Of a stretch of 58,034 nucleotides of DNA, positions 1-58,034 are shown piece after piece. A model generated the notes under the pieces. The model did no database searches. It was not told the origin of the DNA and saw nothing but the letters and a program-made list of their open reading frames with translations. Both the position numbers and the translations under genes were made by a program. This DNA is from Nitrosopumilaceae archaeon (GTDB lineage: Archaea; Thermoproteota; Nitrososphaeria; Nitrososphaerales; Nitrosopumilaceae), in NCBI GenBank assembly GCA_011523285.1, contig WTHC01000051.1, forward strand, positions 1 to 58,034, given 5' to 3'. The first letter of the stretch is position 1; every line of letters starts with the position of its first letter.

Positions 1-312
1 ATCGATAATTGATTTAATTTTCTCTATACTTCCTACATTATTTTGATTTTCACATTCACTAATTTCATTAGATACAAAATCTAAGCTTTTGTGACATTTT
101 TTTAGTAATTGTATATGCTGCTGATCATTTTTACTTTTTGTGTTATTTAGATGGTTTATCATTTTATCAATAAAATTTTGTTTAGTTTTTAAATACATCA
201 TATGATTTAATCTTTGGTTAGAATTACGTTTTGTATTTTTTGTAATTTGAATTATTAAAACCATGATAACTGATGTTATTAATATACTAAAATAAATCGC
301 AATTTCATGCAT
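1..312 (-). CDS. Partial CDS, N-terminal membrane-anchored hypothetical protein (runs off left edge)
   Basis: Own translation of minus strand from ATG at 312: MHEIAIYFSILITSVIMVLIIQITKNTKRNSNQ...; one hydrophobic segment then a polar region; open to window edge. Confidence 0.6.
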   Translation of the reverse strand, partial: MHEIAIYFSILITSVIMVLIIQITKNTKRNSNQRLNHMMYLKTKQNFIDKMINHLNNTKSKNDQQHIQLLKKCHKSLDFVSNEISECENQNNVGSIEKIKSIID

Positions 313-480
313 TTATATGTACCATTTCACCCACGCATATTTTCGTAATTTCGATTCTGGAAAACCACAATTCGAGCAATGCCCATGTCTTTTATGGTAT
401 GAATTATTACCACATCTTCTACATCTTATATGGGTCTTTTTTTTTGTGAAACCGCCCATTGATGTTGTGCCTTTTACCAT
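313..480 (-). CDS. rpl37e: 50S ribosomal protein L37e
   Basis: Minus-strand translation [66 protein letters not shown]...C..CGF zinc ribbon typical of L37e; next to LSm gene; shorter than the ORF-track cutoff. Confidence 0.92.
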
Positions 481-484
481 AAAA

Positions 485-721
485 TCACTTCGGCGGTGGA
501 GAAATCATAATTACATTATCTCCTCTCACTACTATAGTTCCTAGGTTTTTTGTATCTTTGTTGGAAATTTCTTCAGATTGAGATAGCAATAAATTCATAT
601 GCTGATCAAACCCTAGCAAATTACCTCGTATCGTTTTATTACCTTTTAGCTTAATAAGCACAACTTTATCGATACTTTCATTCAATACTTTTACTGCCAT
701 ATCTACAGACATTTTACTCAA
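485..721 (-). CDS. LSm/Sm-like RNA-binding protein
   Basis: [21 protein letters not shown] and [13 protein letters not shown] Sm motifs; adjacent to L37e as in many archaea. Confidence 0.92.
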
Positions 722-764
722 TCAATTCTCTTAAATGCATTATATTAAAATTTCATTTTAATAT

Positions 765-1496
765 TTATGATTGTAGTTTAATAAAATTATTGAAATTTTT
801 AACGATTTCATGAATTATTTTCTTACCAGCTGCGACATTAGCAGCACTAGGGTCTCCAATAACTCCATTTTTTGTGATTCTAGGAAATGATTTCGTCAAC
901 ATCTTTTTATATAGACGTAGTTTTTCACCATGTAAATCATTTAGAATTATGCCTTTTTTAGCAAAAGACATTCTAGTTTTGGTTGATGTTGCTAGCATTA
1001 AAGATGTCTCCACAAAACCACCATGATCCATTCTCTCACTCATAAAATCCCAATATGAGCAAATATTTACTTCCAAATCTTTTATATTTATTTTTTTTCT
1101 TAATTGTATGATGTATTTTTTATTCCCATAATGTCCATTTAAAATTATTATTCTATCTATTTTATTTTTATGTAACGATGTACATATGTCAACCAATATT
1201 TTTTGTAAAGTGTTTGGTTGTAAACTTATGTTAAAATACGGCGTATGTTCTGAAGAGCATCCATATCTTAGTGTTGGAAAAAGCATTAAATTGTATTTTT
1301 TAGCTAAAATTTTAGATATTTTAGATACAATATCTGAATCAGTAGATATAGGGAGATGCATTCCATGCTGTTCTATTGATCCAATTGGTATTAATGCAAT
1401 TATATTATTTTTTGAAATTATTTTACGTAAGTCTGGATCATATTGATTTTGTATTTCAATAACTTTTGTTAATTTTTTATATGAACTTTTCTCCAA
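765..1496 (-). CDS. Creatininase-family amidohydrolase
   Basis: IPIGSIEQHGMHLPISTDSDI, ILNGHYGN and GDPSAANVAAGKKI motifs of creatininase family. Confidence 0.85.
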   Translation of the reverse strand: MEKSSYKKLTKVIEIQNQYDPDLRKIISKNNIIALIPIGSIEQHGMHLPISTDSDIVSKISKILAKKYNLMLFPTLRYGCSSEHTPYFNISLQPNTLQKILVDICTSLHKNKIDRIIILNGHYGNKKYIIQLRKKINIKDLEVNICSYWDFMSERMDHGGFVETSLMLATSTKTRMSFAKKGIILNDLHGEKLRLYKKMLTKSFPRITKNGVIGDPSAANVAAGKKIIHEIVKNFNNFIKLQS

Positions 1497-2314
1497 TTCA
1501 CAGATAATTTATTGTTTAGATGTAATTTTACTGCTTGTAATAATGTTTTTGATTCTAGTTTTTGTCCTTTGTTTTTAATTGTCATAAATGAATCATGAGA
1601 TTTTATTTTGAATGAATCTTGAATTATAATTGGACCTTGATCCAAGCTCTCCGTAACATAATGTGCAGTGACACCAATGATCTTAGTACCTCGTTCATAT
1701 GCTTGTGCATATGCATTGGCGCCAGGAAAAGATGGCAATAAAGATGGGTGTATGTTAATTATTCGATTTGGATATCTCCATACAAAATTTGGTGTTAAAA
1801 TACGCATATATCTAGCCAACACTATTAAATTAATTTTATATTTTTTATTTAATTTTAATAATTTTTCTTCTGCCTTGGTTTGATCTTTTTCTTCAATTAT
1901 AAACAAAGGGACGTTATACGTCTTAATTTTATTACGTATAGATCTATCTGTCCCAATCACCACACATACTTTGCCTTTTAGTATATTTCTAATATTTGCA
2001 TCCAAAATAGCATTAATGCAATGTACTTCTTTGGTTACTAATATAGCTATATTCTTATTCGAACCACTCTCATTAAATATATCTACTTCCATTGTGTACA
2101 TAGTAGCTAATTTTTTTAATTCTGTGTTTAAAATTTTGAATTTTATTTTTTGATCAAATGATGCCGAAATATACATTCCAAAAAAACCTTTTATTACATT
2201 TTGATTAATTTTTTCTATATTGCCATCATTTTTGAATATGCAATTTGTAAATGCCGCCACTACACCTTCTCTATCTTGACCTACTACTACTATACTTACA
2301 ATTTTTTTCATCAA
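1469..2314 (-). CDS. purU: Formyltetrahydrofolate deformylase-like / formyltransferase-fold protein with N-terminal ACT domain
   Basis: ACT-like N-terminus; VLARYMRILTP, INIHPSLLPSFPGANAYAQAYERGTKIIGVTAHYVTESLDQGPIIIQ. Confidence 0.85.
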   Translation of the reverse strand: MMKKIVSIVVVGQDREGVVAAFTNCIFKNDGNIEKINQNVIKGFFGMYISASFDQKIKFKILNTELKKLATMYTMEVDIFNESGSNKNIAILVTKEVHCINAILDANIRNILKGKVCVVIGTDRSIRNKIKTYNVPLFIIEEKDQTKAEEKLLKLNKKYKINLIVLARYMRILTPNFVWRYPNRIINIHPSLLPSFPGANAYAQAYERGTKIIGVTAHYVTESLDQGPIIIQDSFKIKSHDSFMTIKNKGQKLESKTLLQAVKLHLNNKLSVNWRKVHIKN

Positions 2315-2354
2315 TTACATTTTGAAAATATCACTTTATTAATACTTGTAGCTA

Positions 2355-2438
2355 TGCGGAAAATGGGATTTGAACCCATGAACCACTTAGGACAAGGTCC
2401 TAAGCCTTGCGCCTTTGACCAATCTTGGCAACTTCCGC
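2355..2438 (-). tRNA. tRNA-Leu (anticodon TAG)
   Basis: Cloverleaf with long variable arm; anticodon arm CAAGG-CTTAGGA-CCTTG; T-loop TTCAAAT; paired acceptor GCGGAAG/TTTCCGC. Confidence 0.93.
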
Positions 2439-2486
2439 ATTTTTTAACACATAAACACAAATTTATCTATTATTGATATTATAATA

Positions 2487-3881
2487 TTGGCAAAAAGGAT
2501 TTTTGGAACAAATGGAATACGAGGAATATTTGGAGATATTCTAACATTGAATTTTATATGTAATATCTCTTTGGCTATAGCAACATATTTCAATAAAGGC
2601 ACCATCTTGATTGGATATGATTGTAGGCATTCTAGTAAATTAATTTCCAAAACAATATGTTCTGTATTAAATTATTATAATTTGAATTGTAAATTAGCAG
2701 GCATGATCCCTACCCCATGTTTACAATTATCTGTCAAAAAGCTGAAATATGATGGCGGAATAATGGTAACAGCATCTCATAACCCACCTGAATATAATGG
2801 AATTAAAGTCATATCGAATGATGGGATAGAAATTTCAGAACAAGATCAATTGAAAATAGAGGATATTTATTTCACTCAAAAATGGAATCCACCAAAAAAT
2901 TTTGGCATAACAGAAATTGAAAATAGATCAATTCAAACTTATATTGACGCGATAAAGTCAAATGTAAACATCAATAGAATTATCTTGAAAAAATTTACTG
3001 CAGTGCTAGATCTAGGCAATGGCATGCAATCTATAACCGCGCCAAAAATTTGTGAAGATCTTGGTTGTAAAACCATTCAAATAAACAAAAATATAGATGG
3101 ATCTTTTCCAGGACGTGGATCAGAACCTACCACTACTAATCTTGCACAATTATCAAATGCAGTTATTAAGAATAAAGCTGATTTTGGTGTGGCTTTTGAT
3201 GGAGATGGCGATAGGTGCATATTTTGTACTGATAAAGGAAAAATTATCCCAGGCGCAAATTCTGCACTTTTATTAACAGATCATATATTAAAACAAAACC
3301 CTATTTCAACTATAATAACATGCGTAAATACTCCATCCAACATTGAAAAAATCGCATTAAAAACAAACTCAAATGTGATTAGAACTAAAGTTGGAAGTGT
3401 ATCTGTGTCTAGAAAAATGAAATCAACAAACGCAATAATCGGATTTGAAGAAAACGGAGGATTTATGTTTGCCCCACATCTTGAAGTTCGTGACGGTGCT
3501 ATGTCTATGGCATTGATGTTGGATATGTTATCATCTTCTGCCAAAACATTATCGCAACAAATATCTGAATTACCACATGTATATATAGCAAAAACTAAAG
3601 TATTTTGCCCTAGTAATATTGGCAAAAAGATAATTTTAGCACTTAAAAAAACTAACTATAATTTTGATGAACTGGACGGAATCAAAATATTCATTAACAA
3701 AAAAAGTTGGATAATGATAAGGTTGAGTGGAACAGAACCATTACTAAGAATTTACGTTGAAAGCAACAGTCAAAAAAAACTAACTGCTATAATTTCTGAA
3801 TACATGAATAAAATCAATATTTTGCAGACAACATTTTTAAACCAAAAACTAAAACACCACACATGCAAACAAATGATCTAA
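2487..3881 (+). CDS. glmM: Phosphoglucosamine mutase / phosphomannomutase family (TTG start)
   Basis: FGTNGIRG, TASHNPPEYNG, DGDGDRC, RLSGTEPLLRIYVE motifs. Confidence 0.9.
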   Translation: MAKRIFGTNGIRGIFGDILTLNFICNISLAIATYFNKGTILIGYDCRHSSKLISKTICSVLNYYNLNCKLAGMIPTPCLQLSVKKLKYDGGIMVTASHNPPEYNGIKVISNDGIEISEQDQLKIEDIYFTQKWNPPKNFGITEIENRSIQTYIDAIKSNVNINRIILKKFTAVLDLGNGMQSITAPKICEDLGCKTIQINKNIDGSFPGRGSEPTTTNLAQLSNAVIKNKADFGVAFDGDGDRCIFCTDKGKIIPGANSALLLTDHILKQNPISTIITCVNTPSNIEKIALKTNSNVIRTKVGSVSVSRKMKSTNAIIGFEENGGFMFAPHLEVRDGAMSMALMLDMLSSSAKTLSQQISELPHVYIAKTKVFCPSNIGKKIILALKKTNYNFDELDGIKIFINKKSWIMIRLSGTEPLLRIYVESNSQKKLTAIISEYMNKINILQTTFLNQKLKHHTCKQMI

Positions 3882-4277
3882 TTGGTGATCTACATGGCTA
3901 AAGCTTATTATGTAAAATTTGATGTTCCGCATGATTTAGTGGGGCCAATATATGAGGCTTTAAGAATAGCATTACAAACAGGCAAAGTCAAAAAAGGAAC
4001 TAATGAGACTACCAAGGCTATAGAACGTGGGGTGAGTAAATTAGTAATAATTGCTGAAGATGTAGAGCCACCTGAAGTTGTTGCTCATATACCAATAATA
4101 TGTGAAGAACAAAAAGCTGAGTATGTATTTGTACCGAATAAACATGAGTTAGGTAAATCATTAGGTATGGATATTATGGCTTCTGCAGCTGCCATTTTGG
4201 ATCCTGGAGATGCTCAACATATAGTGGAACAAGTAGTTACTTCTATCTCTAAAATAAAAAAAGGAGATAGTGGTTGA
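3882..4277 (+). CDS. rpl7ae: 50S ribosomal protein L7Ae
   Basis: [41 protein letters not shown]; core may start at MAKAYYVKF (3894). Confidence 0.95.
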
Positions 4278-4483
4278 GTGAAGAAATAAAACCAACTCCG
4301 GCCGAAGTTATACAAATAATCGGGAGAACAGGTCTTGCAGGAGAAGTTATACAAGTTCGAGTAAAATTGATATCAGGAAAAGATAAAGGCCGAATAATCA
4401 CTAGAAATGTAAAAGGCTCGATACGAATGTCTGATATACTAATGTTGAGAGAAACAGAACGAGAAGCTAAAAAGATTAAATAG
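4274..4483 (+). CDS. rps28e: 30S ribosomal protein S28e (TTG start, TTGA overlap with L7Ae stop)
   Basis: [57 protein letters not shown]. Confidence 0.95.
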
Positions 4484-4489
4484 TGACTA

Positions 4490-4684
4490 TTGTTGGTTCA
4501 AACTTGTAAATTTTGTGGTGGAAATGTACTTTTAGGGTCTGGAATAATATTTGCCAAAAATGACGGCACTATTTTAGTATTCTGTTCTTCTAAATGCAAA
4601 AAAAACATGTTAGTATTGAAAAGAGATCCTAGAAAATTAAAATGGACTTCTAAATATGTAAAAGGTGGCATCAAGGTAAGATAA
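4490..4684 (+). CDS. rpl24e: 50S ribosomal protein L24e (TTG start)
   Basis: CKFCGGNVLLGSGIIFAKNDGTILVFCSSKCKKNMLVLKRDPRKLKWT zinc-ribbon L24e. Confidence 0.94.
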   Translation: MLVQTCKFCGGNVLLGSGIIFAKNDGTILVFCSSKCKKNMLVLKRDPRKLKWTSKYVKGGIKVR

Positions 4685-4685
4685 A

Positions 4686-5081
4686 TTGGAACAAACGCTT
4701 TTTATAATTAAACCTGACGGAGTTACACGTCATCTTATAGGCGAAATCATAACAAGATTCGAGAACAAAAATTTTAGATTCGTCAAATTGAAAATGTTCA
4801 CTTTCGATCAAGATACTGCCACAAAATTCTATCATGTACATGCAGATAAACCATTTTTTAATGAATTAATTTCATTCATAACCTCTGGGGAAGTAGTTGC
4901 AGCAATAATAGAAGGCAATAACGCAATTCAGGCAACTAGGATTTTAGTAGGTTCTACAAAATCATTTGAGGCAGAACCTGGATCTATTAGAGGGGATTAC
5001 GCATTAGAACTAACTTCAAATATAATCCATGCATCTGATTCGAAACAAAATTTTGAAATGGAATCTAAAATAATATTTTAA
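4686..5081 (+). CDS. ndk: Nucleoside diphosphate kinase (TTG start)
   Basis: TLFIIKPDGVTRHLIGEII; position in L7Ae-S28e-L24e-ndk-infB operon. C-terminal half is divergent (SIRGDYAL, HASDS). Confidence 0.92.
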   Translation: MEQTLFIIKPDGVTRHLIGEIITRFENKNFRFVKLKMFTFDQDTATKFYHVHADKPFFNELISFITSGEVVAAIIEGNNAIQATRILVGSTKSFEAEPGSIRGDYALELTSNIIHASDSKQNFEMESKIIF

Positions 5082-5090
5082 CTATTTAAA

Positions 5091-6875
5091 ATGAGACAAC
5101 CAATAGTAACTGTATTAGGTCATGTAGATTCTGGTAAAACATCTCTATTGGATAACATAAGAGGAACAAAAATACAAAAAAAAGAAGCTGGGGGAATCAC
5201 ACAACATATAGGTGCTAGCTTTTTAGATCAGAGTACAATAAAAAAAATCTGCGGAGAATTATATGAAAAATTAAATCAAGGTAATAAATATAATTCTCAA
5301 AAATCTACAGGTATTTTATTAATAGACACACCAGGGCATGAAGTATTTACTAATTTAAGAACACGTGGAGGATCTGCTGCTGATCTTGCAATTTTAGTTG
5401 TAGATGTTACTTGTGGTTTTCAACCTCAAACAATTGAAAGTTTAAAAATTCTCGAAAGCCGTAAAGTTCCATTCATTGTGGCTTTGAATAAAATAGATAT
5501 GATCAAAGGATGGCAAAAAACAGATAACAAATTATTGTTACAAGTAATGGAACAACAGAATAAACACACAAAACTAATTTTTGATGAATATTTATATAAT
5601 GTAATTGGTGAATTATCCAAATTTGGTTATAAATCTGAAATGTTCTCGCGTATTAGAGACTTCAGCAAAGAAATATCTATCATACCTGTAAGTGCAATGT
5701 TGGGTATAGGCATACCTGAACTCATGATGGTATTAATAGGTTTGACACAACAATATATGCAAAAAAAACTATCAGAACATAACAAAGTTACTCGTGGAAT
5801 TGTGATTGAAATAAAAAATGAAGAAGGATTAGGATCTACAGCTAATGTTATTCTAATAGATGGAACAATTCATAAAACTGATTTTATCGTAATGGCCAAA
5901 CCTGATTCTGTTATTACAACTAAATTAAAGGCTATATTACTACCAAAACCATTAAACCAAAAATCCGATCCAAAAGATAAATTAATGCATGTGAACCAAG
6001 TAAACGCAGCTGCTGGAATAAAAATAATATCGCAAGATCTAGATGATGTTTTACCTGGAAGTACAATTTATGCCACAAATAATAAATCGGATCTACCTAA
6101 TTTACAAAAAATGCTAAAATCTGAATTAAACACAGTTTTTATTAAAACTGATGCAGTTGGAGTTATATTAAAATGTGATACGATAGGTTCTCTAGAAGTA
6201 CTTACTGCAATGTTGCAACGTGAAAATATTCCAATCTCATATGCAAATATAGGACATGTAAATAAACGTGATGTCATAGATGCTAAAACAATAAAAGAAA
6301 ATGATAGGCATCTTGGAGTTATTTTATCATTCAACGTCAAAATTCTGACAGATGCTAAAACAGAAGCTGATAATTATCATATTAAAATATTTGATAACAA
6401 TGTTATTTATGCATTAATTGATAATTATACTAAATGGGTTAGATCTGACATTTCAAATGAAGAAGCATCAATATTTGCAGAAATTACACCCATCTCTAAA
6501 TTCACATTTATTGATGGTTGTGTGTTCAGAAATAGTAATCCTGCTGTTTTTGGTATTAGAATAGATGTTGGAATATTAAAACAAAAAGTACCAATTATGA
6601 ATAAACATGGAACTAAAATTGGAATTATTCATCAATTGCAAAAAGATGGTAAAACTATAAATTCTATAAAGCAAGGGCAAGAAGCAGCTTGTTCTATACA
6701 TGATATAGTTATAGGCAGACAAATTTTCGAAAATGATATTTTATATACATCTCCTAGCTCTTATGACATAAAACGATTGCAGAAACTTATGCATAAATTA
6801 AGTAATGCAGAAATACAAACTTTAAATGAAATTATTGAAATAAAAAGAAAACTAGATCCTTCATATGGTTATTAA
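5091..6875 (+). CDS. infB: Translation initiation factor aIF5B
   Basis: GHVDSGKTSLLDNIRGT, DTPGHEVFTNLRTRGGSAADLAILVVDV, NKID; archaeal aIF5B C-terminus. Confidence 0.96.
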   Translation: MRQPIVTVLGHVDSGKTSLLDNIRGTKIQKKEAGGITQHIGASFLDQSTIKKICGELYEKLNQGNKYNSQKSTGILLIDTPGHEVFTNLRTRGGSAADLAILVVDVTCGFQPQTIESLKILESRKVPFIVALNKIDMIKGWQKTDNKLLLQVMEQQNKHTKLIFDEYLYNVIGELSKFGYKSEMFSRIRDFSKEISIIPVSAMLGIGIPELMMVLIGLTQQYMQKKLSEHNKVTRGIVIEIKNEEGLGSTANVILIDGTIHKTDFIVMAKPDSVITTKLKAILLPKPLNQKSDPKDKLMHVNQVNAAAGIKIISQDLDDVLPGSTIYATNNKSDLPNLQKMLKSELNTVFIKTDAVGVILKCDTIGSLEVLTAMLQRENIPISYANIGHVNKRDVIDAKTIKENDRHLGVILSFNVKILTDAKTEADNYHIKIFDNNVIYALIDNYTKWVRSDISNEEASIFAEITPISKFTFIDGCVFRNSNPAVFGIRIDVGILKQKVPIMNKHGTKIGIIHQLQKDGKTINSIKQGQEAACSIHDIVIGRQIFENDILYTSPSSYDIKRLQKLMHKLSNAEIQTLNEIIEIKRKLDPSYGY

Positions 6876-6936
6876 ATGTAAAAATAAATACATTCACAAC
6901 AAATTACAGTAAATGTGATTTAATATTATTTAATTT

Positions 6937-7359
6937 TTATATATCCAAAATAAACTTCATATTAATTTTGGTGTTGTTAACATTAATTTCCATTAAATGA
7001 AATGTTGGAGACTTGATTTCTAATTTGAATTGGTGTTTTTGTATATCTAATTTGTCTCCAATAATCATAGCTTGTAATTTATATGAAGTATTTTGCTTCA
7101 TTATTTTGATCATAATGTAATGAATCGCAAAACAATCTGTTATAGTTAATATTATTACCTCTTCTAACCAATCGTATAATAATTGCTCTAAATCAATTGC
7201 ATCTACTGTTATTATTTTTCTTACTTTATTTTCTATTTTGGTTCTATTTATCATAGCTTCTATTGCAGCATATGCAGAAATTATGAATGCCTGTTCTAAC
7301 GTATTTGCAGTAACTTCGATAAATATATCTGTACTATGTTCTAAGTATTTGTAGGACAA
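6937..7359 (-). CDS. Archease
   Basis: YLEHSTDIFIEVTANTLEQAFIISAYAAIEAMI ... LEQLLYDWLEEVI archease motifs. Confidence 0.88.
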   Translation of the reverse strand: MSYKYLEHSTDIFIEVTANTLEQAFIISAYAAIEAMINRTKIENKVRKIITVDAIDLEQLLYDWLEEVIILTITDCFAIHYIMIKIMKQNTSYKLQAMIIGDKLDIQKHQFKLEIKSPTFHLMEINVNNTKINMKFILDI

Positions 7360-7439
7360 TTGTAGTTTAATTAATTTTGATTAATTGTAATTAAAGCTTT
7401 ATCAAAGTCTAAATCAATTGAATTGAAATTTTCACTAAT

Positions 7440-8711
7440 TTGAATTTACCACGAGGAATGAAAGATTTTGATTTTCAAAATTATGCAAAAATTGAATATG
7501 TAAGGCAGAGATTCATTGATACATGTTATACTTTTGGATTTAGATTAATGGAGCCCTCTCCGATAGAATTACTTTCAACATTAGAAATGAAGAGTGGTGA
7601 ATCAATCAAAAATGAAATATATTTTTTTAAAGATAAAAGCTGTAGAGAAATAGCATTGAGATTTGATTTTACTATGGGAATAACAAGATATGTAACATCT
7701 AACAAATCAATGCGATTGCCAATTAAAACTGCTACATTCGGTGGAGTGTGGAGATATGACGAACCACAAAAGAATAGGTATCGATTTTTTCACCAATGGA
7801 ATATTGAAGTTTACGGTCAACCAAATATGGCTAATGATCATGAAATTATAGAATTTGTCATTAATTTTTTTAATAATCTTGGATTATATAATGTGACAGT
7901 ACATATATCTCACAAAAAATTAATTGAATCATACATAAACAAAATATTTAATTCGAATGATCCTGAAATCGTTACTGATTTATGCAGAGCAATAGACAAA
8001 ACTCAAAAACAAAGCAAGGCTAAAATTTTACAAGAATACAAGAACAAAGGCTATGGTATAAATAAATTACAACAAATTTTAAAATTTGCAAGCATATGCG
8101 GAACCCCAATTGAAATAGAACAAAATTTCCAAGTACAAGATCTTGAAAGTTGGAATGAGTTAAAAAAATTATTTTACCTATTACATGACGACCTCAATAT
8201 AGATAACATTAGAATAAATTTTGGCATAGTACGTGGCTTGGATTATTATTCTGGGATTATTTTTGAGGCATTTGAAAATAGTTCAAATATTGCCTTGCTC
8301 GGCGGCGGAAGATATGACATGCTGCTTAAGGCGTTTGGAAGAACAGATTTAGCTGCAATTGGAGTTGCTGGCGGAATTGAACGTATGATAACATTATTGG
8401 ATAAACAAAATAAACTAAATCTTAATTTACGATCTAGAATTCTAATAGTTTCTGTAAATAACGAAATACGTAAAAATGCATTAATTCTAGCATCTAGATT
8501 AAGGAAAGATCAAATCCCAGTTGATGTATCTGAACCAAAATCTTTTAAAAAACAATTAGATCGTTTTGTAGATTACAAATTCATGATCATTATAGCTCCA
8601 AAAGAATTTTCTTCCGGGTTTGTGATAGTAAAAAATAAATCAAATAATGAATATAAAGTCTCACTTTCAGAAATATCTACACATCTAAAAATTATTCTAT
8701 CTGATAAATGA
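7440..8711 (+). CDS. hisS: Histidyl-tRNA synthetase (TTG start)
   Basis: LPRGMKDF, RFDFTMGITRYV, FHQWNIEVYG, VRGLDYYSGIIFE, GGGRYDMLL class II motifs. Confidence 0.95.
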   Translation: MNLPRGMKDFDFQNYAKIEYVRQRFIDTCYTFGFRLMEPSPIELLSTLEMKSGESIKNEIYFFKDKSCREIALRFDFTMGITRYVTSNKSMRLPIKTATFGGVWRYDEPQKNRYRFFHQWNIEVYGQPNMANDHEIIEFVINFFNNLGLYNVTVHISHKKLIESYINKIFNSNDPEIVTDLCRAIDKTQKQSKAKILQEYKNKGYGINKLQQILKFASICGTPIEIEQNFQVQDLESWNELKKLFYLLHDDLNIDNIRINFGIVRGLDYYSGIIFEAFENSSNIALLGGGRYDMLLKAFGRTDLAAIGVAGGIERMITLLDKQNKLNLNLRSRILIVSVNNEIRKNALILASRLRKDQIPVDVSEPKSFKKQLDRFVDYKFMIIIAPKEFSSGFVIVKNKSNNEYKVSLSEISTHLKIILSDK

Positions 8712-9380
8712 TCTATTTATGGTAATCATTTCTGATCCATTAGTTAACTGACCTACAATAACAGATTTATTGTTAATTAACATGCCTGAAGATACAAATT
8801 TGACTCCGCCATTTACTGTAGTTTGTTCTATATTTACTTTTAATATGTCAGAAATAGTTTGGATGTCTGTTTCATTAGCATCTGGATTAATTATTCCACC
8901 ATGTGCATTAGCAGAAATCATAGCTCCAACTTGATGGTATCCTGCAATTTCTATTTGTATCATTTCGACTCCCATAGAATCTTGAATACATCTAATTTGT
9001 TGCTTCGAAATACGTGGTGATATTATGCCGCCATTATCATTAACAGCAATTATATTTCCTAACGCAGTATATTTACTATCTAATACATGAATATTCAGGT
9101 CTGTGTTCTTCTTGAAATACTCAATTTCTTCTTCTAAACAAGTTTTTGGTAATAACATACCGTAATTATTAACAACCATTAAAATTCCTATTAACCTAGT
9201 GTTGGCTATAGATGTAAAGATGAAATTATTTTTAAGATATGCTGATAATTTTTTAGCTTTAGTTTTAGCAAATCCATTAGGTACAAAAACAAATTCATCA
9301 TTTGTATTTATGTATATTCCAACATTGGAATTCCTATATACATCATACCTAATTATGTCCAATGTTTGATTTGTCAACAT
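8697..9380 (-). CDS. eif6: Translation initiation factor aIF6
   Basis: Five-fold pseudo-repeat; NSNVGIYINTNDEFVFVP, HVLDSKYTALGNIIAVNDNGGIISPR, GGVKFVSSGMLINNKSVIVG. Confidence 0.95.
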   Translation of the reverse strand: MLTNQTLDIIRYDVYRNSNVGIYINTNDEFVFVPNGFAKTKAKKLSAYLKNNFIFTSIANTRLIGILMVVNNYGMLLPKTCLEEEIEYFKKNTDLNIHVLDSKYTALGNIIAVNDNGGIISPRISKQQIRCIQDSMGVEMIQIEIAGYHQVGAMISANAHGGIINPDANETDIQTISDILKVNIEQTTVNGGVKFVSSGMLINNKSVIVGQLTNGSEMITINRSFIR

Positions 9381-9428
9381 GAATATATTTTATTTATAGT
9401 AATTTATTATTATGCTAGATTTAAATAA

Positions 9429-9986
<558 letters not shown>

Positions 9987-10052
9987 CTTCTTTCTTTTTT
10001 ATTTTTAAATTATAATTTAAACAAATTTTAATTAGTATTAATAATCATACAT

Positions 10053-10137
10053 GCAGAGATCGCTTAGCTTGGTATGGCGCGGGCCTTGAGAGCCTGTGTG
10101 TTATTAACACTCGAGGGTTCAAATCCCTCTCTCTGCG
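10053..10137 (+). tRNA. tRNA-Ser (anticodon TGA)
   Basis: Acceptor GCAGAGA/TCTCTGC, discriminator G, long variable arm, anticodon loop CTTGAGA, T-loop TTCAAAT. Confidence 0.93.
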
Positions 10138-11087
10138 TCATTTAAAGTACTTAATTCTGACAATAGTGCAGTTAATTGAATTTCAGGATTTGCTCCAACT
10201 AAAACCCTATAATCGTACTTTGCAATTGTTGTTATGATTTTATTCAAATTGTTTATTTTAATCTTAAAAACTGCTTGGTTCATAAATTTTAAAAAATCTA
10301 TTTCTGACATTCCATGCACTTTGATTAATTCAATCATTTTGTTACGTGCTTGTAAAATTTTTCCACCTAAAGCCAATGTTAATATTGTTTCTACTTCGTT
10401 TGTTTTGGTTAATCCTAGCACAGTCTTCACATTTTTTTTATTTATGCCGCCAATACTTGAAGTAGCTTGTAGTATATTTATAGCATGACGTAGATCTCCA
10501 TTAACGTAATCTGCTATCATTTTTAACCCCTCTTCATCATTTTTTATATTTTCGTTTTTAGATACAACACGTAAATGGGCAATAAGATCAACAGACAATA
10601 TTTTTGTAAATTTGAATACAGCGCATCTGCTTTGTAAAGGCTCTATAATTTTTGAAACATTATTGGCGATCAGGATGAATCTACAATATCTAGATGCATC
10701 CTCTATTATTCTACGTAACGCTGTTTGTGCATCAGACGTCATTTCATCTGCTTCATCTAATATTATCATCTTGAACGGAATGTCTACACTAAGTCCAGAA
10801 AACCTAGAAAATTTTTTGATTCTTTCCCGTACCATATTGATTCCTCGTTCATCTGATGCGTTTAATTCTAAAGTAAAATCTCTCCAATTTTCGCCTAAGA
10901 TTTCTTTGACAACACATAATGCTGTTGTAGTCTTACCAATTCCAGCAGAGCCTGAAAATAACAAATGTGGTAGCTCTCTTTCTTTTTTACAAAACGATAT
11001 TAAACTATGGATTATTTCTTTCTGATTAACAATTTCTGACATCTTAGAAGGTCTGTATTTTTCCACCCACATAATATTATCATACAT
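10119..11087 (-). CDS. rfcS: Replication factor C small subunit
   Basis: MWVEKYRPSKMSEIV, FSGSAGIGKTT, ILDEADEMT, RRIIEDASRYCRFILIANN; 3' end overlaps tRNA-Ser. Confidence 0.95.
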   Translation of the reverse strand: MYDNIMWVEKYRPSKMSEIVNQKEIIHSLISFCKKERELPHLLFSGSAGIGKTTTALCVVKEILGENWRDFTLELNASDERGINMVRERIKKFSRFSGLSVDIPFKMIILDEADEMTSDAQTALRRIIEDASRYCRFILIANNVSKIIEPLQSRCAVFKFTKILSVDLIAHLRVVSKNENIKNDEEGLKMIADYVNGDLRHAINILQATSSIGGINKKNVKTVLGLTKTNEVETILTLALGGKILQARNKMIELIKVHGMSEIDFLKFMNQAVFKIKINNLNKIITTIAKYDYRVLVGANPEIQLTALLSELSTLNDAERGI

Positions 11088-11192
11088 TTAATTCATATTG
11101 AATAGTACACCATAATAAACAATACCTGGATCGCATAATTAGAACTATTAATTGAACTAACTAATAAATTCATTAAACCGTTATAATTAATA

Positions 11193-11702
11193 ATGATAAT
11201 GTATGCACAGATCAAATTGCACAAAATAAAATATAAACTTCAAAATGTTAAAGTATTATTTAAAACAGATCTTCAAATTGAGATCTCTGATATTAAAATA
11301 TATGGTAAGTATGGCGACATGTTAAATATACCTGGATGGGTTGCTGATATACTTGAATCTGGGAACTATGTGACAATTCAAAATGATAACATTGCAGATG
11401 AACTAAAACAATCATTGGTAAAAGAAAATTCTCAAGATGAATTTAATTTATCTACTCTTGACAAATATTTTTATATAAAAGTTAATTCATACCTTAAAAG
11501 GCTTCAATCTCAAGAACATAATGTGTTAGAAAGTTTATTGAAATCATTATTTAGGAAAAGACACGGTAAAATAATCAGACTTGCTGATTCTTCTAAACTG
11601 ACAAATGAATTATCTCATAAATTAACAATAGAAGAAATAGAATTTTATAACCAAATTTATGATACTAGCAAGCTTTTTACAAAACAAATATTTGATGATT
11701 AA
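11193..11702 (+). CDS. Probable GINS-like replication protein upstream of MCM
   Basis: Position directly upstream of mcm, as for archaeal GINS genes; weak GINS-like pattern ('GDMLNIPGWVADILESGNYVTI'). Confidence 0.55.
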   Translation: MIMYAQIKLHKIKYKLQNVKVLFKTDLQIEISDIKIYGKYGDMLNIPGWVADILESGNYVTIQNDNIADELKQSLVKENSQDEFNLSTLDKYFYIKVNSYLKRLQSQEHNVLESLLKSLFRKRHGKIIRLADSSKLTNELSHKLTIEEIEFYNQIYDTSKLFTKQIFDD

Positions 11703-11706
11703 AAAC

Positions 11707-13788
11707 ATGAGTATCACTAAAACATATACACCATCAGCACTATCTGATTTAGCAAAAAACTTTTTAGTTCAATTTAAGGATAAAACTGACTCGTACAAAT
11801 ATGTTGAACAAATAGATGTTATGATGGCCAAAAATCTACATTATGTTGTAATAGATTATAACGATCTTGTATCAAATAGAGAAATAGAGATAAAATTTGA
11901 AGAACAAGCTGACAAAATTCTAGATGCTTTTAAAAGAGCAATCACAGAAATACTTAGAGAAAGATTCCCGCAATATGCAGAAAAGATAAAAAACGAAATA
12001 CGTGCCCGCATCACTAATTATCCAATTCAACGGAGTATTAGACAAATTAATGCAGAAATAATTAGTAAAATGACTAGTATATCTGGAATGGTAGTACGTG
12101 CATCTGAGATAAAACCACTTGCCAAAGAATTAGTTTATGTATGTCCTGAAGGCCACATTACTAATATTATTTTAGAAAGAGGATTGCGAATAAGCCCTCC
12201 TATGAAATGCTCTCATGATAAATGCACACATAGAGAACTAGGAATAGAATCTGAATCAAGTAAATTTATAGACTTCCAAATTGTTAGATTACAAGAACTG
12301 CCAGAAGATCTCCCTCCTGGTCAATTACCACATTATATTGATGTTACAGTTAAGCAAGATTTAGTTGATAATGCTAGACCTGGTGACCGTATAATATTAA
12401 CAGGTATAGTTAGAATAGAACAAGATCCTATACCTGGAGCTAAAACAAATAATGCTTTATACAGATTAAGGATAGATGGAAATAATATAGAATTTCTTGG
12501 AGGTCGTGGAACTAAAACGTCACGAAGTATTGAACGCGAAGAAATTTCTTTAGAAGAAGAAAAAATAATAAAATCATTATCAGAGTCTTCGGATATATAT
12601 AATAAATTAATAAATTCATTTGCGCCTCATATTCATGGACATTCATTAATCAAAGAAGCTATATTATTATTAATTGTAGGATCTACTAAAAAAATTCTTG
12701 TTGATGGAACAAAAATACGTGGTGATATTAATATTTTCTTAGTTGGGGATCCTGGCACAGCAAAAAGTGAAATGCTAAAATTCTGTGCCCGAGTAGCTCC
12801 GAGAGGACTATATACTTCTGGTAGAGGATCCACAGCAGCTGGTCTAACTGCAGCTGTAGTTCGCGATAAAACTGGTATTATGATGTTGGAGGCAGGAGCT
12901 GTTGTTCTTGGTGATCAGGGACTAGTATGTATAGATGAATTCGACAAAATGAAACCAGAAGATCGAAGTGCTCTACATGAAGTTATGGAGCAACAAACAG
13001 TTAGTATTGCAAAAGGTGGTATAGTGGCAACATTAAATGCTAGGACATCTATATTGGCAGCAGCAAATCCGATGTATGGAAAATATGATCCATTTAAAAA
13101 TATTACTGAAAATGTCAATTTGCCTATTCCGTTGTTAACTAGATTTGATCTAATATTTGTAGTTCGTGATATACCGTCACGAGAAAAAGATACGCAAATT
13201 GCCAAGCATATAATCAATTTACATTCATTAACAAATTATGATGAACCTGCTGCATCTATAGATGTTGACATTTTAACTAAGTATCTATCTCATGCACGAA
13301 AAATTAATCCTATGCTTACAAAAGATGCTGAACAAAGAATCTTGAAATATTATATGAAAATGAGGAATGTTGAATCTGAAGACATGATAACTGTTACTCC
13401 TAGACAATTGGAAGGATTGATCAGATTGGCCACAGCAAGAGCTAAGATATTGATGAAAGATCAAGTTGACGCTGATGATGCTGATAACGCAATACATCTA
13501 ATTCAGAGTATGCTCGAAAATGCTGGAGTTGATGTTAATACTGGTAAAGTTGATCTTGGAGTATTACAAGGCAAACCTAGAAGTGAGATATCAAAAATGC
13601 AATTTTTTATGGATGTATTGAAAGCATTGGAAGGAGATAATAAAAAACCAGTAGAAGAGAGATTATTCATAGACGAATTAATTAAATCTAATAGATTTAA
13701 AGAAGACGAAGCCAAAAATTACATCAGAAAGATGCTTTACGAAGCATCAATTTATGAATCAAAACCTGGTTATTATAATAGAGTTTAA
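11707..13788 (+). CDS. mcm: Replicative DNA helicase MCM
   Basis: Zinc-binding Cys/His region, GDPGTAKSEML Walker A, CIDEFDKM Walker B, RFDLIFVVRD. ORF opens at 11659 but ATG at 11707 is the likelier start. Confidence 0.96.
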   Translation: MSITKTYTPSALSDLAKNFLVQFKDKTDSYKYVEQIDVMMAKNLHYVVIDYNDLVSNREIEIKFEEQADKILDAFKRAITEILRERFPQYAEKIKNEIRARITNYPIQRSIRQINAEIISKMTSISGMVVRASEIKPLAKELVYVCPEGHITNIILERGLRISPPMKCSHDKCTHRELGIESESSKFIDFQIVRLQELPEDLPPGQLPHYIDVTVKQDLVDNARPGDRIILTGIVRIEQDPIPGAKTNNALYRLRIDGNNIEFLGGRGTKTSRSIEREEISLEEEKIIKSLSESSDIYNKLINSFAPHIHGHSLIKEAILLLIVGSTKKILVDGTKIRGDINIFLVGDPGTAKSEMLKFCARVAPRGLYTSGRGSTAAGLTAAVVRDKTGIMMLEAGAVVLGDQGLVCIDEFDKMKPEDRSALHEVMEQQTVSIAKGGIVATLNARTSILAAANPMYGKYDPFKNITENVNLPIPLLTRFDLIFVVRDIPSREKDTQIAKHIINLHSLTNYDEPAASIDVDILTKYLSHARKINPMLTKDAEQRILKYYMKMRNVESEDMITVTPRQLEGLIRLATARAKILMKDQVDADDADNAIHLIQSMLENAGVDVNTGKVDLGVLQGKPRSEISKMQFFMDVLKALEGDNKKPVEERLFIDELIKSNRFKEDEAKNYIRKMLYEASIYESKPGYYNRV

Positions 13789-13820
13789 CAAATGTATGCA
13801 TGATCATTAAAATAATAATT

Positions 13821-14090
13821 TTATATATGCCATGGAAGAGCATTATTAATTATTTTACCAGGCAATCTTTCTTTATTATCTATTAGAAATTTTTTTTCGA
13901 CTTCTTCAGATCTAAATTCGTCTGGAAGCATTATGGGAATTTCATCTATTATTGGATAAAATCTATTGCATTTTCTACAATATAAAACACCTTGTTCTAT
14001 GTTATCAGCTCTCAATTTTAATTCAAAGCATTCTAACGGAAAATATTTATCCATTGGACATACTAAAATGTCAAGTAATATTTTTTTCAT
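13821..14090 (-). CDS. Trm112-like zinc-ribbon methyltransferase activator
   Basis: LLDILVCPMDKYFPLE...LYCRKCNRFYPIIDEIPIMLPDE. Confidence 0.8.
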   Translation of the reverse strand: MKKILLDILVCPMDKYFPLECFELKLRADNIEQGVLYCRKCNRFYPIIDEIPIMLPDEFRSEEVEKKFLIDNKERLPGKIINNALPWHI

Positions 14091-14982
14091 GTTCTATATC
14101 TAAATAAATTGGAATATACTTCTTGCTAGATATTACTATTGCATTTATTATATTTTCTATATTTAGCATTTTATTTACATTGGCAACGTTATGATTATTT
14201 AATTCTACAGCAGACAAAAATTTTTGTATTTCTACTGATCGCACATACTTTACATATTGATCTAGATGTTGATACATTGGTAATAGACTATGATATGTTA
14301 TTGTACCATTATCGTAAATTACACTAAAATTTTTGTCATTAAAATGCATAATTAAATCTGATGAAACAATTGCAATTTTATTATTTTTAAATTCTAATGT
14401 TGTTGATATAAAATCATTGTATTTATGTTGTATTTTGTTTGTTATTGCATTTACCATTTCTGGCATTTCTGTAAATAACCATATTGTAGAAATTATGTTA
14501 GGTATTATTGCATCGTATATGCACTTGTAATTGTGATGTTTATTTTTACACATATTATGTGATTGTAGCATTAATAAATTTCCATGTTTTTTGGAATCCA
14601 GATAATTTTTAATTTGAATTGCGTTGTAATCTATACAATCTATAAAGCTATAATCTATTACGATTTTACTTTTGTCTACTGAATATTTTAATTTATTCCA
14701 ATAGCCAATTATTACATTTGGGTTTTCTATAAAAATATTTTTACCTAATGATATAAGATGATTTATTATTGATATTTCTTTTGTATTTTTAATCCATATA
14801 AATACAGTATTCAATTTTTCTAACTCTGGTAATTCATCTATTGTTAGACAATCTACAGATATTATATTATTGGATTTTCTATTTGATTTTTTGATTTCGT
14901 TGAATAATGTGTTGTGATCGATTGTCTGTATTAACATACGTGTATATTTATCCATCAACAATTCGTTGTTGTTAACATACAT
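14071..14982 (-). CDS. Divergent Gfo/Idh/MocA-like protein lacking the N-terminal glycine-rich dinucleotide loop
   Basis: 'VFIWIKNTKEISIINHLISLGKNIFIENP' resembles the family region ending GKHV..EKP; no GxGxxG at N-terminus. Confidence 0.5.
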   Translation of the reverse strand: MYVNNNELLMDKYTRMLIQTIDHNTLFNEIKKSNRKSNNIISVDCLTIDELPELEKLNTVFIWIKNTKEISIINHLISLGKNIFIENPNVIIGYWNKLKYSVDKSKIVIDYSFIDCIDYNAIQIKNYLDSKKHGNLLMLQSHNMCKNKHHNYKCIYDAIIPNIISTIWLFTEMPEMVNAITNKIQHKYNDFISTTLEFKNNKIAIVSSDLIMHFNDKNFSVIYDNGTITYHSLLPMYQHLDQYVKYVRSVEIQKFLSAVELNNHNVANVNKMLNIENIINAIVISSKKYIPIYLDIEHEKNIT

Positions 14983-14992
14983 TATCTTTATG

Positions 14993-15904
14993 CTAATACA
15001 CCCTGGTAATCCAATTATAGAATTTTCTATCTTTGCCAGTGGTGATTTTGTTATACATGCACATTAACTCTTTTGTTATCTTGCCGCATTTTCCATCACC
15101 TATACTTTTATTATCTATTTCAATAATCGGAGTTATTTCTGCTGCAGTTCCTGTAAGGAAAATCTCATCTGATAAATATAATTCACTCCTAGTTATTTTT
15201 TTTTCTATCATATTGTAACCCATACTGTTAGATAATTTTATTACGGTATCTCTAGTTATGCCATCTAATGCTGAAGAACTTAAAGATGGTGTGATTATAC
15301 AATTATTTTTGATTATGAATATATTTTCTCCCGGGCATTCGCTCACATTACCTTGACTATCTAATAAAATAGCTTCGTCATATCCGTTGCGTTTTGATTC
15401 TTGTGTAGCTAAAATTGAATTAAGATAGTTGCCGCCTATTTTAGCTAATGGAAATAAATATGAATCATTTAATTTTCTCCATGATGATATACACGCAGTT
15501 ATCCCATTTTTATCAAATAGATCTTCCATAGGAAACATAAATATTCCAACTACTGTAGGGGCATTTTTAGTAACATGTAGATTTATACCATATTCTCCAA
15601 TAAAATAAACCGGTCTTATGTAACATGATTTATTCATTTTATTTTTAATACATAAATTAATTATAGCTTTTTTTATTTCTATATTGGAAAATTTTAGTGA
15701 TATTGAATAAAATTTACCCGAATTCCTAAATCTAATGATGTGATCATCTAATCTGAATATATATAAATTGTTAGAATTCCAATATGCTCTTATCCCCTCA
15801 AAAATAGAAGTTCCATAATGTAATGCATGTGTAGTGATAGGTACCATAGCTTTATTTTTTACTACATATTTTCCATTAAACCAAACAACTTTAGATATAT
15901 TCAT
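14993..15904 (-). CDS. ilvE: Branched-chain amino acid aminotransferase
   Basis: HALHYGTSIFEGIRAY, KIGGNYLNSILATQESKRNGYDEAILLDSQGNVSECPGENIFII, EIFLTGTAAEITPI. Confidence 0.95.
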   Translation of the reverse strand: MNISKVVWFNGKYVVKNKAMVPITTHALHYGTSIFEGIRAYWNSNNLYIFRLDDHIIRFRNSGKFYSISLKFSNIEIKKAIINLCIKNKMNKSCYIRPVYFIGEYGINLHVTKNAPTVVGIFMFPMEDLFDKNGITACISSWRKLNDSYLFPLAKIGGNYLNSILATQESKRNGYDEAILLDSQGNVSECPGENIFIIKNNCIITPSLSSSALDGITRDTVIKLSNSMGYNMIEKKITRSELYLSDEIFLTGTAAEITPIIEIDNKSIGDGKCGKITKELMCMYNKITTGKDRKFYNWITRVY

Positions 15905-15920
15905 TAGCTCTGATGCTCTT

Positions 15921-16538
15921 TTAGTTTTTTATATTTTTTGACCAGTATCCATTCATAGGAAACTTCATTCCTGTAATTCTTATTGTTGAGTCCTTTATAT
16001 CTGCAAATTTTTTTACTACGCGCCAATTTTCATTTATGATCCCAGCAACTTCTTTAGGAACATCTGACTCCCAATCCATTTTTTTGCCAATTGCAGATCT
16101 GTATATTTTATCTTTTACCGTTGTAGCAGATAGAATTCTTCTTGTTCCTTTTTTTGGTTTAAATCCATATATTTTTAGTAGACACCATTCGGCTTTATCT
16201 CCAGTATATGTAAGATAATTTTTTTCTATCCCTTTTAATATATTCTGCTTTAAAATCCATGATAGTGGTGATATTATTGGTGGCAGGTATCTCCAATATG
16301 GTGCATGAAAAGTATAATTTGAAGATATTGATATAGAATTTTTAAAAATAGATTGTAACATTTTTTTCCTGGTTTCGAAATTAAAAGGAAAACTACGACT
16401 ATTAACCTCAACGTCATTTTTTAGAAATATTACTGGCATTACAACCACATTGCTATAATTATTTATTAATTCGCTGATTATTTCTATATGTGAATTTGTT
16501 AATGGATTCAAATGAGCTAAATAAATGATTGTGGTCAT
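15921..16538 (-). CDS. Nucleotidyltransferase-fold protein (cytidylyltransferase-like)
   Basis: N-terminal LAHLNPLTNSHIEII (HxGH-like position) and ILSATTVKDKI (ISSTxIR-like). Confidence 0.65.
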   Translation of the reverse strand: MTTIIYLAHLNPLTNSHIEIISELINNYSNVVVMPVIFLKNDVEVNSRSFPFNFETRKKMLQSIFKNSISISSNYTFHAPYWRYLPPIISPLSWILKQNILKGIEKNYLTYTGDKAEWCLLKIYGFKPKKGTRRILSATTVKDKIYRSAIGKKMDWESDVPKEVAGIINENWRVVKKFADIKDSTIRITGMKFPMNGYWSKNIKN

Positions 16539-16554
16539 AACTAATGATATTATA

Positions 16555-16628
16555 TGGGGATGATGGGACTTGAACCCATGAACTCCAGTACCCGAAACTG
16601 GCAGTATACCATGCTAACCTACATCCCC
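16555..16628 (-). tRNA. tRNA-Pro (anticodon CGG)
   Basis: Acceptor GGGGATG/CATCCCC, anticodon arm CCAGT-TTCGGGT-ACTGG, T-loop TTCAAGT. Confidence 0.93.
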
Positions 16629-16649
16629 AAAAACTACAAATCTATTACA

Positions 16650-17492
16650 TTAACCATAAGATTCGTATTTGACTTCAAAACTACCATCTTCTCTTTTCTC
16701 CCTCTCAGTAACAAAACCTTTTGGTTTTAGAAAATCCATCACTCCATCAATTGTTCCCTGCCATCCGCAAATGTAGAATATTGTATTTTCTTTTGTTATT
16801 TTTTCACCCACCAATAATTCTAGTGGTGATTTATCTCCATCTGTAGATCGTAGAAATGTTTCAACTCTACCATTTTGACCAGACCATGATCTGTTAGTAT
16901 GTTCTTGCGGTCTACTTATAGCTGCTCTATATTTAAAATTCCATTTGTCTCTACCTTTGTCAATGCTTTTATATTCCAAATCTGTTAGAACATCTCTGTA
17001 ACTTAGTTCATCTACATAGCTTGCGCCATGTAGTACTACTATTTCCCTCTTATCACTAGTTTCGTGTAAATGCTTCGCATAACTTACAAAAGGGGCAAGT
17101 CCTGTACCGCCTCCTATACAAATAATTCTTCTGCTGTCCTTTTCCCCATTAGCTAACTTCTCATTAATAGTAAACGCGCCTGTAGGCTTCAACCAATTTA
17201 TCTCATCTCCTGATTTTGCATTAAATAGCATTGTAGTAAGCCTTCCTGGCAATGGTTTTCGCACCCATCTTATGTATAACTCTATGTATTTTCTATTTTC
17301 AGGATTTGATGCAATCGAATATGCACGTCTTACCATCTTATTATTTTCTGCCGGGTTCTCCAGTCCTATTGTTATAAACTGACCAGCTTTGTACTCTGGT
17401 ACTACTTTATCCACAGGCTCCAATCTAAAAATAGATAAATCTTCTTTCAGTACTTGTATGAAAGAAATTACTGCTTTATTATCTGTAACCAA
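16650..17492 (-). CDS. Ferredoxin--NAD(P)H reductase-like flavoprotein
   Basis: YKAGQFITIGL, RRAYSIASNP, CIGGGTGLAPFVSYAKHL, IFYICGWQGTIDGV. Confidence 0.88.
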   Translation of the reverse strand: MVTDNKAVISFIQVLKEDLSIFRLEPVDKVVPEYKAGQFITIGLENPAENNKMVRRAYSIASNPENRKYIELYIRWVRKPLPGRLTTMLFNAKSGDEINWLKPTGAFTINEKLANGEKDSRRIICIGGGTGLAPFVSYAKHLHETSDKREIVVLHGASYVDELSYRDVLTDLEYKSIDKGRDKWNFKYRAAISRPQEHTNRSWSGQNGRVETFLRSTDGDKSPLELLVGEKITKENTIFYICGWQGTIDGVMDFLKPKGFVTEREKREDGSFEVKYESYG

Positions 17493-17605
17493 TTACTATA
17501 CCTACCATACAATATTTAAATATCTTGTGTTAATTAAGCGCATTTGGTCTATTTGGCTATATATACAAAGATTAAAATTTTATTCGATGCTGATATATTT
17601 TTCAT

Positions 17606-17679
17606 GGGCCGATCGTCTAGACTGGCAAGATGCGCCCTTGGCATGGGCGAGATCGTGGGTTCAAATCCCACCCGGTCCA
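17606..17679 (+). tRNA. tRNA-Ala (anticodon GGC)
   Basis: Anticodon arm CGCCC-TTGGCAT-GGGCG; G3:T70 alanine identity pair; T-loop TTCAAAT. Confidence 0.9.
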
Positions 17680-17998
17680 TTTAATATATTTAATATCAAA
17701 CAATTGTTTTTATCTCGTTTTAATTAAGTTTAATATACCTCATATTACATATTTATAAATGCTAGATCATTTTAACAATATATTTAGTTTCTAAACAGAT
17801 TTTCAAAAACTTAATTTTTTGTTTAACAAAAATCGTATTTTATGTATTGGATGATGATTATTCTATTCGAAATTTAATTTTATTTTTTTATTCGTGATTT
17901 AATGCAACATCCATTCTAATTTTTGTTCAAAAACAAGTTTATCATAACCAAATAACCTTATTCTTAGATTTAAATTATCCACAATATGATGAAATGAT

Positions 17999-18286
17999 AT
18001 GTCTAACGACAACAGAGACACCATATTCATTGGTAAGAAACCATTGATGGCTTATGTGACCTCGACATTGATTCAACTGGCAAATTTACCAGCAGTAAAT
18101 ATTAAAGCTAGAGGTCTTAGCATAGGTCGTGCAGTTGATGTAGCGCAAATCATATCACGCAAAACAGAAAATGCCGGATATTCTATAGGAGATATTAAAA
18201 TCGGTTCCGAAACTCTCGAATCTAAAGACGGCAAAACTAGAAATGTTTCAACTATAGAAATAGAAGTAAAACGTAATACATCATAA
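17999..18286 (+). CDS. alba: Chromatin protein Alba
   Basis: IFIGKKPLMAYVTSTLIQLA...VNIKARGLSIGRAVDVAQII. Confidence 0.95.
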   Translation: MSNDNRDTIFIGKKPLMAYVTSTLIQLANLPAVNIKARGLSIGRAVDVAQIISRKTENAGYSIGDIKIGSETLESKDGKTRNVSTIEIEVKRNTS

Positions 18287-18358
18287 AAACGCTCTTCACT
18301 TGAATTTTTTCTTTTTCTAAATTTTCATAATTTGATATAAAAAAATAATTTTGGTGGT

Positions 18359-18862
18359 TTATTCTATAGGTATATTTTTCCAATCGCCATTTTTTGTGTT
18401 GTTAATTTTTTCTAGCTCTCCCTGTAAAAATTCTTTATATCTTGTAGCTTCGTCTTTTGTCAGATTTGATACATTTGAGCTAAGCATCGTTCCCATGATT
18501 TTTACTCTTTCCAAAATATCCATAGCTATGAACCTACCTACATTACCAACTCTAAAAAGCACATCTAATTGTTTTTTAACTATGTCGTTTATTGTATCCA
18601 AATCCTCAGTTGTAGATTTACCTTTTATAGTGATTTTATACTTGTTATCTTTTTCTTCTATTAATTCTTCTTCTTGTAATCTTTTTAGTAGTGGGTATAT
18701 TAATCCTGGAGACGGTCGCCATATTCCATTACTCTGTTCTATAGCTATGTTTATGATCTCTTTACCCGTGCATGTTCTATTTTTTAATAAGTCTAATATG
18801 AAATACCGTGAAAAACCTCTGGGCACAGAACTGCCAACACGTTTTAACCATTCGTTAATCAT
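18359..18862 (-). CDS. PadR-family transcriptional regulator
   Basis: SRYFILDLLKNRTCTGKEIINIA...GIWRPSPGLIYPLLKRLQEEELIEE winged helix; GTG at 18877 possible but ATG at 18862 more likely. Confidence 0.88.
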   Translation of the reverse strand: MINEWLKRVGSSVPRGFSRYFILDLLKNRTCTGKEIINIAIEQSNGIWRPSPGLIYPLLKRLQEEELIEEKDNKYKITIKGKSTTEDLDTINDIVKKQLDVLFRVGNVGRFIAMDILERVKIMGTMLSSNVSNLTKDEATRYKEFLQGELEKINNTKNGDWKNIPIE

Positions 18863-18884
18863 CACTAGTGATATCACTAGAGAT
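18861..18884. promoter_or_regulatory. Tandem palindromic box at PadR start / sdhA divergent promoter region
   Basis: ATCACTAGTGAT (perfect 12-bp palindrome) followed directly by ATCACTAGAGAT; AT-rich TATA-like AAATATAAAT adjacent. Confidence 0.55.
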
Positions 18885-18945
18885 AAATATAAATCTAACG
18901 TGGTAGTGTTACATATTTAAACAATTAAGAAATGTTAATGTTTTG

Positions 18946-20658
18946 ATGACAGAATATATTGAATATGATTTATTGATTGTTGGATCTGGAATAGCTGGTC
19001 TTAGAGCTGCTATAGAATCCGCAAAACAAAATAATACTTTGAGAATTGCAGTAATTTCTAAAGTCCAAGTTATGCGTTCTCATTCAGTTGCCGCTGAAGG
19101 CGGAACGGCAGCAGTGCTTTTTGAAAATGAAGGTGATAATATGGAATCTCATGTATATGACACAATCAAAGGCAGTGATTTTCTAGCAGATCAAGATGTT
19201 GCTGAAAAATTATGCTTAGAAATACCAAAAGAAATATACCAATTAGAGCATTGGGGTATGCCATGGTCTAGAAGGCAAGACGGTAAAATATCTCAACGAA
19301 ATTTTGGTGGGTATAGTTACCCTAGAGCTACATATGCATCAGATAAAGTTGGGTTTTTTGAAATGCAAACATTATATGATACGTGTTTAAAATTTGATAA
19401 TATTGAATTCTTTAACGAATGGTATGTAACCTCAATAATACATGACGATAAAAAATTTCTAGGCATAACAGCTATTGAAATATCTACAGGTACATTTTAT
19501 GCAATTAAAGGCACGGCCTTAATAATAGCTAGCGGAGGAGCTGGTAGAATGTATAGCTATTCAACATATGCTCTATCTTCGACTCCAGATGGGTTAGATA
19601 TGGCATATCGTGCAGGTCTGGCATTGAAGGATATGGAATTTGTGCAATTCCACCCTACTGGAATTTTACCATCTGGAATTTTGATTACGGAAGGTGCAAG
19701 AGGAGAAGGTGGATATCTTCTAAATAATAATGGTGAAAGATTCATGAAACAATATGCTGCAGAAAAGATGGAACTTGCACCAAGAGATATAGTTTCTCGT
19801 GCTATTATGACAGAAATTAAACATAAACGTGGATTTACTCATGAAACAGGTGTACAATGCATGCAATTGGATTTAAGGCATATTGGTGACGATGTACTCA
19901 AAGAAAAATTAGGTGCGATTAGAGAAATATCTTTCAAATTTTCAAACATTGATCCAGCACAAGAACCATTATACATAAGACCTGTATGCCACTACATGAT
20001 GGGTGGTATACATACTAATATTGATGGTGCTACAGAACTAAATGGAATATGGGCTGCTGGTGAAGCTGCATGTAATAGTACTCATGGCGCGAATAGATTA
20101 GGAGCAAATTCAACATCTGAATGTATAGTATGGGGTAAAATCACAGCAAACATGGCAGTCAATTATATTGCTAATGCGCAATCTGAATCTCAGTTTCCGA
20201 ATCATTTAGTAGACGCAGAAGAGAAAAGAATTTATGATGGTATATTCCGCGGCAAAGGAAAAATAAATCCATATGAAATACGAGAACAAATAACTAATAC
20301 ATTAAATGATAAAGCCTATGTATATAGAAACGAATCTGAATTAATCGAAGGATTAAAAAAAATCCGTGAACTACAAAAAACTTCATGGATGCATGTAGAT
20401 GATCATGCCAAAGAATATAATACAAATTTTATTAATGTGATGGAATTAGATTCTATGTTCAGAGTTGCTGAGGTAATTTTACTTGGTGCGATACATCGTA
20501 AAGAATCTAGAGGTTCACATGCTAGAATAGATTATCCTTACCGTGACGATAATAATTTTCTCCATCATACGCTTGTTTATTATGGTTTAAATGACCCAAT
20601 TATGAAAAAATATCCAGTTACAATAACTAAATACAAACCTGTGGAGCGTAAATATTAA
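18946..20658 (+). CDS. sdhA: Succinate dehydrogenase/fumarate reductase flavoprotein subunit
   Basis: YDLLIVGSGIAGLRAAIE, HSVAAEGGTAAV, FHPTGILPSGILITEGARGEGGYLLN, MGGIHTNIDG. Confidence 0.96.
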   Translation: MTEYIEYDLLIVGSGIAGLRAAIESAKQNNTLRIAVISKVQVMRSHSVAAEGGTAAVLFENEGDNMESHVYDTIKGSDFLADQDVAEKLCLEIPKEIYQLEHWGMPWSRRQDGKISQRNFGGYSYPRATYASDKVGFFEMQTLYDTCLKFDNIEFFNEWYVTSIIHDDKKFLGITAIEISTGTFYAIKGTALIIASGGAGRMYSYSTYALSSTPDGLDMAYRAGLALKDMEFVQFHPTGILPSGILITEGARGEGGYLLNNNGERFMKQYAAEKMELAPRDIVSRAIMTEIKHKRGFTHETGVQCMQLDLRHIGDDVLKEKLGAIREISFKFSNIDPAQEPLYIRPVCHYMMGGIHTNIDGATELNGIWAAGEAACNSTHGANRLGANSTSECIVWGKITANMAVNYIANAQSESQFPNHLVDAEEKRIYDGIFRGKGKINPYEIREQITNTLNDKAYVYRNESELIEGLKKIRELQKTSWMHVDDHAKEYNTNFINVMELDSMFRVAEVILLGAIHRKESRGSHARIDYPYRDDNNFLHHTLVYYGLNDPIMKKYPVTITKYKPVERKY

Positions 20659-21093
20659 ATGAACAAACACCAAAACAATAGAGCTGGAATACGAGCATGG
20701 TTAAATCCATGGCGTTACGGCATAGAACGTTTTGCTTATTGGTTAATGCGAATAACAGGAATTGGACTGCTTATATATTTTATAATCCATATCTATGAAA
20801 CAAGCTCAATACTTGAAGGAAAAGAAATCTGGAATAAAATGTTAGATCTTACTCAAACAACGGAAGGACATATCATATTAATTTTGGTTATCGGAATGGC
20901 TACATTTCATACAATTAATGGGATTAGAATAATGTTAGGCCATGGAGGAATTGGTATTGGTAACGCCAGCCGTCCTGACTATCCATATATCCCCAAATCA
21001 CAAAATATGAAAAATAAACTTTGTATTTATGCTTCTGTTGGTTTGGCTGCATTAGCGATGCTATATGGCGCTGAAGTAATGTTTGGTGAATAA
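20659..21093 (+). CDS. sdhC: Succinate dehydrogenase cytochrome b-type membrane subunit
   Basis: Hydrophobic, RFAYWLMRITGIGLLIYFIIHIYETS, HTINGIRIML; between sdhA and sdhB. Confidence 0.88.
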   Translation: MNKHQNNRAGIRAWLNPWRYGIERFAYWLMRITGIGLLIYFIIHIYETSSILEGKEIWNKMLDLTQTTEGHIILILVIGMATFHTINGIRIMLGHGGIGIGNASRPDYPYIPKSQNMKNKLCIYASVGLAALAMLYGAEVMFGE

Positions 21094-21099
21094 AATAAT

Positions 21100-21447
21100 A
21101 TGATACGTGAAAGCACAATAATGAAAATTCATTATGCTACTGCTCTTGGATCTGTGGCATTAGTAGTCATACATATCTTATTTAGATTCACACAAAATTT
21201 TCATGATTCTCTAAAATTTGAAAATGTACTTATAAATTATTCACTATTGCCATATTCAATTCTGCTAGAATTGATCTTGATATTAATTTCCATACATGGT
21301 TTTAATGGTCTGCGTATAATTTTATTAGAGTTGAATCAGGGCAAAAACTATGAAACTCTAGTTACATATAGTTGCTTAGCTTCCATGATAGCACTTATTA
21401 CTTATGGCTCTAGAACAATATTAATGGCAAGTATGGGTATGATATGA
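21100..21447 (+). CDS. sdhD: Succinate dehydrogenase second membrane anchor subunit
   Basis: Hydrophobic, HYATALGSVALVVIHILFRF, HGFNGLRIILLE; operon position. Confidence 0.8.
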   Translation: MIRESTIMKIHYATALGSVALVVIHILFRFTQNFHDSLKFENVLINYSLLPYSILLELILILISIHGFNGLRIILLELNQGKNYETLVTYSCLASMIALITYGSRTILMASMGMI

Positions 21448-21448
21448 A

Positions 21449-22231
21449 ATGGCAGCAATTAAAATACCTGCAAATAATAGAAATATCGCAAATGAAATAG
21501 TTGATAGACCAAAGAATAAAATTTTATTTCGAGTTGCCAAGTTTAATCCACGTGTTGACACTCACACTAAATATGTTGACTATGATATTGAATATGATCA
21601 TTGGAATACTGTATTGGACGCATTACTAACGATAAAACATAATCTAGATCCATCTTTAGCTTTGAGATATTCATGTAGACAAGCTGCATGTGGATCTTGT
21701 GGAATGATAATTAATGGCAAACCTGCACTGGCGTGCTTTACAAAAATAAACGAACTTGGTTCTGATTTAGTTAAAATAGAACCTATGTCTAATTTTCCAA
21801 TACTTCGAGATCTAGCTGTAGACTTTACTCAAATGTTTGATGCACATAAAAAACTAAAACCATATATTATTAGAAGCGACTCTGAAATATCTTCATCTGA
21901 TGAAACTAAAGAATTTATACAAGATCCATCTTCTGTAGAAAAATATATTCAATTTGCAAATTGTATTAAATGCGGTTTATGTAACTCTGCATGTCCTACA
22001 ATGGCAACAGATTCATTATTCTTTGGACCACAAGCACTCACACAGGCTTATAGATATTTGACTGATAGTAGAGACCAAGGCAAAAATACGCGACTTAAAA
22101 TAATTGATGATCGACATGGTATATGGAGATGTCACTTTGCAGGTTCATGTAGCAAAGTATGTCCCAAAGGAGTAGATCCAGCAATGGGAATACAATTTCT
22201 ACGTGGTTATTTATTGGGATTTAGGGATTAG
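21449..22231 (+). CDS. sdhB: Succinate dehydrogenase iron-sulfur subunit
   Basis: CRQAACGSCGMIINGKPALAC, CIKCGLCNSACP, CHFAGSCSKVCPKGVDP. Confidence 0.96.
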   Translation: MAAIKIPANNRNIANEIVDRPKNKILFRVAKFNPRVDTHTKYVDYDIEYDHWNTVLDALLTIKHNLDPSLALRYSCRQAACGSCGMIINGKPALACFTKINELGSDLVKIEPMSNFPILRDLAVDFTQMFDAHKKLKPYIIRSDSEISSSDETKEFIQDPSSVEKYIQFANCIKCGLCNSACPTMATDSLFFGPQALTQAYRYLTDSRDQGKNTRLKIIDDRHGIWRCHFAGSCSKVCPKGVDPAMGIQFLRGYLLGFRD

Positions 22232-22556
22232 ACCCGCTTTTAATTTTTGGATTGTTACTATTATTAACTTGATTGTTTATTTGTTCAGCCATAAAATGAT
22301 TAGACACATTTACTTTAACATTATCAATACCATCAATTTGTAACAGATTGTCATGTATATCTTGACATATCTTAAAACCAAAAACAGCTGGGCAAAACGG
22401 ACTTGTCAGATGCAAATCCACTTTTACTTTATCATCATTTATATCTACTTCATCAATTAATTCCAGTTCTGTAATAGATGTATTGATCTCAGGATCTACA
22501 ATTTTAGATAAAGCATCAAAAATTTTAATTCGCATTTCATTTACATTTTTGTCCAT
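22221..22556 (-). CDS. MIP18/SufT-like (DUF59) Fe-S assembly protein
   Basis: IFDALSKIVDPEINTSITELELIDEVDINDDKVKVDLHLTSPFCPAVF. Confidence 0.82.
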   Translation of the reverse strand: MDKNVNEMRIKIFDALSKIVDPEINTSITELELIDEVDINDDKVKVDLHLTSPFCPAVFGFKICQDIHDNLLQIDGIDNVKVNVSNHFMAEQINNQVNNSNNPKIKSGSNP

Positions 22557-22602
22557 GTGACAAAAACGTTGACACTATATATAACCATTTTAAATTAAAA
22601 CC

Positions 22603-24075
22603 ATGTATAGATCTAGATTTAATGTAGATATGAATAAATCATCCTTTAATTATACATCTTCTACTGTAAATGATACACAAATAATGTTTTATGATATTAT
22701 AGGAAGTCAAGCTCATGTTCTCATGTTATATAAAAATAATATTATAACAAAAACTGACACCAACAAAATTTTGAAGGCACTAGAAGAACTTAAAACCACA
22801 ACAATCACAAACGAATCAAATTCTGATGATATACACGAATTAATTGAATCTCTTGTTGTTTCCAAAATTGGACTCGTTTGTGGTGGAAAAATGCATACTG
22901 CACGTTCTAGAAATGATCAAATATCATTTGATTTAAGATTGAAGCTGCGTGATGATGTGAATACATTATGTATAAATATACTAGATCTGATCGAAGTTTT
23001 GGTTTTACTAGCTAATAAAAACAAAAGAACAATTATGCCACTTTATACACACCTTCAACAAGCACAAATAGGATTATTCTCACATTATCTATTGTCATAT
23101 GCAGATTCATTATTTCGAGACTTTGATAGATTATATTACGCATATGATAGGATCAATGAATCTCCATTAGGAGCTGGGCCTATAGGTGGTACTAGTATTG
23201 CTATTGACAGAAAATTTGTAGTAGATATATTAAATTTTAAACAATCAATACACAATTCTATAGATGCAGTTAGCACCAGAGATTTTATAGCTGAATATGT
23301 TTCAGTAATATCTATTTTAATGACAAATATTAGTAGGCTTTCTGAAGACTTCATAATTTGGTCAACTTCTGAATTCGCATTCATCGAATTAGATGATGCA
23401 TTTACATCAACATCTAGTATAATGCCCCACAAGAAAAATTGCGATGTACTTGAAATAGCACGTGGGAAAACTTCTCGTGTTATTGGCAACATGATTTCAA
23501 TTTTTACAATTTTAAAAGGGCTTCCATCAGGGTATAATAGAGATTTACAAGAAATAAAACTCCCATTATGGTCATCATCTGAAATGTCAATTCAAACCAT
23601 TTCAGTGATTAAAATATTGTTAGAAAATATAATTGTTAAAAAATCTAACATGGAAAATATGGTGTTAGGAGGATATTTAACTTCATTAGATATTGCAGAA
23701 GAATTGGTCAAGCATAAACTCACATTTCGAATAGCGCATAAAATTGTAGGTAAATTGGTACAAGCTGCTTATGATCTTAATAAACCATTATCTACCCTCA
23801 CAAATGTTGATCTCTCAAAATCTATTGGAAATTATGAGCAGTATATCAGCATTAGTTCATTAATTAAAATAATAAAATCAATAACTACAAACTCATCTTT
23901 ACGTAACAGAACGTCTTATGGCTCTTCAGGTTTTAATGAGCAATACAAAATGATTAAATCCAGATTACAGAAAATTGAAAAATATAAACTCAAAATGACT
24001 AAACGCAAAAATAAAGTAAATGAAGCAACTTCTCGTCTTTCTGCAGAAGTTAATAAAATAATTAAACGGGTCTAG
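22603..24075 (+). CDS. argH: Argininosuccinate lyase
   Basis: GGKMHTARSRNDQI, THLQQAQIGLFSHYLLSYA, SSIMPHKKNCDVLEIARGK; 3' end overlaps tRNA-Lys. Confidence 0.95.
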   Translation: MYRSRFNVDMNKSSFNYTSSTVNDTQIMFYDIIGSQAHVLMLYKNNIITKTDTNKILKALEELKTTTITNESNSDDIHELIESLVVSKIGLVCGGKMHTARSRNDQISFDLRLKLRDDVNTLCINILDLIEVLVLLANKNKRTIMPLYTHLQQAQIGLFSHYLLSYADSLFRDFDRLYYAYDRINESPLGAGPIGGTSIAIDRKFVVDILNFKQSIHNSIDAVSTRDFIAEYVSVISILMTNISRLSEDFIIWSTSEFAFIELDDAFTSTSSIMPHKKNCDVLEIARGKTSRVIGNMISIFTILKGLPSGYNRDLQEIKLPLWSSSEMSIQTISVIKILLENIIVKKSNMENMVLGGYLTSLDIAEELVKHKLTFRIAHKIVGKLVQAAYDLNKPLSTLTNVDLSKSIGNYEQYISISSLIKIIKSITTNSSLRNRTSYGSSGFNEQYKMIKSRLQKIEKYKLKMTKRKNKVNEATSRLSAEVNKIIKRV

Positions 24076-24140
24076 AGGGAGTCGGACCCTCGACAGCCGG
24101 ATTAAAAGTCCGGTACTCTACCTGGCTGAGCTATAGACCC
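24067..24140 (-). tRNA. tRNA-Lys (anticodon TTT)
   Basis: GGGTCTA/TAGACCC acceptor; CCGGA-CTTTTAA-TCCGG anticodon arm; T-loop TCCGACT (C at position 55). Confidence 0.92.
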
Positions 24141-24223
24141 ATAACATTCTTGACTGTTTTTGTCTAAATTAGTCTTTTCAATTAGTAAAGTTTTAAAATA
24201 ATATTGCTATTAAGTTATAACAC

Positions 24224-24298
24224 GCCCTTGTAGTATAGTCTGGTCTAGAATTCGGCCCTGTCACGGCTGAGACGCGTGTTCAAATCCCGCCGAGGGCG
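24224..24298 (+). tRNA. tRNA-Asp (anticodon GTC)
   Basis: Acceptor GCCCTTG/CGAGGGC; anticodon loop CTGTCAC; T-loop TTCAAAT; mismatches in D and T stems. Confidence 0.85.
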
Positions 24299-25083
24299 TT
24301 TATACGTTTTGATATATATTTTATCATATTTTTATTAATTGCGATGAAAGATAATTTCCTGTTGCTGAAATTTCCTACCAATGGTTTTAACTGGCAATCT
24401 AAAATTACTCCTCCCGCTTCCTTTATTAGTAAATACCCAGCTGCTATATCTTGTATTCTAACTTTTGGCCTCAAACCTAAAATGATATCTATTAAACCAC
24501 GAGAAAAAAAAGCCATTTCTAAAGCATTAGCTCCTAAGTGTCTTATATGATTACGTGTTTTAAATATTGACAATAATTTTATTAGTAATTCAATTGAACC
24601 AGATGTATTTATACTGATTATTTTATTTGTTGTTTTACGTATTGTGATCTTTTGGTTGTTATAATATGCCCCCCTACCTTTTGTTGCACGATATATATCT
24701 TTTGAAACTAGATCAATTATCACGCAATCTGTTATATCTTCAAATTCATTTCCATTCGAATATGCCAAAGAACAACAAAAAAACGGAAACCCTCTAATTG
24801 CATTAGCTGTTCCGTCCATTGCATCCATTATAACCATTCCTTTTGATTTTTCAAATATCTTGATTCTTCCGCATTCTTCACCTAGTATAGTGCATGCAAA
24901 ACCAATTTTTTGAAAATAATTGATAACAGCTTCTTCTGCAACTATATCTATTTTTCTTGATACGTCTCCACCTGCACCTTTGCCATATTTTATGGAAGCT
25001 TCATCCGTACCTATAATTTTGTTAACTGTATCGTATACTACTAAAGATGCATTTATGAGAATCTCAATTATTTCCACATACAC
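24280..25083 (-). CDS. Inositol monophosphatase / archaeal FBPase family protein
   Basis: LGEECGRIKI, VIMDAMDGTANAIRGFPFFCCSLAY, IQDIAAGYLLIKEAGGVILD; 3' end overlaps tRNA-Asp. Confidence 0.88.
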   Translation of the reverse strand: MYVEIIEILINASLVVYDTVNKIIGTDEASIKYGKGAGGDVSRKIDIVAEEAVINYFQKIGFACTILGEECGRIKIFEKSKGMVIMDAMDGTANAIRGFPFFCCSLAYSNGNEFEDITDCVIIDLVSKDIYRATKGRGAYYNNQKITIRKTTNKIISINTSGSIELLIKLLSIFKTRNHIRHLGANALEMAFFSRGLIDIILGLRPKVRIQDIAAGYLLIKEAGGVILDCQLKPLVGNFSNRKLSFIAINKNMIKYISKRINALGGI

Positions 25084-25154
25084 AGTCTAGTTTTTAGTAA
25101 TTTAATTTTAATTAATGATTGAAAACATAAATAATAATATGTGACTTCATTACT

Positions 25155-26255
25155 GTGAGTAGTAAAAATGATATCGTATTTAAGAAAGAATCATTATTAA
25201 ACACCAAACCTGGACAACAAATAATTAAAAATAGATTATTCAAAACCAAGGGATACGAACAATTTATTAAATATCAAAAGGAGTCTGCTATAGAATTTAC
25301 CAAATTATCATCTAAGTTTACTAACGATCTATCTTTTTTAATTAAAACTGACTCTGATATGTATGATACACAACAAAAATTCTCTGATTTATACGGTTCA
25401 GAATTTGAATTAGAATCTTCTGTAATAGATTCAATTCGATCAAAATTAACAAATATAACCACTTTATCTGATCGAGTCTCACGTATACTTGATTCAAATT
25501 TTATCAAAATGACAATGCCAATATTTATGGCACTATATGATTCTGCGTCTATTTTCTATGACGATAATAATTCAACACTCCGTGAAAATCTTATATATGG
25601 TCATTTGGTTGCAATTGATCTAAGTGAACCTATGGATAGAATAATTGATAAAGATGAAGATTTAGATTATTTGAATGATTATAAATTCATGAATCCATAT
25701 ATTCTTAAATTAGCTAACGATCAAATATCTAAATGTGGTAATAATGTACTACGTGAATTCAATAATGGATTCAAAGAGGCTATAAACGGACAAAAAGCTG
25801 ATCGAGACTTAAAACTAAAACACGAAAATATTAAATCAGAAGAAATGGATTATTGCTATAAAAAATACCGTGCAGTTATTGGAACTGCTGGAAAAAATAT
25901 GGCTCTATGTCGATCTCCTCTGGGCGAGATATTCTACTTAGGTATGGCCAAAGCAGCAGAATGCACTGGATGTGGAAATGAAATTGAAGATGCTATAAGA
26001 AATAAATCGATTAAAGTACCATCTTGGCCTTTATATTTTTATTCGTTGACTGGAGATGTAGCAAAATGTTTTGAACTCACACTAAAAAAAAGCGAAATAT
26101 ATATCGAGGAAGCTCAAATTGCACTAGACATGCTCCCAGAAGATTTTTCACACAAAGAATTTCTCAAGTTTTTATTTCTTACTGTGAGACATTATAACCA
26201 TTTCTGGTATAATCAATTGAAGAAAGAAAATCTACAACAATTCGTGGCATCCTAA
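25155..26255 (+). CDS. Conserved hypothetical protein upstream of and coupled to rfcL
   Basis: 366 aa intact ORF (GTG start); C-terminal AAECTGCGNEIEDAI motif; no family recognised. Confidence 0.75.
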   Translation: MSSKNDIVFKKESLLNTKPGQQIIKNRLFKTKGYEQFIKYQKESAIEFTKLSSKFTNDLSFLIKTDSDMYDTQQKFSDLYGSEFELESSVIDSIRSKLTNITTLSDRVSRILDSNFIKMTMPIFMALYDSASIFYDDNNSTLRENLIYGHLVAIDLSEPMDRIIDKDEDLDYLNDYKFMNPYILKLANDQISKCGNNVLREFNNGFKEAINGQKADRDLKLKHENIKSEEMDYCYKKYRAVIGTAGKNMALCRSPLGEIFYLGMAKAAECTGCGNEIEDAIRNKSIKVPSWPLYFYSLTGDVAKCFELTLKKSEIYIEEAQIALDMLPEDFSHKEFLKFLFLTVRHYNHFWYNQLKKENLQQFVAS

Positions 26256-27400
26256 TGATCTGGTCTGATAAATATAGGCCCAGAAATATCTTCGATATGG
26301 TAGGTAATGAACAAGAGCGATTAAAAGTAGTAAACTGGCTCCAAAATTGGGACAAAGGTACAAAACCTCTTATGTTGATAGGGCCAGCTGGTGTTGGTAA
26401 AACTACTCTCGTAGATATATTGGCACAAAAATTAGAATATGATGTAATATCTCTCAATGCTAGTGATCTTCGAAATAAACAACAAATCACTGATATTCTA
26501 AATCCTATTTTAAATAATTTGAGCCTATTTGGCAAAGCTATTATCTTCATCGATGAAGTTGATGGAATACATGGAAGACATGATTATGGTGGAATAGACG
26601 CATTGATTAAAATTTTAAAAACACCTTTAATCCCAATAATATTAGCTGCAAATTCTGTAATTGCTGATAAAATGCAAAATATTAAAAAAGCTACTAAACA
26701 GATATATTTTCATAGTATACCTCCAAGACTTCTTTTATTATATTCTCTAGATATATTACAACATGAACAAACTACACTACCATATGATAAAATTAAACAC
26801 ATTGTTATTAACTCGAATGGTGATGCGCGATTCATGATTAATTCATTACAAACAGCAGTTACTGGCTCTAATCCTATACAAAAAAAATCATTCATAGATC
26901 AAAACATCGAAGAATCCATAAACAATTTTTTTGCAACGTCATCTGTGGATCAAGCTAGACAAATTTTGTATTCGTTCCAACTTGATCCATACATGAAGAT
27001 TAATGCATTTTATTCTAGTGTCATTAGTAATGTAATACATACTAATATGTTAAATAAAATACTACAATGTTTGTCAGAAGCAGATATTCTATATAAGCAA
27101 ATTTTAAAAACTCAATCGTGGCATTTGCTTAGGTATTTAAACGAAATACTCTTAGATATGTATATACCATCATCACATATAACATATGCAAAGTATAACT
27201 TACCGTGGCAATTAATCAACAAGATTAGGTTCAAGGGTAATAAAATTAAAAGACTTTCATTAGTTTTAGCTAAAAAATTTCATGTTTCATCTACCACATT
27301 CAGAATGTTCTATCTTCCATACTTGTTATTTTATTTAAATAACACAAAATTACACGATATAGACGAAAATCTTCAGGAGGAATTACATGAGTTGGCGTAA
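26255..27400 (+). CDS. rfcL: Replication factor C large subunit
   Basis: IWSDKYRPRNIFDMVGNEQE, GPAGVGKTTLVDILA, LNASDLRNKQQI, IIFIDEVDGI. Confidence 0.93.
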   Translation: MIWSDKYRPRNIFDMVGNEQERLKVVNWLQNWDKGTKPLMLIGPAGVGKTTLVDILAQKLEYDVISLNASDLRNKQQITDILNPILNNLSLFGKAIIFIDEVDGIHGRHDYGGIDALIKILKTPLIPIILAANSVIADKMQNIKKATKQIYFHSIPPRLLLLYSLDILQHEQTTLPYDKIKHIVINSNGDARFMINSLQTAVTGSNPIQKKSFIDQNIEESINNFFATSSVDQARQILYSFQLDPYMKINAFYSSVISNVIHTNMLNKILQCLSEADILYKQILKTQSWHLLRYLNEILLDMYIPSSHITYAKYNLPWQLINKIRFKGNKIKRLSLVLAKKFHVSSTTFRMFYLPYLLFYLNNTKLHDIDENLQEELHELA

Positions 27401-27686
27401 AATAACTATCAAATTTACTGGAAAGTGTATTATTTGTAATAAACCTGTTAGCAGAGGTGAGACAGGACTATGGGCTAAAAATATAGGAATAAAACATACA
27501 AAATGTGTTAATAATAATGATGATGTAACTTGCATAATTTGTAAAGATAAAATTGCATGTTCTAGATGTGAATTTCATAATTATTGTAATACACAACTAG
27601 TCTCATATTGTATGTGTCAAAATTGTATGACAAACAATAAACTTATGGACGCATATAAAAAATCGTTGCACAATATTAAAATTTAA
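27387..27686 (+). CDS. Cys-rich putative zinc-binding protein
   Basis: CIICNKPV...HTKCV...CIICKDKIACSRCEFHNYC...CMCQNCM; ATG overlaps end of rfcL. Confidence 0.7.
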   Translation: MSWRKITIKFTGKCIICNKPVSRGETGLWAKNIGIKHTKCVNNNDDVTCIICKDKIACSRCEFHNYCNTQLVSYCMCQNCMTNNKLMDAYKKSLHNIKI

Positions 27687-27699
27687 CTATGATAACAAA

Positions 27700-28032
27700 A
27701 TGCGTATGGATGAAATAAAACCAAAAAATGAAAATAATGTAATGATAAACAATAATGCAGAAAAATCTACTTACTTGGTGCCAAATTATTCTCCACACCA
27801 TATTTTGAGTCCTGAATTCGAAGGGAAATCAAATTATGAAATGGGAATACAAGATCTTATAGCAGATTCTAATAACAAATTGAAAAGTTTAACGAACAGG
27901 AAATCATCGTCATCTAAAACGCAGCAACTAGTAGAAGATCTAAAAACTTTAAACTGTTTGTATGAGAATTATCATATAGGCATGAATGTATTCAGAACTG
28001 CAAAAGGTGGACGTGATAAACTACGTGTATGA
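27700..28032 (+). CDS. Hypothetical protein
   Basis: 110 aa ORF filling gap between operon genes; no family recognised. Confidence 0.55.
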   Translation: MRMDEIKPKNENNVMINNNAEKSTYLVPNYSPHHILSPEFEGKSNYEMGIQDLIADSNNKLKSLTNRKSSSSKTQQLVEDLKTLNCLYENYHIGMNVFRTAKGGRDKLRV

Positions 28033-28070
28033 AATATGTTTCTGTGGTTATATTATTAGGTGATTGAAAG

Positions 28071-29624
28071 ATGTCTTCACATTTTGATAAAATAAATGAA
28101 TTGTTGCAAAAAACTAAACAAGCAGATAATGGCGGAGGTGCTAATAGAATTCAATCTCAACACGACAAAGGCAAACTAACAGCAAGGGAAAGACTGGATG
28201 TTTTATTAGACAATGATAGTTTTATTGAACTAGACAAATTAACCACCCATCACTATCATGAATTCAACATGCAACAGAAAAAATTTTTCGGAGACGGTGT
28301 TATTACTGGATATGGTAAAATAGCAGGCAGACAAGTTTGTGTATTTGCATATGATTTTACTGTACTTGGAGGTACTTTGAGCGATATGGGTGCAAAAAAA
28401 ATAACAAAATTGATGGATCATGCTATCAGAATAGGCTGCCCTATTATAGGAATAATTGACTCTGGAGGTGCAAGAATACAAGAAGGTATATTGAGTTTAG
28501 ATGGATTTGCTGATATTTTTTATCATAATGAATTGGCGTCTGGAATTGTACCTCAAATAACTGCGAGTATAGGTCCTTCTGCAGGTGGCGCGGTTTATTC
28601 GCCAGCTATGACTGATTTCGTAGTTATGGTTAATAAAACAGCTAGTATGTTTGTCACTGGACCTGATGTAGTCAAAACAGTACTTGGAGAAAGTGTATCA
28701 TTTGATCAATTGGGCGGTGCTATTACGCATGGTACCAAAAGTGGTGTGGCTCATTTTGTAGCGCAAAACGAATTTGAATGTATGGATTATGTTAAAAACC
28801 TACTTTCATTTATACCTCAAAACAACACAGACGTACCTTTGATTATTACTAACAAAGATGATCCAAATAGAATTGATAACAATTTAATAACTTATATCCC
28901 TGAAAACCCATTACAACCATACGATGTTATTAAAATCATTTCGTCTATTCTAGATAACAATCAATTCTTTGAGGCCCATAAACTATTTGCACAAAACATC
29001 GTTGTAGGGTTTGGGCGACTACATGGCAGATCTATAGGTATTGTAGCAAATCAACCAATGCATTTAGCAGGAGCATTAGATATAGATTCATCCAATAAAG
29101 CTGCACGTTTTATTAGATTCTGTGATTGTTATAATATACCAATTATTACTATAGTGGATACACCTGGATACATGCCTGGAACTGACCAGGAACATAATGG
29201 AATAATAAGACATGGAAGCAAATTACTTTACGCTTATTGTGAAGCTACTATTCCAAAAATAACATTAGTTATAGGAAAAGCATATGGTGGAGCTTATATT
29301 GCAATGGGAAGTAAAAACCTTCGAACAGACATAAATTATGCATGGCCTACAGCTAAAATAGCCGTATTGGGATCTGAAGCAGCAGTAAAAATAATGAATA
29401 GAAAAGATCTAGCCAATGCTGAAAATCCTGACGAACTGAAAAAGCAACTCACAGATGATTTCACCAAAAAATTCTCGAATCCATATGTTGCAGCTTCGCA
29501 TGGTAAAATAGATTCTGTTATTAATCCTGCTGAAACACGACCTATGTTGATTAAAGCTTTAGAACTACTTTCAAGTAAAAGAGATAAACAATTACCACGT
29601 AAACATGGTAACATTAACTTATGA
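28071..29624 (+). CDS. pccB: Acyl-CoA (acetyl/propionyl-CoA) carboxylase carboxyltransferase subunit
   Basis: GKLTARERLDVLLDNDSF, IIGIIDSGGARIQEG, GPSAGGAVYSPAMTDF, ARFIRFCDCYNIPIITIVDTPGYMPGTDQEHNGIIRHGSKLLYAY. Confidence 0.95.
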   Translation: MSSHFDKINELLQKTKQADNGGGANRIQSQHDKGKLTARERLDVLLDNDSFIELDKLTTHHYHEFNMQQKKFFGDGVITGYGKIAGRQVCVFAYDFTVLGGTLSDMGAKKITKLMDHAIRIGCPIIGIIDSGGARIQEGILSLDGFADIFYHNELASGIVPQITASIGPSAGGAVYSPAMTDFVVMVNKTASMFVTGPDVVKTVLGESVSFDQLGGAITHGTKSGVAHFVAQNEFECMDYVKNLLSFIPQNNTDVPLIITNKDDPNRIDNNLITYIPENPLQPYDVIKIISSILDNNQFFEAHKLFAQNIVVGFGRLHGRSIGIVANQPMHLAGALDIDSSNKAARFIRFCDCYNIPIITIVDTPGYMPGTDQEHNGIIRHGSKLLYAYCEATIPKITLVIGKAYGGAYIAMGSKNLRTDINYAWPTAKIAVLGSEAAVKIMNRKDLANAENPDELKKQLTDDFTKKFSNPYVAASHGKIDSVINPAETRPMLIKALELLSSKRDKQLPRKHGNINL

Positions 29625-29633
29625 GGAGATAAA

Positions 29634-31127
29634 ATGATCAAAAAAATTCTGATAGCAAATAGGGGCGAAATAGCTCTTAGAATAATTAGAACATGTAATG
29701 TTTTAAATATAAAACCAGTGAGCATATATTCAGATGAAGATGTTAATTCTTTACACGTCAAAAAATCTCACGAATCATATTATGTTGGTAGCGCATCTCC
29801 TGCACAAAGCTATTTGAACCAAAACAAAATTATCGAAATAGCATTATCATCTGGTGCAGACGCAATACATCCAGGTTATGGCTTTCTGTCTGAAAACTCT
29901 GACTTCGCAGAACTTTGTGAAAAAAACAATCTTATATTTATAGGTCCAACCTCTAACTCTCTACAATTATGTGGAGATAAAATGCAATGTAAAAAAATAA
30001 TGAGAGATGCGCACGTTCCTACTGTTCCTGGAAGCTTTGATCTAGTAAAAAATGTTGAAACTGCATTAGATAATGCTAATAGCATTGGATATCCAGTTTT
30101 ACTTAAGTCTGTTTTCGGAGGAGGTGGACGTGGTATTCGTTTAGTGAACAATGATGACGAACTTAGAAATGCATTTGATCTAGCTACCAAAGAATCAATC
30201 ACGGCGTTTGGCAAATCTGCATTACTAGTCGAAAAATTCTTGCCTAAAATAAGACATATAGAATTTCAACTAGCACGTGATAAACAAGGTAATACCGTAC
30301 ATATATTTGAACGTGAATGCTCTATACAACGACGACATCAAAAATTAATTGAATTATCCCCGTCGCCAGTAGTATCTCAAAAAGTTCGCGATGAAGTAGG
30401 ACAATTAGCAATAAATGCAGTTGAAGCAGTCGAATATAGTAATCTTGGAACTGCTGAATTTCTTAGACTTGATGACGGAACATTCTATTTTATAGAAATA
30501 AACGCGCGTTTGCAAGTAGAACATCCTGTGACTGAGCTAGTATCTGGACTAGATCTGGTTAAATTACAAATAGATATAGCTAATGGCGAAACTATACCAT
30601 TTAAACAAAGTGATCTGAAACTTAATGGATGTGCAATAGAATGTAGAATAAATGCCGAAAATACATTTTTAGATTTTGCTCCATCTACAGGATTAGTTAA
30701 TGATGTTGTTTTACCATCTGGACCTGGAATAAGAACAGATACTTATCTATACACGCAATGCACAGTATCTCCATTCTATGATTCTTTAATCGCTAAATTA
30801 AATTCATGGGGCTCTGATTTTGATCAGGCTAGAAAGAGAATGGTTAACGCATTAATTGATTTTCATATACGTGGAATAGACACATCAATATCTCTATATA
30901 AAACAATTCTTACTAGCGACGAATTTATTAATGGTGACCTCTCTACAGACTTTCTTGATAGATTTGACATTTTAAACAGACTTGAAGATAATATAAAAAA
31001 TGAAATTGCTAGCAAACAGGATATAGCATTAGCAGCAGCCTCATTACATTCTATGCTTTATAATTCAAAAATATCAAAATACCATAAGCAAAATACAAAT
31101 TGGGATCATCAGATGTATGGCTTATGA
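29634..31127 (+). CDS. accC: Biotin carboxylase subunit of acyl-CoA carboxylase
   Basis: ILIANRGEIALRIIRTC, HPGYGFLSENSDFAELC, FIEINARLQVEHPVTELV. Confidence 0.96.
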   Translation: MIKKILIANRGEIALRIIRTCNVLNIKPVSIYSDEDVNSLHVKKSHESYYVGSASPAQSYLNQNKIIEIALSSGADAIHPGYGFLSENSDFAELCEKNNLIFIGPTSNSLQLCGDKMQCKKIMRDAHVPTVPGSFDLVKNVETALDNANSIGYPVLLKSVFGGGGRGIRLVNNDDELRNAFDLATKESITAFGKSALLVEKFLPKIRHIEFQLARDKQGNTVHIFERECSIQRRHQKLIELSPSPVVSQKVRDEVGQLAINAVEAVEYSNLGTAEFLRLDDGTFYFIEINARLQVEHPVTELVSGLDLVKLQIDIANGETIPFKQSDLKLNGCAIECRINAENTFLDFAPSTGLVNDVVLPSGPGIRTDTYLYTQCTVSPFYDSLIAKLNSWGSDFDQARKRMVNALIDFHIRGIDTSISLYKTILTSDEFINGDLSTDFLDRFDILNRLEDNIKNEIASKQDIALAAASLHSMLYNSKISKYHKQNTNWDHQMYGL

Positions 31128-31639
31128 CTGAATACAAAATAGAAAATATTAATAATACCATCTCTAATGCTGATATAATTAAACAATTATCAGATCATGA
31201 ATTCGTTATCAATATTAATAATACTGAAAAAAATATCAATGTAATTAGTGTATTTGCTGATTCCATTGAGTTCATGTTGTCTAATACTTATCATATAGCA
31301 AAATATGTAGAACGATCAAGCTCTAAGATCAAATTGATAGTTGACGGAATACCAATTACATTAACAACTCATCACAAACTTAACGATGTGGTTTATAAAA
31401 ATTCTGGGGGATCTGTGGCTGATGCACAAACAAATCTAATTAGCCAAATACCTGGCAAAGTTATTTCTGTCAAAGTTGATGAAAATACAGAAGTAAAAAA
31501 AGGAGATATTATATGCGTATTAGAATCAATGAAAATGCAAGTTTCTGTTAAATCTCATAAAGATGGGGTCGTCAAGAAGATTAATGTCAAAACTGGATCT
31601 GCTGTAGCTAAGAATGACACAATTGCAGAAATTGAATAA
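31124..31639 (+). CDS. accB: Biotin carboxyl carrier protein subunit
   Basis: IPGKVISVKVDENTEVKKGDIICVLESMKMQVSV; ATG at 31124 likelier than ORF start 31100. Confidence 0.93.
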   Translation: MTEYKIENINNTISNADIIKQLSDHEFVININNTEKNINVISVFADSIEFMLSNTYHIAKYVERSSSKIKLIVDGIPITLTTHHKLNDVVYKNSGGSVADAQTNLISQIPGKVISVKVDENTEVKKGDIICVLESMKMQVSVKSHKDGVVKKINVKTGSAVAKNDTIAEIE

Positions 31640-31646
31640 CTAATTA

Positions 31647-32117
31647 TTATTGATTCTCCAAAAATTTCTTTATTTCATTATAGTTTGGTTCTACTAAAGG
31701 ATCATCCGAAATCCATATGTATGTAATTATTCTTTTCTCATTTATTATAAATATTGATCTTTTAGCTGCGTTATAATTTTTGATATGCAAAAGGTCACGC
31801 ATCAAAACTCCATATTCAATTATTGTTTTACTATTGTAGTCTCCTAAAATAGGAAATTCTATGTTGTATTTATCAGCAAAAGCTTTATTGGCAAAAGGGC
31901 CGTCGTTACTTATACCAAGTGTTTGGACATTTAAGTTTGATATATAATTTAATGATTTTTGAAATTCACATATTTCATTTTTACATACTGGTGAATGTGC
32001 TGCTACAAAAAAAACTAGCATAATTTTTTTACCTGCGAATTCATCTATTGTTCTTATCTTCAATTCGGTATCTACTAATTCAAAATAAGGAGCTTTATCG
32101 CCAATTTTTAATCCCAT
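31647..32117 (-). CDS. Peroxiredoxin (AhpC/TSA, Bcp-like)
   Basis: GDKAPYFELVDTE, VFFVAAHSPVCKNEICEFQ, LGISNDGPFANKAFADKYNIEFPILGD. Confidence 0.88.
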   Translation of the reverse strand: MGLKIGDKAPYFELVDTELKIRTIDEFAGKKIMLVFFVAAHSPVCKNEICEFQKSLNYISNLNVQTLGISNDGPFANKAFADKYNIEFPILGDYNSKTIIEYGVLMRDLLHIKNYNAAKRSIFIINEKRIITYIWISDDPLVEPNYNEIKKFLENQ

Positions 32118-32200
32118 GAATCAAATTATACTCGCATGTATATATCAATTATTCATAAGCAATAATTTTCAGTAAATAGATTTTTATATAATCTCTTAGG

Positions 32201-32587
32201 TTGTTAGCTGCTTTGGTAGGGGAAATAGTAAGTAATTATAGTAATGTTCTGATGATGTTTGGATTTGCTATAACTGCTACGGCACCAGCTTTATTATTAT
32301 CCAAAATGATATCTCCTAAAAAACGTAATAATCCTGTTAAATTTTTGCCTATGGAATGTGGCCAAGTGCCAAAAGGAGAAGGAAGAACTCATTTTATGAT
32401 GCAATACTATGCTTATGTTCTAATGTTTGTAGTGTTTGATGTTATGGCAATATTCTTATATTCGTGGGGTAGTACAATATTGAATCTAGAAAGAACTGCT
32501 ACGTTGCCAATAATTATATTTTTAGGAATTATGTTTGCTGCTATGGCTTTTGCCTTATATCAATCTAAAAGGCGTAATATATGGTAA
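32201..32587 (+). CDS. nuoA: NADH-quinone oxidoreductase-like subunit A (TTG start)
   Basis: MECGQVPKGEGRTHFMMQYYAYVLMFVVFDVMAIFLYSW. Confidence 0.93.
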   Translation: MLAALVGEIVSNYSNVLMMFGFAITATAPALLLSKMISPKKRNNPVKFLPMECGQVPKGEGRTHFMMQYYAYVLMFVVFDVMAIFLYSWGSTILNLERTATLPIIIFLGIMFAAMAFALYQSKRRNIW

Positions 32588-32627
32588 TTTTTTATAGTAC
32601 ATCATTGTACATTAGGGTGAGTTTGAT

Positions 32628-33143
32628 TTGCTAAAAGATCTATTGATACCACAAAATGCTAATGCATTTGTTTCTAAATTAGGCGATATTTTAGTCAAAG
32701 CTGTAGATCAACCATTGGGATACGCCATTAATTGGGGTCGTATATGGTCATTATGGCCAGTACATATAGAAACAGCATGTTGTAGTGTAGAATTTGGAGC
32801 AGCTTCTGGACCGCGTTATGACGTTGAAAGATTTGGAATAATAGAAGCTTTTGGATCTTTGAGACAATGTGATTTGGTTGTAGTACAAGGTACAATAACA
32901 CGTAAAATGGCACCACGACTTCGATTGGTATATGATCAAATGCCAGATCCGAAATATGTGATAGCTATGGGAGCATGTGCAATAACTGGCGGATTGTATT
33001 TTGATTCATATAATGTTTTACCTGGTATAGATGGAGTTTTACCTGTAGATGTATATGTTCCTGGATGTCCTCCTAGACCTGAAACATTAATACAAGGATG
33101 TATGTTGCTTCAAGAAAAAATAAAACGTATGAACATTAGGTAA
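32628..33143 (+). CDS. nuoB: NADH-quinone oxidoreductase-like subunit B (TTG start)
   Basis: ETACCSVEFG, RFGIIEAFGSLRQCDLVVVQGT, MGACAITGG, VYVPGCPPRPETLI. Confidence 0.96.
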   Translation: MLKDLLIPQNANAFVSKLGDILVKAVDQPLGYAINWGRIWSLWPVHIETACCSVEFGAASGPRYDVERFGIIEAFGSLRQCDLVVVQGTITRKMAPRLRLVYDQMPDPKYVIAMGACAITGGLYFDSYNVLPGIDGVLPVDVYVPGCPPRPETLIQGCMLLQEKIKRMNIR

Positions 33144-33148
33144 ATAAA

Positions 33149-33721
33149 ATGAACGCCAATATTCCAAATAAAGTAAAAACAGATATTGATGGAGATAAAG
33201 ACAACGAAATCGAAAAACATGATGTAGATCTTCCTGAGCTTGAAAAGGATATTGCTAATAAATTAACAGATAAGTTTGATACAAAAATAAAAGTAATTTT
33301 CATAAAAAAAAATAGAATTAAAGTAGACACTAACAAAAATAATATTTTAGAAATAGCGAAGTTCATTAACCAGAATCTGAAATTTGATCATGTTGAATCA
33401 GTTTCTGGTGTTGATTATCCTGACCAAAATGAAATCGAAGTAGTTTATCATCTTGGGTCTTATGATCCAAGTATTTCTAACCAAATTTTAGCTTTGTCTA
33501 CCAGAACAATCAGAGAAACTACTCCACATCCTGGTTTTGATCGTACTAGATTACCCAGTCTTAGAGATATATTTTATAGTGTCGAATTTCATGAAAGAGA
33601 ATGTTTTGAAATGTTGGGAGTTTATTTTGAGAATCATCCTGATAATCGAAGATTATTATTACCAGAAGATTGGGCAGATCTGCCTCCTCTCAGAAAGGAT
33701 TTCAAAATAAAAGGTAGATAA
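33149..33721 (+). CDS. nuoC: NADH-quinone oxidoreductase-like subunit C
   Basis: LPSLRDIFYSVEFHERECFEMLGVYFENHPDNRRLLLPEDW. Confidence 0.94.
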   Translation: MNANIPNKVKTDIDGDKDNEIEKHDVDLPELEKDIANKLTDKFDTKIKVIFIKKNRIKVDTNKNNILEIAKFINQNLKFDHVESVSGVDYPDQNEIEVVYHLGSYDPSISNQILALSTRTIRETTPHPGFDRTRLPSLRDIFYSVEFHERECFEMLGVYFENHPDNRRLLLPEDWADLPPLRKDFKIKGR

Positions 33722-33722
33722 A

Positions 33723-34856
33723 TTGGTTTTAAAATTACCTCCAGGCATTAAATTGGAAAAAGAAGATGATAAAATAATGACTCTTAATGTCGGTCCTCAA
33801 CATCCTGGTTCTGGACATATGCGTATTATAGTAAAAATAGATGGAGATTATATCGTCTCATGCGATCCAGATCCTGGTTATGTTCATCGAGGTGAGGAAA
33901 AAATGGCTGAATATAGAAACTACATAACTAATATACCGCACCTAGAAAGGCCTGTAATACATGACTCATGTAACATATTATATCCATATTGTTTAGGTGT
34001 GGAAGAAATACTTGGTATTGAGGTTCCAGAACGAGCAAAATATGTACGTGTTATAGCATCAGAGTTAAACAGATGTGTTTATACATTGTATTGGCTTGCT
34101 ATTTATGGTATCTTCCTAGGCCACTCTACTATGTTTATGTGGCCTGCTGGAGATCGTGAATTATTAATAGATCTATTAGAAAAATTGAGTGGAGCTAGAG
34201 TCACACATGCGTATTTTGTTCCTGGAGGAGTAAGGAATGATATGCCAGCTAATTTTGAAGATGTATGTTTAAGACAAATCAATTATTTCGAAAAACGAAT
34301 CAAACAATACGATTCTATTTTTTATAGTAACCCTATTCTAAAATCCAGAACCATTAATACTGGAGTACTTGGAAAAAAAGATGCCATTAGACTTGGGTCT
34401 ACAGGTTCTGTTTTGCGTGCAAGTGGGGTTGATTTTGATATACGTAAAAAAGAACCATATGATGTATATGACAATCTTGACTTTCAAACTAACGTACTGA
34501 AAAGTGGTGATTCATATGCTAGATCTAAATTACCTTGGTTGGATATGCTAGAAAGCTGTAGGATTATTAGAAATGCACTAGAAAAAATTCCAAAATCTGG
34601 TTCAGTACGAGTTAAATTAAAACCAAATCCAAAAGCTGGTAATGTTGAAACGTACAAAAGAGTAGAATCTGGCAGAGGATCTCTTGGCATGCATATCATT
34701 TCTAATGGTAAACCAGAACCATATAGAGTAAAGATTAGCGTAGGTTCATTTAGAAATCTTATATGTCTCCCATATTTATTAAAAGGTGAAAAACTTGGAA
34801 ACATGCCTTCGGTTTATTGGAGCCTAAATTATTGGCCGGTGGAAGCTGATAGATAA
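33723..34856 (+). CDS. nuoD: NADH-quinone oxidoreductase-like subunit D (TTG start)
   Basis: NVGPQHPGSGHMR, DPDPGYVHRGEEKMAEYRNY; C-terminal PEPYRVKISVGSFRNL. Confidence 0.95.
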   Translation: MVLKLPPGIKLEKEDDKIMTLNVGPQHPGSGHMRIIVKIDGDYIVSCDPDPGYVHRGEEKMAEYRNYITNIPHLERPVIHDSCNILYPYCLGVEEILGIEVPERAKYVRVIASELNRCVYTLYWLAIYGIFLGHSTMFMWPAGDRELLIDLLEKLSGARVTHAYFVPGGVRNDMPANFEDVCLRQINYFEKRIKQYDSIFYSNPILKSRTINTGVLGKKDAIRLGSTGSVLRASGVDFDIRKKEPYDVYDNLDFQTNVLKSGDSYARSKLPWLDMLESCRIIRNALEKIPKSGSVRVKLKPNPKAGNVETYKRVESGRGSLGMHIISNGKPEPYRVKISVGSFRNLICLPYLLKGEKLGNMPSVYWSLNYWPVEADR

Positions 34857-36155
34857 ATGTCAATAATAGCCCCTAAATTCAGATTAGGATATTTCATCAA
34901 ATCTTTGCTAGATAATGTTTTTTGGATAATCATCCTGCTTACTCTTGTTGGAATACCAACAATTCAAGTGGCGTTATTTTTTATTGATTTACCAGTCATA
35001 GACGGTGATCTATTAACTCCATTTCTTGCTTTGACATGGCTAGCAGATCCTTCACGTACTCTACCTATAGTTAAAACTTTAATGCAGACTGATTTTTTTA
35101 AAATCGCTGTATTTCCTGGGTTTGGCTTTGCTGCTTTGTTAGCTGCAGGCACAATATTTGTAGAAAGAAAGCTATTGGCAAAACTTCAATTGCGCGTGGG
35201 GCCTTTTTATTGTGGTAAAATAGAAGGACTTTTACAACTTATGGGTGATGGACTTAAACTAATATCTAAAGAAATAATAATACCTGCTAAAGCTGATAAA
35301 CCAATATTCTGGATTGCACCATTATTGTTCGTAGGAACTGCAGCTGCGTTTATTTCTTTAATACCAGTATCTCCAGGATGGGTAATTGCAGACTTGGATG
35401 TAGGATTACTTGCATTCTTTGTAATAATAGGATTTTTTCCAATTATAACAGTTCTATCATCTTGGTCTGCTAACAGTAAATTTCCATTTATCGGTGGTAT
35501 TAGAGCACTACATCAAATGGTTTCATTTGAAATTCCATTAATACTTTCATTACTAGGAATAGTGATATTGACAGGTTCATTAAATTTATCAGAGATTGTA
35601 GAAAGCCAATATAATTATCCGTGGATAATATTTATGCCAATAGGAGCTATTGTTTTCTTTATAGCTATGTTGGCAGAACTTGAAAGAATCCCATTTGATT
35701 TACCAGAAGCAGAAAGTGAAATAGTTGCTGGATGGTTAACTGAATTCTCTGGCATGATGTATGGTCTTGTACAATTAGGTTCATATCTGAAGTTATACGC
35801 TTTCGCCGCACTATTTGTTGTATTGTTTTTAGGTGGTTGGAATGGTCCAATGGTGATACCTCCATTTCCACAAGAAATAATTACTGACGGCATAGAACTA
35901 GGACCTATTTCAGTTACAGTTCCTGGTTTACCATTATTTACACCAGAAATGTTGAATGGCACATTTTGGTTCACGATAAAAACAGTTGGAGTTATATTTT
36001 TTATTTTGATGCCGAGAGGAGTATTTCCTAGGATAAGAATAGATCTCTTATTGCATATTGGGTGGTATAAACTCATAGGATTGGCATTTGTTAACATCTT
36101 TATATCTCTAAGCTTGTTATATGCTGGAGTATTAGGTCCTGGCGGAATGATATAA
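34857..36155 (+). CDS. nuoH: NADH-quinone oxidoreductase-like subunit H
   Basis: VERKLLAKLQLRVGPFYCGKIEGLLQLMGDGLKLISKE, ERIPFDLPEAESEIVAGWLTEFSGM. Confidence 0.95.
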   Translation: MSIIAPKFRLGYFIKSLLDNVFWIIILLTLVGIPTIQVALFFIDLPVIDGDLLTPFLALTWLADPSRTLPIVKTLMQTDFFKIAVFPGFGFAALLAAGTIFVERKLLAKLQLRVGPFYCGKIEGLLQLMGDGLKLISKEIIIPAKADKPIFWIAPLLFVGTAAAFISLIPVSPGWVIADLDVGLLAFFVIIGFFPIITVLSSWSANSKFPFIGGIRALHQMVSFEIPLILSLLGIVILTGSLNLSEIVESQYNYPWIIFMPIGAIVFFIAMLAELERIPFDLPEAESEIVAGWLTEFSGMMYGLVQLGSYLKLYAFAALFVVLFLGGWNGPMVIPPFPQEIITDGIELGPISVTVPGLPLFTPEMLNGTFWFTIKTVGVIFFILMPRGVFPRIRIDLLLHIGWYKLIGLAFVNIFISLSLLYAGVLGPGGMI

Positions 36156-36652
36156 TGGGTACTGCAAGCGGAATAATTAAAGCATTGAATTCTGGAATTA
36201 AGCATATAGCAATTAAAAGATTTACTTTAAGATATCCAGAACAAAAATTGAAATTTGTTGGTGACGGATATCAATTTGATCCTGTTTCTGGTGTGGGAGT
36301 AGCTGGGCTCAAAGGCAGACATATGCTTTTTCATGATAAATGTACTGGATGTCAATTGTGTTCTATAGCATGTGAAGGTATTGCAGAAGCTATTTCTATG
36401 GTTAAGGTTGATGAAAAATGGAAACAAAATAAAAAATCAATAATGCCGCAGATTGATTATGGTAAATGTGTGTTTTGTGGTTTGTGTGTAGATGCATGCC
36501 CATTTTATGCTTTGTACATGACCAATGATTATGAACTATCTTCTTTCAGCAAAGAAGGATTAATTTATACCCCTGCTCAATTACAAGTTAAACCAAACAT
36601 TAAACAGGACGCAGAAATAAAAATAAGTGATAGAGGTGCAACGCATGGCTGA
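36155..36652 (+). CDS. nuoI: NADH-quinone oxidoreductase-like subunit I
   Basis: CTGCQLCSIACEG and CVFCGLCVDACPFYAL. Confidence 0.94.
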   Translation: MGTASGIIKALNSGIKHIAIKRFTLRYPEQKLKFVGDGYQFDPVSGVGVAGLKGRHMLFHDKCTGCQLCSIACEGIAEAISMVKVDEKWKQNKKSIMPQIDYGKCVFCGLCVDACPFYALYMTNDYELSSFSKEGLIYTPAQLQVKPNIKQDAEIKISDRGATHG

Positions 36653-37157
36653 CATTACTTTTTTGATAATTGCTATATTTACTGTAGGCTGCGCTATCGC
36701 ATCTTTAGAATTACGTTCATTAATTTATGGCTCTATATCATTAATGGGTTCTCTTCTTGGTATTGCTTTTTTTTTCTTATTACTAGATTCTCCTTTCGTA
36801 GCAATGTTTCAAATTGCTGTGTATGTAGGATCTATAGCGGTACTTATTTTATTCACTGTGATGCTAGTTAAAAGAGAATTGATCTTTAATAAAATTGAGG
36901 ATCCAAAAAGGAAATATGTTGGAATAGTACTAATGCTAGTTTTGATCACAGGACTAGGATCTGTTATAATTGATTCTGGGCTTAAATTTCTAAATACGAA
37001 TACTGCCCCAATTGATTTTAGTGAAATTGGAGAAGACTTTGTAACTTACTATTGGCCTGCATTAATAATTATGGCGTTGATATTATCTAGCTCAATTACG
37101 GGCGCACTTGTTTTGGCAAGAAGAGAGGATATTGAAAATGAACAACACACTAATTGA
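36645..37157 (+). CDS. nuoJ: NADH-quinone oxidoreductase-like subunit J
   Basis: Hydrophobic; FQIAVYVGSIAVLILFTVMLVKRE; ATG at 36645 (MADITF) preferred over ORF start 36627. Confidence 0.92.
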   Translation: MADITFLIIAIFTVGCAIASLELRSLIYGSISLMGSLLGIAFFFLLLDSPFVAMFQIAVYVGSIAVLILFTVMLVKRELIFNKIEDPKRKYVGIVLMLVLITGLGSVIIDSGLKFLNTNTAPIDFSEIGEDFVTYYWPALIIMALILSSSITGALVLARREDIENEQHTN

Positions 37158-37443
37158 TTTTGTCATAGTGTCAATCACATTACTTAGTATTGGAATTTAT
37201 GGGCTTGCAGTGAAACGAAATGCTATTAGAATGCTTTTCGCAATAGAAATCATCATCAACGCTGCTAACTTAAATTTAATTTCTTTTGCTAGATTTTTAC
37301 CTCACAGTAGTGGACAAACATTAGCACTATTCTCTATCGCCATAGCCGCGGCTGAGGTCGCAGTTGGATTAGCGTTAATCATAGTAGCATATAGAATGTA
37401 CAAAAATGTGGACATTGCTGAATTTAGGAGCTTGAAAGGTTAA
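37138..37443 (+). CDS. nuoK: NADH-quinone oxidoreductase-like subunit K
   Basis: GIYGLAVKRNAIRMLFAIEIIINAANLNLISFAR; AAEVAVGLALIIVAYR; ATG at 37138 preferred. Confidence 0.93.
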   Translation: MNNTLIDFVIVSITLLSIGIYGLAVKRNAIRMLFAIEIIINAANLNLISFARFLPHSSGQTLALFSIAIAAAEVAVGLALIIVAYRMYKNVDIAEFRSLKG

Positions 37444-39017
37444 TGGAATATTTAGCGTTACAAGTTGTATTCTTACCATTGCTATTATCGCCATTAGCAT
37501 ATTTATTAGGTAGAAAATTTGGCCCTACAACCACAATGTGGTTTACGTTTGGCATTCTTGCTTATTGTACTTCTATTATAATCCACCAATTTACAATCGG
37601 TGATTATGAAGAACATTATAAGTGGACTGAACAATTTGGAGAATTTGGATTTTTATTTGACGGATTGTCTTCCATATTTGCAATCATTATCTATCTTTTG
37701 TGTACTATACTCACATTATATTCTAAACCATACATGATTCACAAATTTCAGGAAAATTTTAAACTAGAAAATAAAAATGAGCAACAATCTCAATTACAAA
37801 ATAAACAAACTATGATTGTTCAAACTGATCAAACGGAATATATTAACAAAAACTCTGGTGTATATTTTGCATTATATCTAGTCTTTGCTATGGGTATGTT
37901 GGGTACAGTACTGGCAACCAATTTGATAGAATTCTATGTCTTTTTTGAAGTAATGTTGGTACCTGCATTTTTTTTAATTGCATTTTATGGAGATGGTAAT
38001 AAACGTAGAATCTCCTTGATGTTCTTTTTTTGGACTCATGTAGGAGCTGTAATATTACTACTAGGCTTCTTGACAATAGGTCTGAGTATAGGAAGTTTTG
38101 ATTTTGTAGATATAGACGAATCTGAAATTCCAGAAGATATTCTTCTGCTATCTGCTAGTGCTATTATAATAGGACTGGGAGTTAAATTAGCAGCTTTCAT
38201 GTTTCATATATGGTTGCCTTATGCACATGGATCTGCACCGACGCCAATAAGTGCTTTATTATCTCCTGCTATGATCGGAATAGGTGCATATGGATTATTT
38301 AGATTGATAATTGAATTTTTGCCTGGTGCTTATCATGAATTGGCTATATGGTTGCACATATGGGGTCTATTAACTATGATATATGGTGGAATAATGGCGT
38401 TAATGCAAGATGATATAAAACGCTTATTTGCTTATTCGAGTATAAGTCAAATGGGTTATTTGTTATTTGGCATCGGTTCATATTCTGTGTTAGGCATGAC
38501 TGGAGCAGAAATGATGTATATCACACATGCGCTAGGTAAAGGATTGCTTTTTATGAGTGCCGGTGTATTAATAGTACAAGTTAAGACTCGTAGTATTTCT
38601 AAGCTTGGTGGATTGGCGAATAAACTACCTGTTACTGTTGTATGTGCAGTAATCGGTGCACTTACAATAATGGGAGTACCTCCAACTAGCGGATTCATGG
38701 GCGAATGGATGTTATTCTATGGTGCTATAGACACAGCTATTGATGAAGATTCTACATTGAGAATCATAATATTCAGCCTTGGACTAATATCTACAGTTAT
38801 TACTATGTCATACATGCTATGGATGCTTAAAAGAGTATTTTTTGGAAAATTGCCTGAAAATCTAACACATGTAAAAGACGGGAATTGGTATATGTTATCT
38901 CCTATGATAGTATTGGCAGGCCTTACAATTATTTTAGGAATATATCCAGATATATTCTTAAATAAAATAGTTCCATATATGAGTGAAATAACCACGAGGA
39001 TATTGAGCATCAATTAA
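37443..39017 (+). CDS. nuoM: NADH-quinone oxidoreductase-like subunit M
   Basis: YVFFEVMLVPAFFLIAFYG, KLAAFMFHIWLPYAHGSAPTPISALLS, LFAYSSISQMGYLLFG. Confidence 0.94.
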   Translation: MEYLALQVVFLPLLLSPLAYLLGRKFGPTTTMWFTFGILAYCTSIIIHQFTIGDYEEHYKWTEQFGEFGFLFDGLSSIFAIIIYLLCTILTLYSKPYMIHKFQENFKLENKNEQQSQLQNKQTMIVQTDQTEYINKNSGVYFALYLVFAMGMLGTVLATNLIEFYVFFEVMLVPAFFLIAFYGDGNKRRISLMFFFWTHVGAVILLLGFLTIGLSIGSFDFVDIDESEIPEDILLLSASAIIIGLGVKLAAFMFHIWLPYAHGSAPTPISALLSPAMIGIGAYGLFRLIIEFLPGAYHELAIWLHIWGLLTMIYGGIMALMQDDIKRLFAYSSISQMGYLLFGIGSYSVLGMTGAEMMYITHALGKGLLFMSAGVLIVQVKTRSISKLGGLANKLPVTVVCAVIGALTIMGVPPTSGFMGEWMLFYGAIDTAIDEDSTLRIIIFSLGLISTVITMSYMLWMLKRVFFGKLPENLTHVKDGNWYMLSPMIVLAGLTIILGIYPDIFLNKIVPYMSEITTRILSIN

Positions 39018-39021
39018 ATCA

Positions 39022-41088
39022 GTGAAATATATGGAACAAAATTTTAACGAATTAATTGCGTGGTTGATTTGGATTTTACCATTTGTTGCAGCAATAATAA
39101 TACCTGCCATAGGAAAAAGATATAATAACTTAGTTGGTTATGTTGCAAGTGCTATTGCATTATTTAGCGCAATAACAGCTGCATCAATTTTACCTAACGC
39201 AATAGAGTCTCATGGAATACATAATCAAGTATTATGGATTTCTACCATTGATCTAAAAGCCGGCGTATTGGCAGATCCTCTCTCTATAATAATGTCTAAC
39301 ATTGTTGCTTGGATATCATTTCTAATCACAGTGTATAGCATTGGTTACATGAAACATGATAAAGATCAAGTAAGATTTTGGTTTTGGATGATGTTTTTTA
39401 TAGGTTCTATGCAATTGATAGTTTTATCTGATAATTTACTCCAAATGTTTTTTGGTTGGGAAGGTGTAGGTCTTGCATCGTACGCATTAATTAGTTTTTG
39501 GTATAGAGATAAGAAACAACATCATGTTGGAACAGAAAATCATAGTGTGTTGGGATTAGTTGAATATTATTCTCCCACTCATGCTGGAATGAAAGCTTTC
39601 ATCATGACTAAAGTTGGAGATATAATGATGCTAGCTGGAATGTTTTTAATTTTTTCATTCGCAGGAACTTTCGGATTTAGAGAATTGATTGATGATACAA
39701 CTTGGGCAACTAATATGGCAACTGATGGTCTATTGATCCCTGCAATTGTTTTACTATTCGGAGGCGCCATAGGAAAATCGGCACAATTTCCATTAAATGA
39801 ATGGCTGCTTGAAGCTATGACAGGCCCTACTGCAGTTTCTGCATTAATACATGCAGCTACCATGGTTAAAGCAGGTGTATTTTTGGTTGCACGATTAGGC
39901 CCAATATTATTCTCCTTGAGTATGGCTGGAATACTAGTAGATCAATTTTTCGAAATCGTTGCTCTCACAGGTGCGATTACGGCACTGTTGCTGGCAACTC
40001 AAGGTATGGTTAATATGGAATTAAAAAAAGTTCTAGCATATTCTACAGGATCTCAAATTGGATATATGATGATGGCTTTAGGTATGGCTGGTTTATCTGA
40101 TCAATTTGTGGATGGTTATACTGCCGGTTTTTTCCATCTAATGTCTCATGCTATGTTTAAAGCATCATTATTTATGGCAGCTGGATCATTGATACATGTG
40201 GTAGGATCTAGATTTATGACTGATATGGGTGGGTTAAGAAAACATGTGCATAAAACATATATTTTCGTTTGGGCATCTGGTTTGGCACTAATGGGAGCAC
40301 CATTTATTACTACAGGATTTTGGAGCAAAGATGCAATATTCGCATCTATATATGAATCAGGACATGTTCTTGCATTACCAATTTTCATAATTGCAGTTTT
40401 GACAGCGATCATAACTGCTTTTTACACTACTAGAATGATTGGGATTATATTTTTTGGTGAGCGTAGTCAACACATAATGAAAATGGAAAAATCTGGGGAT
40501 CATATACACGAAGTAGATAAATTAATGTGGTTGCCATATGGCATATTAGCTATCTTAACAATAGGCGTTGGAATTTTTGGATTGTCTGCAGAGAATAATA
40601 TCCATAGCATATTTGCAGAATATCTTGAACATTCATTTGGTATACACTCAGCTCATTTAAATACTGAAGAACATAATGATATCAATTTATTTAGTGGACT
40701 CAATGCTCTTGCAGTTGCATTTTCATTATTGGCTTTCGTTGTTGGGTTCGTATTGGGTTATATTTTTTATATTGGTAGGTATATTGATCCTACTAAATTT
40801 GTAAATTCAAATTTGTTGTTTTATTCATTGCATAAATTAATGCTAAACAGATGGTACTTGAATACGCTAATTTACTGGTGTTTTGTGATTTCGCCATTAC
40901 TAATAGCAAGAAGAATATGGAGATATTTTGAACAAACCGTTGTTGATTTGGGTATGAATAACGGATTTGAATATGCTATCAAATGGAGCTCGTCTATCAT
41001 CCATAAAACGCAAACAGGAGTAGTACAATCTTATCTGTACGTATTTGGAGCTGGACTTCTTTTTGTTATTCTAATATTGTTAGTATAG
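39022..41088 (+). CDS. nuoL: NADH-quinone oxidoreductase-like subunit L
   Basis: FFGWEGVGLASYALISFWY, GKSAQFPLNEWLLEAMTGPTAVSALIHAATMVKAGVFL, VLAYSTGSQIGYMMMALG. Confidence 0.95.
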   Translation: MKYMEQNFNELIAWLIWILPFVAAIIIPAIGKRYNNLVGYVASAIALFSAITAASILPNAIESHGIHNQVLWISTIDLKAGVLADPLSIIMSNIVAWISFLITVYSIGYMKHDKDQVRFWFWMMFFIGSMQLIVLSDNLLQMFFGWEGVGLASYALISFWYRDKKQHHVGTENHSVLGLVEYYSPTHAGMKAFIMTKVGDIMMLAGMFLIFSFAGTFGFRELIDDTTWATNMATDGLLIPAIVLLFGGAIGKSAQFPLNEWLLEAMTGPTAVSALIHAATMVKAGVFLVARLGPILFSLSMAGILVDQFFEIVALTGAITALLLATQGMVNMELKKVLAYSTGSQIGYMMMALGMAGLSDQFVDGYTAGFFHLMSHAMFKASLFMAAGSLIHVVGSRFMTDMGGLRKHVHKTYIFVWASGLALMGAPFITTGFWSKDAIFASIYESGHVLALPIFIIAVLTAIITAFYTTRMIGIIFFGERSQHIMKMEKSGDHIHEVDKLMWLPYGILAILTIGVGIFGLSAENNIHSIFAEYLEHSFGIHSAHLNTEEHNDINLFSGLNALAVAFSLLAFVVGFVLGYIFYIGRYIDPTKFVNSNLLFYSLHKLMLNRWYLNTLIYWCFVISPLLIARRIWRYFEQTVVDLGMNNGFEYAIKWSSSIIHKTQTGVVQSYLYVFGAGLLFVILILLV

Positions 41089-41096
41089 TGGATTAA

Positions 41097-42569
41097 ATGA
41101 TAGAAATTACATCTACTCCAATTGTTTTAATAATTGTTCTAGGAATTGCAGGTGTAATATTGCCAATAATAAGCATAACCAGAAAAAACGTCTCTTCAAA
41201 GTTGTATGGTGCAATCTCTTTGGCAGTTTTAATATCGTCTATATTATTTGTTATATATCAATTAACTTCATCTGCAATATTGTCGTCGTTTTCTGAAGAT
41301 GTATTAACTGTAGATCTTCTTGGAGATTTATTCGCTATTTCCATGTTGTTGGTAGCAATTATGACTACCGTAGGCTCATTTGATTTTATACGTAAAAAAT
41401 CTTATTCTTCAATATATTTCTCATTGATTTTACTATCCACAATTGGTATGGTATTGGTTGCATACTCTACAGATTTGGTAATGCTTTTTGTTGCATGGGA
41501 ATTAATGAGTATTCCTACTTACATATTAGCTGGATTTTTGAAAAAGAATCCCAGTTCAAATGAAGCGGCATTAAAATACTTTTTATTCGGAGCATTATCT
41601 TCCGCAATAATAATTTATGGGATATCTATTACATATGGCATTACTGGTTCCACTAACATATCTGAAGTTATACGAGTTTTTTCCACAATAGATGCCGAAA
41701 TGTTGCCGTTGGCATTATTAGCAGTATCTATGTTTATAGCTGGATTTGGTTTTAAAATGGGGCTCGTTCCATTTCACATGTGGCTTCCAGATACATATGA
41801 AGGTTCTCCTCCCACTATAACGGCTTTATTAGCTGCAGGCACTAAAAAAGCTGGATTTGCAGCTGCTATAAGAATAATAATAATTGGTACGATTGCCTTA
41901 AATTTTGATTGGACTTTAGCTCTAGGAATTATTGCAATAATGACAATGACGATTGGTAATATAGCTGCCATCATGCAAAAAAATCTCACAAGAATGTTAG
42001 CTTATTCTAGTATAGGACATGCTGGCTACATATTAATTGGCTTAGCCACGTATCCATTGTCCAATATTGGACTTCAAGGATCATTGTTTCATATAATTAA
42101 TCATGCTGTGATGAAATGTGCTGCTTTTATTGCAGTAACAGGTATCATAATTACAATCAAAACAACTTATATAGATAAAATAAAAGGATTAGGCGTTAGA
42201 ATGCCAATAACCGCATTGGGGCTTACTATTTCTTTATTGGCATTAGCTGGAGTGCCGCCTCTAAACGGATTTTGGAGCAAATTAATGTTATTTGGTGCTG
42301 CACTTGATGCAGGATCTACGTATTCATGGATATATTGGCTTGCGATAGCAGGTGTTCTTAACAGTGCTTTGTCTTTAGCATATTATGGATGGGTTATAAG
42401 GAAAATGTATTTTGAGGGTGATCGCACAATCTCAATTAAAGAACCTAAATCTATAATCTCAGTAATGATATTTTCTATATTGTTTATTGTTGGAGTTGGA
42501 GTTTATCCAGATCTAATAATTCAATTTACAGAAAAAATAATATTTCAACTAACTATGGCACTGAATTAA
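41097..42569 (+). CDS. nuoN: NADH-quinone oxidoreductase-like subunit N
   Basis: WELMSIPTYILAGFLKKNPSSNEAALKYFLFGALSSAIIIYG, GLVPFHMWLPDTYEGSPPTITALLAAG. Confidence 0.95.
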   Translation: MIEITSTPIVLIIVLGIAGVILPIISITRKNVSSKLYGAISLAVLISSILFVIYQLTSSAILSSFSEDVLTVDLLGDLFAISMLLVAIMTTVGSFDFIRKKSYSSIYFSLILLSTIGMVLVAYSTDLVMLFVAWELMSIPTYILAGFLKKNPSSNEAALKYFLFGALSSAIIIYGISITYGITGSTNISEVIRVFSTIDAEMLPLALLAVSMFIAGFGFKMGLVPFHMWLPDTYEGSPPTITALLAAGTKKAGFAAAIRIIIIGTIALNFDWTLALGIIAIMTMTIGNIAAIMQKNLTRMLAYSSIGHAGYILIGLATYPLSNIGLQGSLFHIINHAVMKCAAFIAVTGIIITIKTTYIDKIKGLGVRMPITALGLTISLLALAGVPPLNGFWSKLMLFGAALDAGSTYSWIYWLAIAGVLNSALSLAYYGWVIRKMYFEGDRTISIKEPKSIISVMIFSILFIVGVGVYPDLIIQFTEKIIFQLTMALN

Positions 42570-43419
42570 ATTTAGTAAATTCAATCAAATTTTCTAAACT
42601 GGTTTTTGCACTATTACTATCAAATCTGGCTAGATTCTTTGTAGCCCTATTTGAGTATATATTAAGCAAATTCTCCATATGATCAAAAATATTACGTGGA
42701 TCCGAGCTGTTTTTTATTAATAGATTGAATAATTTTTCTTCGTTATTCCAATCATGTAGATCATCATTTATTTGGTATGCTATCCCAATATTCTTACCAT
42801 ATTCAGATATAGCTTTAATTTCGTTCTCGTTTCCACAATTTATTATACCGCCTAGTTTAGACGCAGCTTCAAACACACTGGCAGTTTTGTATTCTATCAC
42901 TTTGATATAATCGTCAAATGTTATATCTTCATTTGTTTGTAATCTATTTTCCATCATCTCTCCCTCACTCATTAACATTGCAGTTGATGCTAAATTCTTA
43001 GTTACAATATGATTGTTGATTTTGGATGATATGTTTAATATTAGCCCTAGCACAAAGTCGCCAGTTAGAATGCTTGTATTATAACCATATTTTATGTGAA
43101 AAGGCTCTTTACCTCTTCTTCCATATTCGTTATCTATTATATCATCATGTATTATAGATTCTGTATGAAGTAATTCTACTGCACATGATGCCATATATGC
43201 TGTCTTATTTGCTGTGCCAATACATTCTGCACTTAATATAAGAATTAATGGTCTGATCCTCTTGCCATTATCTATTGCATATCTCAGAGGGCCTATAAAT
43301 TCTGAATTAGAATATGTGTTTAACTCATCATACAGTGTAGTATTAATATTATTGATATATTTTTCATAGTTATTGATTAATGAATTGATAGCAAAGTTTT
43401 TGTCCAAAAACCAACACAT
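42553..43419 (-). CDS. Polyprenyl (geranylgeranyl/farnesyl) diphosphate synthase
   Basis: GKRIRPLILILSAE, HTESIIHDDIIDNEYGRRGK, GIAYQINDDLHDW aspartate-rich motifs. Confidence 0.93.
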   Translation of the reverse strand: MCWFLDKNFAINSLINNYEKYINNINTTLYDELNTYSNSEFIGPLRYAIDNGKRIRPLILILSAECIGTANKTAYMASCAVELLHTESIIHDDIIDNEYGRRGKEPFHIKYGYNTSILTGDFVLGLILNISSKINNHIVTKNLASTAMLMSEGEMMENRLQTNEDITFDDYIKVIEYKTASVFEAASKLGGIINCGNENEIKAISEYGKNIGIAYQINDDLHDWNNEEKLFNLLIKNSSDPRNIFDHMENLLNIYSNRATKNLARFDSNSAKTSLENLIEFTKFNSVP

Positions 43420-43455
43420 TGTGAATATTTTTGATTAATATTAATATTTTGATAT

Positions 43456-43531
43456 TGCTCCCGCCGGGATTTGAACCCGGGATCACCGCCTTGAAAGGGC
43501 GGTATGCTTGACCGGTCTACACCACAGGAGC
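43456..43531 (-). tRNA. tRNA-Glu (anticodon TTC)
   Basis: GCTCCTG/CGGGAGC acceptor; CCGCC-CTTTCAA-GGCGG; T-loop TTCAAAT. Confidence 0.93.
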
Positions 43532-43665
43532 GTATACGTTTGCACGTATCATTTTGTTAATAAAATCTTTTGGAATCAATTTCATGATTTTTTCTACATT
43601 ATATTTTATCATTTCGTATCTAACTTAAAATATGACATTAGATATTGAAATATGGTATTTTTACT

Positions 43666-43739
43666 GGGCCCGTAACTCAGCTTGGTAGAGTAACCGGCTC
43701 ATAACCGGTAAGTCAAGGGATCGAAGCCCTTTGGGCCCA
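43666..43739 (+). tRNA. tRNA with CAT anticodon (elongator Met or Ile2)
   Basis: GGGCCCG/TGGGCCC acceptor; ACCGG-CTCATAA-CCGGT; G1:C72 and no GGG/CCC anticodon stem argue against initiator; T-loop ATCGAAG. Confidence 0.88.
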
Positions 43740-43829
43740 TTTTCGAAACAATTTTTAAACTGAATGTTGGTGTCAATATGGCCTGCAATGAAGAATTAGA
43801 GTTATTTCTGAACTATGATGTTAAGGCAT

Positions 43830-44414
43830 TTATCTGAGCTTGCCAATATTAAATCTTGGATCTGTGGTATTAAGATACTGGAAAACTTCGTTTATATGAA
43901 TCACTTCGTGTGTGGAAATCTTACTTGATTTTATAAATTCATTATCTGATACACTCCTGTTTATTATTGTGTATATGCCAGTAATAATTATATTATTTTT
44001 ATTAAGTGCTTTTATGTTATTCTCAATAGTTTTGCCCGTGGTTATCACATCATCTACAATTATAGTTTTCATGTTATGAAATGTATGTCCTTCTATAGAT
44101 TTTGATGTGCCATGAGATTTATTATCATTTCTTACATAAATTAATGGTTTCATTGATTCTAATGCTAGTGCTGATGTTAATATTAATCCACTTGTAGGTA
44201 TAGCTGTAAAACAATCAAAATTTTCTAAGCCAATTTGATCGTTTATTATATTCAATAAACGGTGTACTACTTTGCGAAATTGGTTAGGATAGCTGTATAA
44301 CATTCTGATGTCTACATAGAAATCACTACTCATTCCACTTGAAAGCATAAAATTTCCAAATTTTATTATTTGATTATAGTACAAGAAAAACGCTAATTCT
44401 TTCTTAAAACTCAT
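43830..44414 (-). CDS. pyrE: Orotate phosphoribosyltransferase
   Basis: GNFMLSSGMSSDFYVDIRMLYSYP, FTAIPTSGLILTSALA, IIVDDVITTGKTIENNIKAL. Confidence 0.92.
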   Translation of the reverse strand: MSFKKELAFFLYYNQIIKFGNFMLSSGMSSDFYVDIRMLYSYPNQFRKVVHRLLNIINDQIGLENFDCFTAIPTSGLILTSALALESMKPLIYVRNDNKSHGTSKSIEGHTFHNMKTIIVDDVITTGKTIENNIKALNKNNIIITGIYTIINRSVSDNEFIKSSKISTHEVIHINEVFQYLNTTDPRFNIGKLR

Positions 44415-44464
44415 ACTTATAAAACAGATCAGATTTATTTTAGTTTATTTATTATTGTCTATAT

Positions 44465-45535
44465 ATGCCAGAACTATGGTTAAATTATGGAAACGCAGAT
44501 ATTGTTCTTGATATACAAGCAGAAAACTTGCACAGTCAAATACATAATTCTATGAATATAACTCAAACGTCGCATATTCTAGAGAAATTAAACTCCATTG
44601 ACATTAAAGAATCTGCCAATCTTGTAATATTTGAAGATACAAAACCCATCTTACAAATAGTTTTCATGTTGTTTGAAATATGTAATAAAAATTCAAATCC
44701 ATTACCAAAAATTCTAGTTCCTCAGGAAATAATCCATTCTATTAGAAATAAAATATCTCAAACAGAAATCAAAAAATTTTCTAATATATCTGAAGGTAAC
44801 TTTATTTTTATAAATGATTTACATTTTGATGGGCTTTTTGGTTTTTCTACCACCGCCACCAATTTATTAAAAAAATTAGGAAGTAATAATTCTCTTCTTT
44901 CTGCATATAGAAAGAGATCTAATAATTTTCCTATGCCTGGTAAACATACTATTCCATTTAAAATGGCACAAGAATTCACATCAAGCTTTGAAATAGTTTC
45001 AATTGAAATAATTAACAATTCTGATGTAGTATGTGATATTATAATTGGACATCCATCATCTATGTCTACACTGTCAAAATCATTAGTATCAACTCATGTA
45101 AATATAGATAAACAAAATGCTTTGATCATTAATTATGGAAAAGCAAATATTTCAACTCTTGGAAATACGTTAGAGTCTCTTTGGAATTGTAGTTCTGTGA
45201 TCGCAAATAACGGTCTCGCAATATTGATTTCTGACTGTTCATCTGGAATTGGTTCTACTGCTATCCAATATTTAGTAGAAAAGAGATTTAATATTGATTC
45301 ACTCAAAGATCCTGTTGAATATATAGCAGGTATGGAAAATTTATTATTTCTTACTGAACTCCAAAAAAAAATTAGAATTGGATTGGTATCTGTTTTACCT
45401 TATTTTTATTTGAACCAATTAAATATTATCCCATTTCAAAGTGGTAATGATTCATTAAATTATATACTTGATGATAAAACTGTAGGTAAAAAAATAACTG
45501 TTATATTTAATGCAAGTCGCACTTTATTGAAATAG
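44465..45535 (+). CDS. Hypothetical protein, possibly LarA/DUF2088-like
   Basis: Intact 356 aa ORF; MPELWLNYGNADIVLDI N-terminus and NGLAILISDCSSGIGSTAIQYLVE region vaguely LarA-like. Confidence 0.45.
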   Translation: MPELWLNYGNADIVLDIQAENLHSQIHNSMNITQTSHILEKLNSIDIKESANLVIFEDTKPILQIVFMLFEICNKNSNPLPKILVPQEIIHSIRNKISQTEIKKFSNISEGNFIFINDLHFDGLFGFSTTATNLLKKLGSNNSLLSAYRKRSNNFPMPGKHTIPFKMAQEFTSSFEIVSIEIINNSDVVCDIIIGHPSSMSTLSKSLVSTHVNIDKQNALIINYGKANISTLGNTLESLWNCSSVIANNGLAILISDCSSGIGSTAIQYLVEKRFNIDSLKDPVEYIAGMENLLFLTELQKKIRIGLVSVLPYFYLNQLNIIPFQSGNDSLNYILDDKTVGKKITVIFNASRTLLK

Positions 45536-46612
45536 ATGTATATTTTGTATTGGGGCACAAGCAACCATTAAAATTATTATCATTATGTATATGATTTTTC
45601 TATTGGAAGGTAATTGAGAAACATCATCTAAGATATCTATATTTGGATTTAGTGAATATAATAACAAAATGAATATTCCCATTACAAAATACCCCATCAT
45701 AAATAAAATAGCTATACTTACATATGTTATTATTTTATGTATCTTGTTACCGAGTATTGACCTTGCTATATGCCCTCCATCTAATTGCCATGCTGGCAGT
45801 AAATTTAAAAAAGTTATTAAAAATCCTAACCATGAAGCAAATAATATAGGTGTCATTAATATACGATCTGTATCATTTCTGAAAATATCAAATATTATTG
45901 ACATTATAAAATTTTCTTCAATTTCTATAATCCGATACTCTGAAACAAGATCTATTGATTCGTTATTTAAAACAGGCGCTGTATATATTCCATAAATTAA
46001 TACTATGATTGTTATAATTAAACCTGCTATTGGACCAGCTAAAGCTACATCAAATAATATTTTTCTATTAATTGTTAAACTAGTAGATTTGATAAAAGCA
46101 CCGAAGGTTGGAATTCCAAATATTGGGATTCCAGGTATGAAATACGGCCATGTGGTTTTTAAACCATGCATTTTTGCAACAATTAAATGCCCGAATTCAT
46201 GAGTGCCTAAAATACCAAGTAACGAAATGGTGTAAATAGATGCAATATACATAGGCTCGCCAATGTATATATACGAATTTATTTCTGCAGTCTTATAATA
46301 CCCATCTATCATAACTAGTATGGCAACAACAACAAAAAGAAATCTAGGTGTCCATGATTTAGACCAAAATTTTATAGATTTGGAAACAGATAGCTCGCAT
46401 TCATTTACCAATAAACATAATTCGTCATTGATTTTTCTTAGTCTGCATACGGCGTGTTCTTTCTCAAGTTTCTGTATTAATAATATAAACTTACATGCAA
46501 ATTTTGTATCAGTGATTCTAAATGTCAATCTATTTTGATTTGTAATTATATTTGATACAGTAAAAATAGATGTTACAATCCGAATTATGTTATTTTGTTT
46601 AATTACATCCAC
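45524..46612 (-). CDS. Site-2-protease-type membrane metalloprotease (M50)
   Basis: HEFGHLIVAKMHG zinc motif and LPAWQLDGGHIARSILG; multiple hydrophobic segments. Confidence 0.92.
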   Translation of the reverse strand: MDVIKQNNIIRIVTSIFTVSNIITNQNRLTFRITDTKFACKFILLIQKLEKEHAVCRLRKINDELCLLVNECELSVSKSIKFWSKSWTPRFLFVVVAILVMIDGYYKTAEINSYIYIGEPMYIASIYTISLLGILGTHEFGHLIVAKMHGLKTTWPYFIPGIPIFGIPTFGAFIKSTSLTINRKILFDVALAGPIAGLIITIIVLIYGIYTAPVLNNESIDLVSEYRIIEIEENFIMSIIFDIFRNDTDRILMTPILFASWLGFLITFLNLLPAWQLDGGHIARSILGNKIHKIITYVSIAILFMMGYFVMGIFILLLYSLNPNIDILDDVSQLPSNRKIIYIMIIILMVACAPIQNIHLFQ

Positions 46613-46683
46613 TACATTTCTAGCTAATACCCATATTTGTTTTTTGGTTTAAAATTAAATATTAGTTAACAAAATAATGTATA

Positions 46684-47184
46684 TTGCAAATAGTATCCAC
46701 GTCTGCAGGAAATTATATAATAAGAAATTGTAAGAATGATGATCTACCATCAGTCATAAACGTTAATGTCAAAACACTCCCTGAAAATTATTCTAATTAC
46801 TTCTATGAAACATTGTTAGCGGAATTACCAGAAGCATTCTTAATAGCAGAAATTTCGTGTAATTGTGTAGGATATATAATGTGTACATTAGAATACGGCT
46901 TTTCTAATTTTAAAAAATTAGGGTTTAGAAAAAAAGGCCATGTAGTATCTATAGCTGTTCTTAAAGATCATCGTAACCTAGGTATAGGAACTACACTTGT
47001 ATCTGAGGCAATAGTAAGTATGAAACTTAAAAAATGCGATGAACTCTATTTAGAAGTCCGTTGTAGTAATACGCAGGCGGTAAAATTATACGAACGACTG
47101 GGCTTTGTAGTGAAACATCTATTAAAAACATATTATAAAGATGGTGAAAATGCATATCTTATGGCAGTAGAATTTAACTATTAG
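46684..47184 (+). CDS. GNAT N-acetyltransferase (RimI-like)
   Basis: VSIAVLKDHRNLGIGTTLVSEAI, YLEVRCSNTQAVKLYERLGFVVKHLLKTYYKDGENAYLMAVEF. Confidence 0.9.
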   Translation: MQIVSTSAGNYIIRNCKNDDLPSVINVNVKTLPENYSNYFYETLLAELPEAFLIAEISCNCVGYIMCTLEYGFSNFKKLGFRKKGHVVSIAVLKDHRNLGIGTTLVSEAIVSMKLKKCDELYLEVRCSNTQAVKLYERLGFVVKHLLKTYYKDGENAYLMAVEFNY

Positions 47185-47215
47185 ATTTAAATAAATATCT
47201 TAGCAATTTGTCATA

Positions 47216-47443
47216 ATGGTACTCAAACGACGTCTTCTTGGAATTACTATTTTTATTTTGTGTATAATTACATTCTTCCTATATGCTTATTTAGTAATGT
47301 TATCTGAATGGAGTCCTATAGTATTACAATTATCTATGTTGATGATTGCTGGTGGTATATTGGGAGCATTATCGTGGTTGGGTTATACAATGGCTACAAC
47401 TAGACCATCAAAATCATTTATAACATCTGATGAAAACAAATAA
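47216..47443 (+). CDS. Small two-helix membrane protein
   Basis: 75 aa with two hydrophobic segments. Confidence 0.6.
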   Translation: MVLKRRLLGITIFILCIITFFLYAYLVMLSEWSPIVLQLSMLMIAGGILGALSWLGYTMATTRPSKSFITSDENK

Positions 47444-47444
47444 A

Positions 47445-48275
47445 TCATTTTCTTATATTTGCATCTATTGCTATTTGATAATACTTGGGGCCTATAGCAC
47501 GTACTATATTTGAGTGCAATACTGTTGATTTAATTTTGATTGTATTAAAATAATGTTTTGTTGCACGTTCAAGCGCATTTTTTTTATCAGCGTGAATATG
47601 GCAATAATAATGAATAATTCCATTGTTTTTTGTACCTAAAACAGCAGAATCAAGAAAATTATCTGTTCGTTCAGGCAGCAACATTAATGTTCTATCTGCA
47701 GTTTCATCTAATTCATTAATTAAATTTGACGCATCACCACACATAGGAATCACATTTCCTTTCATTTTATTTAATTCTAAATTTTTTTTGCATAATCGTA
47801 TCGCATCAGGATTAATGTCCATATTATAAATATTGCACTTTTTCTTTTTGGCTATTAATATTGAAAACATACCTATGCCACCAAACATATTGATTATATT
47901 TTCTCCATCTTTCACTAAATTCGCGATCCTATTTCTTTCTGTGGATAACCTTGGTGAAAAAAATACTTTTCTAACATCTACATTGAATCTACACCCGTAT
48001 TCTTTATATTCTGTCTCAGTTGTATCAATACCTGCTAATAGTTCCAATTCTCTTATTCTGAAATCTCCTTTCACCACAGATGACTGTCGATATATTGATT
48101 TTGCTTTTTTAATTTTATCTAGAAGAACTTCTCCTATAATTTTTTTACTGTTGGATAATTCGTCCGGTATTCTAATTATCACAATTTCTCCAATTTGATC
48201 AAATGATGAAAATAAATTGTTAATTTCATTTGCTTGTAAAATATTTATTAGATGTCTTTTAAGAAATTTAGTCAA
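47445..48275 (-). CDS. Trm5-like SAM-dependent tRNA methyltransferase
   Basis: YGCRFNVDVRKVFFSPRLSTERNRIANLVKDGENIINMFGGIGMFSILIAKKKKCNIYNMDINPDAI. Confidence 0.88.
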   Translation of the reverse strand: MTKFLKRHLINILQANEINNLFSSFDQIGEIVIIRIPDELSNSKKIIGEVLLDKIKKAKSIYRQSSVVKGDFRIRELELLAGIDTTETEYKEYGCRFNVDVRKVFFSPRLSTERNRIANLVKDGENIINMFGGIGMFSILIAKKKKCNIYNMDINPDAIRLCKKNLELNKMKGNVIPMCGDASNLINELDETADRTLMLLPERTDNFLDSAVLGTKNNGIIHYYCHIHADKKNALERATKHYFNTIKIKSTVLHSNIVRAIGPKYYQIAIDANIRK

Positions 48276-50056
48276 TTCATGTAATATAAATTACCATTTT
48301 CTTTTTGTTGTTTGTCTAATCGACTATTGGATTTATTAACTCTTGGCCTTTTGCTATTTTCGTCTCTTCTGAATGAAATATCTAACAATTTTAAGAATTT
48401 GTTCATGGCGCGAACTTTTGATAGTGGTGCTATTGCATGTCCAGAAACATTAGGAGTTCCATCAAAAATAATTATTGAATCTGAAATTAAATCTATTAAT
48501 TGTAAATCATGATCTATAATAACGGCTGCTTTTCCATGATCTTTTATAAATTTTTGAAGGAATTTTGATATTGCGATCCTGTCTTCTACATCTAAAAATG
48601 CAGATGGTTCATCTAATGCAAAAAGATCTACCTTTTGTAATAATGTGGCAGCGATAGCTACTTTCTGTAATTCTCCACCAGACAAATTTTTTATTTGTTT
48701 ATTATATAATTTTTTTATTGTTAATGCATCTATGATTTGTTGTTCTTCGTCGCCATCATTAATATTATTATTAATTTTTTCTAGCAGTGTTAAAACCTCT
48801 GTATCTGTATCATTTGAGAGATATTGTGGTTTGTACGCAATTGATATTTTCTTCGTAGTTTCTCCTTGATCTGGTTCTATATTCCCCGTAATCATTTTTA
48901 GCATGGTGGTTTTACCGAGCGCATTTGCACCTATTACACCAATTAGTTCTCCACGTCTGATATCGCCTTTTTCTATATTGAGTGTGAATTTCTTATAATT
49001 CTTAATTAGGTTAGAATATTTCATTAATATTTCATCACTATGAAATTCATTGATGCTTAATATGGGATCAAAAGTAAATTTTTTGTCACGAAATCTCACA
49101 TTTTCATTATGCAAATATCCATCTAAAAAAACATTGATTCCAACTTTAGTTGATAATATGCCAGATACTATACCATAAGATCCAGGGTTTCCATATATGA
49201 CATTTATATAATCACTGATATAATCCAATAAAGTAACATCATGTTCTACTATCATCACAGTTTTTCCAGATTTAGCTAAATTTCTAATTATTCTTGACAC
49301 TTTTGTGCGTTGATATATATCATTATACGAAGACGGTTCGTCAAAAAAGTACAAATCTGCATTTTTAGATATAGAAGTTGCTATAACTAAACGCTGTAAT
49401 TCTCCACCGCTTAGCTCCCCTACATTCATCTCGATTGATCTTTTTAAATTTAATTCATTGATTAAATTGTTACTAATACCGCGTTCATCATATTTTTCAA
49501 TTAATTCTTTTCCAGTTCCATTAAATGTTTCAAGTAAATTGTATACTTGTTGTGGTTTGATAGAAACTTTAATTTGGTTTTCATTTATTTTTTCAAAATA
49601 AGATTTAAGTTCAGTACCTTTATAATATTTTATTATATTTTGCCAATATGCCTCTTTTTCATTATAATTACCAATATTCGGAATTAATTTACCTGATAAT
49701 ATATTAATAACAGTACTTTTTCCCATGCCATTTCTACCTAACAGCCCTGTCACAGCTCCTTTTTTTAATACTGGTAATTTGTATAACCTGAATGAGTTTT
49801 GATCATACTGATGAATTTTATGATGTGATAACTCTGATGCTAAATTTACAATAGTTATTGCATTAAATGGACATACTTTCACACATATGCCACACCCATT
49901 GCATAAATTTTCATCAATCTGAGCTTTTTTTATATTATTATTTAATGTAATACATTCTAAACCTGATTTGTTCACTGGACAATATTTTATACATTCTAAA
50001 CCACATTTCTTAGGCTGACATAAATCCTTATCTAACACTGCTACTCGATGCGTCAT
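48272..50056 (-). CDS. ABCE1/Rli1 ribosome-recycling ATPase
   Basis: N-terminal Fe-S motifs (CQPKKCGLECIKYCP, CNGCGICVKVCPFNAI) plus two ABC ATPase domains. Confidence 0.96.
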   Translation of the reverse strand: MTHRVAVLDKDLCQPKKCGLECIKYCPVNKSGLECITLNNNIKKAQIDENLCNGCGICVKVCPFNAITIVNLASELSHHKIHQYDQNSFRLYKLPVLKKGAVTGLLGRNGMGKSTVINILSGKLIPNIGNYNEKEAYWQNIIKYYKGTELKSYFEKINENQIKVSIKPQQVYNLLETFNGTGKELIEKYDERGISNNLINELNLKRSIEMNVGELSGGELQRLVIATSISKNADLYFFDEPSSYNDIYQRTKVSRIIRNLAKSGKTVMIVEHDVTLLDYISDYINVIYGNPGSYGIVSGILSTKVGINVFLDGYLHNENVRFRDKKFTFDPILSINEFHSDEILMKYSNLIKNYKKFTLNIEKGDIRRGELIGVIGANALGKTTMLKMITGNIEPDQGETTKKISIAYKPQYLSNDTDTEVLTLLEKINNNINDGDEEQQIIDALTIKKLYNKQIKNLSGGELQKVAIAATLLQKVDLFALDEPSAFLDVEDRIAISKFLQKFIKDHGKAAVIIDHDLQLIDLISDSIIIFDGTPNVSGHAIAPLSKVRAMNKFLKLLDISFRRDENSKRPRVNKSNSRLDKQQKENGNLYYMN

Positions 50057-50134
50057 AAATTATTATTACGATTCCTATTTTATAATTCTTGAATTAATTA
50101 GTTACATTAATAGATTAGATATGTTATATCCCAT

Positions 50135-50253
50135 TAAGCCGGTCATAGCAATGGGGTGCGACCCAGTCCCATTCCGAACCTGGAAGTCAAACCCATTGTC
50201 GCTATTGTGTTACTTAGGTGCGCGAGCTCTTGGAAAGCAATAGTGCTGGCATT
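50135..50253 (+). rRNA. rrf: 5S ribosomal RNA (stand-alone)
   Basis: GCCGGTCATAGC...GGGTGCGACCCAGTCCCATTCCGAACCTGGAAGTCAAACCC...GCTGGC; canonical CCATTCCGAACCTGGAAGTC core; ends approximate. Confidence 0.92.
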
Positions 50254-50339
50254 TTTTAAAAATATTTGTTGGTATTTATTATATTGATTCAATATGTTCA
50301 ATAAACCTATAAATATCAAAAATATTGATTGAATATATT

Positions 50340-51794
50340 TTAATTATTTGTTAGATAATCGATAGTCAATCTAACTCCAAACCCTGTAGCTCCTTTCGAG
50401 TTATATGATCTGAATTTAGTAGAAGGTTGTATCCATGATGTTCCTGCAATATCCACATGAATCCAAGGTGTATTTTTATTTATGGAATGAAACAAAAAAG
50501 CTGCTGCAGTTATAGTTCCAGCTGCGCCTTTAGGACCTGTATTTTTAATATCAGCAACATCTGATTTTATCATATCCATGTAGTCATTATTAAGTGGAAG
50601 TTGCCATATCTCTTCATTGCATCTTTTAGAAGATTCTTTAAATTTAGTAGCAAAATCATCATTATTTGTGGTGAATCCTGCTACATTTGTACCCAATGCA
50701 GTTATACACGCTCCTGTTAAAGTTGCAAAATCAATTATTGCTTTCGGAGAATATTTAGTTTCTCCATATGATATAGCATCAGACAAAATTAACCTACCTT
50801 CTGCATCTGTGTTAATAATTTCTACCATTTTTTCATTATACATTTTAATTATATCTCCAGGTCTATACGAATTACCTCCGGGCATATTTTCTACAGATGG
50901 AATTATGCCAACTAAACTTATTGGTAATTTCAATTCAGATACAGCTTTCATAATACCCAAAACGACACAGCCTCCACATTTATCAAATTTCATCTCATCC
51001 AATTTATCACTAGGTTTCAACGATATTCCGCCAGTATCAAACGTAACTGCTTTTCCAACTACAACTATTGGACGATCATTTTTCTTTATATTATATTCTA
51101 ACACAATCAATCTTGGCTCATTTTTACTACCCATGCCTACAGATATTATACCATTAAATTTTTTTTTCTCTAAATAATCTTTTGTAAGAACACGGCATTT
51201 GAGAGTACTCGTAGCTATTGATTTGGCAAATTTAGCCATTTTTGCTGGAGCGCAGTCATTAGGAGGTAAATTAGCAATATCTCTAGCAAATATTACACCA
51301 TTATTTATTTTCTGTGTTTTGATTATTATGTCGTTGATTTTTTTGTCATGAATTAATATGCATAATATTGGAGTTATTTTTTGATTAATTTTGTATTTGT
51401 CAAAATTATACATAGATAGCTCTGCACCTTCAACAATAGATCTAGCAAATTCTTGAGACTCTTTAGGAAGTACTATTGTGTATTCAGGCAATTTCATCTT
51501 TTGTATTTCTCGTGTAATCTTGCCTGTGGACTCTCTTATCTTTTCTGAATTCAAGTTTTTTCTTAATCCTAGTCCAATCAATATAACTTTCTCAGCTAGA
51601 ATTAGACCATGAGTCTCAATAATCCTTATTTCTCCTTCTTTCCATTCGGTATTTGATATTATTTGTTTGATTGTATTTCCAACACGTCCATGTATTTCAT
51701 TAATCCAATAAGGTTTCTCATTCTCATAAATAAAATGGCATAGTGCTTTAGTATTTTTATAGAGATGGTTTTTAACTTCAGTTACTATTTTCAT
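50340..51794 (-). CDS. pepA: Leucyl aminopeptidase (M17)
   Basis: VVVGKAVTFDTGGISLKPSDKLDEMKFDKCGG, NTDAEGRLILSDAISYGE. Confidence 0.94.
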   Translation of the reverse strand: MKIVTEVKNHLYKNTKALCHFIYENEKPYWINEIHGRVGNTIKQIISNTEWKEGEIRIIETHGLILAEKVILIGLGLRKNLNSEKIRESTGKITREIQKMKLPEYTIVLPKESQEFARSIVEGAELSMYNFDKYKINQKITPILCILIHDKKINDIIIKTQKINNGVIFARDIANLPPNDCAPAKMAKFAKSIATSTLKCRVLTKDYLEKKKFNGIISVGMGSKNEPRLIVLEYNIKKNDRPIVVVGKAVTFDTGGISLKPSDKLDEMKFDKCGGCVVLGIMKAVSELKLPISLVGIIPSVENMPGGNSYRPGDIIKMYNEKMVEIINTDAEGRLILSDAISYGETKYSPKAIIDFATLTGACITALGTNVAGFTTNNDDFATKFKESSKRCNEEIWQLPLNNDYMDMIKSDVADIKNTGPKGAAGTITAAAFLFHSINKNTPWIHVDIAGTSWIQPSTKFRSYNSKGATGFGVRLTIDYLTNN

Positions 51795-51940
51795 ATGTGA
51801 CGTATTAATATTTTATTGAGATATTATTTGTTGTGTTAAATCTATCAAAATCACTAAAAATATAAATTAATTTTTAATGTGTAATTATTAAAATAATTAG
51901 ATTATCATAAAGAATTAATATAATTTATTGATGTAAACCA

Positions 51941-51958
51941 TTATTAGTAAACTAATAA
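51941..51958. promoter_or_regulatory. 18-bp inverted repeat upstream of transketolase operon
   Basis: TTATTAGT-AA-ACTAATAA, perfect 8-bp arms, in the ~260-bp intergenic region. Confidence 0.4.
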
Positions 51959-52053
51959 ACTCTGTATAAACTTATTTTATAAATTTATGTTCTTTATTTT
52001 GCTACTTAACTAATCTTCAGTATCTTTTTATTTCATTTTAAAATTGAAAAATA

Positions 52054-53703
52054 GTGATGAAAAACTATTATTCAATCAAAAAAACAGCCTTGAAAGTACG
52101 TAAATTAATTATAGATTGTATTTCTGATGCTGGCTCTGGTCATCCTGGAGGATCATTATCTATGGTTGAAATTCTTGGATGTTTATTTTATAATCACATT
52201 AAATATAACCCTAAGAATCCTGGGTGGAATAAGCGAGACAAATTAATCTTGTCAAAAGGCCATGCATCTCCAGGACTTTTTTCATATTTAGCAATGATGG
52301 GATATTTTGAAATTGATAAGCTTAGTACATTTCGTAAATTTGGAAGTATGTTGCAAGGGCATCCTAATCTACAATGTCCAGGCGTTGAATTTTGTGGAGG
52401 CTCACTAGGAATTGGACTATCGTTTTCAATTGGTGATGCATTAGCTGCGAGAATAGATAACTCTTCTCGTCGTATTTATACCATTATTGGTGATGGGGAG
52501 TCTGACGAAGGACAAATATGGGAAGCTGCTATGTCCGCAGCTAAATATGGTATTGATAATTTGACAGTGATACTGGATAGAAATTATGTACAACAAGATT
52601 CTCATACTGAAGATATAATGCCATTAGATGTTATCGCTGAAAATACCAATACTGAAAATAGCATTTACACAATTAAAAATAAGTGGAAATCGTTCGGATG
52701 GAATGTGATTGATATAGACGGACATAAAATAGAACAAATAGATTATGCTATAAGGGAATCTAAAAAAATCAAAAATAAACCGTCTATAATAATAGCTAAT
52801 ACTGTGAAAGGCAAAGGAATTGATCATATGGAACATAATCCAAATTGGCATGGACAAGCTCCTCAACGTGAGTTTATACCTCTTATTGATACTGAATTAA
52901 ATTCACAATTCATGATAGCCCCTTCTATTATTGCTGGGTATTCTAGCGATCTACAGAATAAAATCAAATTATGTGAACATGCTAAAGCAGATTACATACA
53001 TTTAGATGTCATGGACGGTATTTTTGTTAATAACAAAACATTTGATTTTAAAAAAATAAAAGAATTACGTAATGTTACAAATTTACCATTTGATGTACAT
53101 TTGATGATCTCAAACCCATTAAAATACATCATGAAATACATAGATGCTGGGAGTGATATAATTAGCGTGCATGTGGAAGCTTGCAATGAATCATCTTTTG
53201 GGGAGATTCATGATATTTTACAAAATCGTGGCATGGGAATAGGCTTAGCAATTAATCCAGACACTAAATTACCTGAATGGTCTTATAATTTTCTCACTAG
53301 TCTTGATCAACTAATAGTAATGTCAGTGCAACCTGGAAAATCAGGACAAAAATACATCGAAACCACTCATGCTAAAACACAATCATTACTTCATATACTA
53401 CATAAATACAAATTTGAAGGTTACATAGAAGCAGATGGTGGTGTTTGTCAAACAAATATAGGTCAATGTTTTATTGATGGGGCACGAATATTTGTAGGTG
53501 GTAATGCTATTGTAGGACAATCTAATGTACAAAATGCAATCACTGAATTCAGACACACAATTTTGTATACCATCAAAAAATTACTTATATCACAAGCTAA
53601 TAAAATAGGCGGAAGTAAATTCATTGAGAAATGGATTAATTTACATAACAAAGAAAAATCTAGTATGATTAATAATATTGCGACTGATTTAGGGTATATG
53701 TAA
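52054..53703 (+). CDS. Fusion: transketolase N-terminal (TPP) subunit + ribulose-phosphate 3-epimerase
   Basis: TK: SGHPGGSLSMVEILG, SKGHASPGLFSYLAMMG, GDGESDEGQIWEAAMSAAKYGIDNLTVILDRN; RPE from ~aa 287: APSIIAG, YIHLDVMDGIFVNN, FDVHLMISNP, MSVQPGKSGQKYI, EADGGV. Confidence 0.93.
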   Translation: MMKNYYSIKKTALKVRKLIIDCISDAGSGHPGGSLSMVEILGCLFYNHIKYNPKNPGWNKRDKLILSKGHASPGLFSYLAMMGYFEIDKLSTFRKFGSMLQGHPNLQCPGVEFCGGSLGIGLSFSIGDALAARIDNSSRRIYTIIGDGESDEGQIWEAAMSAAKYGIDNLTVILDRNYVQQDSHTEDIMPLDVIAENTNTENSIYTIKNKWKSFGWNVIDIDGHKIEQIDYAIRESKKIKNKPSIIIANTVKGKGIDHMEHNPNWHGQAPQREFIPLIDTELNSQFMIAPSIIAGYSSDLQNKIKLCEHAKADYIHLDVMDGIFVNNKTFDFKKIKELRNVTNLPFDVHLMISNPLKYIMKYIDAGSDIISVHVEACNESSFGEIHDILQNRGMGIGLAINPDTKLPEWSYNFLTSLDQLIVMSVQPGKSGQKYIETTHAKTQSLLHILHKYKFEGYIEADGGVCQTNIGQCFIDGARIFVGGNAIVGQSNVQNAITEFRHTILYTIKKLLISQANKIGGSKFIEKWINLHNKEKSSMINNIATDLGYM

Positions 53704-53704
53704 C

Positions 53705-54667
53705 ATGGAATCCAATTTAACAGACATGAGAACAGTATATGGTAAAACATTAATCGAATTGGGAAAATCTAATCACAGAATAGTTGTTATTGGCGCAGAC
53801 ACAACAAACTCATTAAAAATATCTCAGTTTGGAAAAATATTTAAAAATCGTTTTTTTAACGTTGGAATTGCAGAAGCTAATTTAGTTTCAATTGCTGCTG
53901 GCCTAGCCAATGCCGGCAAAATTGTTTTCGCCGGCACATATGCAATATTCGTTCCTGGGAGATGTGTAGATCAAATTAGAAATGCAATCGCATATCCTTC
54001 ACGATGTAACCAAAAAGGATTAAATGTAAAGCTGGTAGTTTCTCACGGAGGTATTTCTGTTGGTGCAGACGGTGGATCTCATCAACAATTGGAGGATATA
54101 GCAATAATGAGAACAATTCCAAATATGAAAGTCCTTATACCTGCAGACTCCGTTTCAGTTTCTGAACTCACTCGTATAATGTCTGAAAAGTATGGGCCTT
54201 TTTACATGAGAATGGCTAGACCAAAAACACATACGATACATCATACGTCGCAAAAATTTTTACTAGGCAAAGGAATTATTGTAAACGATGGTTCTGATTG
54301 TACTATAGCTGCCTGTGGAATAACTGTTAAAATGGCACTCGACGCTGCTAGATTGTTAAAAAAAGATGGAATTTCTTGTCAAGTTATAGATATGTTTTCA
54401 ATCAAACCTCTTGATAATGATATATTGGAAAAGTCTGCTCGTAAAACTGGATTTATAATCACATGTGAAGAACATAATGTTATTGCTGGTTTTGGTTCTG
54501 CAGTATGTGAAACAATTTCTAATACGTATCCAGTTCCTATAAAAAGAATTGGTATAAATGATAGTTTTGGAGAATCTGCACGAGATTCTGAAATGACATT
54601 ATTATTTAAAAAACATAAATTAACTCCTGAAGATATAGCAAATAATGTTAGGGAGATAAGAAGATGA
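53705..54667 (+). CDS. Transketolase C-terminal subunit
   Basis: DMRTVYGKTLIELG, FFNVGIAEANLVSIAAGLANAGKIVFAGTYAIFVPGRCVDQIRNAIAYP, VSHGGISVGADGGSHQQLEDIAIMRTIPNMKVLIPAD. Confidence 0.94.
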   Translation: MESNLTDMRTVYGKTLIELGKSNHRIVVIGADTTNSLKISQFGKIFKNRFFNVGIAEANLVSIAAGLANAGKIVFAGTYAIFVPGRCVDQIRNAIAYPSRCNQKGLNVKLVVSHGGISVGADGGSHQQLEDIAIMRTIPNMKVLIPADSVSVSELTRIMSEKYGPFYMRMARPKTHTIHHTSQKFLLGKGIIVNDGSDCTIAACGITVKMALDAARLLKKDGISCQVIDMFSIKPLDNDILEKSARKTGFIITCEEHNVIAGFGSAVCETISNTYPVPIKRIGINDSFGESARDSEMTLLFKKHKLTPEDIANNVREIRR

Positions 54668-55308
54668 AAATATTTTTAGATACCGCGAATATAAAATCCA
54701 TTAAATTTTACAATGATATGGGATTAATAGACGGCGTGACAACAAACCCATCATTACTAGCGAAAGAAAAAGACAATCCTCACAAAATTATGAAATCTAT
54801 ATCTAATATGATGGATAAAGGTGATGTTAGTCTTGAAGTAATAGGCACTACTTCATCTGAAATGATCAAAGAAGGACGTCAGCTAAAACAATACGGTGAT
54901 AATGTGGTTGTAAAATGTCCAATGACTGCGGATGGACTTATTGCATGTAAAAAACTAACTAGTGAAAATATACCAGTTAACATAACTTTGATTTTTTCAT
55001 CTAACCAAGCCATACTAGCAGCTAAATCTGGAGCAAAATACATAAGTCCATTCATAGGACGTTTGGATGATATTGGAAATGACGGTATTAATATTATAGG
55101 TGAAATTAAACAAATTTTTCAAAACTATGATTATAATACACAGATACTTGTGGCTAGTGTCAGACATCCAATGCATGTAATACAATCTGCTAAAATTGGT
55201 GCCGATGCAATTACAATGCCTCCAAAAATTCTAGATAAAATGATTCAACATAATCTTACCACCATTGGATTGAATAACTTTTTATCTGATTGGAAAAAAA
55301 TTAAATAA
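54664..55308 (+). CDS. Transaldolase / fructose-6-phosphate aldolase-like (TalC type)
   Basis: KIFLDTANIKSIKFYNDMGLIDGVTTNPSLLAKE, NVVVKCPMTADGLIACKKL, ISPFIGRLDDIG. Confidence 0.93.
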   Translation: MKIFLDTANIKSIKFYNDMGLIDGVTTNPSLLAKEKDNPHKIMKSISNMMDKGDVSLEVIGTTSSEMIKEGRQLKQYGDNVVVKCPMTADGLIACKKLTSENIPVNITLIFSSNQAILAAKSGAKYISPFIGRLDDIGNDGINIIGEIKQIFQNYDYNTQILVASVRHPMHVIQSAKIGADAITMPPKILDKMIQHNLTTIGLNNFLSDWKKIK

Positions 55309-55347
55309 AATTTAGTTTTTTTTATGTTTGTAATAGTAACCTATTTT

Positions 55348-55908
55348 CTAATTGTAGATCATTAATTTCTTTTCTTCTAGGAGCGAATGTAAATTATGAA
55401 CTGATCTATATACGTCTGATTCTTTCTTGGCACCAGTACATACTAATTTACCAGACGCAAATAATAGAATGACCGTTTTTGGATCTAACATTCTATGTAT
55501 TAATCCAGGAAATTGTTCAGGTTCGTACATACTTCTTGGTAACACTCTAGCTGCATATTCTAAATGTATCTTACCTCCTAAATTTATTGCAGCTACTATA
55601 TTTTGTACAGCTATTACAGCATCATTTTTTATTTTGATGCCTCCCTTACGAAGTTTTTGTACTACGGTCCTCACAGCTTTTATTGCCATTTCTTCTGATT
55701 TTGCCCCAGTACATACCATTTTACCAGTTCTAAATAATAGAGTGGCAGTTCTAGGCATATTTAATCGGAATACTAATCCTGGAAATTGATCTGGGTGATA
55801 TTCTGTGTCGGGGAATTTTTTAGTAACATCATTAAGATCGATTTTTTGATCTACCGAAGCTGATGCCACCACATTTTCAACACTTACAATTGGTTTTGTT
55901 TGTGGCAT
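55348..55908 (-). CDS. tbp: TATA-box binding protein
   Basis: Two imperfect repeats with YHPDQFPGLVFRLNMPRTATLLFRTGKMVCTGAKSEE and YEPEQFPGLIHRMLDPKTVILLFASGKLVCTGAKKES. Confidence 0.96.
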   Translation of the reverse strand: MPQTKPIVSVENVVASASVDQKIDLNDVTKKFPDTEYHPDQFPGLVFRLNMPRTATLLFRTGKMVCTGAKSEEMAIKAVRTVVQKLRKGGIKIKNDAVIAVQNIVAAINLGGKIHLEYAARVLPRSMYEPEQFPGLIHRMLDPKTVILLFASGKLVCTGAKKESDVYRSVHNLHSLLEEKKLMIYN

Positions 55909-56093
55909 TTATAATCTTATAATTAAACTTTATGTGTACATAATAACCTTTGTATATTGAAACTAATGATTATTAATATTTAAATTACATATCTTGATCT
56001 CCAATACCACATATTTGATCCAGATTCTAATTCTGTAATTTTATTATGAATTATATTTGATCTACCGCTATTGATTTCAATTATATTTTCCTA

Positions 56094-57366
56094 ATTTGCT
56101 GGTTTTTGAATCTGATTATGAGTAAGTCTTTCTATAAACTCATTTTTAGTAAGACCAAATAGTTTATTCTTCTTAATATCTTTTATTGTTATGTATTTAA
56201 TTTTATTTTTATCACAATTTATAAGATATTCTCCACTTTGATGTGCAGGAAATATTTTAATATGTTCTGGTAAATTCAGAATTTTGTTGTGTAATGTATG
56301 GTATAATTTATCTGCTAATATAATTGAATTCTCATGTAGACCCGGTCTGCCTACACCATTAAAAGATATAACATCGCCAGAAAATATATATTCCATATCT
56401 ATAATTAAACACAAACTTCCAATTGTATGACATGGGGTATGAATTATTTTTATTTCTTTGTTGCCTATATTTAATTTGGTATTTTCATTAATGTGATTTG
56501 CATCGAAACTATATTTTTCATATTCGCTAACATGTAATTTTGAATTAGTAATATGGTGCTAATTATCTGGCAGCTGAAATATGATCTGCATGTTGATGAG
56601 TATCTACCACGCCCGTAATTTTTAATTTTTTTACTTTAATCAAATCTACATAATATGAAATAGGATATAAAGAATCAATAATCATAGCTTCGTCTCCAGA
56701 ACAAAATATGTATGATAAGCATCCGTTACCAATTTTCTCAATTCTGATTATTCGTAATTCATTGGTAACAAGCATTTCTTCGTAATTTAAAATTTTATTC
56801 CATTCGGACATTCCACCTATTAATGAAGAAGATTTCATATTGAATTTAGCAAGTATGGCAGAAGCTATAGTTGATCTATTTCCACGACTACAAATGGTTA
56901 CTATTTTTTTATTTAATGGAATATCAGTTTGACGATTTGATAATTCTGATAGAGGTATATTAGTTGCATTTGAAATTTTTGAAGTGATAAATTCATTAGG
57001 TTCTCTCACATCTAATAAAAATAAATTCTGATCCTGCTTATCAATTTCACCAAGTCAAAATTAACAATAGTGGTATTTAGAACATTTTTTACCAATTTTT
57101 CCTTCCATTTTGTTATACCTCCAATTAAAAAATATGCTATATATCCATATTTTTTCATCATGCAGACCATTTCTCTTGATGTAGTTTCATCATAATCCAC
57201 AAATATTATAATAAAATTTAGTGATTTTGTTCAGTATAGTTATATCTGGAATTATATTCGCTGATCCTTCTATATGCCCATTATCATATTGATATTTTTG
57301 TCTAACATCTAAAATCAATCTATTGTCAACTTTGATATTGCTTGCTATAATTCCATCTTCTCTCAT
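56094..57366 (-). pseudogene. Degraded rhodanese-rhodanese / metallo-beta-lactamase-fold gene, at least three frame disruptions
   Basis: Pieces in different frames: DVRQKYQYDNGHIEGSANI; FVDYDETTSREMVCMMKKYGYIAYFLIGGITKWKEK; NLFLLDVREPNEF...VTICSRGNRSTIASAILAKFNMKSSSLIGGMSEWNK...GVVDTHQHADHISAAR*; HITNSKLHVS...IIHTPCHTIGSLCLIIDMEYIFSGDVI. Confidence 0.8.
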
Positions 57367-57394
57367 ATTCTTATATTTTTGATTTTTGTATTTA

Positions 57395-58034
57395 TTAATT
57401 CTGATCTAAGATATTTAGTATTTTATTAGTTATATCATTCACTTCATTAACAGCTAATATTTTTTCATATCCTAACATTTTCAAATTGTTTGCTATAGTG
57501 ATAGAATGTAGTGTATTGTAACCTAATCCTATTGCAGCCATTCTGATATTAGATAATTTAAAAAACCTTATGGCATTTTTAACTGCGTCTGAATCTGACG
57601 GTTCTCCATCAGTTAATGTTAAAAAAATATCGGGTTTTTGTAAATATAGCATAGATTTTATTTTCATATATACTTCAGCTAAAGGTGTTCCTCCATTAGC
57701 TTCTATCTTTGATAGCCTACGTGCAGATACATTGTCCCATTTCTCTCCATCAGACTTGATTAGCCAACATGTAATTTCCTTATCTGTTGTATTGAAAGCA
57801 TAAATAGAAAATTTAATTTTTAGATATGATAATACTTCACATAATGCTAGTGTTGCTTTTTTGTATTCCAATTTATTTTTCCAAATACTAGAAGAATGAT
57901 CTAACAATATCATAATTCTTGTTTTTATAGTTACTACATTATCTAAAAAAAATGGTTTATGTTCGTCCAGATAAGAGTCAAAATCAAATTCATCTCCTAT
58001 ATTTGCAAATTCTTCTTTTAAGTTTATTTTAAAC
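57395..58034 (-). CDS. VWA-domain protein (partial, continues past right edge)
   Basis: MILLDHSSSI MIDAS (DxSxS), NGGTPLAEVYMKIK, LTDGEPSDSDAV; own translation extends upstream in frame to the edge (FKINLKEEFANIGDEFDFDSYLDEHKPFFLDNVVTIKTRI-M...). Confidence 0.85.
   Translation of the reverse strand, partial: FKINLKEEFANIGDEFDFDSYLDEHKPFFLDNVVTIKTRIMILLDHSSSIWKNKLEYKKATLALCEVLSYLKIKFSIYAFNTTDKEITCWLIKSDGEKWDNVSARRLSKIEANGGTPLAEVYMKIKSMLYLQKPDIFLTLTDGEPSDSDAVKNAIRFFKLSNIRMAAIGLGYNTLHSITIANNLKMLGYEKILAVNEVNDITNKILNILDQN

Follow-up and report, generated by a model that had tools for sequence, protein, structure and literature searches.

The N-terminal half of transketolase is fused to ribulose-phosphate 3-epimerase (RPE, or Rpe) in 73 of 98 Thaumarchaeota assemblies, according to a 2024 mSystems paper that groups these proteins as cluster 341.1 (PMC11237513). 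The accessible text of that paper holds no function test of the Tkt_N–Rpe fusion, and discusses neither a precursor operon nor a C-terminal extension. It also names the Hps–Phi fusion of the archaeal ribulose monophosphate pathway, which has been experimentally validated as bifunctional. A split transketolase has been solved as PDB 6yak, an entry titled as an active alpha2beta2 heterotetramer. We found no function study of any Tkt_N–Rpe fusion in a literature search that covered few subscription journals. An initial annotation of the DNA analysed here took the combination of transketolase N and RPE for a specialised or previously unnoticed architecture. It is not unnoticed: the architecture is already known and was published independently.

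The gene described here lies in a window of 58,034 nucleotides, which is the whole stretch analysed, from a Nitrosopumilaceae archaeon. A single frame at 52054–53703 (+ strand) encodes 549 residues with no internal stop, starting at a listed GTG (52054) for which an ATG at 52057 is just as good. It joins a transketolase TPP-binding (PP) domain (about residues 1–283; 52054–52902, +) to an RPE (beta/alpha)8 barrel (residues 288–486; 52915–53511, +) and a C-terminal helical extension. Pfam searches with the fused protein matched Transketolase_N (PF00456) at residues 10–296 (E 5.7e-49) and Ribul_P_3_epim (PF00834) at residues 288–486 (E 2.9e-50); E-values near 1e-50 for both domains exclude chance. 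Among NCBIfam profiles, the N half matches transketolase NF004559 over positions 14–271 of 627. The RPE domain scores above the cut-off of subfamily NF004076 and, at 181.6, below the cut-off of 212.6 for the equivalog TIGR01163. The in-frame fusion proposed in the initial annotation is thus borne out, with PF00456 followed by PF00834 in one open frame.

The transketolase half stops short of the pyrimidine domain, and the C half is encoded by a separate neighbouring gene. This gene, tktC (53705–54667, +; 320 residues with pyrimidine-binding and C-terminal domains), starts 1 bp downstream of the fused gene. It matches the transketolase C half in NCBIfam, as had been claimed for this position, and the nearest solved relative of its product is the C chain of 6yaj/6yak (E 1.4e-88). 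A fructose-6-phosphate aldolase/transaldolase-like TalC/MipB gene, fsa (54664–55308, +; TIGR00875, above cut-off), overlaps tktC by 4 bp, an order of tktC and fsa that is kept in relatives. Its product carries out the next step in the same pathway as the fused enzyme. The two fused domains themselves belong to neighbouring steps, which upholds the earlier suggestion that they are linked by substrate.

On the other side of the operon, within 47445–55308, are genes for RLI/ABCE1 (48272–50056, −) and leucyl aminopeptidase (50340–51794, −); the arrangement of these two with the tktN-rpe/tktC/fsa operon is kept in many Nitrosopumilaceae loci. A rhodanese plus metallo-beta-lactamase-fold gene at 56091–57009 (−) looks broken. 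The rhodanese and the first part of the lactamase (56563–57009) end at a stop, and the remainder (56091 to about 56560) lies in another frame; either decay to a pseudogene in this reduced genome or a sequencing error may explain the break.

The fusion is widespread in one class of archaea. We found it in frame at 39 further loci, 30 from a scan of public genomes and nine from a second genome set, and all 39 are from Nitrososphaeria. The 30 loci of the public-genome scan include records named Nitrosopumilus, Nitrosopumilaceae, Cenarchaeum, Nitrososphaeraceae and Nitrososphaerales; the other 50 loci of that scan have a transketolase N gene without fused RPE. We also examined a class sample of 250 genomes, with families labelled f1, f2 and so on. 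Among the matches listed, RPE lies within a frame of 501–623 residues in 94 of 94 genomes of f1, the window's own family, and within a frame of 545–612 residues in 32 of 32 genomes of f3, so that it is fused in all 126. RPE frames among the matches listed are 222–294 residues long in f2 (5 genomes), f4 (13), f5 (1), f7 (3) and f12 (1). In a TktN tree, f1 groups with named Nitrosopumilaceae records and f3 with named Nitrososphaeraceae records, and it is on this grouping that the two family names rest. Elsewhere in the phylum we saw no fusion among 151 sampled genomes, and strong RPE matches outside the class are in frames of 226–284 residues, the size of a stand-alone enzyme.

An apparent fusion in Chloroflexi (locus L073) proved to be three separate genes. 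They lie in the order rpe-tktN-tktC (L073:2106–4548), so that these enzymes have become clustered independently there. Two small f7 genomes of the same taxonomic order, G173 (L093) and G186 (L094/L129), have a stand-alone RPE alongside a long transketolase frame that holds both halves (657 residues in L094/L129, 492 or more in L093), unlike their split-chain relatives. This long transketolase was possibly acquired from bacteria.

How did the fusion arise? Families f2, f5, f4 and f12 retain the arrangement tktN-rpe-tktC, with tktN and rpe unfused, and fsa comes after tktC wherever the sequence extends far enough (about 0.8 kb further along in G096, of f4). The rpe frame of f2 and f5 begins within the end of tktN, in a different frame, and the barrel starts at about the tktN stop codon. 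Because of this overlap a small indel would suffice to join the two genes, and we infer that such an indel was the joining step. Archaeal AmoA is encoded in the genomes of f2 and f5, as it is in the window's genome; AmoA is absent from the tested f4 and f12 genomes. Four AmoA-positive relatives (L082, L083, L086 and L088) have tktN and rpe as distinct genes that adjoin or overlap, which is likely the precursor state of the fusion.

Trees of both halves point to a single event. The fused rows all fall into one clade, both in the TktN tree (support 100/99) and in the RPE tree (99/95). In the RPE tree, f5 and f2, split lineages with AmoA, adjoin the fused clade (97/94); two of its outgroup branches are very long, and its placement of f12 and f16 is unsure. 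With one fused clade in each tree, horizontal or repeated fusion is ruled out, and neither the class sample nor the trees contain a reversal to split genes. The simplest reading of these sequences is one fusion, after the f2 and f5 ammonia oxidizers had branched off. Two neighbouring genes of an ancestral operon, tktN-rpe-tktC-fsa, would have been joined in the common ancestor of two ammonia-oxidizing families, Nitrosopumilaceae and Nitrososphaeraceae.

Both halves of the protein keep the residues expected of working enzymes. Across 21 aligned fused homologues, H316, D318, H349 and D461, which we take to be the metal-binding and catalytic positions of RPE, are invariant, as are S291, M320, M351 and M423, presumably their neighbours. 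Equally invariant are H30, H70, H103, D147, E149, N177 and H266, which we assume to be the TPP and substrate positions of transketolase. The phosphate loop differs. It reads QPGKSGQ in the window and NPGFGGQ in solved RPEs, with the F replaced; against the canonical PGF[GS]GQ, PGKSGQ keeps G, S and G. The position of the F is K in 15 of the 21 fused proteins, R in four, and S and F in one each. Of the RPE motifs put forward in the initial annotation, therefore, the metal residues stand, and QPGKSGQ turns out to be a non-canonical phosphate motif. Since most fused proteins have K or R where F is usual, their kinetics could differ.

The window's genome comprises 826,649 bases in 54 contigs and is 93.7% complete. 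A profile search of it returned a single match for RPE, and likewise for Tkt_N, for Transket_pyr and for RpiA, and we found no second RPE or transketolase elsewhere in this 93.7% complete assembly. The fused chain thus appears to be the sole source of both RPE and the transketolase N half. Because tktN, rpe and tktC are single-copy, both domains of the fused protein are probably functional.

An AlphaFold2 model of the fused chain alone, built from the 21 aligned sequences, has a mean pLDDT of 83.6 and a pTM of 0.84. By Foldseek, its first half matches the N chain of 6yak (TM by target 0.86, 44% identity) and its second half matches the RPE 2fli (TM by target 0.93). Alignment, AlphaFold and Foldseek together place the metal-binding His, Asp, His and Asp and the barrel fold in the RPE domain. 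The C-terminal extension (about residues 497–549; 53542–53700, +) consists, in model numbering, of the end of a long helix, 491–527, and a second helix, 532–544, at pLDDT about 88–96. These roughly 50 residues are common to the fused proteins, and in the alignment the stand-alone RPEs from sister lineages stop short of them. No Pfam family matched the extension, and a relative gave one insignificant match.

We conclude, with a probability of about 0.9, that the product of this gene is a split-transketolase N subunit together with what appears to be the cell's only RPE, fused once, in an operon of the non-oxidative pentose-phosphate pathway. The fused chain would assemble with the separate C subunit into a transketolase heterotetramer bearing RPE domains, and this complex, the FSA/transaldolase-like enzyme and RpiA would run the pathway. 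Transketolase would make xylulose-5-phosphate and the attached RPE, presumed catalytically active, would convert it to ribulose-5-phosphate, or the reverse. When the pathway runs towards pentoses, each cycle yields two xylulose-5-phosphates from transketolase for RPE to convert, so a fixed transketolase:RPE ratio is plausible. The best-supported mechanism is a bifunctional subunit that would supply the two activities in fixed proportion within a four-enzyme operon, and the benefit may lie in that 1:1 ratio.

Could two adjacent genes simply have been merged by an assembly or sequencing error? Small errors or decay do occur in this contig, as the frameshifted gene at 56091–57009 attests, but the same in-frame joint is present in the independent assemblies of the 39 other loci and in a genome of the same genus (G124, locus L106). 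Nor is there a stop or frameshift near 52880–52912, where the initial annotation had suggested looking for one; the frame is open. It had also pointed to relatives with two separate proteins as a sign against fusion. Near relatives are fused, so the fusion holds; distant relatives are indeed split, and because split genes there are the ancestral state they are no sign of error. We give an artefact virtually no credence: the relatives that share the joint refute it, and the transketolase N–RPE fusion is genuine. A purely structural or regulatory RPE domain that has lost catalysis is highly improbable. The altered loop PG[KR]SGQ and the added helices would fit such a loss, but none of the metal and catalytic residues varies among the fused homologues, and this genome, which has RpiA and transketolase, yielded no other RPE.

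A further possibility is channelling, in which xylulose-5-phosphate would pass directly from one active site of the fused enzyme to the other, between RPE and transketolase. The two domains have this metabolite in common, the fusion is strictly retained across two families, and the pTM of the model extends over the whole fused chain. However, the transketolase active site also requires the separate C subunit, whereas the model covers the fused chain alone, and operon fusions are often retained merely for co-expression or stoichiometry. We consider channelling unlikely, and regard as decidedly speculative its extension to a scaffold in ammonia-oxidizing archaea, in which the clade-specific helices and altered loop would serve channelling between transketolase and RPE, and perhaps FSA/transaldolase. 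A bifunctional subunit that supplies both activities in fixed ratio remains our preferred reading.

Judged from its sequence, the fusion is real, conserved, already described and functional-looking. It is a hallmark of two entire families of ammonia-oxidizing archaea, organisms abundant worldwide, and indicates how they likely make pentoses. It is also a clean example of an operon becoming a fused enzyme, with the unfused pair persisting in sister lineages, some of them AmoA-positive, and in a genome reduced to 0.83 Mb it has survived as the predicted only copy of both activities. Our own additions are small: a likely precursor operon, still unfused, in relatives that have AmoA, and the C-terminal helices limited to fused proteins.

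Among known systems, the nearest is the Thaumarchaeota Tkt_N–Rpe of cluster 341.1, which, as far as the accessible text of PMC11237513 describes it, has the same domains, order, lineage and split C subunit. The window's protein has Tkt_N then RPE in one chain in a Nitrososphaeria host, with no substantial difference from that description; it is one more member, from a 0.83-Mb genome. The closest solved relatives of its transketolase halves are those of the split-chain enzyme of Carboxydothermus hydrogenoformans (6yaj, 6yak), whose N and C halves are likewise separate chains but whose N chain, unlike that of the window, has no attached RPE. The stand-alone RPEs 2fli, 1rpx and 3ovr (PF00834) share the barrel fold (TM 0.89–0.93) and active-site residues of the window's RPE, which differs in being joined to transketolase N, in the K/R of its phosphate loop and in its extra C-terminal residues. 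Hps–Phi is, like the window's protein, an archaeal fusion of consecutive sugar-phosphate enzymes, but the enzymes are different, and bifunctionality has been validated for Hps–Phi whereas the window's protein is known from sequence.
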